Assembly (NCBI RefSeq): GCF_001280425.1
Contig: NZ_LIUF01000004.1
Location: 414,076-478,075, forward strand
Length of the DNA: 64,000 nucleotides
Direction of reading: 5' to 3'
Source: Haloarcula rubripromontorii
Lineage (GTDB): Archaea; Halobacteriota; Halobacteria; Halobacteriales; Haloarculaceae
Below the pieces are notes generated by a model. It did not search any database and was not told where the DNA came from. It saw nothing but the letters and a program-made list of their open reading frames with translations. The translations under genes were made by a program, and so were the position numbers. This document shows, piece after piece, positions 1-64,000 of the stretch. Numbering within the stretch: the stretch's first letter is position 1; every line of letters starts with the position of its first letter.

Positions 1-1
1 G

Positions 2-670
2 TTTGATTACTTCTACGGAACGGGCTTCGGCTGGCATCACCAGAAGATCCACGCGCAGTTGGGCACACTCGGCGAGTTCTTGCTTGGGTTGTGTTTCTGT
101 CCACAGTGTCAGGAGAATGCGACGGCCGAAGGCGTCGATACCGAACGGGCGCGCGAAACGGTAGCCGGCGCGCTGGACGGTATCGTCGCTGGCGACGTGT
201 CACACGAAACCCCGCCGGGGGAGTGGCTCGCGGACCACAGCACCGTCGCCGCATACGTCGATGTCCGTGAACGGACGCTGGCCTCACTGTACGCCACACT
301 GGCTGACGCCGCGGGAACGACACCGCTTGGCTACTACGTCGGCGCACCGGAACCCGGCCGTGAGTGGATCGTCGGAGCCGACCTGCAAGCACTCTCGAAT
401 CACGTCGATTACTACTGTCTGCCGGCCTATGAGTCTACAAGTGACGCAGTCATAGAGGCGTACAACGCTGTGGAGACAGTAACCGATGACGTGCCACTCC
501 ACGTTGGTCTCCTGCCGGGCCATCCGGCTGTCGACGACGAGGATGCCGTGGTCGATATCGTGGAGACGCTCAACTCGAAGGGAGTGCCGCGACTGTCGTT
601 CTATAACTACGGACTGCTTCCGGAGCAGTCACTGGGGTGGGTCGAAACAGCCATCGATGCGGTGAGCTGA
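2..670 (+). CDS. Partial TIM-barrel-like conserved protein, start outside window
   Basis: The reading frame is open from base 2 to the TGA at 668-670, so only the C-terminal 222 residues are visible. A WHHQK motif is followed by LCFCPQCQ, a Cys-rich stretch that could bind metal. After it come strands such as PLGYYVG, VDYYCLPAY, VPLHVGLLPG and VPRLSFYNYG, spaced like the later strands of a (beta/alpha)8 barrel. I recall similar proteins of unknown function, sometimes labelled glycoside-hydrolase-like, in haloarchaea and actinobacteria, but cannot name a family. It lies 46 bp upstream of an enolase-superfamily gene on the same strand, so it is probably the preceding gene of that catabolic operon. 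Catalytic function is unknown. Confidence 0.75.
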   Translation, partial: FDYFYGTGFGWHHQKIHAQLGTLGEFLLGLCFCPQCQENATAEGVDTERARETVAGALDGIVAGDVSHETPPGEWLADHSTVAAYVDVRERTLASLYATLADAAGTTPLGYYVGAPEPGREWIVGADLQALSNHVDYYCLPAYESTSDAVIEAYNAVETVTDDVPLHVGLLPGHPAVDDEDAVVDIVETLNSKGVPRLSFYNYGLLPEQSLGWVETAIDAVS

Positions 671-716
671 GAGGGGGAGCGGTACTTTGATATCGGCTCC
701 CGAACGACAGAAGAGC

Positions 717-1886
717 ATGGAGATAACTGGCGTGTCAGCGGTAACTATAGATGTACCGTTGGCCGACTTGGATGAGCATCTCGGAATCGGACCGTACGTG
801 ACCAACCACGGGAAACTGCACTCGATGGAACGGGTCCTCGTCCGTGTCGACACAGACGAAGGGATTAGCGGCTGGGGCGAAATGCGTGTCTTCCTGTCAC
901 CTGAGGCCACCGAGTCGATCATCGAAGACGGCGTCGGACCGATGATTGAGGGCCAGTCGCCGTTCGAGATCGAGCGACTCCGTCGACAGGTGTTCGTCGA
1001 GTACACGAACGTGGATATGTTCTTTGCGGCGGTCGAAACAGCCTGCTGGGACATCGTCGGCAAAGCCCTCGACAAGCCGGTGTACGAACTGCTCGGCGGG
1101 TGGACAGCACCGACACAGGGGACGCAGCAACATCGGCAAAGCGTCGACGGCAACAGTACTGCACCCGCTGATGTCCCCGTTGCGTTCTGTCTCGGTATCC
1201 TCTCGCCCGAAGAGTCCCGTATCAAGGCACGAGAAGCCCTCGAAGCTGGCTTCACTGTCCTCAAAACGAAGGCAGGGCGGGACTGGCGACAGGACGTCGA
1301 GCGAATCAAAGCGATGCATGACGAAGTCAACGGGCAACTGGAGTTCCGACTCGACCCGAATCAGGGCTGGACGCTGGACCAAGCAGTTCGGGTCGGCGCG
1401 ATGCTCGAAGATGCGGGAATCTACCTGCAGTACATGGAACAACCGATTCGAGTCGATGCACACACGTCGCTAGCTCGGCTCCGGCAGCGACTCCGACAGC
1501 CAATCGCACCGAACGAGGACACCTATATCTCGCATAATCTGCAGTCGCTCGTGGAGACTGGCGCGATGGATGTCGGCGTTATCGACCTGACTCCGGCTGG
1601 CGGTATCAGTGGGATTCGACAGCAGGCTGCCATCCTCGAAGACGCCGGAGTCCCCTTCACGCACCACTGTGCGTTCGACCTGGGGATTCGGACGGCAGCG
1701 ATCCTCCACGCGTTCACCGGCATCCCGGGCTTCTCGTTGCCTCCAGACTCGACGTACTACGGCTGGGAAGCAGACGTCATCGAGACACCGTTCAGCGTCA
1801 GCGATGGCTGCCTCCCAGCCCCGGAGGGTCCCGGTCTCGGCGTCTCTATCGATATGGCCGCCATCGAGGAGTATCGAATTACATGA
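717..1886 (+). CDS. Mandelate racemase/muconate lactonizing enzyme family protein (enolase superfamily)
   Basis: The 389-residue product has both enolase-superfamily domains. The N-terminal capping domain carries the GWGE motif near residue 53. The barrel contains KTK (K183, K185), the Mg2+ ligand D213 in RLDPNQGW, E241 in YMEQP, E267/D268 in PNED, and a late HH pair (316-317) before a DLGI segment. Such enzymes abstract a proton alpha to a carboxylate and usually dehydrate or isomerise sugar acids or cycloisomerise muconates. The substrate cannot be read from sequence. I chose the ATG at 717 because an upstream in-frame TTG at 687 adds residues unlike the family. SDR, RidA and HAD genes follow closely, which fits a catabolic operon acting on a hydroxy or sugar acid. 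Confidence 0.9.
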   Translation: MEITGVSAVTIDVPLADLDEHLGIGPYVTNHGKLHSMERVLVRVDTDEGISGWGEMRVFLSPEATESIIEDGVGPMIEGQSPFEIERLRRQVFVEYTNVDMFFAAVETACWDIVGKALDKPVYELLGGWTAPTQGTQQHRQSVDGNSTAPADVPVAFCLGILSPEESRIKAREALEAGFTVLKTKAGRDWRQDVERIKAMHDEVNGQLEFRLDPNQGWTLDQAVRVGAMLEDAGIYLQYMEQPIRVDAHTSLARLRQRLRQPIAPNEDTYISHNLQSLVETGAMDVGVIDLTPAGGISGIRQQAAILEDAGVPFTHHCAFDLGIRTAAILHAFTGIPGFSLPPDSTYYGWEADVIETPFSVSDGCLPAPEGPGLGVSIDMAAIEEYRIT

Positions 1887-1935
1887 GCGGACAAGAGCAA
1901 CATTCAAGAGGACAGGTTACGTGGGCATCGGTGTC

Positions 1936-2778
1936 ATGGTAGAGCTATCACTAGCGAACCGACCGGCCATCGTAACTGGCGCGTCGCGGGGTATCGGGCG
2001 CGAGATCGCGGCCCGATTCTCCGAAGCGGGTGGCGATGTCGTCGTCTGCTCGCGCACCTACGAGGACGTTGAAGCGGTTGCGACGGAACTAACCAACACA
2101 CACGAGGGCCGCGTCGTTCCGGTCGAGTGTGACGTCACAGACCGTGAGGCGGTTCGGGACCTCGTCGACACGACCATCGAGGAACTCGGGGACGTTCGCG
2201 TGCTTGTGAACAACGCCGGTGGCGCAGACGAGTCCGCCAATCTATTGCACCGGTGTGACGAGGAGACCTTCGAATCGATGGTCGACCTGAACCTGAAGAG
2301 CCAGTTCCTCCTGAGCAAAGCGGTACTGCCGGCGATGGTCGCCGCTGGCGGCGGATCGATAATCCATATGGGCTCGGTCAACGGCCTGTTCGGTATCGGT
2401 CTCTCCGGCTACTCCGAAGCAAAAAGCGGACTGCTGGCTCTCTCCCGAAACATCGCCGCCCACTATGGGCAACACGGGGTCCGCTCGAACGTCGTTTCAG
2501 CGGCGACCATCGAAACGGCAAACAGGCGGGCAGAGATGGAGAACACGGAGGAACGGACCGGAGAGACAAGCGCACGGGAGCGCTGGCTCGACCAGTACCC
2601 GCTCGGCCGCTTCGGCACACCGAGAGAAGTTGCTGATGCAAGCCTGTTCCTCGCTTCCGAGATGTCGAGTTTCGTTACCGGTGAGAATCTGGTACTCGAC
2701 GGCGGATTGACGACGAGCCTGCCGACATCGTTCATCAACGAGATCTACGACGCGGACGATCAGCCGACAGCCAATTAA
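1936..2778 (+). CDS. SDR family NAD(P)-dependent oxidoreductase
   Basis: This is a 280-residue classical short-chain dehydrogenase. It shows the cofactor motif TGASRGIG (14-21), NNAG (92-95), the structural Asn in DLNL, and the catalytic Ser147-Tyr159-x3-Lys163. The C-terminal FVTGENLVLDGG is typical of FabG-like and sugar or polyol dehydrogenases. An insertion around residues 195-215 forms the substrate lid. The frame is open much further upstream, but family alignment places the start at ATG 1936. It lies 49 bp after the enolase-superfamily gene and 5 bp before RidA, so it probably oxidises or reduces an intermediate of the same pathway. Confidence 0.92.
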   Translation: MVELSLANRPAIVTGASRGIGREIAARFSEAGGDVVVCSRTYEDVEAVATELTNTHEGRVVPVECDVTDREAVRDLVDTTIEELGDVRVLVNNAGGADESANLLHRCDEETFESMVDLNLKSQFLLSKAVLPAMVAAGGGSIIHMGSVNGLFGIGLSGYSEAKSGLLALSRNIAAHYGQHGVRSNVVSAATIETANRRAEMENTEERTGETSARERWLDQYPLGRFGTPREVADASLFLASEMSSFVTGENLVLDGGLTTSLPTSFINEIYDADDQPTAN

Positions 2779-2783
2779 CAACC

Positions 2784-3158
2784 ATGGAAGAACTAACAAC
2801 TGACGACGCACCCGACAGTATCGGCCCGTATTCACAGGGAATCGCTAGCGGCGACCGCATTTATGTTTCCGGACAGGGACCAGTCGACCCGGACACCGGC
2901 GAGGTAATCCAGGGCACCCCCGGCGAGCAGACTCGACGCACACTCCAGAACGTTGCGGCGGTGCTACAGGCCGGGGGCGCGTCGCTCGACGATGTCGTGA
3001 AGGCGACGGTATTCGTGAAGGATATGCGGTACTACGACGAGGTAAACGAGGTGTACGGTGAGCTCATGTCACCACCATATCCTGCTCGCAGCGCCGTGGA
3101 GGTCGTTAAATTGCCGGTGGATATCGACGTCGAAATAGAAGTCGTTGCAGAACGGTAG
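2784..3158 (+). CDS. RidA family (YjgF/YER057c/UK114) enamine/imine deaminase
   Basis: The 124-residue product matches RidA over its full length: IGPYSQGI near the N terminus, YVSGQGPVDP, LDDVVKATVFVKDM, and YPARSAVEV with the Arg that binds the substrate carboxylate. RidA proteins hydrolyse reactive enamine/imine intermediates made by PLP enzymes and occur as trimers. Here it sits between an SDR (5 bp) and a HAD phosphatase (1 bp), so it is part of the operon rather than a stand-alone housekeeping copy. A second RidA lies at 15222. The operon context hints at an amino or imino intermediate, which is inference. Confidence 0.93.
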   Translation: MEELTTDDAPDSIGPYSQGIASGDRIYVSGQGPVDPDTGEVIQGTPGEQTRRTLQNVAAVLQAGGASLDDVVKATVFVKDMRYYDEVNEVYGELMSPPYPARSAVEVVKLPVDIDVEIEVVAER

Positions 3159-3159
3159 T

Positions 3160-3798
3160 ATGTCGCACCTGATAGTGTTCGACCTCGATGGGACGCTCAC
3201 TCGGCAGCGCGGTGGGTTCGAGCTATTGCACACCCTCTATGGAACGACGCCAGAAGCCGAGACACTGATGGACCATTTCGAGGCCGGAGAAATTACGTTT
3301 GCAGAGTGGTGTCGAGGAGCGGTCGACGTGTGGCGTGCGAACGATGTCACCAAGTCGGACATCGAGCGCGCGACCCGGGCTGTCAAGCCGAAAGCGGGTG
3401 CTGTCGACCTCCTCGAACACCTCCAGCAAACGGATCTCCAGTTTGGTATCCTCAGTGCTGGCGTCGCAAACCTCGCGAAGCGATTCGAGCCATACGAACC
3501 AGCATTCGTTCGCGGAAACTGGCTTCGATTTGAGGATAGCCGGATTTCGGGAATCGATGTCGGTGTTGGTCCCGATGAGAAAGGAGAATTACTGAGAGAG
3601 ATTCGAACCAGGCAAAGCCCCACTTCAATCACCTATATCGGCGATTCGCACACTGATACGGAGGCGTTCGTCGAGGCAGATACAGCGATGTTGTTCGACC
3701 CGGACGAACGAATTCCTGAAAGAGCAATCGACGCAGCGGATACAATCATAGAGCGCGGAGATATGAGAGAAATGCGAAAATATATTCTGACAATCTAG
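3160..3798 (+). CDS. HAD superfamily phosphatase (PSP-like)
   Basis: This 212-residue HAD hydrolase begins with FDLDGTLT, whose Asp8 and Asp10 are the nucleophile and acid/base. It has a SAGV motif II region (LQFGILSAGVANL) and motif IV GDSHTD near residue 165. The general layout resembles phosphoserine phosphatase, although the substrate is unknown. The ATG at 3160 follows the RidA stop by one base, so the two genes are probably translationally coupled. This is the last gene of the operon. The following 250 bp are AT-rich and gene-free, and the C-terminal codons are themselves unusually A/T-rich. Confidence 0.88.
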   Translation: MSHLIVFDLDGTLTRQRGGFELLHTLYGTTPEAETLMDHFEAGEITFAEWCRGAVDVWRANDVTKSDIERATRAVKPKAGAVDLLEHLQQTDLQFGILSAGVANLAKRFEPYEPAFVRGNWLRFEDSRISGIDVGVGPDEKGELLREIRTRQSPTSITYIGDSHTDTEAFVEADTAMLFDPDERIPERAIDAADTIIERGDMREMRKYILTI

Positions 3799-3861
3799 TC
3801 TCATATTTCCAAGATAGCATTATATTCTCAAACGCGTACAGTTCACCAGCCGTTCTGCAAT

Positions 3862-3875
3862 ATATAGCTCTATAT
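3862..3875. repeat. Small AT-rich inverted repeat in the 3.8-4.05 kb spacer
   Basis: ATATAG and CTATAT arms are separated by CT. They lie in the 256-bp spacer between the HAD gene and the EamA gene. There is no adjoining start codon or clear promoter, and it may simply be AT-rich sequence. The rest of the spacer shows no coding signal. Confidence 0.25.
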
Positions 3876-4021
3876 TTACCATAAGTTACATCATTCAGGA
3901 CAAGTTGTCGCCATCTCTCCGTCTAGATGGAGCATAGGTTTCGATGAGAGGGTTGAACCGCTGTCGAAATCGCCTGCTAGCGTAGTGGCAACATCTGTCA
4001 ATTTCTAACGGGCTTCGACGG

Positions 4022-4029
4022 CTCTTTTA
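4022..4029 (+). promoter_or_regulatory. TATA-like element for EamA gene
   Basis: CTTTTACC is centred about 29 bp before ATG 4055 in otherwise GC-rich sequence. The spacing fits a leaderless haloarchaeal transcript. Confidence 0.45.
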
Positions 4030-4054
4030 CCGTCCGGCGGCGACCGATAACTGA

Positions 4055-4987
4055 ATGAGTCGCTATCGAACGACCGGTTGCTTTCTGCTCTTGGCTGCAA
4101 TCTGGGGTACTGCCTTCATGGCGACAGACGTCGGCCTCGCCGACCTGCCGCCGGTACCGTTCGCCGCCGCCCGCTTCGACATCGCCTCCGTCCTCCTGTT
4201 CGCCGCGTTGGCCGTCACCGGGTCGCTAGAACGACCGCAAACACGCGATGACTACGTGTACGTCCTCGCTGGCGGGACGCTTATGATCGGAATACATCAC
4301 GTATTCCTGTTTACCGGGCAACAGTACGTCACCGGGGCGGTCGCCGCCGTGCTGCTCGGTCTCGTTCCCGTCGTGACCCCCGCGTTGACGAAGCTCGTGT
4401 CCAGCGATGACACGTTCACCGCAAACACCGGTGTTGGCGTAGTACTCGGGTTCACCGGCGTTGTCGTGATTGCTAACCCCGACCCGGCAAACCTCCTCAG
4501 CAGTACTATCGGGATCGCACTCGTGTTCGCGTCAGCGCTGGCCTTCGCCATCCCGGCTGTTGTCACGCACAACACCAGCCCGTCGATGTCGTTTCTGGCC
4601 ACACAGGCGTGGTTGATGGTTATCGGGGCCGTAGTCCTCCATCTCACCGTACTCGTGCTTCCCGGACAGTCGTTTGCGGACGCATCGTGGACGCTGTCCG
4701 CATTTGCGGCGCTGTTGTATTTGGCTGTCGTCGCCGGCATCGGTGGCTTCCTGCTGTACTTCCGCTTACTTGACCAGCTGGGGCCTATCGAGATGAGCTT
4801 CATCGAATACGTCATTCCGCTGTTCGCCGCGCTTGCCGGCTGGATCGTGCTCGACCAGCAAGTCACGCTCGCTACCATCGGCGGATTCGCGTGCATCCTC
4901 ATGGGGTTCATTGCGGCAAAGTGGACGGCGTTGCGAGCGGAACTGCGTCGGGTCGTCGAGCCGAAACCCAGTCCACCGGCCGACTGA
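4055..4987 (+). CDS. EamA/DMT superfamily transporter (ten-helix)
   Basis: The 310-residue integral membrane protein consists of two EamA repeats of five helices each. It opens with the typical LLAAIWGTAFMATDVGL and FAAARFDIASVLLF segments. The second repeat ends with PIEMSFIEYVIPLFAALAGW and a short basic C terminus. Members of the family export metabolites such as amino acids, nucleosides or drugs; specificity cannot be assigned. It is monocistronic, with gaps of about 250 bp before and 300 bp after. Related ten-helix EamA genes occur at 35622-36617 and 60798-61787. Confidence 0.92.
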   Translation: MSRYRTTGCFLLLAAIWGTAFMATDVGLADLPPVPFAAARFDIASVLLFAALAVTGSLERPQTRDDYVYVLAGGTLMIGIHHVFLFTGQQYVTGAVAAVLLGLVPVVTPALTKLVSSDDTFTANTGVGVVLGFTGVVVIANPDPANLLSSTIGIALVFASALAFAIPAVVTHNTSPSMSFLATQAWLMVIGAVVLHLTVLVLPGQSFADASWTLSAFAALLYLAVVAGIGGFLLYFRLLDQLGPIEMSFIEYVIPLFAALAGWIVLDQQVTLATIGGFACILMGFIAAKWTALRAELRRVVEPKPSPPAD

Positions 4988-5260
4988 CCGAGACCAGTCT
5001 GCTGAACAGCACTGACTGGAATATCCGGCTGAATCGAGAAGATCGGCAGCGAAGCGAGAAGCGGTAAGCATAGCCGTTAGGCAGGAGCGACAACGGCGTC
5101 GCACTTCTGAAAACAAGCGAACTGCAACCGGTATTCTGCTATCTTTTCAGCGGATCGGCGGCAGCACTCGCCATTTGCCGATAAACACGACTGCAAACGG
5201 AAGCTTGTAAGCGACGCCCGCATCATAGCCGGTTGCACATACTGGCGGGGCTGACGGGTT
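4988..5260. other. Intergenic region without recognised gene
   Basis: No ORF here has haloarchaeal coding character in any frame. Short frames run through it on the minus strand but look like read-through of non-coding sequence. Apart from the promoter of the next gene at its right edge, I see no hairpin or repeat. Confidence 0.5.
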
Positions 5261-5268
5261 TTTATAAG
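5261..5268 (+). promoter_or_regulatory. TATA box of dicarboxylate/amino-acid symporter gene
   Basis: TTTATAAG is centred about 24 bp upstream of ATG 5289. This supports that start over the upstream TTG at 5277 and implies an essentially leaderless mRNA. Confidence 0.65.
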
Positions 5269-5288
5269 ATCGCCCGTTGCCGTATGGT

Positions 5289-6593
5289 ATGATACGATCC
5301 GCTCGGGCACTGTGGAGCCGCTATCGATCCATCCCGCTCATCTGGCGCATCTTCGTCGCTTTCGTGGTGGGAACAGGTGCCGGTATCGCGTTCGGGGAGC
5401 AGATGGCCGTAGTCAGACCAGTAGGCGACCTCTTCCTTCGACTGCTCAATATGCTGGTCATCCCGATTATCGTCTTCACACTACTGACCGGCATTCGGCA
5501 GCTCTCCCCCGCGAAACTTGGGAAGATTGGTGGTGCGACAGTTGGCCTCTACGCCCTGACGACGACCCTCGCAGGCATCATTGGCCTTGCAGTTGCAAAC
5601 GTGCTTCAGCCGGGCCGTGGAATCGAGTTCGGCGGCGGTGAAGCGCAATCGAAAGCGCCGCCGTCATTGCTGGATGTTGTGCTCGGTATCGTGCCAAACA
5701 ATCCCGTCGCGGCGCTTGCAGAGGGGAATCTGCTGGCGACGGTTTTCTTCGTCATCGTATTCGGAATCGCGCTGACGTATGTCCGCTCCCAGCAGGACGC
5801 ACTTGCAGAGAGCGTCGATTCGGTGTTCGAGGCCTTCGAAGTGGGTGCTGAAGCGATGTTCGTCATCGTTCGAGGGGTGCTCGAATTCGGTGTACTCGGC
5901 GTGTTCGCGTTGATGGCGTCCGGCATCGGCACTGAAGGCATCGGCCTGTTTTCTTCGCTGGGCGAACTCGTGTTGGCAGTCGCAATCGCAATCGTCATTC
6001 ACATCGGCTTTACCTATCTCGTTTTCTTGATGGGTGTGGTCGCCGATGTCTCCCCGATTGCGTTCCTCAGCGGGGCAAGAGACGCGATGGTAACCGCATT
6101 CGCAACGCGGTCGTCGAGCGGAACGCTCCCTGTCACGATGCGTAATGCGGACGAAGACCTGCAGATCGCCGAGCGGGTGTATTCGTTCACCCTTCCAGTC
6201 GGTGCAACGGCGAATATGGACGGGGCCGCCATCCGACAGGCAATCACCGTGATGTTCGCTGCAAACGTCGTCGGACAGCCACTGGTACTTACTGAACAGG
6301 TCTTCGTCTTGATCGTGGCTGTCCTCATCAGTATCGGAACCGCTGGCGTTCCGGGAGCAGGCATTGTCATGCTCACTGTGATTCTTACACAGGTTGGCCT
6401 CCCGCTGGAGGTCGTTGGGTTCGTCGCCGGCGTGGACCCAATCCTCGGGCGGATTGCGACGATGAACAACGTCACAGGTGACCTCGCAGTTTCGACCGTT
6501 GTGGGAAAGTGGAACGACGGACTCGACCGTGGTGCGGGCGTCTGGTCACGGAACCTGAGCGGCGTCGCCGAGTTCGTTCCCGGTGACGATTAG
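5289..6593 (+). CDS. Dicarboxylate/amino acid:cation symporter (DAACS, GltP-like)
   Basis: The 434-residue membrane transporter is of the SLC1/GltPh fold. It has the N-terminal helix with WRIFVAFVVGTGAGI and the re-entrant hairpin HP1 serine-rich motif TRSSSGTLPVT. The TM7 motif is ANMDGAA (NMDG). HP2/TM8 has GVPGAGIVML and a later DPILGRIATMNNVTGD, whose Asp and Asn residues contact substrate and Na+ in GltPh. It probably imports glutamate, aspartate or C4-dicarboxylates with Na+. A TATA box 24 bp upstream supports ATG 5289. It stands alone, with no metabolic partner nearby. Confidence 0.93.
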   Translation: MIRSARALWSRYRSIPLIWRIFVAFVVGTGAGIAFGEQMAVVRPVGDLFLRLLNMLVIPIIVFTLLTGIRQLSPAKLGKIGGATVGLYALTTTLAGIIGLAVANVLQPGRGIEFGGGEAQSKAPPSLLDVVLGIVPNNPVAALAEGNLLATVFFVIVFGIALTYVRSQQDALAESVDSVFEAFEVGAEAMFVIVRGVLEFGVLGVFALMASGIGTEGIGLFSSLGELVLAVAIAIVIHIGFTYLVFLMGVVADVSPIAFLSGARDAMVTAFATRSSSGTLPVTMRNADEDLQIAERVYSFTLPVGATANMDGAAIRQAITVMFAANVVGQPLVLTEQVFVLIVAVLISIGTAGVPGAGIVMLTVILTQVGLPLEVVGFVAGVDPILGRIATMNNVTGDLAVSTVVGKWNDGLDRGAGVWSRNLSGVAEFVPGDD

Positions 6594-6797
6594 GGGACAC
6601 CGGCGAAAGCGATTGACACAGAACCTAATGCTGGTACAGTTGTTATTCTAATCTATACGACGAGAGATACGTCCCACGACTGGCCTGATAACAACAGTAT
6701 GAGCGAGTCTCGCGCCGGGCACGCGTTTCAGCAGCGTTTGTCCGGCCGATTCGTAGTATCACCGCAGCCTCAGAAACCGCGCCGTAGCAGTGTCAGT

Positions 6798-7661
6798 TCA
6801 CTTGGTTCGTTTCCGTTCCTGCGTCGGGTGGTCTGTGACGTACACTTTCGTCTCGTCCGGAACGTCGTCAGTGACCCAGGAGTTCGCCCCGATGCTGACG
6901 TGATCACCAACAGTAATAGCACCCAGCACTTTCGTGCCCGCGCCGATGACGACGTGGTCGCCGATGTCCGGGTGTCGTTTGTATCCCTTTTTTAATCTGT
7001 GTTCGTCGCTCTCGTCTGCTTCAAAATGGAGTGCGCCAAGCGTCACGTCCTGATAGAGGCGGACCCACTCCCCCACAGTGGTGGTTTCACCGATGACGAC
7101 ACCGGTTCCGTGGTCGATGAAGAAGTGGTCGCCGATCTCAGCGCCGGGGTGGATGTCGATGCCGGTCTCAGTCTTGGCGTATTCAGTGAGTTCGCGAGCG
7201 TACTCGGAGGCTTCGGCCTCGTAGAGAGTATGTGCGACCCGCTGTACGAGTATCGCCATGAATCCCGGATAGGACCGGATTATCTCCATGTACGTCTTCG
7301 CTGCCGGATCGCCTTTGAACGCGGCCTCGACGTCTTTTTTGAGTCGCCTGCGAACCGCCGGGAGTTGATCGATGACGGCATCGACTGTTTCAGCGGGGTC
7401 CGATCCGGAGTACGGTCTGATCCCGGCAAAGAAGAGGCCGCCCAGGGTGTCGAGACGGTCCAGAACGGCGAGTTCGTCTCGGACCAGTTCAGCGGCGTTC
7501 CAGCAGGTCGGGAAGAACAGTCGTTTGAGGATGTCGACTTCCGGTCTTCGGTGTTCCCGTCGCGGGAACTCCATCTGTGTCTGGGTCGGAAACGGTTCTT
7601 CGTCTGCCCGGTACGCCGCGAACAGTTTCTCGTGCGCGTCGCCTGTGTAACAGTAGTCCAT
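6798..7661 (-). CDS. cysE: Serine O-acetyltransferase (EpsC/CysE type)
   Basis: The 287-residue product has an all-helical N-terminal SAT domain followed by a left-handed beta-helix of hexapeptide repeats: IHPGAEIGDHFFIDHGTG, VVIGETTTVG, IGDHVVIGAGTKVLG, ITVGDHVSIGANSWV. It makes O-acetylserine from serine and acetyl-CoA, the first step of cysteine synthesis. The N-terminal extension and lack of a long C-terminal tail resemble the EpsC subgroup. No cysK lies in the window. It is convergent with the upstream symporter gene. The 204 bp between them hold only an unconvincing short frame that runs antisense into cysE. Confidence 0.92.
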   Translation of the reverse strand: MDYCYTGDAHEKLFAAYRADEEPFPTQTQMEFPRREHRRPEVDILKRLFFPTCWNAAELVRDELAVLDRLDTLGGLFFAGIRPYSGSDPAETVDAVIDQLPAVRRRLKKDVEAAFKGDPAAKTYMEIIRSYPGFMAILVQRVAHTLYEAEASEYARELTEYAKTETGIDIHPGAEIGDHFFIDHGTGVVIGETTTVGEWVRLYQDVTLGALHFEADESDEHRLKKGYKRHPDIGDHVVIGAGTKVLGAITVGDHVSIGANSWVTDDVPDETKVYVTDHPTQERKRTK

Positions 7662-7780
7662 ATCGAGATGTTGACCTGAACCACCTTAGTCTTGAAACAA
7701 CAGTTGTCCATTCATCGATATGTTGTGTTCTCGCTGGCGCAGTAGTCTGGAACCGAGCAGCATCATAGAGTGAGAGGTAG

Positions 7781-7787
7781 TTATTTG
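7781..7787 (+). promoter_or_regulatory. TATA-like element of small zinc-protein gene
   Basis: TTATTTG is centred about 28 bp before ATG 7812. It supports the internal ATG over an upstream in-frame start at 7770. Confidence 0.45.
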
Positions 7788-7811
7788 ATACTGGCTTGTC
7801 ATCGACGCTGT

Positions 7812-8012
7812 ATGAACGGCGAGTGCTACTTCTGTCACGGCATCGTGTCAGCACCCGAAGAAGGCCATATCTGGCTGCGTGAGCACGACAGCCACGAAGT
7901 GTACATGCACGAACAGTGTGCCAGTGGCCACAACGTCATCGAAGGGGGACAGAGCCCGGCCGGTGAACTCCTGATTACGTGCCCGGAATGTGGCGAAGTC
8001 GAGACAGTGTAG
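7812..8012 (+). CDS. Small double-CxxC zinc-binding protein
   Basis: A 66-residue acidic protein has one CYFCHG motif at the N terminus and one CPECGE motif at the C terminus, with His-rich intervening sequence (HDSHEVYMHEQC). The two Cys pairs suggest a single zinc-ribbon or treble-clef-like site. Small zinc-finger proteins of this size are common in haloarchaea and mostly uncharacterised. A TATA-like element 28 bp upstream supports ATG 7812 and a leaderless transcript. Neighbours (cysE divergent, folD convergent) give no functional clue. Confidence 0.75.
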   Translation: MNGECYFCHGIVSAPEEGHIWLREHDSHEVYMHEQCASGHNVIEGGQSPAGELLITCPECGEVETV

Positions 8013-8048
8013 CAGCCCACGCAGGCACCCTGTAGGCGGGTATCTGTC

Positions 8049-8942
8049 CTACGGGAGTGTAATATCGACGCCGGACTGGAGGCTAGCTGCTTTTACTGTA
8101 TTGTACATCAGCATCGCAATGGTGAGCGGGCCGACTCCACCGGGGACCGGCGTGATGGCGTCCGCTTTCGCTCTGGCGCTTTCGAAGTCTACGTCCCCGA
8201 CGAGTTTGTACCCTTTGTCCGTGTCAGCATCAACCCGATTGATACCGACATCGATGACCGTCGTGCCGTCCGAGAGCATCGATCCGTCGATCATCTCTGG
8301 GACGCCGGCAGCGGCGATCACGATGTCGGCATCGCGAGTCTTGTCTGCGAGATCGTCAGTCCGTGAGTGACACACGGTCGTCGTCGCGTTGCCGCCCGGT
8401 CCGTACTGGATGAGCAGGTTCGCCATTGGTTTGCCGACGATGTCTGAGCGGCCGACGACGACAGCGTCTTTTCCCGCCGTCTCAACGCCAGTTTCGGCCA
8501 GTATTTTCTGTATTCCGTGGGGCGTGCAAGGCTTGTATCGTGCGTTCCCTGCGACGAGTCGGCCGACGTTTTCGGGGTGGAACCCGTCGACATCTTTTAT
8601 CGGGTCGATGCGCTCCAGCACGTCACGCTTGGTCACGTGGTCGGGGACCGGCATCTGGACGAGAATCCCGTGGACGGCCGGGTCCGCGTTCAGTTCGTCG
8701 ATGGTCGCAAACAGTGTCTCAGCCGGTTCGTCCGGGCCGATTTCGTAATGGAACCCCTCGATGCCGATCTCCTCACAGGCCTGTTGTTTCATCGAGACGT
8801 ACGTCTCACTCGCGCCGTCGTCGCTCATCAGCACAGTCGCCAGCCCCGGTGTGACGCCCTCGCTGACGAGCGTGTCCGTACACGCCGCCACGCCTTCTGT
8901 GATCTGGTCGCCGATCTCGTTACCGTCGATTATCGTTGTCAT
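8049..8942 (-). CDS. folD: Bifunctional methylene-THF dehydrogenase/methenyl-THF cyclohydrolase
   Basis: The 297-residue product aligns over the full length of FolD. The catalytic Tyr48 and Lys52 lie in TYVSMKQ. Further motifs are GILVQMPVPDHV, DVDGFHP, CTPHGIQKIL, the NADP loop VVGRSDIVGKP, and the C-terminal TPVPGGVGPLTIAML. FolD interconverts 5,10-methylene- and 10-formyl-tetrahydrofolate. I set the start at the ATG at 8942 because it precedes the conserved IIDG segment; the open frame extends 54 codons further but has no family similarity there. It is divergent from trpE. Confidence 0.95.
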   Translation of the reverse strand: MTTIIDGNEIGDQITEGVAACTDTLVSEGVTPGLATVLMSDDGASETYVSMKQQACEEIGIEGFHYEIGPDEPAETLFATIDELNADPAVHGILVQMPVPDHVTKRDVLERIDPIKDVDGFHPENVGRLVAGNARYKPCTPHGIQKILAETGVETAGKDAVVVGRSDIVGKPMANLLIQYGPGGNATTTVCHSRTDDLADKTRDADIVIAAAGVPEMIDGSMLSDGTTVIDVGINRVDADTDKGYKLVGDVDFESARAKADAITPVPGGVGPLTIAMLMYNTVKAASLQSGVDITLP

Positions 8943-9197
8943 TATTGCTGTGTTCGTTCTCAGCCCGGGACCTCCCGAGAAGGTGTTCGGGAGTGAATCG
9001 CTGCTGTCAGTCAGCAGGTGGAGACCGGGCAAGCGTTCGATATCCGTCTCAAACCCAGCGGGTATAGTGGGTGATGTGGAATAGTCCAACCGTTGAAATA
9101 CCATCGGCTATTCGTCCAGCGAGCAACCACAATCGGTCGACGATTCAACAACATATCGGGCGGAGGGCCAAGGGACCGAAAGTTTTTGTCCTGACCC

Positions 9198-9260
9198 ATG
9201 CTTGGTCTACACAACCACACCGGGAGGCATGGGCCTCCCGTTCGGGAAACTGCACTATGA
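9198..9260 (+). CDS. Candidate 20-residue leader ORF upstream of trpE
   Basis: ATG at 9198 opens 20 codons ([10 protein letters not shown]...) ending in TGA at 9258-9260. That stop overlaps the trpE start as ATGA, the same coupling used between trpE and trpG. The ORF contains the perfect hairpin at 9221-9240. It has no Trp codon, so classical tryptophan-codon attenuation is not indicated. Whether it is translated is unknown; there is a weak TATA-like element (CATATCG, centred near 9155). Confidence 0.4.
9221..9240 (+). promoter_or_regulatory. Perfect 8-bp stem-loop in trpE leader
   Basis: CGGGAGGC-ATGG-GCCTCCCG forms a perfect 8-bp stem with a four-base loop, ending 16 bp before the trpE start. 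It could act as an operator, as an RNA hairpin controlling trpE translation, or as a regulator-binding element. Confidence 0.6.
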
Positions 9261-10768
9261 CTGATATCCGGTTCAGCACCGACAGAGAATCGTTCCTCGA
9301 AACTGCAGAACGGGCCCCCAACGGCGCTCGCGTGCCGGTCGAAGCGCGCCTCACAGTCACCGATCCGTTCGAGGCGTATCGCCGCGCCCGCGACGGGACC
9401 ACAGACGGGTTCTATCTCGAGACGACCGGCGGGCAGTCCGGCTGGGGGTACTTCGGCGTCGATCCGGTCGAGCAAATCGAGGTCTCCGCAGGGGCAACGG
9501 CAGCACAGGACAGCGGCAGTCCAAGCATCGCCGCCATCGACGAGCTACTCGACCGCGAACACCTAGAGCGAGGCGACTGTACGGTTCCATATCCATGCGG
9601 CGCGTTCGGCTGGCTGTCGTACGACGTCGCACGGGAGCTCGAAGATATCCCGGAGACGACTGTAACAGACGGTCTCCCACGGCTCCAGCTGGGCGTGTTC
9701 GAGTGTGTCGCCGCGTGGGAGGAACCACACGACGGAGAGGTCGAACTGTACGTGACGGCCTGTCCCGTCGTCGACGAGTCGCCCGAGACGGCGTACGAGC
9801 GTGGCCGCGAGATGGTCCGCGAACTGGCCGAGGACGCCGTCCACGGTGACCGGCACGTCCAGTTCCAACCGACTGCTGCAAGTCAGGCCACGTTCGAGAG
9901 CGAGTGCGGCGAAGCGGCGTTTGCAGACCGCGTCCGGCAGATAAAGCAGTACGTCAGGGACGGCGACACGTTCCAGACGAACGTCTCGCACCGGCTGACT
10001 GCCCCGGCGGCCGTCCACCCGGTCGATACATTTGACGCGGTCCGCCGGGTGAATCCGGCCCCGTACTCGGCCCTGCTTGAGTTCCCCGGCGTCGACCTCG
10101 TCAGCGCCAGCCCGGAGCTGTTGCTGGACGTCGACGGCGACCGGCTGCTCACGGAGCCGATTGCCGGGACGCGCCCGCGAGGCGCGACACCGACTGAAGA
10201 CGCGGAACTCGAGGCGGACCTTTGCAGTGACGAGAAAGAGCGGGCCGAGCACGCGATGCTGGTCGACCTCGAACGCAACGACCTCGGGAAGGTCAGCGAG
10301 TACGGAACTGTCGATGTCGCCGAGTACCGCCGCGTCGACCGCTATTCGGAGGTGATGCACCTCGTTTCTCTCATCGAAGGGGAACTGCGCGACGGCGTAA
10401 GTATCGCCGACGCGGTCGCTGCGGTGTTCCCCGGCGGAACCATCACCGGCGCGCCGAAGCCGCGAACGATGGAGATTATCGATGCGGTGGAACAGACCCG
10501 ACGGGGGCCATACACCGGCAGTATTGGGGTGTTCGGCTTCGACGACCGCGCGACACTGAACATCACGATCAGGACACTGGTCCAGTACGACGGCGAGTAC
10601 CGGCTCCGCGTCGGGAGCGGTATCGTCCACGACTCGGAGCCGGAGGCTGAGTATCAGGAAACGCTGGACAAGGCTCGGGCGCTCGTCACCGCCGTCGACG
10701 AGGCGCTGGGCGAACAGGGGTCGTTCGCAGTTGAGTCCGGAACTGAACCGATGGAGAAGATGCGATGA
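9257..10768 (+). CDS. trpE: Anthranilate synthase component I
   Basis: The 503-residue product belongs to the chorismate-binding family. Signature regions are [47 protein letters not shown] and the C-terminal [13 protein letters not shown](x)EYQET. The PIAGT motif has Ala where aminodeoxychorismate synthases (PabB) have the catalytic Lys. This favours anthranilate synthase, which converts chorismate plus glutamine to anthranilate in tryptophan synthesis. I chose ATG 9257 because the frame upstream has no homology and the position is coupled to the leader ORF. It overlaps trpG by 4 bp. The other trp genes are not nearby. Confidence 0.9.
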
Positions 10769-11337
10769 TACTCATCATAGATAACTACGACTCGTTCGCC
10801 TATAATCTGGTCCAGTACGTCGGTGAGTTCGACGAGGTGACCGTTCGCCGGAACGACGCTATCGACGTGGACGGCATTCGCGAACTCGACCCGGACGGCA
10901 TCGTCGTCTCTCCTGGCCCCGGGACGCCGGCGGATGCTGGCGTGTCAATTGACGTTTTCGCTGAGACAGAGTACCCGGCCCTGGGCGTTTGTCTGGGCCA
11001 TCAGGCGCTCTGTGCGGCCCACGGAACCCCCGTCGGCCATGCACCGAGTGTGGTCCACGGGAAGCCCTCCGAAGTCCGCCACGACGGGACGGCGCTGTAC
11101 GACGGGGTCGACGACCCGTTCGAAGTCGGGCGGTATCACTCGCTGGCCGTCGAAGCCGCAACGCTGCCGGATGAACTGGAGGAAACGGCACACACCAACG
11201 ACGAGCAAGGCATTGTGATGGGTGTCCAGCACACCGAGAAGCCACACATCGGCGTTCAGTTCCACCCGGAAAGTATCCTCACCGACGCGGGGAAACAGCT
11301 GGTGGAGAACTTCTGTACCGGGATCGCTGAGGCCTGA
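10765..11337 (+). CDS. trpG: Anthranilate synthase component II (glutamine amidotransferase)
   Basis: The 190-residue class I glutamine amidotransferase starts with the [14 protein letters not shown] motif. Its nucleophile is Cys76 in GVCLGHQ and its His/Glu pair lies in FHPES (H167, E169). SPGPGTP forms the glutamine/oxyanion loop. It supplies ammonia to the TrpE subunit. The start codon overlaps the trpE stop (ATGA), ensuring coupled expression. PabA proteins look the same, so the assignment rests on the TrpE partner. Confidence 0.92.
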
Positions 11338-11357
11338 CCACACAGCACGAGCCGGGC

Positions 11358-13214
11358 CTACTTCTCTTCGGGTGGGTCCACGTCGTGATGGGTCTGAATG
11401 TCAGGCAGTTTCCTGACGGCACGCCTGATGAGTGACGTGTGGCCACGCTCGTCCCGAAGCCAGGTGACGGTCAGCCCACCGGCCGCCACGAGCGAAATGA
11501 CGGCGAACGGACCGCCAGTCAGAACAGCCAGCGCCTGTAAGGTCTCAGCGCCACCGAGAAGCAACACCGAAACGGCGACCGCACCCTGAAAAACACCCCA
11601 GAAGACGATATGCGTCGTTGACGGTGCCACGCCCCGTCGCGTCGCCAGCACTGAGACGACGAGTGTCGAGGTGTCCGCTGATGTGGCCATGAACACGATG
11701 ATGAGCGCGAGAAACAGGAATAGCAGGAGCAGACCCAGCGGCAGCGACGACAACAGCGGGAATCCAGCGACGGCCTCTGAACCCCCGCGCTGTGCGATAG
11801 CGGCGAGAATATCGGCCCGACCCGTTTGCTGGATGAACAGGGATGTGCCACCGAGCAGCAGGAACCAGACCATCGTCGCCGCCGAGGTCGCGACGACGCT
11901 CGTGAACACGACAGTCCTGACCCGGCGACCGCGGGAGAGTGCGGCCACGAACAGGCCCGCGAACGGAGCCCAGGAGAACCACCACGACCAGTTCCAGACG
12001 GTCCACTCCGCGACCCACGCCCCACCCGTGTGGAGACTCAACGGAACGAACTCCACAATGTAGGTGCCGAAGGCCCGTGTCCCCTGTTGGAGAACGAACG
12101 ACCGTGGACCCACAGCGACGATGAGGAGCGTGAACAGACCGAACAAGACAACGTTGAGGCCGGCAATCCGACGGATGCCGCGGTGAATCCCGGTCGCACT
12201 GGAGACGACGAATATCAGCGTCAGTCCGCCGACGAACAGGACCGGTCCGACCTCGCCGGCCGCCACACCCCACTGGTAATTGATGCCAGCGAGGAACTGC
12301 TCGCTCACGAGTGCGACGGAGGTGGCGATGCCGCCGATAGTGGCAAAGACGGCCAGCGTATCGACCAGTTTGGTCCAGGCCGAATCCAGTCCGTCAGTTC
12401 CCAGCACCGGTGCCAAGACCGTCGAGACCCGAAGCGGTGCGCCTCGCGTGAACGCGAAGTACGCTATCGGAACGCCGATGACGGCGTACGCGCTCCAGGC
12501 CGAGACGCCCCAGTGAAAGAGAGTGTACACCAGCGCACCGTTGATAGCGGCCTGCGACCCGGCGGCGGCCCCGATGTACGGCGGCGGTTGGTTGAAGTGA
12601 AACAGTGCCTCCGTCGGTCCCCAGAACACAAGTCCGGCCGCGATGCCGGCGGTAAACACGAGCGTGAAATAGGTCGGATAGGTGTAACTGGGCTCCGTCT
12701 CCGGACCGCCGAGCTTGATGTCGCCCCAGGGTCCCAACAGCAGGACCAAGCAGTAACAGACGGAGAGAAAGACGGCGGCGAGAAACAGTGGACCGCCACC
12801 GCGAAGGACTGTGGCCGCAGCAGCATCAACAGCACCTGTCGTCCGTGCGGGGAATGCGACCTGAAGCCCGAAGAACGCGGCGAACACGAGCACCGGGAAC
12901 GCGAGGATGGCCGGTTCGTGCTGGGTGAGGAATCCCCGGACAGCCTGCCGGACATCGGTCTGTCGGACACGCAGGAAAACATCGGCTGCGGCTGGTGCGG
13001 TCGTGTCTTCGGAGTACGGGAGCAGCGCTATGTAGCACAGCCCCGAGGTGAAAAACACGAGGGCGACGGTCAACCAGACCGGGCCAGTCACGGCTTCGCC
13101 GACGAGCGTCGGAAAAAAGAACCCCGCAAGTACGAGCGCCCCGGACGCGGCACACAGTGGGATCAGTAGCCGGCCGACGATCTCCGCAATGCCACTTGCG
13201 TCCGAGGTGGCCAT
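11358..13214 (-). CDS. BCCT family (betaine/carnitine/choline-type) transporter
   Basis: The 618-residue membrane protein has the BCCT signature in WTVWNWSWWFSWAPFAGLFV followed by SRGRRVRTV, and the earlier GLVFWGPTEALFHF motif. This secondary transporter family imports quaternary amines such as glycine betaine, a compatible solute, usually with Na+. The N-terminal 110-120 residues, predicted as two or three extra helices, go beyond the usual core. A TATA-like element about 28 bp upstream supports ATG 13214. Regulation by osmolarity is known for family members but not visible here. The gene converges on trpG. Confidence 0.92.
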   Translation of the reverse strand: MATSDASGIAEIVGRLLIPLCAASGALVLAGFFFPTLVGEAVTGPVWLTVALVFFTSGLCYIALLPYSEDTTAPAAADVFLRVRQTDVRQAVRGFLTQHEPAILAFPVLVFAAFFGLQVAFPARTTGAVDAAAATVLRGGGPLFLAAVFLSVCYCLVLLLGPWGDIKLGGPETEPSYTYPTYFTLVFTAGIAAGLVFWGPTEALFHFNQPPPYIGAAAGSQAAINGALVYTLFHWGVSAWSAYAVIGVPIAYFAFTRGAPLRVSTVLAPVLGTDGLDSAWTKLVDTLAVFATIGGIATSVALVSEQFLAGINYQWGVAAGEVGPVLFVGGLTLIFVVSSATGIHRGIRRIAGLNVVLFGLFTLLIVAVGPRSFVLQQGTRAFGTYIVEFVPLSLHTGGAWVAEWTVWNWSWWFSWAPFAGLFVAALSRGRRVRTVVFTSVVATSAATMVWFLLLGGTSLFIQQTGRADILAAIAQRGGSEAVAGFPLLSSLPLGLLLLFLFLALIIVFMATSADTSTLVVSVLATRRGVAPSTTHIVFWGVFQGAVAVSVLLLGGAETLQALAVLTGGPFAVISLVAAGGLTVTWLRDERGHTSLIRRAVRKLPDIQTHHDVDPPEEK

Positions 13215-13237
13215 GCCTCGATATTCGGTATCGAAAA

Positions 13238-13247
13238 CATATATTAT
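13238..13247 (-). promoter_or_regulatory. TATA box of BCCT gene
   Basis: An AT-only core, ACATATATTA on the plus strand, is centred about 28 bp upstream of the start at 13214 in an otherwise GC-rich context. Confidence 0.6.
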
Positions 13248-13303
13248 TATCCCAGAATGCCATCGAAACGGTCGAGACTATCGTCGCTGGAGTGGTGGCC
13301 GGG

Positions 13304-14548
13304 TCACTCGGAGTTGGCAGGGTCGCTGTCGTCGGTCCCGATGCCGGTCAGCAACGATTCCGTTGACCCGCGGCCAAGCACCGACTGGCCAAGAAGCCGC
13401 CCGCCGATGGAACGGGGATTGATAACCTCGTCCGCGCCGACTGCGCGGAACTTTTCGACGTGCTTTTGATCGGTCGCCGCCGCGACTGTGCGGATGTTCG
13501 GATTGACGTTCTTCGTCGCGATGACGGCCAGTACATCGCGTGCGTCGTCGTTGCTCCCCACCACAACACCGCTTGCAGTTCCGACGCGTGCGTCCTTGAG
13601 AACCGCCTCATCGGTAGGATCGCCGGTGAGCAGGTTCACGCCTTCGCCCTGCAGCGACGCGACCGTTTCCTCGTCGGGCGTAACGACCACGACCTCGGTT
13701 TCGTCGCCCAGTTCCTTGAGCAGCGATGCCGTAACGTCTCCGTACCCGAGAACCACGACGTGGTCCTCAAGGAGTGTGAGTTCTGATGCAGTCATGACTC
13801 CGAACGCTGTCGCCATTCTTGATTCGATAGCTGGCCCGATGAGCGCGCCCACGGCGACGGTGAACGCGCCGGTCCCGAACAGAATGATCGAGAGCGAGAA
13901 CCACCGTGCCTCCGCCGTCACGGGGGTGATGTCGCCGTAGCCGACCGTCGCGATAGTGACGATGACGTAGTACACGGCATCACCCCAACTGTCGAGTTCG
14001 AGAAACTGGCCCCGTAGCCCGTAGGCACCCACAGTTCCGTAGAGAATGACCCCGAAAATCGCTGACAGCGACGCAATCTGAATCGGCGAGAGGTCGAGCG
14101 ACTGATCGAACCGGTGTCGGTTCCGGACTAACAGCGGGTACGTGACCAGCGTCATCACCAGCAGGGGGATATCCGTGGGCTGAAACGTGGCAAGCGGCAA
14201 GAGTACCAGCCCGAGAAACACGACAGTCGCCACACGCCAGGCGAGCCGTTTTCGCCGCTGGAGTCCGACTGTCAGGATGCCGAGTACGAACGCGAACAAC
14301 ACACCGCCGAACCGGACGACGGGTAACGGAAGGTCGACCACTGTGGTCAGAGGTCCATTGATTGCAAGCGACGCCTGGCTGAGATTCGAAAGACCGGTCA
14401 CGAACGCCAGGAGCGCAACCACGCCGGTCAAGACGACCGTCGGCTTCGCACCGGATAACTCGTCCCATTCGACGAACGGAACCCTGTCGGCCGGATAGAA
14501 CACGTCTTCAAGTGTCCGGTCCGACGGGTCTTCTGGGACGTTATCCAT
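13304..14548 (-). CDS. Two-pore-helix potassium channel with RCK/TrkA-N domain
   Basis: The 414-residue protein has N-terminal membrane helices (about residues 36-145), then a K+ channel module with the selectivity filter TVGYGD at 201-206 flanked by two helices. A Rossmann RCK domain starts near 262 (VVVLGYGDVTASLL). A DARVGTASGVVVGSNDD segment and an INPRSIGG near the end are typical of TrkA-N domains. Kch-like channels of this type gate K+ by nucleotide or Ca2+ binding to the RCK. The four extra helices upstream of the pore are longer than in MthK. I chose ATG 14548; the frame continues upstream without hydrophobic or conserved sequence. Confidence 0.92.
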   Translation of the reverse strand: MDNVPEDPSDRTLEDVFYPADRVPFVEWDELSGAKPTVVLTGVVALLAFVTGLSNLSQASLAINGPLTTVVDLPLPVVRFGGVLFAFVLGILTVGLQRRKRLAWRVATVVFLGLVLLPLATFQPTDIPLLVMTLVTYPLLVRNRHRFDQSLDLSPIQIASLSAIFGVILYGTVGAYGLRGQFLELDSWGDAVYYVIVTIATVGYGDITPVTAEARWFSLSIILFGTGAFTVAVGALIGPAIESRMATAFGVMTASELTLLEDHVVVLGYGDVTASLLKELGDETEVVVVTPDEETVASLQGEGVNLLTGDPTDEAVLKDARVGTASGVVVGSNDDARDVLAVIATKNVNPNIRTVAAATDQKHVEKFRAVGADEVINPRSIGGRLLGQSVLGRGSTESLLTGIGTDDSDPANSE

Positions 14549-14677
14549 TGTCACAGTGTTCTCGGAGTCGACATAAAAAACACGCGGCGATCGGACACCG
14601 AACTCAAGACAGAGGGCTCCGTACGATGTCGTCAATGCGTCGATTGTACGGTCCCAGATGTCGCTGTTCGTCAGGGG

Positions 14678-14686
14678 TATATAAAT
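14678..14686 (+). promoter_or_regulatory. TATA box of half-size EamA gene
   Basis: TATATAAAT lies about 39 bp before ATG 14721. An in-frame TTG at 14691 is only 9 bp from the centre and would precede transcription start, so 14721 is favoured. Confidence 0.65.
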
Positions 14687-14720
14687 CGAGTTGGAACCGA
14701 CGTACGCGGAGGTCGGACAG

Positions 14721-15131
14721 ATGAACGCCGCCGTCCTGTTCGGACTGGGGACGATGATAGCCTGGGGGTTCTGGATCGCGTTTGGCAACGTCGCGTCGAG
14801 CACAATGGACCCTGAAACCGCGGCGTTTGTCTCCTATGCAGCCGCGACAGTCGTCACTGGCATCTACGTCGCGGTCTCTGACGCGTCGCTCGTCGTCACG
14901 AACCGGGGGCTGTTGTTCGCGGGCGCGGCCGGTGTCGCGGCAGCCGTCGGCGTGGTTTCGACCTTCGTCGGCGTAACTGTGGGATCGACATCGGTGGTCT
15001 CTACCATCGGCGGGATGTACTTCATCACTGCCGCAGTCATCGGCGTCATCGCCTTCGGCGAGTCGATGACCCTGACGAAAGCCGCGGGCATCGGGCTGGC
15101 GCTGACCGCGATTGTCATCATCAATCAATGA
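14721..15131 (+). CDS. Half-size EamA-like membrane protein
   Basis: The 136-residue protein has four to five predicted helices and corresponds to a single EamA repeat. It begins with AAVLFGLGTMIAWGFWIAFGN and ends with ALTAIVIINQ. Single-repeat DMT proteins (SMR/EamA-like) function as dimers, so this may be a homodimeric small-metabolite or cation exporter. Specificity is unknown. The TATA box at 14678-14686 supports the chosen start. It is divergent from the K+ channel gene, whose start lies 172 bp away, and is followed by RidA after 90 bp. Confidence 0.85.
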   Translation: MNAAVLFGLGTMIAWGFWIAFGNVASSTMDPETAAFVSYAAATVVTGIYVAVSDASLVVTNRGLLFAGAAGVAAAVGVVSTFVGVTVGSTSVVSTIGGMYFITAAVIGVIAFGESMTLTKAAGIGLALTAIVIINQ

Positions 15132-15191
15132 CTGGACACAACTGGTAAGCGCCCGAGAACGTTGTGTGAGCGTGACCCACAACGGCCGGGA

Positions 15192-15198
15192 TTTATAC
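15192..15198 (+). promoter_or_regulatory. TATA box of second ridA
   Basis: TTTATAC is centred 27 bp before ATG 15222, fitting a leaderless transcript and the internal start. Confidence 0.6.
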
Positions 15199-15221
15199 AA
15201 CGAGGGCAGGTTTGTCCGGGT

Positions 15222-15602
15222 ATGAAGCGCACAATCAGCACCGACGACGCACCGGCCGCGGTCGGCGCGTACAGTCAGGCCACGTCGAACGGCACCCTCC
15301 TCATCACTGCCGGACAGCTCCCGCTAACGACAGACGGTGAACTGCTCGACGACGAACCAGTCGGCGACCAAACCCGGCAGTGTCTCCACAACGTCGAGGC
15401 GATTCTGGAGTCGGACGGGCTCTCGCTCGACAATGTACTCAAGACCACCGTCTACCTCGACGACATCGACGACTTCGACGCGTTCAACGAGGCCTACAGC
15501 GAGTTCTTCGAATCGGAGCCACCAGCGCGGAGCGCCGTCGGCGTGGGTGCGGTCCCGAAGGGTGCAGCGGTCGAAATTGAAGCTATCGCCACCACCGACT
15601 AG
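15222..15602 (+). CDS. ridA: RidA family enamine/imine deaminase (housekeeping-like copy)
   Basis: The 126-residue protein is a full-length RidA: VGAYSQATSNG, LITAGQLPL, LDNVLKTTVYLDDIDDFDAFNEAY, and PPARSAVGVGAVPKGAAVEIEAIA with the conserved Arg. It has its own promoter and no pathway genes beside it. This suggests the general protective role against 2-aminoacrylate-type intermediates, in contrast to the operon-embedded paralogue at 2784. I placed the start at ATG 15222 from family length and the TATA box 27 bp upstream. Confidence 0.93.
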   Translation: MKRTISTDDAPAAVGAYSQATSNGTLLITAGQLPLTTDGELLDDEPVGDQTRQCLHNVEAILESDGLSLDNVLKTTVYLDDIDDFDAFNEAYSEFFESEPPARSAVGVGAVPKGAAVEIEAIATTD

Positions 15603-15623
15603 CGACGGCGGCCGCTCCGTATC

Positions 15624-15893
15624 TTACCGTAGCTCCATCTGTTCGGCCCGCTCAGCAGCCAGCGCAGTCAATTCGTCGACACTGCTGTCCGAGCGGTCCG
15701 CAAGGACGCGGAGCAACATCCCGAGCTGTATGGCCGCTGCCTCACGGAGTTCCGCGGCCTCCTCGGTGTCGTTACCGAAGTAGTACTCGTGGCGGCCGTC
15801 CTCGTGGATGATACCTGTGTACACCGAGCGCAGGTCAGCCTCGGTTATCGCGGCCGACGCTTCCGTCTTGACTTCCTCGAATCGCGGGTTCAT
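15624..15893 (-). CDS. Conserved-type haloarchaeal hypothetical protein
   Basis: The 89-residue, acidic, mostly helical protein has no recognised motif. It contains YTGIIHEDGRHEYYFGND followed by an Ala/Leu-rich helix (AAIQLGMLLRVLADRSD). Composition matches neighbouring genes, and it sits convergent to ridA with 21 bp between stops. It may be a small cytosolic regulator or a partner of unknown role. Nothing in the sequence assigns a function. Confidence 0.65.
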   Translation of the reverse strand: MNPRFEEVKTEASAAITEADLRSVYTGIIHEDGRHEYYFGNDTEEAAELREAAAIQLGMLLRVLADRSDSSVDELTALAAERAEQMELR

Positions 15894-16028
15894 CGTTTGG
15901 GTGAACGTCCCGCTGCCTCATTGTTTCGACGGAACAGTTCTGTCAGTGCCGTCCCACCAGTCCCCCAGCGAGTGATACGTTGTGGAGGCGGTCGACCGCG
16001 GCCGTACCTGGGGACGTCTCGGCCGGGG

Positions 16029-16036
16029 TTTTTAAT
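16029..16036 (+). promoter_or_regulatory. TATA box of nuoF-like/fdh operon
   Basis: TTTTTAAT is centred about 26 bp before ATG 16059. This supports the internal ATG as a leaderless start for the two-gene operon. Confidence 0.6.
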
Positions 16037-16058
16037 CGTTCAGTACGACGCACAGAGT

Positions 16059-17582
16059 ATGACACAGGAAACCACGGCCCTCGCTCATTCGACCGTCGTC
16101 CGCGTGTCGACGGAGCGCCAGTCACAGAGCGGGAACCGGGTTCGCTCCGCGGCGCGGGCAGCGGCGGACTCGGTCCCGGTCGTCAGGACGGGGCCGACGG
16201 GCATCACAGCGGCCACACCGCTGGTGATGTTTACGAGTGGCGGGCAGACAGCCTTCTACGGCGACCCGTCACCGGCGACCGTCCGTGACCTCGTCGATGA
16301 ACTGGAAGCGGGAACAGTACCGACGGCTGCCGCAGACGCGGTCACCGAACACGACCCTGAAACGGCGTCGCTTCCCGTCCCGGAGCGCGGCCCACTTTCG
16401 GTCGGCCGCCGTGACGTGCTCGGTCCCTGCGGCTGGGTCGCCCCAATGGAACCGGCCGACTGGGCGTTCGTCTCGACTGAGCAGCCCGCCGACGCTGCAG
16501 CAGGAGCCGGGCTGCTGGGCCGGGGCCGCGGGGACGCCGCCGCTGATGAACCGATAGCAGAGGCATGGGAAACAGCCAGCACAACCGACGGTGACCCGGT
16601 GGTCGTCTGCAACGCCAACGACGCCAGCGGCCTCTCGACGGGCGATGACACCCTCCTCTCTGGCGCACCGATGGCGGTACTGGACGGGATTGCAGTGGTC
16701 GCCAAGCACGTCGACGCCGACGACGCTGTCATCTACGTGAACGAGTCCCAGACGGCCGTGCAGGCGTACCTCAGAGAGGCTATCGACGCGGCCGCCGACA
16801 TGCTGCCCGTCGTTCCGCAACTGGTAGCCGGCCCGGACGAGTACCGGGCCGGCGAACCGACGGCGGCGCTCGAAGCGCTGGAAGGGGCCGACCGCATCGA
16901 GCCGCGGCTCCAGCCACCATCGCCAGCTAAACGGGGGCTGTACGGCCGCCCGACAGTCATCCATACCCCACGGACGTTCGCGCAGGTCCAGCGGGCCGTC
17001 GCCGACCCCGGAAGCCTCGACGCCGACGCCGCGGACCCCGGGACGCGAATTGTCACTGTCACCGGCGACGTGGCCGCACCGGCAACGGTCGAACTCGGGT
17101 CCAGCGCCAGCCTGGCGGCGGCCTGCGAGGCCGTCGAAATGGATGGCTCGTTCAAGATGGCCTGTGTCGGCGGCGTCCTCGGCGGCATCACGCGAAGTCT
17201 CGGTGTCGCGCCGACCGCCCAGTCGCTCCGGGCGGCCGGGCTCGGGACCGACGGCGTCGTCGAACTGTTCGACGGCGACCGCTGTGCCGTCGAGACGGTC
17301 GGGAAACGGGCTCGGTTTGCCTCCGAGGAGAACAGCGGCCGGTGCGTTCCCGGGCGCGAAGGGACGAAACAGCTCACCGAACTGCTGCGTGACGTCTACG
17401 ACGGCTCCTTCGAGACGGAGAAGATACGCGAACTCGCCCGCGTGATGCGCCGGTCGAGCAACTGCCAGGTCGGCGCGCACGCGCCGCGGCCGGTGACCAC
17501 GGCTATCGACGAGTTCGAACCTGAATTCCGCGCCCACACGAACGGCCGCTGTCCCAGCGGCACCTGTACGGAGAAACTATGA
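16059..17582 (+). CDS. NuoF/FdsB-like diaphorase subunit with degenerate cofactor motifs
   Basis: The 507-residue protein resembles the 51-kDa NADH-binding subunit of complex I and formate dehydrogenase beta (FdsB). VVVCNANDASG at 181-191 matches the NuoF VCNADEGEP motif, and the SLBB-like middle and helical C-terminal domain are present. The FMN motif GRGGAGFPxGxKW is degenerate (GRGRGDAAADEPIAEAW, 154-170). The [4Fe-4S] site SCGxCxPCR reads SGRCVPGR (426-433), so two of three clustered Cys are lost; C469 in NCQVG remains. C498 and C503 near the end form CPSGTC. It overlaps the fdh alpha gene by 4 bp. It may pass electrons by a modified route or be structural; no NuoE/FdsG gene is nearby. 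Confidence 0.85.
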   Translation: MTQETTALAHSTVVRVSTERQSQSGNRVRSAARAAADSVPVVRTGPTGITAATPLVMFTSGGQTAFYGDPSPATVRDLVDELEAGTVPTAAADAVTEHDPETASLPVPERGPLSVGRRDVLGPCGWVAPMEPADWAFVSTEQPADAAAGAGLLGRGRGDAAADEPIAEAWETASTTDGDPVVVCNANDASGLSTGDDTLLSGAPMAVLDGIAVVAKHVDADDAVIYVNESQTAVQAYLREAIDAAADMLPVVPQLVAGPDEYRAGEPTAALEALEGADRIEPRLQPPSPAKRGLYGRPTVIHTPRTFAQVQRAVADPGSLDADAADPGTRIVTVTGDVAAPATVELGSSASLAAACEAVEMDGSFKMACVGGVLGGITRSLGVAPTAQSLRAAGLGTDGVVELFDGDRCAVETVGKRARFASEENSGRCVPGREGTKQLTELLRDVYDGSFETEKIRELARVMRRSSNCQVGAHAPRPVTTAIDEFEPEFRAHTNGRCPSGTCTEKL

Positions 17583-20500
17583 GCACAGACAAATCGATTC
17601 CGCGAGTTCCCGACGTACACGACCCACAGCCAGAGACGCCAGTCACCCGCGAGTTCGAGACCGGCACCGCCAACGACCCCGACGTGGGGACCGACGCGGA
17701 CGAACCGACGACGCTCACCGTCGACGGCCGCTCCGTCACCGTCGCCCCGGGCTCGACCATCATCGACGCCTTGCAGGACCTCGACGACGACGTGGTCAGC
17801 GTCGACCTCGGCGCGGAGGGGGTCGAAGACGACGCCGACGTGCCGGCGCTGTGTTACTACGACCGCGACGGCGACTGCAGCGACGAAATCGGCCCGCGCA
17901 GCGAGTGTCGTACCTGCATGGTCGAGACCGAGCAACACGGGCTGGTCCCGTCGTGTTCGTTCCCCGCCGAGGACGGCCTCACCGTCTCGACGGACACGCC
18001 CGACGCCGAGGAGGCCCGCAGCGTCAACCTCGACCTCGTGCTGTCGAACCACAACCTCCGGTGTACCACCTGCAACGGCAACGGCCGCTGCGAACTGCAG
18101 GACGCCGCTATCAGCGAGGGCGTCGACCATCCCCGCTACGGCGTCTTCGACGAGCGCGACCAGTACGAACCCATCGACGACACGTCCTCGTTCATCCAGA
18201 TAGACCGCAACAAGTGCATCCTCTGTAACCGCTGTGTCGACGCCTGCAACGACGTGCAGGTCGAGGGCGTCCTCCGCGTCGAGGGCCACGGCGAGGACAC
18301 CCGCATCGGCTTCCAGTCCGACGCCGAGACGATGCACGACTCGGAGTGTGTCTCCTGTGGCCACTGCGCGACGGTCTGTCCCACCGGCTCGCTGACCGAG
18401 AAGGGCATCGACGGCGCGGCGACGCTTCCGCTGCCGGGCTTTACCCAGCGAAACTCCATCGGGACGGTCATTGAACACGAGGACGCCGAGACCATCGACG
18501 ACACCACCGCCCCGAACCGCGGGTTCGAACCCGGCGACCCGAGAGCGGCGAAAGGGAAGAAAGGTCTCGCCAGGTTCGCCTCGGCGGCGAAACGCCGGGC
18601 CGGCGACATCGCCAAGGACTACGGCAGGAAGGCGTTCCTCGCCGGGGAGCACACCGCCGAGAGCATCGCGGCGAACACGATGCCCGAGGGCCGGCTGTTC
18701 GACATCGCCAGCACGGTCAGCGACTACCGCCTCTCGAAAATCGACAAGGAGGAGACGACCTGCGGGTTCTGTGCCGTCGGCTGTCGGTTCGAGATGTGGG
18801 GCAAGGACGGCGACTCGCTGGGGGTCGTCCCGGTCGACGACCCCGACGACGCGCCCGCGAACAACTTCTCGACCTGCGTGAAAGGGAAGTTCGGCCACGA
18901 GTTCGCCAACAGCAAACAGCGGGTCACCGAACCGCTCGTCCGCAACGACGAGGGCGACCTCGAACCCACGAGCTGGGACGAGGCGCTGGACCACGTCGTC
19001 GAGCGCTTCACCGAGATTCAGGACGACCACGGCATCGACTCGCTGGGCTGTCTGGCCTCGTCGAAGGGGAGCAACGAGGAGGCCTACCTCGTCCAGAAGT
19101 TCGCCCGGCAGGTGCTGGGGACGAAAAATATCGACAACTGCGCCCGGCTATGTCACTCCTCGACGGTCGCCGCGCTCCAGCAGACGCTGGGCTACGGTGC
19201 GATGACCAACCGCATCAACGAGGACATCGGCGAGGCCGACGCCTACCTCATCAGCGGGTCCAACACGACGGAGTCCCATCCGGTGCTGGCAACGCGAATC
19301 AAGCAGAACGTCCGCGACGGGGCCGACCTCGTCGTGTTCGACCCGCGGAAGGTCGGCATCGCCGAACACGCCGACCAGTACACCCGCACCAACCCCGGCT
19401 ACGACGTGGCCTGGCTCAACGGCCTCATCCGGTACATCATCGAACACGACCTCCACGACGAGGAGTTCATCGAGCGCAATACGAAGAACTTCGAGGAAGT
19501 CAGGGAGAAAGTCCAGGCGTTCACGCCGGAGAAAGTCGAAGAACTGGCGGGCGTCTCGCCCGAGGAACTCGCCTCGGCGGCCGAAACCCTCGCCGCGGCC
19601 GACAGCGTCGTCTTCGGCTGGGCGATGGGGATGACCCAGCAGAGCCACGGCACGGAGAACCTCATCGCGATGGCCGACCTCGCGCTCGTCCTGGGCCAGG
19701 TCGGCAAGCCCGGGGCCGGCCTCTCGCCGTTCCGCGGGCAGAACAACGTCCAGGGCGGCGGCGGCGACATGGGCACGCTTCCGGGGAGCCTGCCGGGCTA
19801 TCAGAACCCGGCGGACGAGGAGGTCGCTGAGAAGTTCGCCGACGCGTGGGGCGAGCGACCGCCGGAAGAACCGGGGCTCAAAGTGCCGGAGATGCTCGCC
19901 GAGGCCCACGCGGGCAACCTCCGCGGGATGTACGTCGTCGGCGAGAACCCGGCGCTGTCGGAGCCGGACATCCAGCACGCCGCCGAGGCCCTGGAAGACA
20001 TGGAGTTCCTCGTCGTTCAAGACATCTTCATGACCGAGACGGCGGAGTACGCGGACGTGGTGTTGCCCGCTGCCACCTCGCCGGAGAAACACGGCACGTT
20101 TACCAACACTGAGCGCCGCATCCAGCGGGTCCGCCCCACGTCCGAACCGCCGGGCGAGGCCCGCCAGGACTGGGAAATCACGCAGGCGCTGGCCCGTCGA
20201 CTGGGCTACGACTGGGACTACGACCACCCGCGCGAAGTGATGGACGAAATCAACTCCCTCGCGCCCATCTACGGCGGCGTCACCTACGACCGCCTGGAAT
20301 CCGGCGAGGAGCACGGCCTGCAGTGGCCCTGCTGGGACGAGGACCACGAGGGGACGCCGTACCTCTACGACTACGAGGAGGGGAACTTCAACTTCGAGGA
20401 CGGGAAGGCCCGCTTCGTCCCCGCGGACGGCGGCCACCCCGGCGAGATTCCGGACGAGGAGTACCCGCTGACGCTCACCTCCGGGCGGGTGCTGTATCAC

Positions 20501-20890
20501 TGGCACACGGGCCAGATAACGCGCCGCGTCGAGGGGCTGATGAGCCACGTCGGCGAGAGCTTCGTCGAGGTCCACCCCGAGACGGCCGAGAACCTCGGCA
20601 TCGGCGACGGGGAGTACGTCCGCGTCGAGTCCCGCCGGGGCGACATCGTCGTCAAGGCTCAGGTCACCGACCGCGTCGGTCCGGGGACGCTGTTCATCCC
20701 GATGCACTTCGCCGCCGGTGCGGTCAACAAGCTCACCGGGGAGACGTTCGACCCGACCGCCGGTATCCCGGAGTACAAGGTTTCGAGCGTCCGCGTGGAA
20801 GTGCTGGGTCCGGAGACGGACGAGACGGTGCTACGGACGCCGGACGCCGGCGGGAAACAGGTCCGGAAGCGAGGCGCTGGCGACGACTGA
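17579..20890 (+). CDS. Formate dehydrogenase alpha subunit (Mo-bisMGD, multi-FeS)
   Basis: The 1103-residue protein carries, in order, a [2Fe-2S] domain (C92, C110, C113, C126) and a NuoG-type His-Cys cluster (H158, C162, C165, C171). Two [4Fe-4S] ferredoxin motifs follow (C213-C223 and C257-C267), then a charged linker to about 385. The molybdopterin oxidoreductase domain has a [4Fe-4S] (C395, C398, C402, C433) and the Mo-ligand candidate C525 beside H526 in CARLCHSS. The molydopterin-dinucleotide-binding C-terminal domain is complete. The layout matches FdsA/NAD-linked formate dehydrogenases. No Tat leader is visible, so it is cytoplasmic. Formate is the likely substrate, though other bisMGD substrates are not excluded. 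Start ATG 17579 overlaps the NuoF-like stop. Confidence 0.9.
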   Translation: MSTDKSIPRVPDVHDPQPETPVTREFETGTANDPDVGTDADEPTTLTVDGRSVTVAPGSTIIDALQDLDDDVVSVDLGAEGVEDDADVPALCYYDRDGDCSDEIGPRSECRTCMVETEQHGLVPSCSFPAEDGLTVSTDTPDAEEARSVNLDLVLSNHNLRCTTCNGNGRCELQDAAISEGVDHPRYGVFDERDQYEPIDDTSSFIQIDRNKCILCNRCVDACNDVQVEGVLRVEGHGEDTRIGFQSDAETMHDSECVSCGHCATVCPTGSLTEKGIDGAATLPLPGFTQRNSIGTVIEHEDAETIDDTTAPNRGFEPGDPRAAKGKKGLARFASAAKRRAGDIAKDYGRKAFLAGEHTAESIAANTMPEGRLFDIASTVSDYRLSKIDKEETTCGFCAVGCRFEMWGKDGDSLGVVPVDDPDDAPANNFSTCVKGKFGHEFANSKQRVTEPLVRNDEGDLEPTSWDEALDHVVERFTEIQDDHGIDSLGCLASSKGSNEEAYLVQKFARQVLGTKNIDNCARLCHSSTVAALQQTLGYGAMTNRINEDIGEADAYLISGSNTTESHPVLATRIKQNVRDGADLVVFDPRKVGIAEHADQYTRTNPGYDVAWLNGLIRYIIEHDLHDEEFIERNTKNFEEVREKVQAFTPEKVEELAGVSPEELASAAETLAAADSVVFGWAMGMTQQSHGTENLIAMADLALVLGQVGKPGAGLSPFRGQNNVQGGGGDMGTLPGSLPGYQNPADEEVAEKFADAWGERPPEEPGLKVPEMLAEAHAGNLRGMYVVGENPALSEPDIQHAAEALEDMEFLVVQDIFMTETAEYADVVLPAATSPEKHGTFTNTERRIQRVRPTSEPPGEARQDWEITQALARRLGYDWDYDHPREVMDEINSLAPIYGGVTYDRLESGEEHGLQWPCWDEDHEGTPYLYDYEEGNFNFEDGKARFVPADGGHPGEIPDEEYPLTLTSGRVLYHWHTGQITRRVEGLMSHVGESFVEVHPETAENLGIGDGEYVRVESRRGDIVVKAQVTDRVGPGTLFIPMHFAAGAVNKLTGETFDPTAGIPEYKVSSVRVEVLGPETDETVLRTPDAGGKQVRKRGAGDD

Positions 20891-21115
20891 GCCGGCCCGG
20901 ACGGTGGGCCGCGGGTCCGCGGTCCGATTTGGGACCCCCCACACGATAGTTCCGTATTTGGCGATAGTACGACGAAATTAGGAATAGATGCCGACAGTTT
21001 TGCTTTTTGGTCTTCTGTTGGTGTTCTCTGAATCCACGTTTCGCTCTTACAAATAGAAATTAGAGAGGATAAAGAGAAATTCGCGTTCTATATTGGCAAG
21101 TTCGGCCGTCTTGGG
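20891..21115. other. AT-rich spacer between fdh and amidohydrolase stops
   Basis: After a short GC-rich part with repeated CCGCGG-like palindromes, the sequence becomes markedly A/T-rich (about 20940-21105). There is no convincing ORF. It lies between convergent genes, so it is most likely a transcription-termination region; T-runs are present on both strands. Confidence 0.4.
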
Positions 21116-21847
21116 TCAGTCCCGCGGTCCGACCGGGCGGTCTGCGATCTCGTCAAGGAGGTCGACGAGCGACTCTGTGGCCAGTTCCAGCAGCGTCTCC
21201 CCGCGTTCTGCGCTGCCCTCGCGCGGGTCGCCGACGACGCCGTTCTCGGTGAACTCGTCGGAGTCAAAGGCGAGGTTGACGCCGCTTTGCCACTCTCCCC
21301 AGCCGTCGCTGCCGCCGTCTGCGGCCTCGTCCAGTCGGTCCTCGTGGACGGTCTCCGGGTTCGTGTGCTGGAGCAGCGACGTTTCCAGCGGCCCGCCGTG
21401 GCCCATGTCAGCGCTGTGGTCACCGACTGCGTTAAACCACGTGAACGGGACGGCGAAGGCATCGTCGTGGCGGGTTATCCGCCCCGACACTTCCCGCAGC
21501 GCGTCGATGTTGCCGCCGTGGCCGTTGACCAGCACCACGTGATCCCACCCGTGGCTGGCGAGGCTCCCGACGATGTCCCGAACGTATGACCGGAACGTCG
21601 ACTCGGCGGTCCACAGCGTGCCGGTGAACGCTCGATGCTCTTCGGCCACGCCGACGGGGACTGCCGGTGCGACGACGACGGGGTCCTCGTAGCGCTCGGC
21701 CCCGCTTTCGGCGACCGTCTCGGCGTCGAGCGTGTCCGTCCCGAGCGGTGCGTGTGGCCCGTGTTGCTCCGTACTTCCGACGGGAAGAAGGGCCAAGTCC
21801 GTCTCGACATCGGCCATATCGGTCCACGTCTCCGTCTGTAAGTCCAT
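21116..21847 (-). CDS. Creatininase/creatinine amidohydrolase family protein (ArfB-like)
   Basis: The 243-residue protein has the metal-binding motifs of the creatininase fold: LLPVGSTEQHGPHAPLGTD, VNGHGGN and DMGHGGPLETS. In archaea members include ArfB, the formamide hydrolase acting on the ribosylaminopyrimidine intermediate of riboflavin and F420 synthesis, as well as MftE-like peptidases and creatininases. Haloarchaeal homologues are commonly called arfB, but sequence alone cannot separate these roles. No riboflavin gene is beside it. A TATA-like element 27 bp upstream supports ATG 21847. Confidence 0.85.
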   Translation of the reverse strand: MDLQTETWTDMADVETDLALLPVGSTEQHGPHAPLGTDTLDAETVAESGAERYEDPVVVAPAVPVGVAEEHRAFTGTLWTAESTFRSYVRDIVGSLASHGWDHVVLVNGHGGNIDALREVSGRITRHDDAFAVPFTWFNAVGDHSADMGHGGPLETSLLQHTNPETVHEDRLDEAADGGSDGWGEWQSGVNLAFDSDEFTENGVVGDPREGSAERGETLLELATESLVDLLDEIADRPVGPRD

Positions 21848-21870
21848 AGTGAAATCTCTGTACGGGACGG

Positions 21871-21879
21871 AATAAAGCC
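21871..21879 (-). promoter_or_regulatory. TATA box of creatininase-family gene
   Basis: CTTTATTCC on the minus strand is centred about 27 bp before the start at 21847. Confidence 0.55.
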
Positions 21880-21974
21880 CAGTCTCTCTTCGCCTGGTAC
21901 AGTTACCTGTTATTTATCCACATATTCGAACACACACGCACGGTCCAGACCCATCTCAAATGCGGAGAGACCGG

Positions 21975-22826
21975 TCAGTCCCCAGTCGAGGCGGAGATAG
22001 TCCGCTGTGACCAGATAAGCGATGTTCCAGCAGCCCCTCCCAGTCGAACAGTGAGAGCGACCAGCGAGAGGATGGCAGCGTACTCGATCACGCTGACCAC
22101 CAGATGTAGCTCGGGTGGGAAAGTCACTGTGACGAGAAGCGGCGGGTGATTCATCGAGGCATGGAACAGGGCGACGAGCCAGAGGTTACCCGAGAGTACG
22201 TACACGCACCCGTAAGCCAGACCCATGAGCGTCAATCCGATGAGTCTGCCTGCGAGCGCTGAGCTAACACCGTGCCCCGATGCGAGGAACCACCGCGGGA
22301 GGTGAAACAGGGCAAACAGGACCGCGGCGAGGCCGATGCCAGACAGCACCGCGCGAATAGTCGTCCCACCGACCAGCCCCGTGAATTTCTGTTGCAGGTA
22401 CGCACGGAAGAGAAATTCTTCCGGGATAGCGGTGAACAGAAGCGAACTGAAAAGCGCTGCGAGATACAGCAGCGGGTGGGCAGCGGTTCTCGACAGTGAG
22501 GCTTCGAACCCGGAGACACCACCCATCGCCAGGGCGACCGCAACGAGGTTGTACAGTCCCCAGAACGCAGCGACCACTCCGACGACAGGACCGAGTGTGC
22601 GAATAGGTGGGCACAGAGAGCGCGGTGAGACGGCCTCGATTCTGAGTGCACCAGCGGTGAGTGCAACGAGACCGACACCCCATATCATTCCCAAGATAGG
22701 CGGCGGCGATGCGCCGGGGGAGATGGTCACCAGTCCGGCGAGGACGGTAATCACAAGGAGGTACGTTGCAACGGGAATCAACGGCCCACCGCTGAATCGC
22801 GGCAGGCCAGTATCAGGGCGCAACAT
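21975..22826 (-). CDS. CPBP family intramembrane metalloprotease
   Basis: The 283-residue membrane protein has about eight helices and the CPBP/Abi (Rce1-like) motifs: EEFLFRAYLQ (EExxxR), FALFHLPRW (FxxxH) and a late FHASMNH (HxxxN). Such enzymes process prenylated or secreted peptides or mediate peptide-maturation or immunity roles; the substrate here is unknown. A TATA-like element about 28 bp upstream supports the start at 22826. Neighbours are not functionally linked, although a bacteriocin-like small ORF was looked for and not found. Confidence 0.88.
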   Translation of the reverse strand: MLRPDTGLPRFSGGPLIPVATYLLVITVLAGLVTISPGASPPPILGMIWGVGLVALTAGALRIEAVSPRSLCPPIRTLGPVVGVVAAFWGLYNLVAVALAMGGVSGFEASLSRTAAHPLLYLAALFSSLLFTAIPEEFLFRAYLQQKFTGLVGGTTIRAVLSGIGLAAVLFALFHLPRWFLASGHGVSSALAGRLIGLTLMGLAYGCVYVLSGNLWLVALFHASMNHPPLLVTVTFPPELHLVVSVIEYAAILSLVALTVRLGGAAGTSLIWSQRTISASTGD

Positions 22827-22848
22827 CAGGTCGGCATCCGATGGCCGA

Positions 22849-22859
22849 CCAAAAATTAG
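22849..22859 (-). promoter_or_regulatory. TATA-like element of CPBP protease gene
   Basis: CTAATTTTTGG on the minus strand is centred about 28 bp before the CPBP start. Confidence 0.45.
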
Positions 22860-23372
22860 CTTCTATCTCGCATTCCGATGCGAATCCGTGACGACGAGTG
22901 TCCAGTATGTGAGTGGCCCACACCCTTCAGGGCTGACGTTTAAAACTGGTTTTTAGTCTCTGATAGCTTTAGTATGCATCCGTCCAACAGCGTAAACGCC
23001 GGCGACCGCCTGAGACTGGTCCCGGCTGCCAGCGCCCTCCCCCTATCGGTTTCAGCGAATCGGAATCCATCAAATCCGGTTGTCCACACGACAACGGGTA
23101 CAGCCCGTCCACCCCGTTGTCAGTTGCGTGATTCACAGTGCGTTTGTAGTACAGGTTTGAGCCACACCACAGACCGAACATAATCATGAAACGACGAGTA
23201 CGCCGGTTAGATCGTATGAATTTTCGTCTGTTTGTTTTCACAGCCCACGTGTGCTGTGAGATGCCGCACCGAGTAGCCGAGCATTTCCGTACGGCGCTTG
23301 ATGTCATATCAGTGTTCGCTGAGAGAGCGGCGCACCATGTGGCGGCGGTAGTATCGCGACAGGTGGTCAACG
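22860..23372. other. Long intergenic region, no supported gene
   Basis: About 510 bp separate two divergent genes. Several short frames cross it on both strands, but their products are Arg/Ser/Cys-rich and not acidic, unlike genuine genes here. On the minus strand, one frame just left of the subtilase start reads like a degraded basic protein in pieces (RYYRRHMVRRSLSEH, then a stop), possibly a decayed mobile-element gene. The evidence is weak. Confidence 0.4.
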
Positions 23373-24674
23373 GTGCGTGATCGGACTGTACTGCTGCTGG
23401 CCGTCGTCGCAATCGCATCGCTCACTGGTAGCATCGCAGTACTCGCAGTGACTGGTCCGACAGACGCCCGCCCGAATGAGGACGATCTCAAATCGGTGTC
23501 GGTGTCAAACGGAACGACCGGCCAGTTCGCCGAACTCCATGCGGCCGGGATCACGGGGTCGAACGTCACGGTCGGTATTGTCGACCCAACAGGATTTGAT
23601 ACGGAGTCGAAAGCGATTGCCGGGCACGTCGCCAAGACGCGGGCCTTCGGTGCCGGTCCCGTAGACGAGACCGGCGAGGCTCATGGGACCGCGACGGCTG
23701 CCGTCGTTTCACGGACCGCACCGGACGCAGACCTGTATCTCGCTCGGGTCGACAGCGTCGACAGTTATCGGCAGGCAGTCGACTGGCTGGTCCGAGAGGA
23801 CGTCGATGTGGTCGTCGCACCTGTTTCGTTCTACGGACAGCCGGGCGATGGAACCGGACCGGTCGCTCGGAGCGCGACCCAAGCGACGGAGAGTGGATCA
23901 GTGTTCATCGCCCCAGCCGGTAATCTCGCAGAGGCCCACTGGTCAGGTCAGTACACCGTCGAAACCGTCCAGAATCGGACAGTCGCGTTTACCAACGGGA
24001 GCAGGCAGAATTACATCCGGGGTGGGACCAAAATCACGGTCTGGCTCTCGTGGGAACAGGCCCACGCAGACGAGGATTACACGGTCGAACTGTATCGAAC
24101 GAACGGCACCGACGCCCGCCTCGTCGCTCGCTCACAGCCCTACCGCGGCGACGACGTGCCAAACGAGCGAATCGTCGCTGATGTCAGGCCCGGCGACTAC
24201 TATCTCGTGATTCGCGGGCCGGCATCGCCGACTGGCGCACGGCTACGGCTCGTCTCACCGACGCACGAGCTCCAGCACACGTCTACTCGAAACAGCATCG
24301 TCGCTCCGGGGACGGCCCGCAAAGCGATTACAGTCGGGGCGTACAACAGCCGAGTCAAGCAGCTCGAACCGTTCAGTTCCCGAGGCCCGACGGTCGACGA
24401 GCGGCCCGGTGTCGACATCGTAGCACCGGACAGGAAGTTCGCCGCCGCCGCACCTGACGGGTTCGTCGGCTCTTCGGCCGCAGTCCCATACGTCGGCGGA
24501 ACCGCGGCCCTACTGCTTGAGGCAAACGAGTCGCTAACGCCCCGCGAAACAGAACGCCTCCTAGAGCGGACCGCGAGAGACGTGGGACGACCGGGACTCG
24601 ACAACGAAACCGGCCACGGGGCGGTCCGTCCAGTTCGTGCAGTCCGGACTGCACAGAACCGTACTGACGGTTAA
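23373..24674 (+). CDS. Secreted or membrane-anchored subtilisin-like (S8) protease
   Basis: The 433-residue protein has an N-terminal hydrophobic segment (VLLLAVVAIASLTGSIAVLAV, about 6-26) serving as signal or anchor. It is followed by a diverged subtilase domain. The catalytic triad is readable as D71 in VGIVDPTG, H104 in EAHGTATA and S368 in VGSSAAVPYVGG, with N184 (APAGN) as the oxyanion residue. A beta-rich insertion lies between about 190 and 300, resembling a P-domain-like module. It starts with GTG. The next gene, a membrane HTH regulator, lies 64 bp downstream on the same strand. Target is unknown. Confidence 0.85.
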   Translation: MRDRTVLLLAVVAIASLTGSIAVLAVTGPTDARPNEDDLKSVSVSNGTTGQFAELHAAGITGSNVTVGIVDPTGFDTESKAIAGHVAKTRAFGAGPVDETGEAHGTATAAVVSRTAPDADLYLARVDSVDSYRQAVDWLVREDVDVVVAPVSFYGQPGDGTGPVARSATQATESGSVFIAPAGNLAEAHWSGQYTVETVQNRTVAFTNGSRQNYIRGGTKITVWLSWEQAHADEDYTVELYRTNGTDARLVARSQPYRGDDVPNERIVADVRPGDYYLVIRGPASPTGARLRLVSPTHELQHTSTRNSIVAPGTARKAITVGAYNSRVKQLEPFSSRGPTVDERPGVDIVAPDRKFAAAAPDGFVGSSAAVPYVGGTAALLLEANESLTPRETERLLERTARDVGRPGLDNETGHGAVRPVRAVRTAQNRTDG

Positions 24675-24738
24675 ATATCGTTTTAAGCCAGCCACAGGTC
24701 TTTGGGGTGTCCCGTATCATATATCCGACAGTGACGCT

Positions 24739-25350
24739 ATGTCGAGCCTTATCGAAAGAATACAGGAACGGACCGGGACAGCCGACGAGTCACCGCGGGT
24801 ACTCGATGTTGCGGAGAACGAAACCGACGACGTACTCGATGCGCTCGCGTCGGACACCAGCCGGTCGCTGTTCCGCACGCTGTATGACGACCCCGGAACG
24901 CCGTCCGAGATAGCGGACCGATGTGACACGTCGGTTCAGAACGTCCACTACCACGTCTCGAACCTCGAAGACGCAGACCTCATCGAGCCGGTCGAAACGG
25001 TGTATTCGTCGAAGGGCAACGAGATGACCGTGTACGGTCCCGCGAGCGACCCGATTGTACTGGTCGGCGACCGCGACCTAGCGCCGCGCATCCAGCAGTC
25101 GATGAGCAATGTCGTTACGGGAATAGGACTGATCGGCTTTGCGAGTCTCTTCGTCCAGTGGGGTGCAGAAAGACTGGCAGACACAACCGCCGGAGCCGAG
25201 GTTTTAGCTCCGGCAAGTCCGCATGCAGGGCCAGTCAGTGGAACCAGCACGCTCGCATGGTTCGTTTTCGAAGTGGTCGAGCCGGGCGTGCTGTTTTTCT
25301 GTCTCTGTCTCACCGTTCTCGGTATCGCTGCGGTACTGGCTGACGAGTGA
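24739..25350 (+). CDS. ArsR-like HTH regulator with C-terminal membrane helices
   Basis: The 203-residue protein has a winged-helix domain over about residues 30-95. LASDTSRSLFRTLYDDPGTPSEIADRC precedes VQNVHYHVSNLEDADLIEP and a wing with SSKGNEMTVYGP. Two C-terminal hydrophobic helices follow (about 128-145 and 175-200). This family of haloarchaeal membrane-bound regulators is abundant but poorly characterised. It directly follows the subtilase gene on the same strand. A joint function, for example protease-dependent release or sensing of an envelope signal, is conceivable but is inference. I chose ATG 24739 because upstream sequence lacks conservation. Confidence 0.82.
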   Translation: MSSLIERIQERTGTADESPRVLDVAENETDDVLDALASDTSRSLFRTLYDDPGTPSEIADRCDTSVQNVHYHVSNLEDADLIEPVETVYSSKGNEMTVYGPASDPIVLVGDRDLAPRIQQSMSNVVTGIGLIGFASLFVQWGAERLADTTAGAEVLAPASPHAGPVSGTSTLAWFVFEVVEPGVLFFCLCLTVLGIAAVLADE

Positions 25351-25533
25351 CTCTGGACTAACTGTGTCCTAAGAAATCCACTCCCGCTGTGGTCGGCTTG
25401 AGCGCAGGGGCGCATAGCTCACCGGCACTGCTGTCAGAGTCCTCTCAGTGGGAGTGAACGTCCGATGGGAAAAGTCGACCCGAGCAGTCTCGATATCGTT
25501 TCAAAACCGGACGGGGAGACGACCGTCGCGGCG

Positions 25534-26889
25534 TCAGTTCATGATGGACCGCAAGCACAGCCCCACGCCGGCGATGGCGAGGACGCCGCCGACGGCGATA
25601 GCGCCGGCACCGATTTCGAAGTCACCGCCCTGTGACTGCTGTGCGCCCGTTTCACCGGTAACTGAATCAACCCCATCGGAAGCCGCATCCGTAGACGAGT
25701 TGGCGCCGTCGGTAACCACCAGCGTTCCGATTGCGTCGGGCTGGCCGGTCGCGTCAGTCCCACGGTACAGCGACAGGTCGTAATCGGTTGCAGCGAGTTG
25801 CGAGTCAAGAGCGACCTCTGAACCCGATTCGACCGCTACGGCGTCGGCATCCGCCGCGGTTTCGAGAGTGGGATCATCGTGTCCGGCCGCCGTAGTGTCA
25901 AAGAGGAGACTGACACGATCATCCCCGTTCCCGTCACGGAGGGTCGCATTGATCTCGTAGTTGCTGGCCGGGCTGCCAATAGAGATGGTGGCCGCGTCAG
26001 CAGTTGTGAGGACGATTGGAATCCGACCGGTGTCGCCTTGTTGAACGTTAGATACCGACTTCTCGAAGCCGAATTCGGCAGTCTCCTCGACCTCGAACTC
26101 CTCGTTTGCCGTCTCGTTTGCTTCGATGAGGAGGGTCCCGGTGGTCGGCGTGTCGTCGGTTTCTCGGCTCTCGAACACGCGGTAGGTGTACGCTGCGGGG
26201 GCAAGCGGCGACGAGAGGTCAGGCTCTGTCGCAGTGACGGTGAGCGAGTCGCCGTCGTCCGCGACACTGAGGGTCTCCGAGTCTCTGCCGGCGGCCGCAG
26301 TGTCGAAGAGAACCAGCACTTCACCGTCATCATCGTCATCACTGACAGTCGCGTTGATCTGATAATTAACCGCCTCACTGCCGACCGAGAGCGTTTTGTC
26401 GCCGCCATCACGCATCGAAATCGGAATTTCGGCTGTTCCACCCTGCGGGACCGTGACGACCTCTTCGTCCGAATCAGTCTCTGTCGGAGTCTGGATGTCC
26501 GGTACCGGGTCGGTGCAGTTGCCGTCGCACTCAGCGATGGTCTCAGTACGTTTAAACAGCGTGTCGCCGTCGACATGAGCGGACAGTTCGTAGGAGACGT
26601 TCGCCGGCAGGTCCGACAGATCGAACTGGGCGACGAACGTCCCGTTGGGTTGCACGCTGACCTGTCTCTGCATAAGGAACGGGTTCGATGCGTTGACTGA
26701 CTTGATCCGGACCGTCATCTCCGTCCCAGAGTCCAGCGTGGTCTCCCCGGTGACCACCTGTTGTTCGTCGGCGTGCAGCGGCAGGCTGTCTTCTGAGACC
26801 GTGGCTTGCTGCTCCGCAGCGGTAAGCCCCGGACCCGTCGCCGCCACGGCGATAAGCATCGCGGCCAACGCTACCGACCGAACGCTCAC
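25534..26889 (-). CDS. Secreted surface protein with two tandem beta-domains and C-terminal anchor
   Basis: The 451-residue acidic protein has a signal peptide (VALAAMLIAVAATGPGLTAAEQ), an N-terminal beta-domain, and two related repeats. Each repeat has a PQGG/QQGD-x-IPI start, an SxxxNYxINAT segment, an LLFDT-AAG-D motif and a YRxxExxxxxxxxTGTLLIE-like end. The first spans about residues 145-265, the second about 275-400. A low-complexity Ser/Asp stretch leads to a final membrane helix (GAGAIAVGGVLAIAGVGLC). This resembles BGTF/S-layer-associated proteins. A near-perfect Shine-Dalgarno immediately upstream fixes the GTG at 26889, although the frame opens further upstream. Confidence 0.82.
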   Translation of the reverse strand: MSVRSVALAAMLIAVAATGPGLTAAEQQATVSEDSLPLHADEQQVVTGETTLDSGTEMTVRIKSVNASNPFLMQRQVSVQPNGTFVAQFDLSDLPANVSYELSAHVDGDTLFKRTETIAECDGNCTDPVPDIQTPTETDSDEEVVTVPQGGTAEIPISMRDGGDKTLSVGSEAVNYQINATVSDDDDDGEVLVLFDTAAAGRDSETLSVADDGDSLTVTATEPDLSSPLAPAAYTYRVFESRETDDTPTTGTLLIEANETANEEFEVEETAEFGFEKSVSNVQQGDTGRIPIVLTTADAATISIGSPASNYEINATLRDGNGDDRVSLLFDTTAAGHDDPTLETAADADAVAVESGSEVALDSQLAATDYDLSLYRGTDATGQPDAIGTLVVTDGANSSTDAASDGVDSVTGETGAQQSQGGDFEIGAGAIAVGGVLAIAGVGLCLRSIMN

Positions 26890-26892
26890 AGA

Positions 26893-26902
26893 ATCACCTC
26901 CC
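26893..26902 (-). promoter_or_regulatory. Strong Shine-Dalgarno of surface-protein gene
   Basis: GGGAGGTGAT on the minus strand is nearly perfectly complementary to the 16S rRNA 3' end. It ends 3-4 bases before GTG 26889. Unlike most genes here, this one is leadered; a TATA-like GAGTTTAAGC lies near 27028, giving a leader of about 115 nt. Confidence 0.7.
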
Positions 26903-27204
26903 GGAGTCTGAGCATCTCTGCGTACGTTTGAGAGCGATGCTGCCAACAGTACCGCATCGCAGGTGGAGGGCAATTCGCTGGCATACGGTTAGCAATTACG
27001 AGGGGATTGAAAAACCGCCTGGGATAGCTTAAACTCGCGTTGAATTCGGCAGTGCTGGTCCGGACCGTAGCCCATCGAGGCCGTCCTGATACGAATAGTA
27101 ATATTTGTGATGGCTCTTCGGTGACAATAGTTTGCGTGATATTCGCGCACACACTGGTTTTGTACTACGAGACGGCAAGACGCGGAAAGTTCTGATAGAT
27201 TCAG
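26903..27204. other. Divergent intergenic region
   Basis: The sequence holds the 5' leader and putative promoter of the surface-protein gene on the minus strand, and on the right the promoter of the PRC-barrel gene. No ORF with haloarchaeal coding character is seen. Confidence 0.45.
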
Positions 27205-27213
27205 TATTTTTAT
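27205..27213 (+). promoter_or_regulatory. TATA box of PRC-barrel gene
   Basis: TATTTTTAT is centred about 30 bp before ATG 27239, favouring it over the in-frame ATG at 27212. Confidence 0.55.
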
Positions 27214-27238
27214 GGTAATTTCGGTATTGTTGACTAGT

Positions 27239-27517
27239 ATGCGAACGGTCCTCGCAAATCAGCTCTCCAACGTCCGGGTCGTGAGTACCGATGGCCGCGA
27301 AGTCGGCACACTGCAAAACATTACCGTCGACACGGCCACAGGAGAACTTCAATCGATCGTCATCGACAGCGACGTTCAGGAGATATTCGGCGTTGAGCGG
27401 GATCCCGACGGGGATATTCGATTGCCAGCATCCCTCATCGAATCGATGCGGGACCACCTGACCATTCAGCCGCCTGCACAGCAGGGTGTCGCAGGTGGCG
27501 GTACCGTGGACTCGTAG
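27239..27517 (+). CDS. PRC-barrel domain protein
   Basis: The 92-residue protein begins MRTVLANQLSNVRVVSTDGREVGTL-like and continues with a compact beta-barrel: ITVDTATGELQSIVIDSD, RDPDGDIRLPASLIESM. This matches PRC-barrel domains found in archaea as small stand-alone proteins and in RimM and photosynthetic reaction-centre H subunits. They often mediate protein-protein or RNA-protein contacts; a role in cell division and ribosome maturation has been reported for haloarchaeal relatives. The C terminus is a short Gly-rich tail. It is monocistronic and leaderless by TATA spacing. Confidence 0.85.
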   Translation: MRTVLANQLSNVRVVSTDGREVGTLQNITVDTATGELQSIVIDSDVQEIFGVERDPDGDIRLPASLIESMRDHLTIQPPAQQGVAGGGTVDS

Positions 27518-27724
27518 GCACCCCGTCAGCTGTTCAAACAGGTCGGAACGAATGCAGTTGTTAGCCGAATGTATCCAGCTTGTCGTCGGCTGACAGAGAG
27601 GCGTTCCTACGGGACTTTAGAGTGGTTTTTGCGAGGTCAGGGCGCTCTGTGCTGTGATTATAGAGAACGGGCAGTCAGTGGCTTCGACACATAGTGACTG
27701 AACACCGGTGAGACAGCCGACGGG

Positions 27725-28336
27725 TCACCGTAACATCGCGTCGGCGTACTCACTCGCCGTCTGTCGGGCCGTTTCGAGTTCCGCAGTGTCATCTAGCATC
27801 ACGGCGCGGGTCCGGGCACCGTCGATGATCGTCAGCAGCGAACGGGTAACGTGTTCCGCATCGACATCGTTGAACACACCCTCATCGATGCCGTGGTTGA
27901 TGACCGCCTTGAGCAGGTACCGAATATACTCGTCGTTCTGGCGGAACCGGTCGCTGAACGCCTCCTTGTACGGTGCTTGACTCCGCATCTCTAGCAGGGC
28001 GACCGAGAGGTCGGGGTTTTCTTGGAGTTTGACGAGTAGTTCATCAAGCAAGAGGTCCAGTCGTGCTTCGGGGTCCGTCGTCTCGACGTCATGAATTGAA
28101 TCGACGAACTGCTCCAGCAGATAATCGAGAAAGGCCGCGAGCAGGTCGTCTTTCGTGTCGTAGTAGTAGTGCACTGCAGCCGTCGATTTGCCGTACTCGT
28201 CCGCGATCCGTTTTATTGTGAGGTCAGCATAGCCGTGCTCGCGCAACGCGCGGTAGGTCGCTTGCATTATCTCCTCGGTCTGGTCCGAGAAGGTCCGGTC
28301 CGATGGCCCAGTCATTGTGTACCGGGTTTCTCCCAT
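27725..28336 (-). CDS. TetR/AcrR family transcriptional regulator
   Basis: The 203-residue product has an N-terminal TetR HTH: ATYRALREHGYADLTIKRIADEY, then GKSTAAVHYYYDTKDDLLAAFLDYL. A helical ligand-binding domain contains LLEMRSQAPYKEAF. A second TetR gene, divergently placed 160 bp away, shares these motifs (LLEIKAQAPYNDAF), so the two are paralogues. The product may control the MATE exporter. A later in-frame ATG at 28315 is possible. The palindrome at 28386-28395 overlaps its putative TATA element (GTTAATAAC, centre near 28383), suggesting autoregulation or cross-regulation. Confidence 0.9.
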   Translation of the reverse strand: MGETRYTMTGPSDRTFSDQTEEIMQATYRALREHGYADLTIKRIADEYGKSTAAVHYYYDTKDDLLAAFLDYLLEQFVDSIHDVETTDPEARLDLLLDELLVKLQENPDLSVALLEMRSQAPYKEAFSDRFRQNDEYIRYLLKAVINHGIDEGVFNDVDAEHVTRSLLTIIDGARTRAVMLDDTAELETARQTASEYADAMLR

Positions 28337-28385
28337 GGTTGGATAACCGTTGTGACCCGCATACTGTTACTCAGGGAAGTTATTA

Positions 28386-28395
28386 ACTAATTAGT
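28386..28395. promoter_or_regulatory. Perfect palindrome ACTAATTAGT, putative TetR operator 1
   Basis: This 10-bp perfect palindrome overlaps the minus-strand promoter of the 27725-28336 TetR gene and lies about 40 bp upstream of the plus-strand TATA element of the second TetR gene. Its ACTAA/TTAGT arms recur at 28463-28476. Confidence 0.6.
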
Positions 28396-28426
28396 ACATT
28401 TATTGCCCTTCCCGCCCAGAGAGTTG

Positions 28427-28434
28427 TTTATATC
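28427..28434 (+). promoter_or_regulatory. TATA box of TetR-MATE operon
   Basis: TTTATATC predicts transcription start near 28458, giving a leader of about 38 nt. The second operator (28463-28476) would lie right at the start of the transcript. Confidence 0.5.
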
Positions 28435-28462
28435 TATAGGTTCTGGCTTCAAAGCGCTTTTG

Positions 28463-28476
28463 ACTAATCGGTTAGT
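28463..28476. promoter_or_regulatory. Inverted repeat ACTAA-TCGG-TTAGT, putative TetR operator 2
   Basis: The arms ACTAA and TTAGT are identical to those of 28386-28395 but separated by four bases. The position just after the predicted transcription start of the TetR-MATE operon fits repression. Confidence 0.6.
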
Positions 28477-28495
28477 AAGTTCGATCACAGCCGCC

Positions 28496-29095
28496 ATGGA
28501 TGACGATACAGCTACTGAAATTCTTGAGGCGACGTACCGCGCCCTCTGCCAGCACGGGTACGCCGCGCTCACGGTCAAAGACATCGCTGTCGAGGCAGAT
28601 CAGAGCAAAGCGTTGATTCACTACTACTACGACAGTAAAGAGAACCTCTTTCGGGAGTTTCTGGATTTCTTGTACGAGCGATACACTGCAAGGATACTGG
28701 CCGTCAACGGGAGGACACCGCGGCAAGCGCTCGACTCGCTATTGGACACGGTTCTCACGGAAAGGCGACCGACGCCCGGTGCGAATTTCAGGACAGCACT
28801 TCTAGAAATAAAGGCACAAGCCCCGTACAACGACGCCTTCCGGACACAGCTCGCCAAGTTCGATACCGTTCTCTTCGACCGGTTACGTGAAATCATCTCG
28901 GCTGGCATCGAAACCGGAGAGTTCGATAGCGCGGTCGAGCCGGCCGTCGCAGCGCAGTTCCTCGTGACCGCGATTACCGGAGCGCATGCTCGACACGTCG
29001 CCACGGACCGCTCGATAGACCAGTTCAGCGAGGCGATTACGCGATACGTAGAGACCCATTTCCGAGCGGAGACGCCAGCGGGGGCGACCCGCTGA
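28496..29095 (+). CDS. TetR/AcrR family regulator, first gene of MATE operon
   Basis: The 199-residue TetR protein has an HTH in YRALCQHGYAALTVKDIAVEA, followed by QSKALIHYYYDSKENLFREFLDFL. Its ligand domain includes TALLEIKAQAPYNDAFR, nearly repeating the motif of the divergent paralogue. Its stop TGA overlaps the MATE start (TGATG), so the two are co-translated. This strongly suggests that it controls the exporter, probably in response to an exported toxic compound. I chose ATG 28496; the longer frame back to 28403 contains the TATA box and operator. Confidence 0.9.
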   Translation: MDDDTATEILEATYRALCQHGYAALTVKDIAVEADQSKALIHYYYDSKENLFREFLDFLYERYTARILAVNGRTPRQALDSLLDTVLTERRPTPGANFRTALLEIKAQAPYNDAFRTQLAKFDTVLFDRLREIISAGIETGEFDSAVEPAVAAQFLVTAITGAHARHVATDRSIDQFSEAITRYVETHFRAETPAGATR

Positions 29096-30564
29096 TGGGG
29101 ATTCGAAGTCGTGTTAGTTCTCTGTTCAGAGGCCCCGAGGAGTTCGACCTCACGTCAGGTAGCATCGGAAAACCGCTGTTTTTCCTCTCGATGCCGATTG
29201 TGATTACGAATCTCTTCCAGACCGCGTACAACCTCGCAGACACATTCTGGCTCGGCCAGTACAGCACAGACGCGCTGGCGGCGATTAGCTTCGCCTTCCC
29301 GATGGTGTTCCTCCTCATCTCGCTCGGGATGGGGATATCCGTCGCCGGTAGCGTGCTTGTCGCGCAGTTTACCGGCGCAGGCGAAGAGCGCGAGGCCGAG
29401 TACGCCGCCTCACAGACGGTCACGTTTGCCGTCATCATCTCGTTCGTTCTCGGTATTGTGGGCTATTTCGGCGTTGATACGTTTCTGAGTCTGATGGGGG
29501 CGTCCGAAGACGTTCTGCCCATGGCGACCAGTTACATGGAGGTCATCTCGCTCGGCCTGCTGTTCATGTTCGGGTTCTTTGTCTTTGTCGCGCTCATGCG
29601 GGGCTACGGCGACACGATAACGCCGATGCTCGTCATGTTCGGTTCGGTCGTGCTCAACATCATCATCGACCCGTTTCTGATATTCGGCTGGACGGTCGTC
29701 GAGAACGCGCCGCTCGTCGGGACGATCTCGTTCCCCGAACTGGGGATCGAAGGGGCCGCCATCGCGACCGTTTTTTGCCGGGCGCTGGCGTTGGTCGTCG
29801 GGCTGGCGATCATGTTCCGCGGGAACCGCGGCGTCCAGATTCACCTCCGCGATATGGCACCGGACCTCTCGTATCTCCGCCGTCTCGTTCGCATCGGCCT
29901 GCCCGCTTCCATCGAGGGGACGGGCCGGGCGCTATCGATGAACCTGCTGCTGGTCATCGTCGCGATGTTCCCGGACACGGTTGTCGCCGCCTACGGCATC
30001 GGAACGCGCGTGTTCTCGGTCGTTTTCCTGCCGGCTATCGCCGTCGCGCGCGGCGTCGAGACGATGACCGGGCAGAACATGGGGGCCGACAAACCGGACC
30101 GGGCAGCGAAAGCGGCCGGCCTCGCGGCGAGGGTGCTGTTCGGTGTACTCACCCTGGCTGGCGTTCTCGTCTGGTTCACCGCCGCACCGATAGCTGACCT
30201 GTTTACGACGGACCCCGAGGTTGTCGATATCACCACGCAGTTCCTCCACTACGTTGCGCTGTCTTTCGGGTTTATCGGGATTATGCGGGCCTACACCGGG
30301 AGCTTCCGCGGTGCCGGGAAAACGCTCACGGCCGCAGCCATCTCCGTATTGATGCTTGGGATCATTCGCTTCCCGATTGCGTGGTTCGCCACGGACCCGA
30401 TGGGTGAATCCGGTATCTGGCTGTCGTTCGCTGTCTCGAACGTCGCAGGGGCGCTCATCGCCTACGGCTGGTATCGGCGCGGGACGTGGCGAAACAGCAA
30501 CCTCACCGAAGCCAAGGTGGATATTGACGAGGCAGGCGTCGAGATGTCGGCAGAGGGCGACTGA
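29095..30564 (+). CDS. MATE family efflux transporter
   Basis: The 489-residue integral membrane protein has 12 predicted helices. Two homologous halves each begin with a MATE-type start, e.g. IGKPLFFLSMPIVITNLFQTAYNLADTFWLG, and contain the conserved GYGDTITPM-like and FRGAGKT segments (GSFRGAGKTLTAAAISV). MATE transporters export cationic drugs or metabolites using Na+ or H+. The cotranscribed TetR gene suggests substrate-inducible expression. The C-terminal 25 residues are hydrophilic and acidic. The start overlaps the TetR stop by one base. Confidence 0.93.
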   Translation: MGIRSRVSSLFRGPEEFDLTSGSIGKPLFFLSMPIVITNLFQTAYNLADTFWLGQYSTDALAAISFAFPMVFLLISLGMGISVAGSVLVAQFTGAGEEREAEYAASQTVTFAVIISFVLGIVGYFGVDTFLSLMGASEDVLPMATSYMEVISLGLLFMFGFFVFVALMRGYGDTITPMLVMFGSVVLNIIIDPFLIFGWTVVENAPLVGTISFPELGIEGAAIATVFCRALALVVGLAIMFRGNRGVQIHLRDMAPDLSYLRRLVRIGLPASIEGTGRALSMNLLLVIVAMFPDTVVAAYGIGTRVFSVVFLPAIAVARGVETMTGQNMGADKPDRAAKAAGLAARVLFGVLTLAGVLVWFTAAPIADLFTTDPEVVDITTQFLHYVALSFGFIGIMRAYTGSFRGAGKTLTAAAISVLMLGIIRFPIAWFATDPMGESGIWLSFAVSNVAGALIAYGWYRRGTWRNSNLTEAKVDIDEAGVEMSAEGD

Positions 30565-30640
30565 CAGCAGTGGATGCCGAGCGCGTGTGATGCCCTTCAG
30601 GTGAACCAATGCTTTCACGGGAGCCACCGTTACTACCGCT

Positions 30641-31309
30641 ATGCCCGCAGAACCGAACGCCAGTCAGGAGCCTTCGTCGCCGCTGTTTGCGGCTATCTAC
30701 GATCCAGCAACGGCGCTCGTCGAGCGGACGCTCTTACGGCCACATCGTGAGTATCTGGTGGCGAATCTGGATGGAACGGTTCTGGACCTCGGCGCTGGAA
30801 CCGGCGCGATGTTTCCGTATTTCGATAGCGTTGCCACCGAATCGGCGACATTTCACGCTATCGAACCGGACCCGCACATGCGACAACAGGCAAGAGAGAA
30901 GGCAGATGCTCAGGCCACGCCGATTCGTATCGAGTCGGCACCGGCGGAAGCCCTGCCGTACGAGGACGACTGCTTCGACGTCGTCATCGCGTCGATGGTG
31001 TTCTGTACGATACCGGATATCGAATCCGCGATGAGTGAAATCGCACGCGTACTCAGACCCAGCGGCGAACTGCGGTTTTTCGAGCACGTCATCGACGACG
31101 GCTGGCGCGCTCGCGTGCAGTCGGCCCTCGCACCGCTCTGGAAACGACTCGCTGGCGGTTGTCATCTCACTCGGCAGACAGGGTCGCGACTCGCCGCTGC
31201 CAAGTCGTTCGATGTCGTCGAAATCGAGCGACTCAATCTCGGCGTCACACCGATCCGCCCGTTTGTTCGGGGACGGCTCCGCAAGCGCTCGGTGTCTCCG
31301 GCGAAGTGA
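30641..31309 (+). CDS. Class I SAM-dependent methyltransferase
   Basis: The 222-residue protein has the SAM-binding motif VLDLGAGTGAMF (48-59), post-I Glu in HAIEPDPHM, motif II DDCFDVVIASMVFCTI and motif III VLRPSGELRFFEHV. An AGGCHLTRQT segment resembles UbiE/phosphatidylethanolamine N-methyltransferase-like proteins of the METTL7 type. The methyl acceptor, possibly a quinone, lipid or small thiol, is unknown. It is transcribed in the same direction as MATE but 76 bp downstream, and converges on AIM24. Confidence 0.85.
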   Translation: MPAEPNASQEPSSPLFAAIYDPATALVERTLLRPHREYLVANLDGTVLDLGAGTGAMFPYFDSVATESATFHAIEPDPHMRQQAREKADAQATPIRIESAPAEALPYEDDCFDVVIASMVFCTIPDIESAMSEIARVLRPSGELRFFEHVIDDGWRARVQSALAPLWKRLAGGCHLTRQTGSRLAAAKSFDVVEIERLNLGVTPIRPFVRGRLRKRSVSPAK

Positions 31310-31320
31310 CTCGGCGGCGA

Positions 31321-31992
31321 TTAACTCTGGCTCTGTGTGACAGACCCTTCCTCGTTTGGCTGGATGACAACGAAGCCGTCGTCGCCGGTGAACTCCATCT
31401 GTATCGATTCCCCGGAGGTCTGGCCGATTTCGAACGTCTTGTTCATCTCGATAGACGGCGAAAGGTTCGAACTCCACGCAACGGTCGCGTCGGGATCGGT
31501 GAACACCGGCGGTGTCATCACCAGCGGGTCGCCGTGTGTCGTCAGCGCGATCTCGCCGGGGCCGGTGAGGTAGACGTTCGTCAGGCCGCCGGCAGCCATG
31601 CCAGAGAGACTGCCGACAGTGTTGATTTCGTAGTCGACAGTTGATTCGAACGCGAGCACGTCAGTGCCGTTGACCGATATCGACTCCCCGTCGTCGAGGG
31701 CCAGCACCTGTACCTTCTTGCCGTTCTCGGCCACGTAGAGGTGCCCGCTTCCTTCGGCTTCCATGACCGGCGTCCCTTCGCCGCTCACGGCCTCCTTGAC
31801 AAAGCCCGTGATACCGCCTTCCGCCGAGGACTTGCCGGTGAACGTGACCTCACCGGTGTACGCGACCATCGAGCCGGCTTTGACCATCACTGTTCCGTCA
31901 AGCGGGATATCGAGCAGCCTGTTGTTCTCTTTCTGGAACCCATCGCCGCCATCTGCGGGGGCGTTGGAGTCGACGAATTCCTGTAAGTCCAT
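31321..31992 (-). CDS. AIM24 family protein
   Basis: The 223-residue protein consists of repeated beta-strands typical of AIM24/TerD-unrelated proteins: IPLDGTVMVKAGSMVAYTGEVTFTG, VMEAEGSGHLYVAENGKKVQVL, VYLTGPGEIALTTHGDP. It lacks a signal peptide. AIM24 homologues occur in yeast mitochondria and many prokaryotes without a defined biochemical function. An open frame extends 156 codons upstream but overlaps a different gene on the plus strand and has no coding look, so I chose ATG 31992. Confidence 0.88.
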   Translation of the reverse strand: MDLQEFVDSNAPADGGDGFQKENNRLLDIPLDGTVMVKAGSMVAYTGEVTFTGKSSAEGGITGFVKEAVSGEGTPVMEAEGSGHLYVAENGKKVQVLALDDGESISVNGTDVLAFESTVDYEINTVGSLSGMAAGGLTNVYLTGPGEIALTTHGDPLVMTPPVFTDPDATVAWSSNLSPSIEMNKTFEIGQTSGESIQMEFTGDDGFVVIQPNEEGSVTQSQS

Positions 31993-32215
31993 GGTTACAA
32001 CGAGTCCCTCGCCGGGGCGACCCATAGGCCTCGTGGAGGATGAAAACGGATTTTGTGCGAACAGTTCCCACGTCGTCGGCCACAACATCCGAGGAGGGCG
32101 CGGTATAGCCGTATAGCTATTCCGTATTACCGTACGGCCGTCGGGGGCGGCCCCATGACGCGAGCGCCCTGGCCGACCCGCACCTTTCATGTCCCGGCGG
32201 GCGGTCATCGGAGCC

Positions 32216-32818
32216 ATGACGACCTGGGACGAGCGATACCGAACGGGGACGTACCCACAGCGCCCGGACCCGCACCCGGTGTTGGAGCGGTACCTGCCGG
32301 CTGTCCCGGACGGCCGGGCGCTCGACGTGGCGACCGGGACCGGGCGGAACGCGCTCCCAGTCGCGGCGGCCGGCCACCGCGTCGACGCGGTGGACCAGTC
32401 ACGGGAGGGGCTCCGCATCGCCCGCGAGAACGCACGGGAAGCGGGCGTCGAGGGCGACATCGAGTGGATACAGGCGGACCTCGACTCGTTTGCCTACCCG
32501 GCGGCGACGTACGACCTCGTCACGATTAGCTTCTATCGCCCCGTCGACCGCCTCCCCGACATCGTCGAGTCGCTGACCGACGGCGGCTACCTGTTCGTCC
32601 AGCACCACCTCCGGACGACGGACGACGTGGACGGCGGTCCTTCGGGGGACCGGTACCGGTTCGCCTCGAACGAACTGCTCAGGGCGGGCCTCGGCCTGAC
32701 CGTGCTACACTACGACGAGCGAACGACGACGACGGACGGGACGACCGCTGCAACCGCGCAACTGGTCGCCAGAAAGTCCCACGGGAGCAGACAGTCCTAC
32801 CCCGACATCGGGGAGTGA
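32216..32818 (+). CDS. SAM-dependent methyltransferase (TehB-like)
   Basis: The 200-residue protein begins MTTWDERYRTGTYPQRPDP, typical of TehB/thiopurine-methyltransferase-like enzymes. SAM motifs are ALDVATGTGRNALPVA and VDAVDQSREGL, then IQADLDSF, with a late YLFVQHHLR motif. Substrate is unknown; tellurite resistance is only a family label. The GC-rich codon use is stronger than in neighbouring genes. An in-frame ATG at 32189 adds nine residues and is less likely. Confidence 0.85.
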   Translation: MTTWDERYRTGTYPQRPDPHPVLERYLPAVPDGRALDVATGTGRNALPVAAAGHRVDAVDQSREGLRIARENAREAGVEGDIEWIQADLDSFAYPAATYDLVTISFYRPVDRLPDIVESLTDGGYLFVQHHLRTTDDVDGGPSGDRYRFASNELLRAGLGLTVLHYDERTTTTDGTTAATAQLVARKSHGSRQSYPDIGE

Positions 32819-32899
32819 GTCGGACGCCGTCTGTGTCGCCCGGGGCGGACGAAACCGTTCGGGACCGACGCTTTCCGTGGTCGGCCGGACCATCCGCGT

Positions 32900-33022
32900 A
32901 TGCACCCACAGCGACCCGGAGCGGAACCGCGCAGTCGCCGACAGTCGGCCCGGGCCTCGGCCCGGCGTGAGGACGCGTCCACAGTCGGTCGTGCCGACAC
33001 GGCCGGGGAGGGCCGGCGATGA
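32900..33022 (+). CDS. Candidate 40-residue Arg-rich ORF coupled to cupin gene
   Basis: ATG at 32900 opens 40 codons ending in TGA at 33020-33022, overlapping the cupin start as ATGA. The peptide is strongly basic (eleven Arg) and unlike the acidic haloarchaeal proteome. This argues against a normal protein, but the exact stop-start overlap repeats the pattern seen at trpE and the siderophore flavoprotein. Low confidence. Confidence 0.25.
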   Translation: MHPQRPGAEPRSRRQSARASARREDASTVGRADTAGEGRR

Positions 33023-33387
33023 CTGCGACCGACTTCGACGCCGCCCGTGAGTACGACGACGACCGGTTCTCGGCCGTCGAGGTGTTCCACAGCGACCGGA
33101 TGAAGGTCGTCTGTGGCTACTTCGAACCCGGCCAGTTCATCCCGGTCCACGCGCCCGGGAGCGACGTGGCGATACACGTCCAGTCCGGGACCGGCGTCGT
33201 CCGCGACAGGGACACGGAGCGGACCGTCGAACCGGGCGACGTGGTAGTCGTCGAGGCCGATACCGACCGCGGCGTCAAAGCGGAGGACGGTCGGCTGGAG
33301 GCGTTGCTGGTGACCGCGCCGCCGCCGACCGACGCCGAACACGGACCCGTCCGAGAGGGGCTCAAAAAGGGCGAGTTCGACCCGTAA
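33019..33387 (+). CDS. Cupin domain protein
   Basis: The 122-residue protein is a single small cupin barrel: FEPGQFIPVHAPGSDVAIHVQSGTGVV corresponds to motif 1 and VEPGDVVVVEADTDRG to motif 2. The usual metal ligands H-x-H are reduced to one His in PVHAPG and another in IHVQSG, so metal binding may be weak. Small cupins serve as enzymes or ligand sensors. Its function is unknown. It may be coupled to the upstream short Arg-rich ORF by an ATGA overlap. Confidence 0.85.
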   Translation: MTATDFDAAREYDDDRFSAVEVFHSDRMKVVCGYFEPGQFIPVHAPGSDVAIHVQSGTGVVRDRDTERTVEPGDVVVVEADTDRGVKAEDGRLEALLVTAPPPTDAEHGPVREGLKKGEFDP

Positions 33388-33397
33388 GTCCCGGGGG

Positions 33398-33703
33398 TCA
33401 CTCGACGACGTAGGAGCGGTGCGAGCCGCGGGTCCGCACGTCCACGAAGTGGTGGCGAGTCGCGTCGCCCACGTCGCCGACGGCGGACTGGCGCGCGTCG
33501 TCCGCACCGTAGACGCTGTCGGCCGGGAGCAGGTCGCGGTCGGCGAGGCGGTCGCGGACGGCGGCGGGCAACTCCGCGCCGGCGCGGACGTCGACGACGA
33601 GTAGCTGGTCCGTGAAGCTCTTCGCGAGGAACGCGTCGGTAATCGGCTCGGAGTCCGTAAGCTCCCCGGCCAGCGCCCGGAGGGCCGCCTGTCGGTCAGT
33701 CAT
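33398..33703 (-). CDS. Hypothetical haloarchaeal protein
   Basis: The 101-residue acidic protein begins MTDRQAALRALAGEL and contains TDAFLAKSFTDQLLVVDVRAGAELP and a C-terminal TRHHFVDVRTRGSHRSYVVE. No motif is recognised. The pattern of a short N-terminal helix followed by strands suggests a compact alpha/beta protein. It ends 10 bp from the convergent cupin stop, and the LLM gene lies 53 bp upstream on the same strand. The long minus frame around it is not coding beyond ATG 33703. Confidence 0.65.
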   Translation of the reverse strand: MTDRQAALRALAGELTDSEPITDAFLAKSFTDQLLVVDVRAGAELPAAVRDRLADRDLLPADSVYGADDARQSAVGDVGDATRHHFVDVRTRGSHRSYVVE

Positions 33704-33756
33704 CGGCGTGTCGTAGGTCCGCCCCACCGAAAGCCGTGCCCGCGAACATCTTCCCG

Positions 33757-34680
33757 TTACAGCCCGTCGATGATTTCGTCGGCGAAGGTGGACATCGCCG
33801 CCTCCGGCTCCTCGGCGCGGAGCCCGACGATGACGTGGTCCAGGCCGTAGTCGTCGAGCCGCCGGAAGTACTCGCGGAACCACTCGACGCCGGCCCGATA
33901 GCCCAGGTGGAGCGGTTCGGGCTCGGCCGTCGGGTCGTCGGCGAGCGCGACCTGGACGGCAATCGAGAACGGCTTCTCGGACGTGTGACTCCGCCAGGTG
34001 TCGAGATACGACTCCAGGGTCGACTCTGGGAGATGGTAGAATATCCAGCCGTCGCCGTTCTCGGCGATCCACTCCGTGGACTGTCTGGCGTTCCCCGTCG
34101 GAAAGACCGGGAGCGTGTCCGTCGTCGGCTTCGGGAGGACATCCAGTTCGCCGTCGATGTGGCCCCAGGAGCCGTCGAGCGTTGGGTATTCCTCGCGCCA
34201 GAGGGCACGAAGCGCGGCAACGCTTTCGCGGACGAGATGCCCCCGGTTGTCGGGGTCGACGCCGAACGCCGGGTACTCCGGGTCGCGGTCGCCCGAGGCG
34301 ACGCCCAGCACGAGACGGCCGTCGGAGAGCCGGTCGACGGTTGCGGCCGACTTCGCCACGTGGATTGGATGACGAAGCGGGAGAACGATACTCGCGGTGC
34401 CGAGCGCCACAGACTCGGTGTGAGCGGCGACGTGGGACAGCAGCGACCATGGGTCGAAGGCCCCGCCAGCGTCCCCAAATCGCGGCCAGTACGTCGGCAC
34501 GTCTCGCGCCCAGAGTGCGTCAAAGCCGACTGCTTCGGCGTGGCCTGCGAGCCGGAGTTCCGCGTCGATATCCGGCGTCGATTCCTTTTCCCCCGTAAGC
34601 GGAAATCCGAGACCGAACGAGAGTCCATCCTGCTCGTACAGTCGGCGATAGCCGGCGTTCGCGTGGTCCACAGCAGTCAT
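33757..34680 (-). CDS. Luciferase-like (LLM) class flavin/F420-dependent oxidoreductase
   Basis: The 307-residue TIM-barrel protein carries LLM features. These are DGLSFGLGFPLTG at the N terminus, FDALWARDVPTYWP, LGTASIVLPLRHPIHVAKSAATVDRLSDGRLVLGVASGD, and VFPTGNARQSTEWIAENGDGWIF. The N-terminal GYRRLYEQDG resembles the BA3436 subfamily of luciferase-type oxidoreductases. F420 or FMN may be used; haloarchaea make F420. The substrate is unknown. An upstream extension lacks similarity, so I chose ATG 34680. Confidence 0.87.
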   Translation of the reverse strand: MTAVDHANAGYRRLYEQDGLSFGLGFPLTGEKESTPDIDAELRLAGHAEAVGFDALWARDVPTYWPRFGDAGGAFDPWSLLSHVAAHTESVALGTASIVLPLRHPIHVAKSAATVDRLSDGRLVLGVASGDRDPEYPAFGVDPDNRGHLVRESVAALRALWREEYPTLDGSWGHIDGELDVLPKPTTDTLPVFPTGNARQSTEWIAENGDGWIFYHLPESTLESYLDTWRSHTSEKPFSIAVQVALADDPTAEPEPLHLGYRAGVEWFREYFRRLDDYGLDHVIVGLRAEEPEAAMSTFADEIIDGL

Positions 34681-34760
34681 CACGATGCTTTCCCGCTGGA
34701 AGCGTATGTGGACACGGGTAGCGACACTGCCGTCGGAACGGGGAATCGATGGGTGCCCCG

Positions 34761-35507
34761 CTACGAGATATCGTCCGGAGTTTCGACTGATACGGTTTTG
34801 TGCCCCCCACCACGGGGCAGCTGCCACTCGACATCCAGCGCACGGTTCGGGAACGACGGCTTCGAGACGACTTCCAGCGTCCGGTCTTCGGCCGCCGGCG
34901 TAACGGGCGCGGCAATCATCAGTCGGGCCACGTCGGCCCGCGAAACGCTCCCCCAGAGCTTTGCACCGGGGTCGGCGACGGAAACGGTGTCAGTTCGTGG
35001 CCCGTTCGTGAGTACGCCCGGTCGGAGAATCGTGTGCCGAATCGGGACCTCGCGAATCGCGGCCTCGGCTTCCGCTTTGGCCCGTTGTATCGGCTGGATA
35101 ACGGTGTCAAAAGCCGTCGCGAGCGGACTGGCCGGCTCGTCACCGACGCCGATAGCGGATTCCATGACAAAGGCCTCGACATCGGCGTCGACGGCCGCAT
35201 CGAGGAGGTTCATCGTTCCCGCGCCGTCGACGTACTCGTCTCGGGACCAGACATCTGTGATATTCGAGCCGACGGCGCTCAGGACGACATCGACGTCCGA
35301 CAGCACGTCGGTCAACGCCGTCGGGTTCAGCAGGTCGTCGACGACCACCTCATCAGCACCGGCCGCCCGCAGGTCATCTGTCTTCGACGGCGTGCTGGTC
35401 AGTGCCCGGACCGTCGGCACGCGCGAACTGAGCAGTCGGAGTGTCGCTCGTCCGGTCCCGCCACTCGCCCCGGCGACAAAGACGGTCGCCACGTCAGAAG
35501 GGTCCAT
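34761..35507 (-). CDS. NAD(P)-binding atypical SDR (NmrA-like)
   Basis: The 248-residue protein has the Rossmann motif VFVAGASGGTGRATLRLL (9-26, GxxGxxG) with LTSTPSK, then VDVVLSAVGSN and VEAFVMESAIGVGDEP. It also has HTILRPGVLTNGP and SVSRADVARLMIAA, as in atypical SDRs that act as NAD(P)H-binding sensors or reductases. The Tyr-x3-Lys catalytic pair is absent, so it may be a sensor rather than a dehydrogenase. It is upstream of, and in the same direction as, the LLM oxidoreductase with an 80-bp gap. The pair may therefore form an operon. Confidence 0.85.
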   Translation of the reverse strand: MDPSDVATVFVAGASGGTGRATLRLLSSRVPTVRALTSTPSKTDDLRAAGADEVVVDDLLNPTALTDVLSDVDVVLSAVGSNITDVWSRDEYVDGAGTMNLLDAAVDADVEAFVMESAIGVGDEPASPLATAFDTVIQPIQRAKAEAEAAIREVPIRHTILRPGVLTNGPRTDTVSVADPGAKLWGSVSRADVARLMIAAPVTPAAEDRTLEVVSKPSFPNRALDVEWQLPRGGGHKTVSVETPDDIS

Positions 35508-35621
35508 ATCGTCGCTTAGGGCTGGTGATACATCATTGGCCGGGGCAGTGTACCAGTTGGCAGGGCGCTGATACGCCCACAGAACGCGGCAAATCAGGTT
35601 CCGATTACAGGTGTCGATTCG

Positions 35622-36617
35622 TCAGTCGTCACACGGCGGCGTCTGCTTCGGCGAGGTGTCCTCGAACCGACGATAGAGCCTGCGCAGTTCCATCCGAATC
35701 GTCACACGCTCGATGAGAGCAAAGCCCGCAACGACGACGAGGAAGCCAACGAACGTCCACAGCGACACCGACGAGCCAAGCAGTAGCCAACCCATGAGCG
35801 CGGCGAAGATCGGCACGACATACGCGACCAGATTCGCGCGAACCGGGCCGATGCGCTTGATGAGGCCGAAGTAGATGGCGTACGCGACCGCTGTCGACGG
35901 GATGCCCACAGCGACGATGCTCGCAATCGTTGCAGGCCCGATGCCGATCACGGCTGTTGGCGGCTCCCCGACGAGCAGGCTCGCAATGTGGAGGAGGACC
36001 GCACCGACGGCCATCGCCCACGCCGTCAGCGGTGTACTGTCCATCTGCGGGCTGACACGCTGGAGGAGGACGCTGCCCAGAGCAACGGCCGCGGCCGCAC
36101 CGAGGACCAGCAGTTGCCCGACCGCGCTCGCGTCGGTGAACGTCGACGGCGACGGCTGCACGATGATGATAACGCCGCTCAGCGCGATACCGATACCGAC
36201 CACACCGAGCCACGATAGGCGGTCGCCCAGCAGCCACCAGGCGAACACGGGGGCCAGGATCGGGTTCAGGCCGTACATGACAGACGCCGCTGCGGGCGTC
36301 GTTGTGCCTTGACCGAGGAACAGAAATCCGTTGTTGAGCGCGATGAGGAACAGCGCCGCCATCCCGATGCCCACGAAGTCGCCGCGAGTCCGCGGTAACC
36401 ACGTCGACCTGGACCGGGTGAAGACGATGTAGCCAAGCAGCGTCACCGCTGCCAGGTCGAACCGAAGGCCGGCAAACAGCACCGGCGGAAGTTCACGGAG
36501 TCCGGTTTTGATCGCGACGAACGAACCGCCGAACAGTACCGCAAGCAGGACGAACAGCGCACTGTCTCGGTAGCGAGCAGGGAGTGACGGACGATCAGTG
36601 AACGCGGACCGCAGCAT
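35622..36617 (-). CDS. EamA/DMT superfamily transporter
   Basis: The 331-residue, ten-helix protein has two EamA repeats: SALFVLLAVLFGGSFVAIKTGLREL followed by VLFAGLRFDLAAVTLLGYIVF, and a second half with VRANLVAYVVPIFAALMGWLLLG. It is closer to the 60798-61787 copy (SFVAIKTGLESVPPVLLA) than to the 4055-4987 copy. Substrate is unknown. A TATA-like element 27 bp upstream of ATG 36617 argues against an earlier GTG at 36638. The C terminus is hydrophilic. Confidence 0.92.
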   Translation of the reverse strand: MLRSAFTDRPSLPARYRDSALFVLLAVLFGGSFVAIKTGLRELPPVLFAGLRFDLAAVTLLGYIVFTRSRSTWLPRTRGDFVGIGMAALFLIALNNGFLFLGQGTTTPAAASVMYGLNPILAPVFAWWLLGDRLSWLGVVGIGIALSGVIIIVQPSPSTFTDASAVGQLLVLGAAAAVALGSVLLQRVSPQMDSTPLTAWAMAVGAVLLHIASLLVGEPPTAVIGIGPATIASIVAVGIPSTAVAYAIYFGLIKRIGPVRANLVAYVVPIFAALMGWLLLGSSVSLWTFVGFLVVVAGFALIERVTIRMELRRLYRRFEDTSPKQTPPCDD

Positions 36618-36640
36618 AGGCCAAGTCAGTTGGACCACCC

Positions 36641-36647
36641 ATTAAAA
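36641..36647 (-). promoter_or_regulatory. TATA box of EamA gene
   Basis: TTTTAAT on the minus strand is centred 27 bp before ATG 36617. The alternative start at 36638 would overlap the promoter. Confidence 0.6.
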
Positions 36648-36762
36648 CGAAAATATCTCATTACCTGTTCAACGGGTCGAAATGTGAAGAGGGCTGTGGG
36701 AGACGTGGTGTCACGGACCGACAGCCGATTGGCATATGCTACCGATAACGCCCTGAATCGAC

Positions 36763-37599
36763 TTACTCCCACGCGGCCGGCGCGAAGTCCGGGTTGATGC
36801 GCCGGTCGACCGTCTCGATGCCGTCGATGCGGTCGATTTCCGCGTCGGAAAGCGACAGGTCGAGGCTCGCCAGGTTATCCGTGATGTGGGCCTCGCTCGT
36901 GGCCTTCGGAATCGCCGTCACGCCCTTCTCGCGGAGCCACGCGAGGCTGACCTGGGCCTCGCTCACGTCGTGGTCGTCGGCGATGGCTTCGAGGACCTCG
37001 TGGCCGAACACTTCCCCGCGGGCCAGCGGCGAGTACGCGACCAGTTCGTAGTCGTGTTCCGCCGCGTGCTCGCGCAGTTCCGACTGCTGGAGGAACGGGT
37101 GGGCCTCGACCTGGTTTGCGAACACCGGTGCGTCGAGTACGTCCATCGCCGTTTCGACGTGGTGTGGTTCGAAGTTCGAGACGCCGACGTTGTCGATGAG
37201 GCCACGGTCGACGAGTTCATCGAACGCTGGGAGCGTGTCCTCAGGTTCGTACTCGCGCGCCGGCCAGTGGACGTACAGCAGGTCAACAGAATCGACACCG
37301 AGTTTGTCGAGGCTCTCCTCGGTCGTCTCGATGACATCGTCGTGCGAGAGGTTCGATATCCACACTTTCGTCGCCAGGAAAATATCGTCACGGTCGACGG
37401 CAGCCGCGGCGATACCGTCACCGACGGCGCTTTCGTTGTCGTAGGCCTGTGCGGTGTCGATATGTCGGTATCCGGCCTCTAGAGCTTTTCGGACGCTCTC
37501 GGCACACTGGTCTGCGTCGTCGTTCTGCCAGGTGCCGAGACCGAGCATCGGCATCCCGTTCGCTCGCGGGCCGCCTGTCGGGGACTGTTGCTTCGTCAT
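36763..37599 (-). CDS. Aldo/keto reductase
   Basis: The 278-residue AKR has the catalytic tetrad D48, Y53, K78 and H111 in the motifs YRHIDTAQAYDNE, FLATKVW and LYVHWP. Later signatures are GLIDNVGVSNFEPHHVE and AYSPLARGE, followed by the cofactor-binding IPKATSEAHITDN. It reduces aldehydes or sugars with NAD(P)H; the specific substrate is not assignable. It is not in an operon; the EamA start is 145 bp away on the same strand. A TATA-like CTTAAAG about 25 bp upstream supports the start. Confidence 0.93.
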   Translation of the reverse strand: MTKQQSPTGGPRANGMPMLGLGTWQNDDADQCAESVRKALEAGYRHIDTAQAYDNESAVGDGIAAAAVDRDDIFLATKVWISNLSHDDVIETTEESLDKLGVDSVDLLYVHWPAREYEPEDTLPAFDELVDRGLIDNVGVSNFEPHHVETAMDVLDAPVFANQVEAHPFLQQSELREHAAEHDYELVAYSPLARGEVFGHEVLEAIADDHDVSEAQVSLAWLREKGVTAIPKATSEAHITDNLASLDLSLSDAEIDRIDGIETVDRRINPDFAPAAWE

Positions 37600-37678
37600 A
37601 TCCGATAGCCGGTGCTTGCGACTTTAAGACGTTTTGAAGCCGGCGCGGAAGACCGCCTGTGCAACGGGGCGTGGGCAT

Positions 37679-38278
37679 TCAGAACCCATAGGCCCCGAAG
37701 AGCCAGAGCGCGGCGACGGGCGACGCGGCGAGGAGGACACCGAGGACCACCGTCCCGAGGACCGCGTCCAGCCCGATCTCGGCGAGCGGGCTGTCGTATC
37801 GCCACAGCTGAACGACGACGTAGACGGCGGCGACTGCCGCGCCGCCGAGCGTCAGGAACGGCGGAACCCCAAGCCCCGGAAACCGTACCGCCTGTAGTGG
37901 GTTCGAGCCGCTCGAAACCGCGAAGTCGATGCCGACGGCGACAGCGCCGACGGCGGTGGCCGCGACGACGTACGAGACGCCGGCGACGGCGTGGCGGAGC
38001 GCCGCGGTTGGCGAGAACGGCTCTCCGGCGGCCGGAGCCGCGTAGGTCCCCAGTCCGGCGTAGGGGAACGGAACGGTCAGGACGGCAACGGCGACGGCGT
38101 ACGGGAGGACCGACGAGACGGCAACGATGAGTACTGCGACGGTCAGCGCGTACGTGCGGGCGGTCGCTTCCCCGAGCACGAGCGGCGGGACGAGAGTGAC
38201 CGTACCCGCCACCAGAGCGAACAGACAGACGGGGAGAGAGTAGGGCCGGAACCGACCGACGTAGCGTTGGATCGACAC
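37679..38278 (-). CDS. Polytopic membrane protein (YIP1-like)
   Basis: The 199-residue protein contains five to six hydrophobic segments, e.g. PVCLFALVAGTVTLVPPLVLG, YALTVAVLIVAVSSVLPYAVAVAV, and LDAVLGTVVLGVLLAASPVAALWLFGAYGF. Its general length and layout resemble YIP1-family haloarchaeal membrane proteins. No catalytic motif is visible. It has many Ala and Val residues and no charged loop longer than 25 residues. It sits upstream of, and divergent from, htpX. Function is unknown. Confidence 0.75.
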   Translation of the reverse strand: MSIQRYVGRFRPYSLPVCLFALVAGTVTLVPPLVLGEATARTYALTVAVLIVAVSSVLPYAVAVAVLTVPFPYAGLGTYAAPAAGEPFSPTAALRHAVAGVSYVVAATAVGAVAVGIDFAVSSGSNPLQAVRFPGLGVPPFLTLGGAAVAAVYVVVQLWRYDSPLAEIGLDAVLGTVVLGVLLAASPVAALWLFGAYGF

Positions 38279-38363
38279 GTCGGAGCGGTTCCAGACCCAG
38301 GTGTATAGGTGTTGCTACCCCGCACGGAAAGCGGAACGAGGCGACAGCATCATCAGTCAGACG

Positions 38364-38371
38364 GTTTATAC
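38364..38371 (+). promoter_or_regulatory. TATA box of htpX-like gene
   Basis: GTTTATAC is centred 26 bp before ATG 38394, giving a leaderless start. Confidence 0.6.
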
Positions 38372-38393
38372 GGCCGGACAGATTTGACCCTGT

Positions 38394-39218
38394 ATGACAG
38401 ACTTCGGACTACAGGTGCGGATGCTGGTGGTCGGTGCGATTCTGTTCGCGTTCTACGTGTTCGCCGGCACGGCGCTGTCGGTGCTGTTGGGCCTGCCGCT
38501 CGTTCCGGTGCTCCTCGTCGGCATCCTCGTCGTCCCGGCCGTCCAGTACAAACTCGGAAAGTGGTTGGCACTCCGCGGTGCGGAGGATATGCCGGACGAC
38601 CAGCGGTTCGGCTACGTCCACCAGATGGTTCGGCGGCTCTGCAGAGACATGAATATCGAAGAGCCACGGCTGATGGTGATGGACATGGGCGTCCCCAACG
38701 CCTTCGCCGTCGGGCGCAAAGGCGCTGGCGTCGTCGTCGTGTCAAGCGAACTGATGCAACTCCTCGACGATGATGAACTGGAAGGTGTCATCGCACACGA
38801 ACTGGCGCACATCAAGAATCGGGACGTCATCACGATGGTAGTGGGCCAGTCCATCGGGATGCTCGTCGGCTACGTCGCCTACTTCGCAGTGCTGTTCGGC
38901 GGCGAGCGGAACATGGGGTCGTGGATTCTGGCGATGATCGCCTCCTCGCTCGCAAACGCGCTCGTCATGGTGTTCGTGCTGGCGATCTCGCGGTATCGCG
39001 AATACGTCGCCGACGCGGACGCTCGCCGCGCCATCGGCACCGGCGAGCCACTTGCTCGTGCGCTCGAAAAAATATCTCGCGGTGCCGAGGGGCGGGAATC
39101 GACAGTCGAGGACAGCATGAACGCCCTCTGTATCTTCAACGCCGACACAGGGCTGTTCGAGCGTCTGTTCTCGACCCATCCGCCGACGGAGAAGCGCATC
39201 CAGCGGCTCCGATCCTGA
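38394..39218 (+). CDS. M48 family metalloprotease, HtpX-like
   Basis: The 274-residue protein has two N-terminal helices (about 9-50) and the zinc motif HELAH (H135, E136, H139) in GVIAHELAHI. The downstream zinc-ligand region is RYREYVADADA. NAFAVGR and STHPPTEKRIQRL at the C terminus are HtpX hallmarks. It degrades misfolded membrane proteins from the cytosolic side. The C-terminal third has two more helices after the zinc site. The gene is monocistronic and leaderless by TATA spacing. Confidence 0.93.
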   Translation: MTDFGLQVRMLVVGAILFAFYVFAGTALSVLLGLPLVPVLLVGILVVPAVQYKLGKWLALRGAEDMPDDQRFGYVHQMVRRLCRDMNIEEPRLMVMDMGVPNAFAVGRKGAGVVVVSSELMQLLDDDELEGVIAHELAHIKNRDVITMVVGQSIGMLVGYVAYFAVLFGGERNMGSWILAMIASSLANALVMVFVLAISRYREYVADADARRAIGTGEPLARALEKISRGAEGRESTVEDSMNALCIFNADTGLFERLFSTHPPTEKRIQRLRS

Positions 39219-39301
39219 GCCGACGGCCGGACTGTCGCTCGGCGGTATGTCGTGGCCCTGCCGGCTCTGTAGCCCCCGTAAGGATGTCTGCTAACTGGCT
39301 G

Positions 39302-39308
39302 TTTATCA
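39302..39308 (+). promoter_or_regulatory. TATA box of zinc ADH gene
   Basis: TTTATCA is centred about 26 bp before ATG 39331. Confidence 0.5.
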
Positions 39309-39330
39309 GCGTCGAGCCGGAAGTATCGCT

Positions 39331-40347
39331 ATGTCAGACACGATGCGAGCGGCGGTCGTGCCCGAAGCGGGAGCGGACTTCGAGGTCGTCGAACGTGACA
39401 TCCCCGAGCCGGACGCCGGGGAGGTACGAGTCGCAGTGGACGCCTGCGGCATCTGCCACAGCGACGTGTTCGCAAAGGAGGGGACCTACCCCGGCGTCTC
39501 CTATCCGCGAATCCCGGGGCACGAGGTAGCGGGCCGCATCGACGCCGTCGGCGACGGCGTCGACGCCTGGGAGGAGGGCGACAGGGTCGGCGTCGGCTGG
39601 CACGGCGGCCACTGCTCGACCTGTGACCAGTGCCGGCAGGGCAACTTCCTGCAGTGCGAGAACGGCGAGGTCACCGGGGTGAGCTACGACGGCGGGTACG
39701 CCGAGTACATGACCGCACCAGCGGAGGCGCTCGCGAAGATTCCGGACTCACTTGATGCGGCGGCCGCAGCACCACTGCTCTGTGCGGGCGTGACAACGTT
39801 CAACGCGCTCCGAAACAGTGATGCGAACGTCGGTGACCTCGTCGCCGTACAGGGCGTCGGCGGCCTCGGTCACCTCGGCATCCAGTATGCACACGCAGCC
39901 GGCTTCGAGACGGCCGCCATCTCCCGGACGCCGGAGAAGGAATCGCTAGCAAAGGAGCTGGGAGCCGACCACTTCATCGACGCGGCGGAGACGGATGCCG
40001 GCCAGCGGCTGCAAGAGCTGGGCGGGGCCGACGTGGTGCTGGCGACGGCACCATCGAGTGACGCGATCAGTTCTATCGTCAGCGGAGTCGGTGTCGATGG
40101 GTCTGTCGTCGTCGTCGGTGTCCCCGGTGAACCGGTTGAAGTGAGCGCACAGCAACTCGTCCAGAGTCGGGGCGCTGTCGAGGGCTGGGCCTCCGGACAC
40201 GCACGGGACTCACAGGACACGCTGGAGTTCAGTTCGCTCCGCGACATCGCGCCGGAGATAGAGACCTACCCGCTTGCGGACGTTAGTGAAGCGTACGGGC
40301 GGATGATCGACAACGAAGCGCGGTTCCGAGCCGTGCTTGAACTGTAA
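39331..40347 (+). CDS. Zinc-dependent alcohol dehydrogenase (AdhP-like)
   Basis: The 338-residue MDR protein has catalytic zinc ligand Cys42 in GICHSD, H64-E65 in PGHEVAGR and a complete structural zinc lobe (C95, C98, C101, C109). The NAD(P) motif GVGGLGHLGIQ is near residue 175. It oxidises primary alcohols or reduces aldehydes. The HGGHCSTCDQC loop is typical of AdhP/AdhA enzymes, which are mostly NAD-linked. No pathway partner lies beside it. A promoter 26 bp upstream indicates a monocistronic leaderless unit. Confidence 0.92.
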   Translation: MSDTMRAAVVPEAGADFEVVERDIPEPDAGEVRVAVDACGICHSDVFAKEGTYPGVSYPRIPGHEVAGRIDAVGDGVDAWEEGDRVGVGWHGGHCSTCDQCRQGNFLQCENGEVTGVSYDGGYAEYMTAPAEALAKIPDSLDAAAAAPLLCAGVTTFNALRNSDANVGDLVAVQGVGGLGHLGIQYAHAAGFETAAISRTPEKESLAKELGADHFIDAAETDAGQRLQELGGADVVLATAPSSDAISSIVSGVGVDGSVVVVGVPGEPVEVSAQQLVQSRGAVEGWASGHARDSQDTLEFSSLRDIAPEIETYPLADVSEAYGRMIDNEARFRAVLEL

Positions 40348-40469
40348 TCAGCCAGTCCAATACCGGCTGGAACGGGGCTCTGACGCACGGTCATAGTTGG
40401 GATCTCGCCGCCCCGTCGCGATTTCCCGGAGAGCAACGCCTTTGTCCGTGGGTCAAGAACCCGTATTCA

Positions 40470-41804
40470 ATGGACGGCACCGCCGACGACCGCGTCTATT
40501 ACGTCATCAGCGATCTTCACATCGGCGGCGACGAGCAGCTGGAGGACGTCGAATTTCTCGACGAACTGCTCGATTTTCTGACCCGGTTAGAAACCACCGA
40601 CGAGGACGCCGAGTTGCTCATTAACGGTGACGCGTTCGGGCTATGGGAGTTTACCGGTATGTCGGGACTGGAGAAGTTCGACGCCCTCGAAGAGACCTAT
40701 CCAACTCTGTTCGAGCAGTTTCGAAAGACCGGCGAGAACATCGAAATAACCCTGATTCCGGGGAATCACGACCACGAACTCGCAGCCTACGACGAGTACG
40801 TGGAGCGGTTCGCGGCGTACAACGTCACTCTCGTCCAGTCGAAGTCGGTGACCCGGCCGGTCGGTGACAAGGCCATCCACCTCGAACACGGTAATCAGCA
40901 GGACCCGAACAACCGCATCGAGGACTGGGGCGACACCAACGTGACGCCGCTTGGCTACTACTACAACACACTTGTCACGAGTCGGGCCGGTCAGCTCTCG
41001 GACCGGGGTCGATACAACTGGCTCAAGGATGTCCAGGCTGTGACGCCGACGGAGCGGGTTCCGGTGTGGATGCTCTCGAAGTACTTCTATCGCGAGATGA
41101 ACCCCCTGTTGCGGTATGCACTGGTACCGTTCCTCTTGCTGTTCAATATCAGCGCACTCCTGGCGATTCTGGCAGCGCTGAACCTCCTCGGCGTCTGGTC
41201 CGCGCCGGTCGAAACGACGACATCGTTTCTGGGCCAGTTCGGCACGGTCGGCACCGCCATCTGGGTGCTACTTGTGGTGAATGCGTCGCTGGCCGGCCTG
41301 CTGCTGCTCGTTGGCATCCCGTTGTATCTGCTGCGCCGGGACATCAAGAAGACGATCAACCGCTTCGGGGTCTTCGAGACTGATCTGACAGTCGACACCC
41401 AGACACCGTATAAGCAGGCCGCCCAGGAAGTGTTCGGGAAAACGGAAGACGTCGTTGTCTTCTGCTACGGCCACACACACCGGCCGAGCGTACAGTCGGT
41501 TGACGGCGGCCTGGTCGTCAACACCGGGACCTGGCTCAAACGCCTCCACCGTCGGGACGGCATCATCGGGCTTCTGCCCCCGGTGTTTTACCCCTCCTAC
41601 CAGCTCTGTGCGGTGCGCATCACCGCCGAAGACGGGCGGGTGGTCGTCGAGTACGAGGAAGTACAGAAACCGAGTCCCAGTCCGGAGGAGTTGACACTCA
41701 CAGAGCGCCTGCTGACGCTCGGTCGGAGACCCAATCCCGAACTGCCGGAGCGTGCGGTCGTAGAAACCGAGCAGTCGGTACCTACGCCGGAGCCAGCTGA
41801 GTGA
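40470..41804 (+). CDS. Metallophosphoesterase with internal transmembrane hairpin
   Basis: The 444-residue protein is a calcineurin-like phosphoesterase. DLHIGGD contains D15 and H17; GDAFGLW is motif II; GNHDHE spans 98-103; LEHGN contains H140; and YGHTHRP contains H335 and H337. Between H140 and the GHTH motif lie two hydrophobic segments (about 216-243 and 259-288), so a membrane hairpin divides the catalytic core. The general motif order resembles LpxH-like pyrophosphohydrolases, but haloarchaea lack lipid A. Motif II normally reads GDxxD; here D54 is present but the second acid is replaced (GDAFGLW). Substrate is unknown. Confidence 0.85.
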   Translation: MDGTADDRVYYVISDLHIGGDEQLEDVEFLDELLDFLTRLETTDEDAELLINGDAFGLWEFTGMSGLEKFDALEETYPTLFEQFRKTGENIEITLIPGNHDHELAAYDEYVERFAAYNVTLVQSKSVTRPVGDKAIHLEHGNQQDPNNRIEDWGDTNVTPLGYYYNTLVTSRAGQLSDRGRYNWLKDVQAVTPTERVPVWMLSKYFYREMNPLLRYALVPFLLLFNISALLAILAALNLLGVWSAPVETTTSFLGQFGTVGTAIWVLLVVNASLAGLLLLVGIPLYLLRRDIKKTINRFGVFETDLTVDTQTPYKQAAQEVFGKTEDVVVFCYGHTHRPSVQSVDGGLVVNTGTWLKRLHRRDGIIGLLPPVFYPSYQLCAVRITAEDGRVVVEYEEVQKPSPSPEELTLTERLLTLGRRPNPELPERAVVETEQSVPTPEPAE

Positions 41805-41993
41805 CGCTCGGACCGATCCAACGGTCGGGATGGCTGGCGGCGGTGACCCGATGAACAGGGGGTTTCGGCACCGCAGTATTGCTGGGTCTGCTGAGTGGGT
41901 CCGTTCCTACCTTCGTGTGTGATTGAGACCTGTCGAGCGTCAGACGGAGGGTGAGCGTTTGCTCCCGAAACGGAGATTCGTGCAGAAAAGTCT

Positions 41994-42011
41994 ATTACAT
42001 ACGACTGTAAT
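41994..42011. promoter_or_regulatory. Inverted repeat over HTH-operon promoter, motif site C
   Basis: ATTACA-TACGAC-TGTAAT has perfect 6-bp arms. It overlaps the likely TATA element (TATTAC, about 25 bp before ATG 42020), which fits a repressor operator. Read on the minus strand, the 14-bp core is TACAGTCGTATGTA. It differs by one base from the core at 50041-50054 and fits TACA-N-TCGT-N-TGTA. Confidence 0.6.
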
Positions 42012-42019
42012 GGCTACGT

Positions 42020-42592
42020 ATGAGCAATACCGCGGACGATGGTCGGGCTGACGGGTCGCCACCGTCCACGGCAGAGTTCACACCGGAGCGAGTGCTCTCG
42101 GTGTTTCAAGATCGGACGGACCAAGCGAAGCCGTTGACAGCAACCGATGTGATGGACGCGCTCGGCTGTTCCCGGAAGACGGCACACAACAAGCTCGACA
42201 TACTCGTGGAACGAGGGGAGCTGGAAACGCGAAAAGTCGGCGCACGGAGTCGGGTCTGGTGGATCCCGTTCTCCCAGCTCGTCGGCACAGGCACGGAGCC
42301 ACACCAGGACCGCGAGCCACCAGTCGAGCGCAGCATCGCCGATGCGGACCTACCGGGGACGGGGGAGACACTGGACGACCGACGTACGGCGTTGCGGGCC
42401 GCGTACGATTATCTTCGTGAAAACCCTGATACCGATGCCGGGAAACTCATTACCGAGGTGTTTCAGGAACACCCGGCGGGCTACAAAACCGCTGACGAGT
42501 GGTGGGACGCTATCGGACCCGCTCTAGAGGACCTCCCACAGGTTGACCTGGCTGCCGACCACGAACACGTCTGGCACTACGTCGGTGGGTGA
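42020..42592 (+). CDS. HTH-domain transcriptional regulator of the Nramp-like operon
   Basis: The 190-residue protein has a winged-helix region at about 38-85 (LTATDVMDALGCSRKTAHNKLDILVERGELETRKVG, in fragments) followed by RVWWIP. This pattern is common in haloarchaeal IclR/MarR-like regulators. The second half, about 110-190, contains RTALRAAYDYLRENPDTDAGKLI and GYKTADEWWDAIGPAL, a helical domain of unknown role. It is the first gene of an overlapping operon with the Nramp-like transporter (GTGA overlap). Its promoter carries an inverted repeat, also found twice near the lactate permease, so it may control both. Confidence 0.8.
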   Translation: MSNTADDGRADGSPPSTAEFTPERVLSVFQDRTDQAKPLTATDVMDALGCSRKTAHNKLDILVERGELETRKVGARSRVWWIPFSQLVGTGTEPHQDREPPVERSIADADLPGTGETLDDRRTALRAAYDYLRENPDTDAGKLITEVFQEHPAGYKTADEWWDAIGPALEDLPQVDLAADHEHVWHYVGG

Positions 42593-44355
42593 GTCCATCG
42601 ATGCCAGAGGAAAAGCCGACGGAACAGTCGGACGTAGCAGAAGAGACGGAGTCAGAGACAGCAGAGGTGTACGCCTCTCGAAAAGAGCAGCGGTATCCCA
42701 TCTCATCGTACACCCCAGTCGCGTATGACAATCTCGAAGCGGCACCGGAGAGTGATGCCCATCCGGACACGGGAACGGGCGGGCGGTTCAGAGAACTCTC
42801 GTTGCCGAAAGTACCGAAGCTCCGCCACGTCGTCGGTCCCAGCGCAATCATGCTCGGGGCATCGCTCGGGAGCGGTGAGACGCTGTTCTGGCCGCATCTG
42901 GTCGCCAGCTACGGCTGGGGGCTGTACTGGCTGTTCCTCGTGGCTGTCAGCCTCCACTTTATCATCAACACCGAGATACAGCGGTGGACACTCGCGACCG
43001 GTGAGAGCGTGTTTCGGGCGTTCGAACGGGTTCATCCGGTCCTCCCACTGGCCATGCTACTGGGCGGGTTCGTCAGTCTCGGCTGGCCGGGCTGGGCCGC
43101 AAGCGCCGCGCGAATCGGGGCTGAAGGGCTCGCTCTCGGCACATATGACTTCGCCGGCGTCGACATCGTCGGCTGGCGGCTGTTCGGCATCGGGCTCATG
43201 GTGTTCATCTGGGTTACCTACCAAGTGACGCCGCTGATGTACAACGTCGTCGAGAGCCTCCAGCTTGTTCTGGTGGCGCTGTCCATCGCGTTCACACTGT
43301 TGCTGTTCGTACTCATCGGGTCGGTGGACGTGCTGTTTGGCGTCCCGGGAAGTCTGACTGAAGTCGGTGACTACTCGCCGGTCGGGACCATCGCCGTGCT
43401 GGTCGGCGCGCTGGCCTACGCCGGGGCGGGCGGCTACCTCAACCTCTCACAGAGCCTCTGGATACGCGAGAAAGGCTACGGAATGGGCCGGTATCAGGGC
43501 CGGATCAAGAACCCCTTCGCCGGCGATGACCCCGAAACCGTCCACGAAGACGGGTTCACGTTCACCCCAGACACGCAAAACCTCAAACGGTGGCGGGGCT
43601 GGTGGCGCGTCACACAGCTCGAACACCTCTTGACCTTCCTGCTTGGTCTCCTTCTGGTCACGACGATACTGGTCGTCATCGCGGTGTCGCAGGCACCGGG
43701 GACGACGAGTGACGCAGTAGATATGTGGCTCATCGAGATTGCGCCGTCGGTCGGCGGGGTCACGACGAGCGTCATCTACGTCACGCTGTTTCTCGCTCTG
43801 TTCACAACCGAATACGCGATCATCGAGTCGTTCGTCCGGAACAGTTCCGATATCATCTACGAGCTGTACGGGCGAGAAGCGGGCTGGAGCCTGCCGCGGC
43901 TGTTCTGGGGGTTGCTGACCGTCTTCTGTGGCTGGGGCGTGCTCATCCTCACCCTGCCGATATCGATATCCGACCCCTTCGGACTCCTGGTCGTTGGGGC
44001 AGCGATGTCCGGGTTGTTGATGTGGCCCTACATCGTCATCGTCCAGCTCGTCAACACAGTCCGGCTCCCGGAACATACGATGCCGGGCTGGGGGCGCGTC
44101 GTCGCGATGTGGGTCGCCGCCGCGTTTTTCGGGTATTTCAGCGTCCTCTTGATTGGCACGGGACTGACGACACGGCTGGGATTACGGGCGTTCACCGTCA
44201 AGCCAACCGTACTCGGCAGTGGACTGGGAGGGTACGTCCTCTGGGCAGTCTTCCTGCTCGTCCAGGTGTATACGATGTATCGAGTCGGACGTGCGAAGGT
44301 TGCGGCAGACGGAACGGTCGCTGACGCGGCCACTGCGAAAGGGTGGTTCTCGTGA
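42589..44355 (+). CDS. Nramp-like (LeuT-fold) transporter lacking canonical metal motifs
   Basis: The 588-residue membrane protein has a long hydrophilic N terminus (1-75) and about 11-12 helices. TM1 reads GASLGSGETLFWPH (GSGE at 94-97) where true Nramps have DPGN. TM6 reads AYAGAGGYLN (279-282) where Nramps have MPH. Hence the metal-coordinating residues are missing. Related GSGE-type proteins occur in actinobacteria, planctomycetes and haloarchaea and are often mis-called divalent metal transporters. A cytosolic loop with the sequence RIKNPFAGDDPETV follows TM6. Transported substrate is unknown. The start GTG 42589 overlaps the HTH stop; ATG 42601 is an alternative. Confidence 0.83.
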   Translation: MSPSMPEEKPTEQSDVAEETESETAEVYASRKEQRYPISSYTPVAYDNLEAAPESDAHPDTGTGGRFRELSLPKVPKLRHVVGPSAIMLGASLGSGETLFWPHLVASYGWGLYWLFLVAVSLHFIINTEIQRWTLATGESVFRAFERVHPVLPLAMLLGGFVSLGWPGWAASAARIGAEGLALGTYDFAGVDIVGWRLFGIGLMVFIWVTYQVTPLMYNVVESLQLVLVALSIAFTLLLFVLIGSVDVLFGVPGSLTEVGDYSPVGTIAVLVGALAYAGAGGYLNLSQSLWIREKGYGMGRYQGRIKNPFAGDDPETVHEDGFTFTPDTQNLKRWRGWWRVTQLEHLLTFLLGLLLVTTILVVIAVSQAPGTTSDAVDMWLIEIAPSVGGVTTSVIYVTLFLALFTTEYAIIESFVRNSSDIIYELYGREAGWSLPRLFWGLLTVFCGWGVLILTLPISISDPFGLLVVGAAMSGLLMWPYIVIVQLVNTVRLPEHTMPGWGRVVAMWVAAAFFGYFSVLLIGTGLTTRLGLRAFTVKPTVLGSGLGGYVLWAVFLLVQVYTMYRVGRAKVAADGTVADAATAKGWFS

Positions 44356-44789
44356 CCGACGAACTCCGCGTCCACTTGCACTATACGATGCGGGGCTCGT
44401 ACCCGCTTCGGCTGGTCGACGTGTTGTTCTGTACAGAACGGGCGTACTTCGTCGAGTACGACTATCTGACACCCGTCGACCTGGTGTTCGGATCGCCGGG
44501 TCAGCGGGCCGCCGCGTTCGCCTCACGGGTGGTCGAAGAGGGCGTCCCGGCGGCCATCGAGACAGCCGAACAGGTCGACACGCAGTCATACGACACACTC
44601 GACAGCGTCGATATCCACACGGGTGGCCGAGTCGGTCGGCCGAAAATCACAGCACGGCCTCGAACAGAATCCGCAACGACGGTTCGCGTCCACGGGCAGT
44701 TCGACGCCGACCCGTTCACACAGGCGCTTCGGTCGACAGTGGACGGGCACGACGTCACCGTCAGACAAAGGGACGGTATCGGGTTCTAA
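44352..44789 (+). CDS. Unknown protein, third gene of the HTH-Nramp-like operon
   Basis: The 145-residue acidic protein begins with GTG at 44352, overlapping the transporter stop (GTGA), so it is almost surely a real gene. It has strands such as LRVHLHYTMRG, LVDVLFCTERAYFVEYDYLTP, DLVFGSP and TTVRVHGQFDADPFTQALR. An alpha/beta fold with a likely C-terminal substrate- or dimer-contact motif is suggested. No family is recognised. Consistent coupling implies that it works with the transporter, perhaps as a regulatory or substrate-binding partner. Confidence 0.75.
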   Translation: MTDELRVHLHYTMRGSYPLRLVDVLFCTERAYFVEYDYLTPVDLVFGSPGQRAAAFASRVVEEGVPAAIETAEQVDTQSYDTLDSVDIHTGGRVGRPKITARPRTESATTVRVHGQFDADPFTQALRSTVDGHDVTVRQRDGIGF

Positions 44790-44820
44790 CTGCACACGGC
44801 GGTTGTCACCGGACACCCAG

Positions 44821-47800
44821 TTACCGTATCGCCGCTGCGACCATCTCGATTGGATGTGGCGGTTCCGCGTCGCCATCGGCGAAATCGTCAATCTGAGACC
44901 GACAGGACGCGCCGGGGGCGACAACCTGCTCGGCGGGCGAGTCAGCGATCTGTCCCAGCAGGAGATCAGCGATGCCCTCGCTCATCGAATAGTGTTCGGC
45001 CTCGTAGCCGAAGGAGCCGGCCATGCCACAACAGCCTGAATCGAGCGGGTCCACATCGTAGCCGGCCCGCCGGAGGACGCCCACGGCGTGATGGTCCTTC
45101 TTCGTCGCCTTCTGGTGGCAGTGGCCGTGGTAGGCCAGCGACTCGCCAGCCTCACTAAAGGAGATAGCCTCCCCAAGCCGGTACGTGTCGATGTACTCGC
45201 AGACGCCGTACGTGTTCTCTGCGACGGCATCGACGTCGTCGCCGGAAAGGAGGTCCCGGTAGTCGACCTGGTACATCACCGCGTCGGAGGGCTCGATAGT
45301 GACAACGTCCCAGCCCTCACGGATTCGCGGCGCGAGGGCGTCCACGTTCGCCCGTGCCGTCTCGCGAGCGTGGTCCAGCATACTCTTGGAGAACGCGGGC
45401 CGGCCGCTGTCTGTCACGTCGTCTGGCATGACGATGTGGACGCCCGCCGCCTCCAGCACTTCTACGGCCGCTTTCCCGACATCAGGGTGGCTGTAGTTCG
45501 TGTACGGGTCGGCGAGCAACAGCACCTTCCGGTCGGCTCTGCTCGCCGCGACAAGCGCCCCGCCGCGGTCGGCCCACCAGTCCCGGAACGTGGACCGGTG
45601 GAAGGCGGGCAGGGTACGCTCTTCCGTGATGCCGACCGTTTTCTCCATGAGGCGGCCCGCCCCCGGGAGGTCCATCAGCCAGTTCGACACTGGAGCGAAT
45701 GCACTCCCGACCGAGAGTACCGTCTCGACGTTGGCGAACAGCCGGTCCCGGAGCGAGATACCCTCGCGCTGGTGGTGTTCGTGGACCACCTCGGCCTTGA
45801 GCTTCGCCATGTCGACGCCACTCGGACAGTCCTTCTTGCAGCCCTTACAGCCGATACAGAGGTCCAGCACTTCGGTGACAAACTCCTCGTCGAATGGGTC
45901 GTCGGGGAGGTCGCCGTCCATCGCCGACCGGAGCATGTTGGCCCGGCCGCGAGTACTGGTGATTTCCTCCTCGGCAGCGCGGTAGGTCGGACACATCACC
46001 CCGCCCGTGGTCTCCTGATGGCCGGTACAGCCCGCACACCCGTGGCAGAGTTCGACCATCCCCTGGAACCCGTTTTCGTTATCCCAGTCGAGCGCGGGCT
46101 CGAAGCCCGCGTCGAACGCGTAGTCGGGGTCGTACCGGAGGTCCTCGGCCGGGTCGTGGTCGCCGCAGATGTTGCCCGGGTTCAGCCGCCAGTCGGGGTC
46201 GAACGCCGATTTCAGGTCGCGGAAGGTTTCCCAGAGGTCGTCGCCGTACAGTTTCCGGTTCCACTGGGTTCTGGCGCGACCGTCGCCGTGTTCCCCCGAC
46301 ACTGACCCGTCGTACTGGACGACGAGATCCGTGATGGCGTCGGAGATGGCTTCCATCGTCTCGATGCCATCGCCGGATTTCAGGTTCAACAGCGGCCTGA
46401 TATGCAACACGCCGGGGCCGGCATGGGCGTAGTATGAGGCGAAGGTGTCGTGCTCGTCGAACAGCTCCCGGATATCGGCGACGTACTCCGGGAGGTTCTC
46501 GGCCGGGACCGCCGTGTCTTCGACGAACGGCCAGTGCTTGTCGTCACCCGTTCGCGATAGCAGAATCGGCAGCCCGGCTTTGCGCATCTTCCAGAACTTG
46601 GCCTGCCGATCCGCGTCGTACGCCTCCAGCGCGTCGACGGCGTGAACGGGGGCGTCGGTGACCGACCCCGATCCCTCGCTCGGCGACGCCTTAGCGTCGT
46701 AGCCCGGGAGCCGGTCGGCGAGTAGGTCAGCGACCTTCTGAGCGCCGTCCTCGGCCGAGTCCGCGTAGAACTCGACGAGCAGCGTCGAATCCGTTTCTTC
46801 GGGAAGCATGCCGACGACATCGGCGAACTCCGGCGTCTCTGCGGCGAGGTCCAGCAGCACGTCGTCCATCACCTCGACCGCCGATGGGTCGTGGTCGAGA
46901 ATCGGGGCCACGTCCCGCATCGCCGAGATAATGTCGTCGTAAGTCAGCATGGCGACGGCGGTGGCCTCGGGGACGGGTTCCAGCGAGACTGTCGCCTCCG
47001 TCACGACTGCCAGCGTTCCCTCGCTTCCGGCGAGCAGTCGGGCGAGGTTGACCTCGCCGCGCTCCCTCGCGTTGTCGACCAGTTCGTCGAGGTTGTACCC
47101 GGAGACGTTGCGCTTGAGGTCGGGATACCTGGCATCGATTTCGGCGGCGTCCTCCGAGATTATCTTGGCGACTTCGGCGTAAATCCGGGTTTCGAGATCG
47201 GCGTCCGGCCCGGCCTCGGCCGCCCGCGCTTCGAGGTTATCGATGTCGACCCAGCCGAATGTTGTTCGAGTGCCGTCTGCGAGGACGACCTCACATTCCT
47301 CGATGTACGCGTCGGTCTTGCCGTACTTCAGCGAGTGCGCGCCGGTCGTGTTGTTCCCGATTGCACCGCCGAGAACGCTCTTGTCGCCCCACGCGGGGTC
47401 CGGCGCGAATTTCAGGCCGTGGGGTTCGAGTCGGTCGTTGAGTCGAGCGATGGTGATGCCGACCTGCGCACGGGCCTGTTCGGCCTCCGGGTCGACCGAC
47501 AGCGGTTCGTCCATGTGCCGCTTGAAATCGAGGACGACCGCCTCGTTTACCGACTGTCCGGCGAGACTGGTCCCGCCGCCCCGTGGGAGGACTGGAATGC
47601 CTTCCTCGGCGCAGTACTCCATCACCGCGACCACATCGTCGGTCGAGACCGGCGAGACGACGCCGATTGGGAGCTGTTCGTAGGCGCTCGCGTCAGTCGC
47701 GAACAGTTCCCGGGTGTACGCGTCGAAGCGTACGTCGCCGTCCACGCGACGCTCCAGGGCCGAAACGAGGTCCGGCCGGTTGACGCTGTCGCCCTGATAG

Positions 47801-47865
47801 TCGTAGTTCGCGCTCGGGTCTGTCGCCGGGTCGTGCTGTTGGGGGGGTCGGGAGTCGTATGCCAT
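44821..47865 (-). CDS. FAD-linked D-lactate/D-2-hydroxyacid dehydrogenase fused to Fe-S CCG domain
   Basis: The 1014-residue fusion has an N-terminal FAD-binding PCMH domain (PVLPRGGGTSLAGQSV, 91-106) and an FAD-oxidase C-terminal domain. A GlpC-like region follows, with two Cys clusters near 609 (CHGCAGC) and 666 (CIGCKGCKKDCP). A CCG domain ends the protein (HGHCHQ, DSGCCGMAGSFGYE, near 920-945); its first CCG half is degenerate. The layout matches YdiJ/Dld2-type D-lactate or D-2-hydroxyglutarate dehydrogenases that pass electrons to the quinone pool. It lies 25 bp downstream of a lactate permease gene on the same strand, so D-lactate (or glycolate) is the likely substrate. Confidence 0.9.
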   Translation of the reverse strand: MAYDSRPPQQHDPATDPSANYDYQGDSVNRPDLVSALERRVDGDVRFDAYTRELFATDASAYEQLPIGVVSPVSTDDVVAVMEYCAEEGIPVLPRGGGTSLAGQSVNEAVVLDFKRHMDEPLSVDPEAEQARAQVGITIARLNDRLEPHGLKFAPDPAWGDKSVLGGAIGNNTTGAHSLKYGKTDAYIEECEVVLADGTRTTFGWVDIDNLEARAAEAGPDADLETRIYAEVAKIISEDAAEIDARYPDLKRNVSGYNLDELVDNARERGEVNLARLLAGSEGTLAVVTEATVSLEPVPEATAVAMLTYDDIISAMRDVAPILDHDPSAVEVMDDVLLDLAAETPEFADVVGMLPEETDSTLLVEFYADSAEDGAQKVADLLADRLPGYDAKASPSEGSGSVTDAPVHAVDALEAYDADRQAKFWKMRKAGLPILLSRTGDDKHWPFVEDTAVPAENLPEYVADIRELFDEHDTFASYYAHAGPGVLHIRPLLNLKSGDGIETMEAISDAITDLVVQYDGSVSGEHGDGRARTQWNRKLYGDDLWETFRDLKSAFDPDWRLNPGNICGDHDPAEDLRYDPDYAFDAGFEPALDWDNENGFQGMVELCHGCAGCTGHQETTGGVMCPTYRAAEEEITSTRGRANMLRSAMDGDLPDDPFDEEFVTEVLDLCIGCKGCKKDCPSGVDMAKLKAEVVHEHHQREGISLRDRLFANVETVLSVGSAFAPVSNWLMDLPGAGRLMEKTVGITEERTLPAFHRSTFRDWWADRGGALVAASRADRKVLLLADPYTNYSHPDVGKAAVEVLEAAGVHIVMPDDVTDSGRPAFSKSMLDHARETARANVDALAPRIREGWDVVTIEPSDAVMYQVDYRDLLSGDDVDAVAENTYGVCEYIDTYRLGEAISFSEAGESLAYHGHCHQKATKKDHHAVGVLRRAGYDVDPLDSGCCGMAGSFGYEAEHYSMSEGIADLLLGQIADSPAEQVVAPGASCRSQIDDFADGDAEPPHPIEMVAAAIR

Positions 47866-47890
47866 GAGTGAGAACGGAAAGGTAGTCGAG

Positions 47891-49669
47891 TTAGAACGCG
47901 CCCGGTGCCACGACGTAGGCCAGGATGAGCGTCAGTATGCCCGTGAACACGCCGTAGTACAGTACCGGAATCAGTTCGAGGCGGATGACGCGTCCCTCCT
48001 CGCCGATGAGGCCGACCACGGTGAGCGCGGCCACAACGTTGTGAATCGCGATGAGGTTACCGATTGCGCCACCGACCGCCTGTGCGGCGACGATGATCTG
48101 CGTCGGCGCACCGATCTGCTGGGCGGCCTGGAACTGGAACAGTCCGAACAGGATGTCGCTGACCGTATTCGAGCCAGCGATGAACGCGCCGAACGCACCG
48201 ATGAAGCCCGAGAAGAACGGGAACATCTGGCCGGTCGTGCTCGCAGTAATCTCCGACAGCAGGCCGAGCATCCCGGAGTTGATCGGCGCGGTCTCCAGCA
48301 CGACGGCACTGCCGGTTCGTTGCATAATCATGACCGTGGCAACTGCGAACCACAGCGCGACGACGGCTGGTGCGATGTTCCGGAGTGCCTCACTCCACGA
48401 GGCTTTGATACCGTCAGTGTCCATCCCGTGGAGCGCGTAGGTGATCACCGCGACCAGCACGAAGAGGCTGCCGGGGAGGTAGAACAACTCGACGCCCTCT
48501 GAGAACGGCGTGCCGAGAATGTTGTTCCACATGAGAACGCCGTTGGTCGCCAGGAACTCCTGAATCGGACCGACGACGCGAGTCACGACGAGCAGCGCAG
48601 CCACGAGGAGGTACGGCAGCCAGGCCATCCCCAGCGACATGTCCTGCGAATGGGATTGTTCAAACGTTGCCGTGCCGCCGTCGGCCGCAACCGTACCCTC
48701 TCGGCTGTCGCCCGTAGTGGTGCCGACACCCTCTCCGGGTTCGATGCTGCCGATCCAGTGGTCCGGCCACTGGTCCTGTGGACCGAAGTCCCACTCGTCG
48801 TCGGGAAGGAAGTAGCCGGCCCGGAGCGTCGTCGTGACGACGAGGAGTCCGACCATCGCACCCAGCAGGCCCGGGAACGTCGGGCCGAGGAAGTACGCAG
48901 TCGCGACGTAGGGAATTGCGAAGGAAGCCCACGCGAAGAGACACAGCGGCAGGACTTCGAGTGCGGGCTTGATCGACCGCTCCTCGCCGAAGAAGCGGGT
49001 CATCATCGCCACGCCGATAAAGGGAATGGCGATGCCGACGATAGCGTGGATGATCGCAGCCCAGACGCCTATCTGGGCGACGTATGCGCCGACGCTCTCG
49101 TAGCCGCCCTGCTGAAGCACCTGCTGTGCAGCGCCCGTCCCCTCTGCGAAGACCACGTCACGCAATCCGATTATCAGCGGCGTGCCGACCGCACCGAACG
49201 TGATCGCGAGGATGTTCCCCGTGAGCGCGACGACCACGGCGGCAAGCGGCGGGAAACCGAGGCCGACCAGCAGCGGGCCGACGATGGCCGCAGGCGTCCC
49301 GAAGCCGGCTGCTCCCTCGATGAACGACCCCATGAGGAACACGAGCAGGATGACCTGTACGCGCCGGTCGTCGCTAATCGAGGAGAACCCAGCATTGATC
49401 ACCTCGAACGCACCGGACTGTTTCAGCGTGTACAGGAGGAGTATCGCCCCGAAGACGATAACGAGAATTCTGGTCGCTGTCAGCGCACCGCGTATCGACG
49501 CGGCGGCGATGAATCGGGGGGACATCTGCCAGCCGACGAAGGCGGCGATAGCCGCCACCGCCCACGCAATCGGCATCGTGCGTGTCGCGGGCTGGTACAG
49601 CCCGACCATCAGCACCGCAATCGTCGCCAGCGGCAGCAGTGCCAGGAGCACCAGTGTGTGCTCAGACAT
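47891..49669 (-). CDS. lctP: L-lactate permease family transporter
   Basis: The 592-residue membrane protein is a LctP/GlcA-family proton symporter. Conserved regions are [29 protein letters not shown] (in parts), [19 protein letters not shown], and a C-terminal [23 protein letters not shown]. It has 13-14 helices. Members import lactate or glycolate. It precedes and is probably co-transcribed with the FAD/FeS dehydrogenase (25 bp gap). It has a promoter at 49848-49857 with a leader of about 155 nt. An inverted repeat lies at the predicted transcription start, and two TACA-N-TCGT-N-TGTA repeats lie further upstream. Confidence 0.92.
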
Positions 49670-49811
49670 CGAGTCTCACCACCGAGAGACGCTCGTCCGG
49701 ACAGGGGACACTTGCACCGCCTATCCGCCCCGGGAAACGATCCCGGGTACTCATTTCGGAACCACCTCGGTCCACAGCTCTATCGCTCGAAACCTTCCGA
49801 GACAGCGGTTT

Positions 49812-49828
49812 CTGATGGAATGCATCAG
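49812..49828. promoter_or_regulatory. Inverted repeat at lctP transcription start
   Basis: CTGATG-GAATG-CATCAG has perfect 6-bp arms. It is centred about 30 bp downstream of the minus-strand TATA element at 49848-49857, so it overlaps the predicted transcription start. It could be an operator, or an mRNA hairpin at the 5' end. Confidence 0.5.
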
Positions 49829-49847
49829 TCACGTCGTTTAGCAGGGA

Positions 49848-49857
49848 GTATATATAC
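49848..49857 (-). promoter_or_regulatory. TATA box of lctP operon
   Basis: GTATATATAC, itself palindromic, lies 180 bp upstream of ATG 49669 and predicts transcription start near 49825. Confidence 0.55.
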
Positions 49858-49959
49858 CTATCTACCGTTTACATTATAGTCTGCCCAGAATAGCGTCGAA
49901 ACGGGATCGAGAGAGGTTGATACAGCAAAAATCAGGGATTATTTTGTACGAACCTCCGA

Positions 49960-49987
49960 TATCGGATACACTCGTGTGTATCCGGTA
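49960..49987. promoter_or_regulatory. Extended inverted repeat, motif site A
   Basis: Twelve-base arms with one mismatch surround a TCGT centre. The core, TACACTCGTGTGTA (49967-49980), fits TACA-N-TCGT-N-TGTA. It lies about 110 bp upstream of the lctP TATA box and 60 bp before the similar site B. Confidence 0.6.
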
Positions 49988-50039
49988 TAGCAGTTCTTTA
50001 CTCGGGGATTTCACTCGACTGTACTCCTGCTGAAACGCC

Positions 50040-50055
50040 ATACAGTCGTCTGTAT
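50040..50055. promoter_or_regulatory. Inverted repeat, motif site B
   Basis: ATACAGTCGTCTGTAT has perfect 6-bp arms around TCGT. Its 14-bp core differs by one base from site C (41996-42009, minus strand). The distance to site A is 74 bp, about seven helical turns, allowing cooperative binding on one face of the DNA. Confidence 0.6.
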
Positions 50056-50322
50056 TTGACGGTTTCAGAGCGACAGTCGCGGTCCTGTGGAAGGGGTTGG
50101 AGATCGAGTCGCATTGGCGTGCAGCGTCGGGGCCGTCATAGCCACTGTCGAGCGGCGCTGGCGCGCGCTGGGCGAACCGGACACGCAGCGCTGAACTACA
50201 CGGAGCGGTATCTGAGGTGTGCAACGGTGCTGTAGAGAGTCCCGCAGCGAACAGTCGCTGAGACGAGACCGTATCGCGTTCGCTTGTCGTACGGATTGCC
50301 GCTTGGCGAACGCCGTTACGGC

Positions 50323-50329
50323 GGAGGTG
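50323..50329 (+). promoter_or_regulatory. Shine-Dalgarno of ThuA gene
   Basis: GGAGGTG lies 12 bp before ATG 50342. It supports this start over the long upstream frame beginning at 50219 and implies a leadered transcript. Confidence 0.5.
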
Positions 50330-50341
50330 GAAACCACGGGT

Positions 50342-51082
50342 ATGACGCGCGTCACAGTCTGGAACGAGTACGTCCACGAGCAGGAACACGAAGCGGTCGC
50401 AGACCTGTACCCCGACGGGATTCACGGCGCTATCGCCACAGCACTGGAAGAGCGCGGGTTCGATACGGAAACCGCGACGCTCCAAGAACCCGAGCACGGT
50501 CTCACCGAGGACGTACTGGCAGAAACGGACGTTCTGACCTGGTGGGGACACGCCGCACACGACCAGGTCGACGACGAGGTGGTCGCCCGGGTGAAAGAGC
50601 GGGTCCTCGACGGCATGGGACTCATCGTGCTCCACTCGGGTCACTACTCGAAGATTTTCCGCGAGCTGATGGGGACGACCTGCAGTCTGAAATGGCGCGA
50701 AGCCGCTGAAACCGAGCGATTGTGGGTCGTCGAACCGGGCCATCCGATCACTGATGGTATCGACGAATACATCGAACTCCCGGAGACCGAGATGTACGGT
50801 GAGCGCTTCGACATCCCCGCGCCGGACACGCTCGTATTCAATTCATGGTTCGAGGGCGGCGAAGTGTTTCGGTCAGGGTGTTGCTACCGCCGCGGAGCGG
50901 GCCGAATATTCTACTTCCGGCCGGGCCACGAGACCTATCCGATTTACCACGACGAAGCGGTCCAGCAGGTCCTCGCCAATGCTTGCGAGTGGGCTGCGGC
51001 CGAGGACGGACCGGAACCGTCGTTTGGCAACGCCGACCCCATCGAAGACATCGACGAAAACGACGAACGGTCGGTCCACTGA
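50342..51082 (+). CDS. ThuA-like (trehalose utilization) domain protein
   Basis: The 246-residue protein has a ThuA/glutamine-amidotransferase-like fold. Features are [67 protein letters not shown], and [32 protein letters not shown]. ThuA proteins take part in disaccharide metabolism in some bacteria, but the biochemical activity is unclear. The catalytic Cys of class I amidotransferases is replaced in this family. Start ATG 50342 is supported by an SD-like GGAGGTG. It is divergent from lctP across a large control region. Confidence 0.88.
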
Positions 51083-51273
51083 TCTCAGCCTCGCGTACAG
51101 CTGAATCGTGTGTAATGGATGTGTGATTGCGTTCTATGACATCGTATACGCACAGCAACGGACCCAATGCGGTCACTGTGGAAACACGGGCCGTGTTTTC
51201 GCTCGCCACCGTTTAGCACTTCCGAACTGCTCTACATCGAGCTGCATCCCCGTCTTGAGGGTCGATTCGATGC

Positions 51274-51852
51274 CTATGCTTCGGGGCCGAACATCTCGTC
51301 CGCGTCGGCGGGCGTATCGAAGTCGTGGAAGTGCTCTCCCTTCTCCTTCGTGAGAATATTCAGCGCTGCGGCCGCGCCGTCTCCGGCGGAGATGACGGCC
51401 TGCCACTCCTCGGCTCGGACCATACCCCCCGTCGCGTAGGCGTCGTCGACACTCGTCTCCATCGTCACGTCTACGTCGACCGTATCCTCGTCGGTCATGT
51501 CACAGCCCAGTGACTCGGCGAGGTCGCGGTTGGCACCCGTGGCGAGGACGAGGTAGTTCGCTTCTTGCGTGTCGTCCTCGGTGGTGACCTCGAATCCGGT
51601 GTCAGTTTGCTGTACGTTAGTCACCTCTGTCCCCTGCTTCCGGTCAACGCCGAAGCTATCGACCTGTGACCGGGCGGTTTCCATAAACGCGGAGCCGTCC
51701 TGAGAACCCACGCCGAGATAGTTGAACAGGTGTGCTTTGTGCATCCACGTCCCGTCAGTGTCGAAGACCGTCGTCTCCAGTCCGTTTTTCTGTGCAAACA
51801 GTGCCGCACTCAGGCCGGCGGGGCCGCCGCCGACGACAATGACATCGGTCAT
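51274..51852 (-). CDS. Mini thioredoxin-reductase-like flavoprotein
   Basis: The 192-residue protein has the FAD-binding GGGPAGLSAA (8-17) and the second FAD motif YLVLATGANRD. It ends with YATGGMVRAEEWQAVISAGDGAAAALNIL, the C-terminal FAD contact of thioredoxin reductases. The whole NAD(P)H-binding domain and its redox CxxC, about 120 residues in TrxR, are missing. This shortened architecture is seen in haloarchaea and suggests reduction by a partner or a sensing role. The FAD-oxidoreductase at 58061-59047 has the same abbreviated core. Alternative start at 51873 adds seven residues. It is divergent from a zinc ADH gene. Confidence 0.83.
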   Translation of the reverse strand: MTDVIVVGGGPAGLSAALFAQKNGLETTVFDTDGTWMHKAHLFNYLGVGSQDGSAFMETARSQVDSFGVDRKQGTEVTNVQQTDTGFEVTTEDDTQEANYLVLATGANRDLAESLGCDMTDEDTVDVDVTMETSVDDAYATGGMVRAEEWQAVISAGDGAAAALNILTKEKGEHFHDFDTPADADEMFGPEA

Positions 51853-51964
51853 GTTCCTGCAATTATATTCCATCGCTGGTAATTGTTTTCATCCAAGAAT
51901 ACTGCCAGTCGGATTTGGTACACGGTATGAGAACGGTTTTGCACAGCCGACCCGAAGCAACCCC

Positions 51965-53005
51965 ATGCGCGCAGCCATCTATCGTGGCCCCGGTGAGATT
52001 ACCGTTGAAGAGGTTCCCCGACCCGAGATTGAATCGCCAACTGACGCGATTGTACGTGTGACCCACACCGCTGTCTGTGGCTCCGACCTGTGGTTCTATC
52101 GCGGCCAGAGCGACCGCGAAGAGGGGTCCCGCGTGGGCCACGAACCGATGGGTATCGTCGAGGAGGTCGGGGACGACGTTCGCTCAGTCGAACCCGGCGA
52201 CCGGGTGTTCGCCCCGTTCGTCATCAGCTGTGGCCGGTGTGAGTTCTGCCGGAAGGGCCTGCATACGTCCTGTGTCAACGGCGATTCGTGGGGCGGCGAC
52301 AACGGCGGCGGTCAGGGTGAGTACGTCCGAGCCCCGGAAGCCGACGGGACGCTGGTCCGCGTTCCCGACCGTCACGCCGACGACGAGGACACGCTGGAAG
52401 CGATTCTGCCGCTGACAGATGTCATGGGAACCGGCCACCACGCGGCGGTGAGCGCCGGTGTCAGTGAAGGGGACACCTGTATTGTTGTCGGTGACGGTGC
52501 CGTCGGACTGTGCGGGGTTCTGGCGGCACGCCGCCTCGGTGCAGAACGCATCATTGCGATGGGCCACCACGAGGACCGCCTCGAACTCGCCGAGTCGTTC
52601 GGTGCGACAGAGACTATCGCCGCTCGCGGCCAAGAGGCCGTGGACGCCGCGGACGACCTGACCAACGGCGGTGCAAACCACGTCCTCGAATGTGTCGGTG
52701 CGGCTTCAGCAATGGAGACTGCCATCGATGTCTGTCGCCCGGGCGGGACCGTCGGCTACGTCGGTGTCCCGCACGGTCTCGATGACTCCGGGTTAGATAT
52801 GTTTTCGCTGTTCGGCGATAATATCGGACTCAACGGCGGTATCGCACCGGTTCGTGCCTACGCCGACGACCTGCTGGCCGATGTGTTGCAGGGCACGCTT
52901 GACCCGTCACCGATCTTCACGAAAACGGTCGATCTCGACGGCGTTCCTGACGGGTATCGGGCGATGGATGAACGCGAGGCGATCAAGGTTCTCGTCAAGC
53001 TGTAG
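51965..53005 (+). CDS. Zinc-dependent alcohol dehydrogenase (MDR family)
   Basis: The 346-residue protein has catalytic zinc ligands C38, H59 and E60 (VCGSDLW, GHEPMG) and structural cysteines C89, C92, C95 and C103. The cofactor motif is VVGDGAVGLCGVLAARRLGAERIIAMG. The GGDNGGGQGEYVRAPEADGTL loop is typical of formaldehyde/threonine-dehydrogenase-like MDRs. Substrate is not certain. A longer upstream frame is antisense to the mini-flavoprotein and has no coding look; ATG 51965 begins with the expected MRAAIYRGPGEI. Confidence 0.92.
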   Translation: MRAAIYRGPGEITVEEVPRPEIESPTDAIVRVTHTAVCGSDLWFYRGQSDREEGSRVGHEPMGIVEEVGDDVRSVEPGDRVFAPFVISCGRCEFCRKGLHTSCVNGDSWGGDNGGGQGEYVRAPEADGTLVRVPDRHADDEDTLEAILPLTDVMGTGHHAAVSAGVSEGDTCIVVGDGAVGLCGVLAARRLGAERIIAMGHHEDRLELAESFGATETIAARGQEAVDAADDLTNGGANHVLECVGAASAMETAIDVCRPGGTVGYVGVPHGLDDSGLDMFSLFGDNIGLNGGIAPVRAYADDLLADVLQGTLDPSPIFTKTVDLDGVPDGYRAMDEREAIKVLVKL

Positions 53006-53141
53006 TCGGTCTGTGGTGACGGACAGTTATGCGAACCGCAGCTAGATGTTATCCGCCCAGTTCTAGACAGTTCATACGGCCGAAGCTTCGGTACGACCGG
53101 TGCTGTTCCTGTGGCGAGTTACCTGATATCTATAGACGCAG

Positions 53142-53279
53142 CTAGACGAGCTTGCCGCACGAGCGACAGCGCGGGCGGTCAGCCGACGGGTCATACGCCA
53201 GCGCAACGTCGTTGCAATGACGGCAGTATCGGTCGGAGCCAGTGGTGTAGGAATGCGTGTTCCCTTCGTGTACTAACAT
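53142..53279 (-). CDS. Small zinc-ribbon protein
   Basis: The 45-residue protein has two CxxC motifs, YCRHC and RCRSC, forming one zinc ribbon, after an N-terminal MLVHEGNTHSYTTGSD. The promoter spacing (GAATTTATAC on the minus strand, about 26 bp before ATG) and the clear Cys pairs make it a credible small gene. Small zinc proteins of this kind in haloarchaea have been linked to biofilm or stress but not characterised in general. A longer in-frame start would precede the promoter and is unlikely. Confidence 0.65.
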   Translation of the reverse strand: MLVHEGNTHSYTTGSDRYCRHCNDVALAYDPSADRPRCRSCGKLV

Positions 53280-53300
53280 ATGTGGACTGATGGCATGGTA

Positions 53301-53310
53301 GTATAAATTC
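53301..53310 (-). promoter_or_regulatory. TATA box of zinc-ribbon gene
   Basis: GAATTTATAC on the minus strand is centred 26 bp before the start at 53279. Confidence 0.55.
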
Positions 53311-53454
53311 TTTCTGGACAAAGGGACCACTATACCCTTATAGACCATATATATTTGCAAGGATTGCTATAGTAGTAGACCATTCATCCACATATACGGC
53401 TACAGACCTCAATACAGCCACTCAAGCCGGTTCGGAGAGTGTGGCAGAGAGCGG

Positions 53455-54675
53455 TTAGATTTCCCCGTTGATGATGTCTGCCACTCGTTGTCGGTCGAAC
53501 AGTTGCTCCGCGTCCGAGGTAGTACCAAGGCCGTGCCACTCGCCGAACGCCTCAGGGTAGAACTGTTTGGCGGCGGCTTCCGTCTGGAACAGATTAATAA
53601 TCGGTCCCTGGTACGAAGTCCCACCGCGGTAGAGCCGGTCGTTCTGAACCGCTGCGAGTTGCTGACCGAGAGGGTCTTCGCGCATCGTGGTCATTCGGTC
53701 CTCGAACACCTCGGTCGAAACGTGCGAGAAGCCGTACTGGAACAGGAGGATATCGGGGTCGACATCCAGAAGTTGCTCGTAGTCCCACTCGGCGTAGCTC
53801 CCGTCGATAACATCGTCGAACGCGCCGCGCATCCCCAGGTCACGGTACTGCTTGTGCCCGTTCCCATCGTGGACGGGATAAGCGTAGAACGACCCGCCTT
53901 CGAAGTCGGAGTTGATCGAGAGCAGACCGACCGTCGGCCGTTCGCCTTCAGGCGGCAGCCCGTTATTGATTTTTGTGAGTAGCGAATCGTGGAGGTCAGC
54001 AAACGCCGCGTAGCGTTCGCGTTCCTGAAACACGTCGGCGATTCGGTCGAAGGCTTCGTACAGCGAGTAGTACCGGTAATCGTGCCAGTCGTCGTTCCGT
54101 CGTCGGATGCTGTTCCCGATGATCGGGCCGATTTTGGTTCTGACCTCAGTGGAGTCCGCATCGGACCAGGTGTCGTCAAGCACCCGGACGAAGTTCGGGT
54201 CGAACAGGTGGACGTCAGCGTCGATCTCGTAGAACGCCTCTTTGCCGAGACTCCCCTCGCGCATCAGTTGTGGAATATCATCGAACGTCACGTCGACGTT
54301 CGGGATGGCGTCGAAGAACGCCATGGGCCAGTTCTCAGTAAACAGCAGCCCCGCAAGGCCCTCAAGTTGCCCCAGCGCGATAGCCATGTCCCCGTAGGTG
54401 CTGAAGTAGGCCATCCACCGCTCAGGAGCCGAGTCGAACTGGACCTCGCCCATCGGCTCCATCGACACCGTGTATGAGTCCGCTGCAGTCGGTGTCGTCG
54501 TCGCGTCGGGGGTTGCAGTGACTGTCGACGCGTCACTGCCTGTCGATTCCGGCGTCGACTGTGAGTCGGCATCGCCGGTACAGCCGGCGAGCAGCCCACC
54601 ACTGATAACTGCCCCGCCGTATTTCAGATAGGATCTGCGCGTCCGTGCGTCTGTTGTCGTGTCGTTGTCACTCAT
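53455..54675 (-). CDS. Iron-siderophore ABC transporter substrate-binding lipoprotein (copy 1)
   Basis: The 406-residue protein has a Tat lipoprotein leader: twin Arg 13-14 (TRRSYLKYGG) and lipobox LLAGC with Cys32. The mature part is a helical-backbone periplasmic-binding-protein fold of the FepB/FhuD type, with conserved segments ALGQLEGLAGLL, YEQLLDVDPDILLFQYGF and LFQTEAAAKQFYPEAFGEW, ending DRQRVADIINGEI. Its start overlaps the copy 2 stop by 4 bp. The two products share leader geometry and C terminus and arose by tandem duplication. It delivers a ferric siderophore or haem-like ligand to a FecCD-type permease, probably 56946-58061. Confidence 0.9.
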   Translation of the reverse strand: MSDNDTTTDARTRRSYLKYGGAVISGGLLAGCTGDADSQSTPESTGSDASTVTATPDATTTPTAADSYTVSMEPMGEVQFDSAPERWMAYFSTYGDMAIALGQLEGLAGLLFTENWPMAFFDAIPNVDVTFDDIPQLMREGSLGKEAFYEIDADVHLFDPNFVRVLDDTWSDADSTEVRTKIGPIIGNSIRRRNDDWHDYRYYSLYEAFDRIADVFQERERYAAFADLHDSLLTKINNGLPPEGERPTVGLLSINSDFEGGSFYAYPVHDGNGHKQYRDLGMRGAFDDVIDGSYAEWDYEQLLDVDPDILLFQYGFSHVSTEVFEDRMTTMREDPLGQQLAAVQNDRLYRGGTSYQGPIINLFQTEAAAKQFYPEAFGEWHGLGTTSDAEQLFDRQRVADIINGEI

Positions 54676-55877
54676 GCTTCAAATGCTCCGTTGATGATGT
54701 CTGCCACTCGCTGTCGGTCGAACAGCTGTTCCTCGGGCGGAATCTCAGGATACGGCCCCGAAGTGTAGGTCGGCCACTCGCCGAACTGCTCTGGATACAG
54801 TTGCTTTGCGGTCATCTCCAACTGGAAGAGATGCAGTATCGGGCCCTGATATCTCGCCCCCTGTGGGTAAATCCGGTCGTTCTGTACGGCCGTGATTTCC
54901 GACCCGACCGGGTCGGATTTGAACGCTTCCCGTCGCTCCGGAAGGCTCGTACTCGGTTCGAACCCACCGAGATACAAGATTACATCCGGGTCGGCATCAA
55001 GTAGGGTCTCGAAGTCGACTACGGAGTTCGTCTCGACCGACCCCTCGAAGGCGTCCCGTGGCCCGAATGGACGGGTATGCGCGGTCAGGAATCCGGGGTT
55101 GTCAAGCGTGTAGGCGTAGATTTCGTCGAGGTCAGCCGCGGCGAGCATCACTGCCGACGGGCGCTCAGCCTCGGGCGGCAGGTTCGCGTCGATAGTCGAG
55201 CGCATCTCGTCATGAATCGCCGCCAGCGCCTCGTAGCGGGCCTGTTCCTGAAACGCCTCGGCCACGCGTTCAAACTGCTCCCAGAGGGTGTAGTACTCGT
55301 AGTCCGCCCATCCGGACGGAGGGTCAGCGTGCCGGTCACTCAGTGAGTTGCCGAACCAGGGTGAGACGTTAGTGGCGATCTCCTCGAAGTCCTCCCGATC
55401 CCAGTTGTCCTGTTTGGCGATCCAGGCCGGGTCTGCCAGATGGATATCGCTGTCCAGTTCGTACAGTTTCTCCTTGCTCGGCTTCCACGAGGAGTACAGC
55501 CCAGTCCAGTCCAGCGACACCCCCGGAAGTCGGTCGACGAACTGGTTCCAGAGCCCGCTGTAGTACTCGGGAGCGTGCATTGCCGTGACGGTATCCCCAC
55601 GCCCCAGCGCGAATGCCATGTCGGCATGGTGTGTGAGCCGCGTAAAGACGGTCTCCGGTGGCGAGTCGAAGGTCACCGTTCCCATCGGCGACATCGATAC
55701 AGAGTACGAACCATCCCCAGTGGGGGTGTCCGTCTCCGCTCCGGATGCCGTTTCTGTGGCTCCCTGCTCGGCGTCACTGGTGCAGCCTGCAAGCAGCCCG
55801 CCGCTGAGAACCGCTCCCCCGTACTTCACGTACTCTCTCCGCGTCAGTGCCTCGGCGTCTGTAGCGTCGCCAGCCAT
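54672..55877 (-). CDS. Iron-siderophore ABC transporter substrate-binding lipoprotein (copy 2)
   Basis: The 401-residue paralogue of the downstream gene has twin Arg 13-14 (TRREYVKYGG) and lipobox Cys32 (LLAGC), the same positions as copy 1. The ligand domain contains ALGRGDTVTAMHAPEYYSGLW, FETLLDADPDVILYLGGFEPS and QLEMTAKQLYPEQFGEWPTY, ending DRQRVADIINGAFEA. Diverged ligand-lobe sequence suggests a different siderophore or cooperative reception. The start is leaderless relative to a TATA box at 55901-55907, with a perfect DtxR/Idr-like operator between them, so expression should be iron-repressed. Confidence 0.9.
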   Translation of the reverse strand: MAGDATDAEALTRREYVKYGGAVLSGGLLAGCTSDAEQGATETASGAETDTPTGDGSYSVSMSPMGTVTFDSPPETVFTRLTHHADMAFALGRGDTVTAMHAPEYYSGLWNQFVDRLPGVSLDWTGLYSSWKPSKEKLYELDSDIHLADPAWIAKQDNWDREDFEEIATNVSPWFGNSLSDRHADPPSGWADYEYYTLWEQFERVAEAFQEQARYEALAAIHDEMRSTIDANLPPEAERPSAVMLAAADLDEIYAYTLDNPGFLTAHTRPFGPRDAFEGSVETNSVVDFETLLDADPDVILYLGGFEPSTSLPERREAFKSDPVGSEITAVQNDRIYPQGARYQGPILHLFQLEMTAKQLYPEQFGEWPTYTSGPYPEIPPEEQLFDRQRVADIINGAFEA

Positions 55878-55880
55878 CGT

Positions 55881-55898
55881 TTTTAGGCTAGCCTAAAA
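55881..55898. promoter_or_regulatory. Perfect 18-bp iron-regulator operator
   Basis: TTTTAGGCTAGCCTAAAA is a perfect palindrome with the DtxR/IdeR/Idr-like half-site TTTAGG. It lies between the TATA box and the start codon of the substrate-binding-protein operon, where a bound regulator would block transcription under iron sufficiency. Confidence 0.8.
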
Positions 55899-55900
55899 GT

Positions 55901-55907
55901 TATATAT
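55901..55907 (-). promoter_or_regulatory. TATA box of binding-protein operon
   Basis: TATATAT is centred 27 bp upstream of ATG 55877, giving a leaderless transcript. Confidence 0.65.
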
Positions 55908-56013
55908 GTGTTCCGGTTCACCGACCCAAGACACTCCGGTATCAACCGCTGACTCCGGCGTCCGTGTCAGGAATCCGTCGGACAGAGCTCGATTTCGTGG
56001 TGGTCCGATGCGG

Positions 56014-56946
56014 CTACTCCGCAACGACCTCCTCAGCGCGGTCCGGTTCGGCAGAATCGTCACCAGCAGTGTGTTCGTCGCCGTCGTGGCGAGCGCGGAT
56101 TGGATTCACGCGTGGACCGTGTGCCGTGGCCGAGACCTCTGCTTCAATCTCGAAAACGTCCGCAAGTAGTTGCTCGGTGACGACATCCTCGGGTCGTCCC
56201 CGTGCCTGTATCTCGCCGTCTTTGAGTGCGACCATCCGGTCGGCGAGCCGAGCCGCCTGCTCGATGTCGTGCAGGACGACCACGATGGTGATATCGCTCT
56301 CGTCCCGGAGCGTTTCGATTATCTCCATCACCTCGAGCTGGTGGTGCAGGTCGAGGAACGTCGTCGGCTCATCGAGTAACAGCACGTCGGTGTCCTGTGC
56401 AAGGACCATCGCGATCCAGGCGAGCTGTTTCTGGCCGCCACTGAGGCTGCCGACTTCACGCTCACGGATGTGTCCACAGCCGGCCAGATCTATCGCCCGC
56501 TCGACGGCAGCCTCGTCCTCTTCTGTGACACTGTCGAAGAACCCGCGGTGTGGGTAGCGACCGTGAAACACCAGATCCTCGACAGAGATACTGTTTGGCG
56601 ACGTACTCTCCTGAGAAAGCAGGCCTAGTTTTCGGGCAATCGCTTTGGTCTCAAGCGTCTGGATGTCTTGCCCGTCGAGCAGTACCGACCCCGCGTCGGG
56701 TTCGAGCTGATTTGCGAGACCTTTCAGCAGCGTGCTCTTGCCCGACCCGTTCGGGCCGACGAGCGCTGTCACGGCCCCCGGTTCAGCGGAAATCGACTCG
56801 CCGTCAATGACCGGGTCATCCGCACTGGAATACGAAAGTACCACGTCGTCGCCGACCAGCGGCCTGTCCCAGCGGCCTGACTGGGACCCAGCAGCAGTGT
56901 CGTTGGTCGAGGCGATACCGTCCGAGTTCGAATTGTTCTGTGACAT
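56014..56946 (-). CDS. Iron-siderophore ABC transporter ATP-binding protein
   Basis: The 310-residue FecE/FhuC-type ATPase has Walker A GPNGSGKS (64-71), the signature LSGGQ (168-172), Walker B VLLLDEP (188-194) and the FepC-type FHGRYPHRG segment. It powers the FecCD permease at 56946-58061, overlapping it in TAATG form. N-terminal residues 1-27 are Asn/Ser-rich and additional to the family core. The C-terminal 40 residues are charged and beyond the family core as well. It is the last gene of the iron operon that starts at 59121. Confidence 0.93.
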   Translation of the reverse strand: MSQNNSNSDGIASTNDTAAGSQSGRWDRPLVGDDVVLSYSSADDPVIDGESISAEPGAVTALVGPNGSGKSTLLKGLANQLEPDAGSVLLDGQDIQTLETKAIARKLGLLSQESTSPNSISVEDLVFHGRYPHRGFFDSVTEEDEAAVERAIDLAGCGHIREREVGSLSGGQKQLAWIAMVLAQDTDVLLLDEPTTFLDLHHQLEVMEIIETLRDESDITIVVVLHDIEQAARLADRMVALKDGEIQARGRPEDVVTEQLLADVFEIEAEVSATAHGPRVNPIRARHDGDEHTAGDDSAEPDRAEEVVAE

Positions 56947-58061
56947 TAGATCTCACCCATCTGTTCCTGTCGCCGCATCAGGTAGAGGAAGTACGGGCCG
57001 CCGACGACGCCGGTGACGACGCCGACCGGCACCTGCGCGGGGTTCAGGGCCAGCCGCGCACCGACATCTGCGACGACCATCAGCGCCGGCCCGACGAACA
57101 CGCAGCCGATGAGGAGCCGGCGGTAGTCGCTCCCGACGATAAGTCGGACGATGTGTGGCACTACGAGGCCGAAGAACCCGATGATGCCAGCGACGGAGAT
57201 CGCCGTACTGGCCGCCAGAATGGCGACCGCGGACAGCATGAACCGGACCCGCTCGACACTCATCCCGAGCGAGCTTGCGGTCTCCTCACCGAGCAGGAGG
57301 AGGTTCAGTTGGCGCGCCCCGGCCAGCGCGAGTAGCGTCGCGGCCAGCGTCGGGATGGTAGCGATGCGGAACTCCTCCCAGCCGACGCCAGTAAGCGAGC
57401 CAGTAATCCAGGCCAGTGCTGACTGGACCACGCCCAGATCGTCGGCGAAGAAGAACAGCCCCCGCTGGAGGGAGGTAAACACCATGTTGACGATGACACC
57501 GGCAAGGACCAGTCTGACCGGGCTCGTGCCGCCCTTCCACGCAATCATGTACACGAGCAGGAACGCGATGGAGCCACCGACCGCAGCAAACAGCGGGAGG
57601 AACGGTGCGAGACTACTGAACAGAACGAGGGTTAGCAGGACAGTGAGCCCCGCCCCGGAACTCACGCCCAGCACGAACGGACTTGCCAGTTCGTTTCGCG
57701 TCACGGCCTGGAATATCGCTCCGGAGACGGCGAGACACATCCCCGTAAGCACTGCGACGATTACCCGCGGCATCCGGATGTTCCAGACGATGAGCGTCCG
57801 TTTCGGTAGTTCGGGGAGTTCGGCCCCGAGGAAAAACGACTGCCATGCCTGCACACTGAACCACACCTTCGGATCGAACACGGCCTGCCACGCCTGAAGA
57901 ATCGTCATCGAATACGCCCCGAAGCTCACCTGAAGCAGCCCAGCTCCAAAGGCGACAGCAACGCTTGCGACACACAGCCCGAACAGGGACCCATCGAGAG
58001 TGGCGAGCCAGGATCTGGCTTGCGACCGTGCATCGGTAGCGCCCTGTGTCTCGCTGGACAT
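56946..58061 (-). CDS. FecCD family iron-siderophore ABC permease
   Basis: The 371-residue BtuC/FecCD-type permease has about ten helices. It contains the family motif WNIRMPRVIVAVLTGMCLAVSGAIFQAVTRNELASPFVLGVSSGAG and a later GFFGLVVPHIVRLIVGSDYRRLLIGC, here cited in parts. It forms the membrane channel with the ATPase encoded downstream. A homodimer is expected because only one permease gene is present. The start codon overlaps the flavoprotein stop (TAATG), so expression follows the same iron-controlled promoter. Confidence 0.93.
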   Translation of the reverse strand: MSSETQGATDARSQARSWLATLDGSLFGLCVASVAVAFGAGLLQVSFGAYSMTILQAWQAVFDPKVWFSVQAWQSFFLGAELPELPKRTLIVWNIRMPRVIVAVLTGMCLAVSGAIFQAVTRNELASPFVLGVSSGAGLTVLLTLVLFSSLAPFLPLFAAVGGSIAFLLVYMIAWKGGTSPVRLVLAGVIVNMVFTSLQRGLFFFADDLGVVQSALAWITGSLTGVGWEEFRIATIPTLAATLLALAGARQLNLLLLGEETASSLGMSVERVRFMLSAVAILAASTAISVAGIIGFFGLVVPHIVRLIVGSDYRRLLIGCVFVGPALMVVADVGARLALNPAQVPVGVVTGVVGGPYFLYLMRRQEQMGEI

Positions 58062-59047
58062 TACTCGCTCACCTCCGTCCGTCCGTCGCTCGCAGTGAGG
58101 TAGTCCCGGATTGTTTCATCGTCCATCGCATCGAGAACAGCAGTCTGATCTAGCCCCGAAACGACCGCTGCGGGGTCTAGGTATCCAGCCAGTGTTTCCT
58201 GCCCTGTTTCTGTCCGGGCAGCTATCTCATCGGACGTGATATACGACGACCGCCGTTCGTCGATGACCGCCTCACGGACCCGCTGGAACTGATCCGAATC
58301 CGGCGCAACGGGGGCATCCTCGGCGTATCGGTCGTCGAAATAGTCGACCCAGGTTGCTCGCTCAGTCCATTCGTCGTCTAGCTCGGCCTCGCGACGGACC
58401 CAGTCCACGCCGTCAGCGACAGTCTCCCACCAGCCGTCATCTATTCTCACATCCGCGATTACCCGGCGGGCGACCCGCGCGCCCCGGCCGGCCGCAATGA
58501 TCGCCTGCATATCCGCTTCGTCGGACGGTGACGCAACGTAGAGACCCGGAACCGGTGTCGTGCCGTCCGCGTTGGCATACTCACGGTCGAAGGTTTCGCG
58601 TTCCTCGCCGTCGTGTTCGTACGTCTCGAACATCGCCGCGTCGTCGTCGAGGCCACGCATGTACTCGCCGTCGTAGCGGGTCGCCGCGATGACACGGCGA
58701 GTCGTGGCCGTCTCTCCATCCTGCGTCTCAACGACGAATCCATCCCCGTCATCGGTTCTGTCGAGCGATTCGACCAGTTCGGAGACGACGGTACAGCCAG
58801 CGGCCGCAGCGTGGTCCTGAATGCGGTCGTACAGCGTCTCGATGTCGATACCGGCCGGGAAACCGAGGTAGTTTTCGAGGTGGGCGCAGCGCTTGAGCGA
58901 CGAGCGGCCGCGGTCGTAGAGTACCGTATCGAGGCCCGCTCTGGCCGTGAACACGCCCGCCGAACAGCCGGCCGGACCGCCCCCGACGATGGTGACGTCG
59001 TGGTCGAGCGTCGTCTCCGACTGGTTCCCCACTCTCACCATGTTCAC
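58061..59047 (-). CDS. FAD-dependent mini thioredoxin-reductase-like protein in iron operon
   Basis: The 328-residue protein has GGGPAG (22-27), a TrxR-like GFPAGIDIETLYDRI and a second FAD motif at about residue 120 (RRVIAATRYDGEYM). GLYVASPSDEADMQAIIAAGRGARVA at 169-194 forms the C-terminal FAD contact. No NAD(P)H domain or CxxC is present between them. A 130-residue acidic C-terminal extension follows (SSYITSDEIAARTETGQETL). The gene leads an iron-uptake operon, so a ferric-siderophore reductase or redox partner is likely, though unproven. Start GTG 59047 overlaps a 25-codon ORF; ATG 59041 is the alternative. Confidence 0.85.
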   Translation of the reverse strand: MNMVRVGNQSETTLDHDVTIVGGGPAGCSAGVFTARAGLDTVLYDRGRSSLKRCAHLENYLGFPAGIDIETLYDRIQDHAAAAGCTVVSELVESLDRTDDGDGFVVETQDGETATTRRVIAATRYDGEYMRGLDDDAAMFETYEHDGEERETFDREYANADGTTPVPGLYVASPSDEADMQAIIAAGRGARVARRVIADVRIDDGWWETVADGVDWVRREAELDDEWTERATWVDYFDDRYAEDAPVAPDSDQFQRVREAVIDERRSSYITSDEIAARTETGQETLAGYLDPAAVVSGLDQTAVLDAMDDETIRDYLTASDGRTEVSE

Positions 59048-59121
59048 GACGCTCCGTTCGATATCCGTGATATCGACAGCCGGCGTGGCAGTTCAGCGGT
59101 GTCGATCAGTGCATTCAACAT
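59044..59121 (-). CDS. Leaderless 25-residue ORF coupled to iron-operon flavoprotein
   Basis: ATG at 59121 is 26 bp from the TATA-like element centred at 59147, so it is ideally placed for a leaderless start. The ORF runs 25 codons (MLNALIDTAELPRRLSISR...) to a TGA that overlaps the flavoprotein GTG (GTGA at 59044-59047). The operator at 59126-59141 sits just before it. It could be a translational-coupling leader peptide or a very small protein. Confidence 0.5.
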   Translation of the reverse strand: MLNALIDTAELPRRLSISRISNGAS

Positions 59122-59125
59122 ACTG

Positions 59126-59141
59126 TTTAGGGCAGCCTAAA
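59126..59141. promoter_or_regulatory. Iron-regulator operator of flavoprotein-permease-ATPase operon
   Basis: TTTAGG-GCAG-CCTAAA has perfect 6-bp arms, matching the 55881-55898 operator. It lies between the TATA-like box and the leaderless ORF, so the regulator would block the start of transcription. Confidence 0.8.
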
Positions 59142-59142
59142 T

Positions 59143-59150
59143 GGATAAAG
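59143..59150 (-). promoter_or_regulatory. TATA-like box of iron operon
   Basis: CTTTATCC on the minus strand is centred about 26 bp before the ATG at 59121. Confidence 0.6.
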
Positions 59151-59160
59151 CGTTTTCGAA

Positions 59161-59177
59161 TTTTAGGCAGGCCGAAT
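59161..59177. promoter_or_regulatory. Degenerate second iron-regulator half-palindrome
   Basis: TTTTAGG-CAGG-CCGAAT keeps one perfect half-site and one partial. It lies 35 bp from the main operator, upstream of the TATA-like box, and could allow cooperative binding. Confidence 0.45.
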
Positions 59178-59284
59178 ATCATGTGTGCCAGTCACAATTT
59201 CTACCAGAGGGGGACTCCGGGCTGGTCGCTCAATAGGACTCTTTCTCGACTGACGAACTGCCAGCGGGCAAAGCGCCAGCAGCG

Positions 59285-60745
59285 TTAGTTGCCGGTCGCC
59301 ACCCGAAGCTCGGGGAAGTATCGGCCGTGGAAATCAAACGGAGCTGCGTGGGGGAGCGACGCTCTGGCGCGCTCCGCAAACGTCTGACCGTCAAGGACGA
59401 GTAACCGGGACTGGTCGTCGTCCGCGTCCAGCGCAACGACCAGCACAACGCCGTCATCTTCGGCGTCGTCGTCGGGTGCGGGGACAAACACCGGCTCGCC
59501 GAAGTAGTCCCCTCCGTCGTCAAACGTCTCGACAGCACCAGTGTTCGTGTCGAGTTTCAGCACGCGACGGGCCCACTCAGTAACGGGGGTGTCCATCCCC
59601 ATCGCGTACACGTAGCGGTGCGGGCGACACCAGCGCGACGGTGAGACGGTCGGCAGCGCGCTGCCGTCCGGGTACAACATCTCTCGCGACACCGTCACAT
59701 CGGCAGGGCCGTAGCGGGTCACCCCGCTCCCGGTACCGAGGTCGACGATGAACCGCTCGATGCGGCCGACGATAGCGCCCATCTCGCCCGCACGAAGGGC
59801 GTCCAGATACAGAGAGTCGATAGTTGTCGCGTCGGGGACTGTTTCGAGATCGAACACGAGTTCCCTGCCGCCGGCTCGTTCGAACGCGTTGATGTGGTGA
59901 AAGCCAAATACGGCGTCGATAACCGGCTCGGCCACGACCGTCCCGGTAGTCCGGTCCATGATAACGATCCGGGTCCCGCGGTCGGGGTCCCACTCGAACT
60001 GCTCGATGAAGGGGGCTTGCCGGCCGGGCTTGAGAAACCGTCGCGGGTCGAGTCGAAGCGGGAACTCCGTCAAGACGACGTATCGGGGCGTAAGCGCGAA
60101 ACTGTGCATGTACGCCGGCCGGTCGGTGTCGACGCTCCCGACGTGTCGCCGGGTCCCGTCGGGCGACATTGCGGTGACGTGGTACTGGCTTGTCCGTCCG
60201 AACGCCGTATCGACGTTGACGAGGACGCCGCTCATCGGGTCGCGCTTAACATGGGCACAGGAGAGTTGTCCTGTCGGCACGTCGTCGTCGTGTTCGAGGT
60301 GACCCGTCGTTTCGAGCGTGTTCGGGTCGAACCGCACCTTCCGGGGCGATTCAGTCAGTGCGAGGTACTCGCCACCGAACCGCTCGGCGATGATATTCGT
60401 GTTGTCGTACGGGTCGGTCAGGAACGTCGCCAGCCGCGAGCGAAGCGTCGTCTCGCCGGTCGCAAAGCCGCCCTCGAACTCGCCACTCGTCGCCGCCTTG
60501 TACGCGTCTGTCCGGAGGAAGCGGTTCCGGTAGTGAACAGTGTCGGTGTCAGGATCGAAGGTAAATCGGTACAGCATCGCGAAGCCGTCGAACCAGTGGT
60601 CGACACTGCTACCGTTCGGGAGAGAGAACGCGCCGGGTCCGTTCCGGATGAGACTGCCACGGAGCCAGTCAGGGAGGTCACCGGTCACGGAGATGGATGC
60701 CGCCGCCTCATCATACAGGGAGTGGAACCCGGGGTGAGAAGCCAT
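59285..60745 (-). CDS. Carotenoid oxygenase family protein
   Basis: The 486-residue protein is a carotenoid cleavage dioxygenase with the four iron-binding His positions readable in CAHVKRDP, YMHSFALTPRYVVLTEFP, FHHINAFE and the final FHGRYFPE. The N terminus GDLPDWLRGSLIRNGPGAFS is typical. Its substrate may be beta-carotene (retinal production) or apocarotenoids; haloarchaea also use Brp/Blh for retinal. I chose ATG 60745 because the frame upstream would overlap the EamA gene. The gene is read in the same direction and 52 bp after it. Confidence 0.9.
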   Translation of the reverse strand: MASHPGFHSLYDEAAASISVTGDLPDWLRGSLIRNGPGAFSLPNGSSVDHWFDGFAMLYRFTFDPDTDTVHYRNRFLRTDAYKAATSGEFEGGFATGETTLRSRLATFLTDPYDNTNIIAERFGGEYLALTESPRKVRFDPNTLETTGHLEHDDDVPTGQLSCAHVKRDPMSGVLVNVDTAFGRTSQYHVTAMSPDGTRRHVGSVDTDRPAYMHSFALTPRYVVLTEFPLRLDPRRFLKPGRQAPFIEQFEWDPDRGTRIVIMDRTTGTVVAEPVIDAVFGFHHINAFERAGGRELVFDLETVPDATTIDSLYLDALRAGEMGAIVGRIERFIVDLGTGSGVTRYGPADVTVSREMLYPDGSALPTVSPSRWCRPHRYVYAMGMDTPVTEWARRVLKLDTNTGAVETFDDGGDYFGEPVFVPAPDDDAEDDGVVLVVALDADDDQSRLLVLDGQTFAERARASLPHAAPFDFHGRYFPELRVATGN

Positions 60746-60797
60746 ACCGTTACATGGGGTGGCAGCGGCTAAGGCCTGACGCCCCTGCTCAGGGGCA

Positions 60798-61787
60798 TCA
60801 CTCGCGGGTCGTGTACGCGTTCCCGCTGACGACGACGCAATCGTCTCGTGGCCCATACGATCGATACGATGGCGAGTCCGTCCGGCGACGGCGTAACGAC
60901 CGAAGCACGTCGGCTTTCACCCACGCGAAGCCGACCACGATGACGGCGAAGCCGGCGACGGTTACCGGGCCGAGTGTCTCCCCGAGCAGGAGCCAGCCGC
61001 TGATGGCCGTCACTGCCGGAACCACGTAGGACACCAGGCTGGTTTCAGCGGCCCCAACTGTGCTGATCAGGCGGAAGTAAAGGAGGAAGCCGATTGCGCT
61101 GGCGACGATGCCGAGATACGCGATTGCGGCTATCTGTTCGAGGCCAACCGTGACGGTTCCGAGTCGCTCCGAGGGCAACCCTGCGCTGACAGCGTGCAGG
61201 ATGCCTGCCCCGAGCAGCGTCATCCAGGCCTGCAGGCTCACGAGCGGGAGCGAACTGGTGTAGCGCTCGGTCAGGACTGCGCCGACAGCGAAGGCGACAG
61301 CCGAACTGATGAGCAGGGCGACACCGAGCGGCCGACCGCCGACCGCTCCCGGTGTGGGGTTCGCAATGATGACCACACCGATGAACCCACAGACGGTGCC
61401 GATGAGTTCGTGTGGTCGAGCCCTGTAGCTCGGTATCAACGTCGATGCGAACGCCGGCGTCACCACCGGCGTGAGACTGAGCAGGATTGCGCCGAAGGAA
61501 CTCGGGACGTACTGCTGGCCGAGAAACAGGAGCGCGAAGTGTGCCCCGATGAGGACGGTGCCGCCGATGAAAATCAGCGACCAGTCATCGCGAGTCTGTG
61601 GGCGCAATGACCGCCCTCGCCAGAGGGCGTAGCCAAGCAGGACGACTGCAGCGATGTCGTGTCGAACAGCTGCCAGCAACACCGGCGGGACGCTTTCGAG
61701 ACCAGTCTTGATCGCCACAAATGAGAGTCCCCAGATGAGTGCGAGCGCAGCAAACAGCAAGCCGATATATCGTGTCGAGTGTGTCAT
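60798..61787 (-). CDS. EamA/DMT superfamily transporter
   Basis: The 329-residue protein has ten helices in two EamA repeats: TRYIGLLFAALALIWGLSFVAIKTGL and VLLAAVRHDIAAVVLLGYALWRG, then VGAAETSLVSYVVPAVTAISGWLLLGETL. It is closest within the window to the 35622-36617 copy. Substrate is unknown. ATG 61787 was chosen; ATG 61802 is also possible. It precedes the carotenoid oxygenase by 52 bp in the same direction and might be co-transcribed, but a functional link is not evident. Confidence 0.92.
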   Translation of the reverse strand: MTHSTRYIGLLFAALALIWGLSFVAIKTGLESVPPVLLAAVRHDIAAVVLLGYALWRGRSLRPQTRDDWSLIFIGGTVLIGAHFALLFLGQQYVPSSFGAILLSLTPVVTPAFASTLIPSYRARPHELIGTVCGFIGVVIIANPTPGAVGGRPLGVALLISSAVAFAVGAVLTERYTSSLPLVSLQAWMTLLGAGILHAVSAGLPSERLGTVTVGLEQIAAIAYLGIVASAIGFLLYFRLISTVGAAETSLVSYVVPAVTAISGWLLLGETLGPVTVAGFAVIVVGFAWVKADVLRSLRRRRTDSPSYRSYGPRDDCVVVSGNAYTTRE

Positions 61788-62090
61788 TCCGGTAGAGACC
61801 ATTCGTATGTGCTGGAGGTGTATGAAGCTTCTATCGCCACTGTGACGCACACACACGGCTTCTACGGGCCTCTCTGCTGTTCAGAAATTCCCGAAAACAG
61901 TGAGTATCCGCAGTACTATCGCGACTACTTGTACCGAGACGTATCGTTATTCTCGGCTCCGGAACACGGAGTGCCTATTTGGTCACCAGACAGTCTCTCA
62001 GTACGCTGTCAGTAACAGCAAAAGCGAGGATGATACCCACGTCGGCAGTCCCAGGCTCGCACCCGGGTCAGCAGCTAACGATGGCCGTGG

Positions 62091-62360
62091 TCAGCTGGAC
62101 ATCGTGTCGAAATGCCAGCCCGGGTCGCTCCCGGTCTTGTCGATGTACTCAGACCGGCACGCGGGGCAGCAGTCAGGAACCGCGGATTTGGACCTGGGAA
62201 CGTACACCGCGCCGTCGCACTCCACACAGGCGTCTGCGACGACAGTCACGCAATCCGAACAGAGATTGAAGTCGTCGACTGTGAGGTCTCGCAGGGGTTC
62301 GAGTTGTTTGTCCAAGAGGTACTCGTCGATAGTCGCCTGACAGTTTTGGCACAGTTGCAT
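62091..62360 (-). CDS. Small multi-Cys zinc-binding protein
   Basis: The 89-residue protein has four CxxC pairs or near pairs: CQNC, CSDC, CVEC and CPAC (after DCC). They are spaced to form two zinc sites. It begins MQLCQNCQATIDEYLLDKQLEPL, a highly structured helix segment, and is recognisable as a conserved haloarchaeal zinc-finger protein type, probably of a DUF family. It may bind nucleic acid or protein. The start is ATG 62360, where the Cys-rich module begins; the longer frame upstream is basic and unlike a haloarchaeal protein. Confidence 0.78.
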   Translation of the reverse strand: MQLCQNCQATIDEYLLDKQLEPLRDLTVDDFNLCSDCVTVVADACVECDGAVYVPRSKSAVPDCCPACRSEYIDKTGSDPGWHFDTMSS

Positions 62361-62484
62361 AGCGATCCAACTTGACGCATGATACCACGACACAAATAGT
62401 TGCTGCCCGGTTATCGATTGTGAAGTTATCGACGGATGGCTATTCAAGAACGGCATCACCGAGAAGTGACAGCTACGAGAAGGG

Positions 62485-63102
62485 CTACGGCGCACGGAAC
62501 ACGCGAATGGTGTCCCGGGACGTGGGTTCACGGATTAGCTGCGCGAACCCGAGTTCCGAAAACACCTGCTTCCAGTTGCGGTGATACAGCGGGAACTCGT
62601 CGTCGACGTAACTCACCGCAGTGTCTTCGCGTCCACGTTCGGGGCTGTTCCCCTCGTTTTCGGCGATGATGAGGAGGTCCCCGGCGATACGGGCGACCTC
62701 TTCGAACACCCATGCGTCATCGGGGTGGATGTGCTGGAGCGTTTCGACCGAGTACACGACATCGAAGGCGTCGTCCTCGAACTCGGTGACGATGTCTTCG
62801 AGGGCACCGGTGTGGAACGTCCCCGACTCTGCGAGTCGAGGGTAGTGCTCAGCCATTACGTCGAAGGATTCGTCGTTGATGTCGATGCCGAGGAGATTCC
62901 CGTATCCGTTGGTCTGCAGGTGCGCCAGATGGCGACCCGAGCCACAGCCCAGTTCGATGATCCGGGCGTCGTCGTGGACGTAGTGGTCGAGTACATTGAC
63001 CAGCGTCTCACTCACCTCGTTCGGTCCGAGTTCAGCGTAGTACGCCGGCGAGAACTTCCCGGAACGGGAGGCCCAGTCGTTGCGAACGTCGTCCGGGTCC
63101 AT
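62485..63102 (-). CDS. Class I SAM-dependent methyltransferase
   Basis: The 205-residue protein has the SAM motif IIELGCGSGRHLAHL (38-52), followed by LLGIDINDESFDV, DAFDVVYSVETLQHIHP and LLIIAENEG. The N-terminal MDPDDVRNDWASRSGKFSP is family-like and the C-terminal domain is small. Substrate unknown; the alanine/serine-rich region is absent. A TATA-like element about 24 bp before ATG 63102 supports a leaderless transcript. It is not in an operon. Confidence 0.87.
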   Translation of the reverse strand: MDPDDVRNDWASRSGKFSPAYYAELGPNEVSETLVNVLDHYVHDDARIIELGCGSGRHLAHLQTNGYGNLLGIDINDESFDVMAEHYPRLAESGTFHTGALEDIVTEFEDDAFDVVYSVETLQHIHPDDAWVFEEVARIAGDLLIIAENEGNSPERGREDTAVSYVDDEFPLYHRNWKQVFSELGFAQLIREPTSRDTIRVFRAP

Positions 63103-63121
63103 ACCTACTGTTCACCGTTGC

Positions 63122-63130
63122 GGAATAAAT
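63122..63130 (-). promoter_or_regulatory. TATA box of methyltransferase gene
   Basis: CATTTATTC on the minus strand is centred about 24 bp before the start at 63102. Confidence 0.55.
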
Positions 63131-63237
63131 GTACCACGAAGTGCGTGGCGGACAGTCGGTGGGCGCTAGCAACCGTTTACTGTGGTACAGGTGACGATCC
63201 AACCGGACTGAGAGCAGGTTAAACTGCCGGTGACGGC

Positions 63238-63516
63238 CTATGACTCGTACTGGAGCAATCGGTCAGCCCGTGTTTCAAGCTCAGTCTCGTCAATCTCGCC
63301 CGATGCGTACTGTTGTTTGAGCGTCTCCAGTGAATCCGGCTCGACGGTCGCTTCCCTCCGAAGCTGTACGTACAGCAAAGCACCGACCGCGATAGCAGTG
63401 ATGATGAATACTGCGAACAGCAGCCACCAACCGCCCGGAGTCATGCCCATACCCATTCCCCCACCATGGGGCCCCATCGGTCCGTGCTGGAGTAGTGCAG
63501 TTGTTACCGGTAGCAT
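63238..63516 (-). CDS. Membrane protein with C-terminal SHOCT domain
   Basis: The 92-residue protein has a Gly/Met/His-rich N terminus (GPMGPHGGGMGMGM) that could bind copper or another metal. It is followed by one transmembrane helix (WWLLFAVFIITAIAVGALLYVQL) and a SHOCT domain (LETLKQQYASGEIDETELETRADRLL). SHOCT proteins of this form are frequent in haloarchaea. I chose ATG 63516 because GAGGTG (63523-63528) is spaced 6 bp from it; a GTG at 63525 overlaps that ribosome-binding site. Role unknown. Confidence 0.82.
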   Translation of the reverse strand: MLPVTTALLQHGPMGPHGGGMGMGMTPGGWWLLFAVFIITAIAVGALLYVQLRREATVEPDSLETLKQQYASGEIDETELETRADRLLQYES

Positions 63517-63522
63517 CTGGGA

Positions 63523-63528
63523 CACCTC
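63523..63528 (-). promoter_or_regulatory. Shine-Dalgarno of SHOCT gene
   Basis: GAGGTG ends 6 bp before ATG 63516, so the alternative GTG within it is unlikely to be the start. A TATA-like GGTTATACC lies further upstream, at 63552-63560. Confidence 0.5.
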
Positions 63529-63668
63529 TGTTTGTAGATACGAATCTCACGGTATAACCACGTGCGCTGGTTCCCACAGACTGAGAATACAGAGCGGGGC
63601 GAGTGGCTGTGAATGGAGTGCTGAAGGTGGGTTTGGAGCCAGTGGTATCAGTGGGTCGTGTCACCGGT

Positions 63669-64000
63669 TCACCCGACTCGGAATTCCCGTCCGTACCAGT
63701 CGTCGATTCGAAGTTCGTACGGCGTCGTCGTCGATGTGTCGTCCCAGCTAACTGGGTTCGGGGCGAACTGTGTGTTGCTGGCCAGCGAGGCAAGGGCCGG
63801 CTCTACCTCGTCGTACGTCGCCTCCGCCAGTTCACCCGTGACCACGACGCTCCGCCACACCGATTTAGGTTCGGTTTCCTCGTATACCGTGAACCCGACT
63901 GTGGCGTCTGCGCTCAGATACTGGTGTTTCTGGCTATCGTCACTCTCTGACAGGTGAAACGCCAGGCTATCCGTCGCTGGATCGTAGCCGAACGCCACCG
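63669..64000 (-). CDS. Partial pyridoxamine-5'-phosphate-oxidase-like (flavin-binding) protein
   Basis: The gene is cut at the window end; 110 C-terminal residues are visible. They read as a split-barrel flavin fold: VAFGYDPATDSLAFHLSES, DATVGFTVYEETEPKSVWRSVVVTGEL, and YELRIDDWYGREFRVG. These match haloarchaeal pyridoxamine 5'-phosphate oxidase-related or flavin nucleotide-binding proteins. The N terminus with the preceding conserved Arg-Trp region lies beyond base 64000. Function is unknown, probably an FMN- or F420-binding or sensor protein. Confidence 0.8.
   Translation of the reverse strand, partial: VAFGYDPATDSLAFHLSESDDSQKHQYLSADATVGFTVYEETEPKSVWRSVVVTGELAEATYDEVEPALASLASNTQFAPNPVSWDDTSTTTPYELRIDDWYGREFRVG

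Follow-up and report, generated by a model that had tools for sequence, protein, structure and literature searches.

A 190-aa protein encoded at 42020-42592 on the plus strand of the window (the whole 64-kb stretch of DNA that was analysed), here called the HTH protein, is with a probability of about 0.8 the dedicated, self-regulating factor of a haloarchaeal lactate regulon, in which it is predicted to bind the palindrome TACASWCGWSTGTA and likely to repress until its ligand is present. By sequence comparison, the predicted operators are real and conserved, are linked to the HTH gene and lie in a lactate context; binding, the dimer, repression and the ligand we infer.

Downstream of the HTH gene, on the same strand, are found a 583-aa Nramp-like (NF037982) membrane transporter (42604-44355; possible alternative start at 42589) and the third gene of this operon, encoding a 145-aa protein that belongs to no known family (44352-44789). 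The minus strand carries the LctP lactate permease (47891-49669, 592 aa) and a 1014-aa FAD-oxidase/4Fe-4S fusion (44821-47865). LctP scores 332 bits against Lactate_perm PF02652 (cut-off 27) and 331.2 against TIGR00795, slightly below the cut-off of 341.15. Profile matches and published work (PMC7714728, PMC8305020) place the fusion in the HVO_1697 type, and it is probably a lactate or 2-hydroxyacid dehydrogenase. The neighbour of lctP is a ThuA-domain protein gene (50342-51082, plus strand).

Operator O1 (41996-42009, minus strand, TACAGTCGTATGTA) lies in the HTH promoter and is the same in 12/12 close Haloarcula relatives. It directly follows or overlaps the TATA-like GTCTATTA, and the HTH start codon is 11-24 bp downstream. 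The sequence and the usual haloarchaeal spacing suggest 41990-41997 (plus strand) as the TATA element of the HTH-Nramp operon, which is probably leaderless. The lctP/ThuA gap contains O2 (49967-49980, TACACTCGTGTGTA), O3 (50010-50023, TTCACTCGACTGTA, one mismatch; at distances of 43 bp to O2 and 31 bp to O4) and O4 (50041-50054, TACAGTCGTCTGTA), each recorded without a strand; the start codons of both genes are some 300-385 bp away from these sites. A conserved TATA-like element at 49849-49856 (minus strand) marks the putative lctP promoter and is followed by a leader of about 155 nt; a second TATA-like element (GCTATACC, 49984-49991, minus strand) abuts O2. The original prediction had located O1, O2 and O4 correctly and overlooked O3; the single base difference that it reported between the 42-kb site and the site at 50041 is also found. 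The sites are palindromic, as it had claimed, but their true symmetry is TACASWCGWSTGTA and not the form then given.

The pattern had been picked after the sequence had been read, and chance was hence assessed genome-wide. With up to 2 mismatches, the window holds 10 strand-wise matches, whereas in 100 shuffled versions the count averaged 2.09 and reached 6 at most. The tighter form TACANWCGWNTGTA has three matches in the 3.97-Mb genome to which the window belongs, all in the window at the reported places, and its reversed control has none in that whole genome. The looser TACANNCGNNTGTA has four, three in the window and one within a large ORF. Most close Haloarcula genomes also have three TACANWCGWNTGTA-type matches, at the same two places in those listed. 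Further exact matches outside the locus, in those Haloarcula genomes that were inspected, all lie within one large ORF and were rejected as operators. Short palindromes can come about by chance, and the fourth loose match is inside an ORF, but the notion that the sites are chance or compositional palindromes is contradicted by the shuffles and genome-wide counts, and by the dyad scan, co-occurrence with HTH and density ratio given below. Conservation already refutes it, and we regard its probability as negligible.

Among the Haloarcula relatives covering the whole locus, the gene order is kept: HTH, Nramp-like permease, 145-aa protein, dehydrogenase and LctP (both on the opposite strand), and ThuA. 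O1 is unchanged throughout Haloarcula, and O3, situated between the other two gap sites, is conserved across the genus. The gap sites hold their 43- and 31-bp spacings while the flanking DNA drifts; in an alignment of the gap from 12 species, the operators and the TATA-like element at 49849-49856 form conserved blocks amid drifting segments. In the lctP leader (49670-49826 of the window), too, some segments, such as TCTATCGCTCGAAACC and GGTGCATCAGTCACGTC, are strongly conserved among Haloarcula species. A structured leader RNA was considered and rejected, the predicted fold having an unremarkable z-score of only -1.29. A scan for sigma-70-type promoters and terminators, with models not apt for archaea, returned nothing useful.

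HTH orthologues were collected from genomes and named records and represent about 30 genus-level groups. In an unbiased scan of the DNA upstream of HTH, covering all 4352 palindromic 4-mer dyads with gaps of 0-16 against a background of 350-bp segments, TACA-N6-TGTA ranked first; it is found upstream of HTH in 16/30 genus-level groups and in 0.65% of background segments. Positions 5 and 6, which were free in the search, are also constrained (94% S and 99% W), giving TACASWCGWSTGTA. When sites with at most one mismatch are counted, 86 fall in the 62 kb upstream of HTH and LctP genes (620 bp before each) and 12 in 1041 kb elsewhere in the loci. The resulting density ratio is 120. Neighbouring sites no more than 80 bp apart show spacings of 21, 21, 21, 22, 28, 31, 42, 42, 43, 43 and 63 bp, mostly near multiples of the 10.5-bp helical turn; the list omits a 64-bp pair that is an unrelated repeat in locus L093.

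A site is present at 41/59 LctP genes with HTH nearby and at 2/40 without HTH nearby. By group, 22/24 of those with an HTH-adjacent lctP have it; two groups have no recognisable site. One of the two exceptions without a nearby HTH gene (L185) keeps a one-mismatch operator; the HTH match next to its lctP is partial, with stops within it, and the regulator is possibly decaying or degraded. lctP has its own sites in at least 8 groups where the HTH and lctP promoters are separate. Many genera have HTH and lctP sharing one divergent gap, and a site there could serve HTH alone. Across 295 genomes, the motif and full-length HTH co-occur (27/42 HTH-positive genomes, a hand tally including five with split matches, versus 35/253; Fisher p 2.7e-11 with shared ancestry ignored), and they do so outside the genus (12/26 versus 35/252; Fisher p 2e-4, not corrected for phylogeny).

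Binding by the HTH protein is deduced from such comparison, which would leave room for a different, unlinked regulator at the operators, with the HTH protein as a target gene only. We consider this unlikely: LctP genes 77-87% identical to that of the window, in genomes without HTH, had no motif in any case examined, the motif and HTH co-occur, and among the neighbouring genes no second regulator was seen to recur consistently. The operator tracks the HTH gene rather than lctP, in keeping with the common regulator originally proposed, and the HTH protein very probably binds the operators, regulating itself and controlling lactate uptake and oxidation. As a separate observation, the loci L170-L178 (genomes G116, G183, G164, G052, G121, G179, G166, G139 and G287), whose LctP falls in this identity range, have neither a close HTH orthologue nor the motif, which suggests that the permease moved by lateral transfer without its regulator.

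In the approximately 30 genus-level groups, HTH orthologues adjoin LctP, the FAD/FeS dehydrogenase, the Nramp-like permease or additional LctP copies, and often LudBC. The 145-aa protein gene after the Nramp-like permease gene is conserved in many loci. A LudC/LudB-like pair joins the cluster in Haloferax, Halogranum, Haloarcula pellucida and others, and LUD domains were confirmed next to the regulator in Haloferax (L130) and Haloarcula pellucida (L098). Because these neighbours match the Haloferax volcanii lactate genes LudBC, lctP and HVO_1697, as given in PMC8305020 and PMC7714728, the locus is a lactate-utilisation cluster. The proposal that the two converging operons act as one unit finds support in other genera, where the same genes form a single lactate cluster with LudBC. 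The window's own genome has its LUD genes away from the window, on another contig or distant (LUD pair, G000:C12:40130-41262). No convincing operator is found near this pair, which was rejected as a regulon member there and would have separate regulation. In Natrialbales-type loci (L113, L116, L119, L121, L125, L133, L143 and L144), the Nramp-like gene is replaced by two or three LctP paralogues that surround the HTH gene. The ThuA gene was also rejected, since its homologues in other HTH-carrying genera sit elsewhere in the genome; the predicted link to ThuA thus has no conserved association outside Haloarcula, and the simplest reading of the gap sites is that they serve lctP.

An operator that abuts or flanks the TATA element is in the classical position for an archaeal repressor. 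In many genera, the operators of HTH promoters abut, flank or overlap TATA-like elements, and the HTH protein most likely acts as a repressor. A dimer would bind the palindrome. At its own promoter, serving HTH, the Nramp-like permease and the 145-aa protein, it would cover the TATA/initiation region, and at lctP-dehydrogenase it would occupy three operators on the same helix face, stacking of dimers on one face being suggested by the spacings near helical-turn multiples. Both operons would most likely stay repressed until the C-terminal domain senses lactate or a related 2-hydroxyacid, the gene context pointing to lactate, and the HTH protein is released. An activating role for lctP is possible because Haloarcula has two candidate lctP promoters. 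In that case the same protein would activate lctP from upstream operators and repress only HTH itself. In Haloarcula, 110-200 bp separate the lctP operators from the best-conserved TATA element (49849-49856) downstream of them, which fits an activator too, but the second TATA-like element abuts O2, resembling the layout of the HTH promoter, and the sites of other genera flank or overlap the promoter core. Activation of lctP is therefore a possibility that we hold only tentatively, and repression of both operons is the preferred reading.

The Nramp-like permease scores 231 bits against NF037982 (Nramp_1; cut-off 50), which labels it a divalent metal transporter. It has no match to Pfam Nramp (PF01566) at E values up to 1, a family matched by two other proteins of the same genome, and a search of solved structures returned no useful match. 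Its TM1/TM6-like motifs, which are invariant, read GASLGSGE and AGAGGYLN, whereas metal transporters have DPGN and MPHN; the argument from these motifs stays suggestive, since the genome's own Nramp proteins likewise have no literal DPGN or MPHN. The divalent-metal label is likely wrong, and the original name should not be taken to imply metal transport. A regulon centred on metal (Nramp) homeostasis, with the lactate genes as passengers, for example through the iron need of FeS dehydrogenases, would agree with the NF037982 label and with one data set in PMC7714728, in which lctP of H. volcanii went up in parallel with iron genes. This alternative is very unlikely in view of the Pfam and motif results and of the Natrialbales-type loci, which lack the permease but have lctP copies.

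The HTH protein consists of a winged-helix N domain and a helical C domain to which no Pfam family corresponds. An AF2 model (pLDDT about 90 for residues 21-80) shows three helices and a two-strand wing, and the model and Foldseek agree on a winged-helix fold. The top Foldseek matches, none with an E value below 0.004, are mostly generic winged-helix proteins, and no family was matched by the C-terminal domain. The curated Pfam cut-offs of the IclR, ArsR (HTH_20), HTH_11 and TrmB families are not reached (HTH_20, 21.9 bits versus 27; HTH_IclR, 16.6 versus 22; HTH_11, 17.6 versus 25). Genome G057 has an exact operator-like site (L219 1501-1514) some 155 bp before a further winged-helix gene; the N-terminal domain of its product resembles that of the HTH protein, and this may be a related regulator that uses a similar site.

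Among the closest known systems is the locus of H. volcanii, which has the same enzymes and permease. There, lctP-HVO_1697 is bicistronic and LudBC is implicated in lactate use, and the accessible text of PMC8305020 and PMC7714728 reports no regulator or operator. Gene order suggests that HVO_1695 may be the H. volcanii HTH orthologue; it is named a putative FeS protein in one paper. The open literature covered, partly as excerpts, describes no haloarchaeal lactate regulator and does not mention the motif, in agreement with the original prediction; subscription journals lie mostly outside this scope, and an earlier description is possible.

A predicted factor-operator pair this clean, with three sites per genome at a single locus and conservation across an order, is rare among archaeal catabolic regulons. 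It offers a test system for Haloferax or Haloarcula and a possible lactate-responsive promoter, and it gives grounds for doubting that the adjacent permease is rightly called a metal transporter. A larger claim, that the HTH protein represents a new archaeal regulator family across Halobacteria with a novel C-terminal lactate/2-hydroxyacid sensor, in-phase operator arrays and an Nramp-like permease turned carboxylate carrier after loss of metal transport, is conceivable but speculative.

Of the known regulator families, HVO_A0261-type proteins (PF25213) show weak similarity to the winged-helix part in 35/36 HTH family members; the protein of the window reaches 18 of the 35 bits required, and its C-terminal half is unmatched. 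Haloarchaeal TrmB, whose operator is TACT-N7/8-GAGTA, is likewise a winged-helix metabolic regulator with a palindromic operator. However, its domain is matched weakly in only 6/36 HTH family members, its operator differs and no sugar-binding domain was matched in the HTH protein. The bacterial lactate regulators LldR (GntR/FadR family) and LutR are similar in being dedicated local regulators beside lactate permease and dehydrogenase genes, with palindromic operators in a lactate context. The HTH protein differs from these in having no match to the GntR HTH or the FCD domain at E values up to 1, in its archaeal promoter context and in its operator. Together with its 14-letter palindrome, it points to a lactate switch that is so far undescribed and otherwise ordinary in design.
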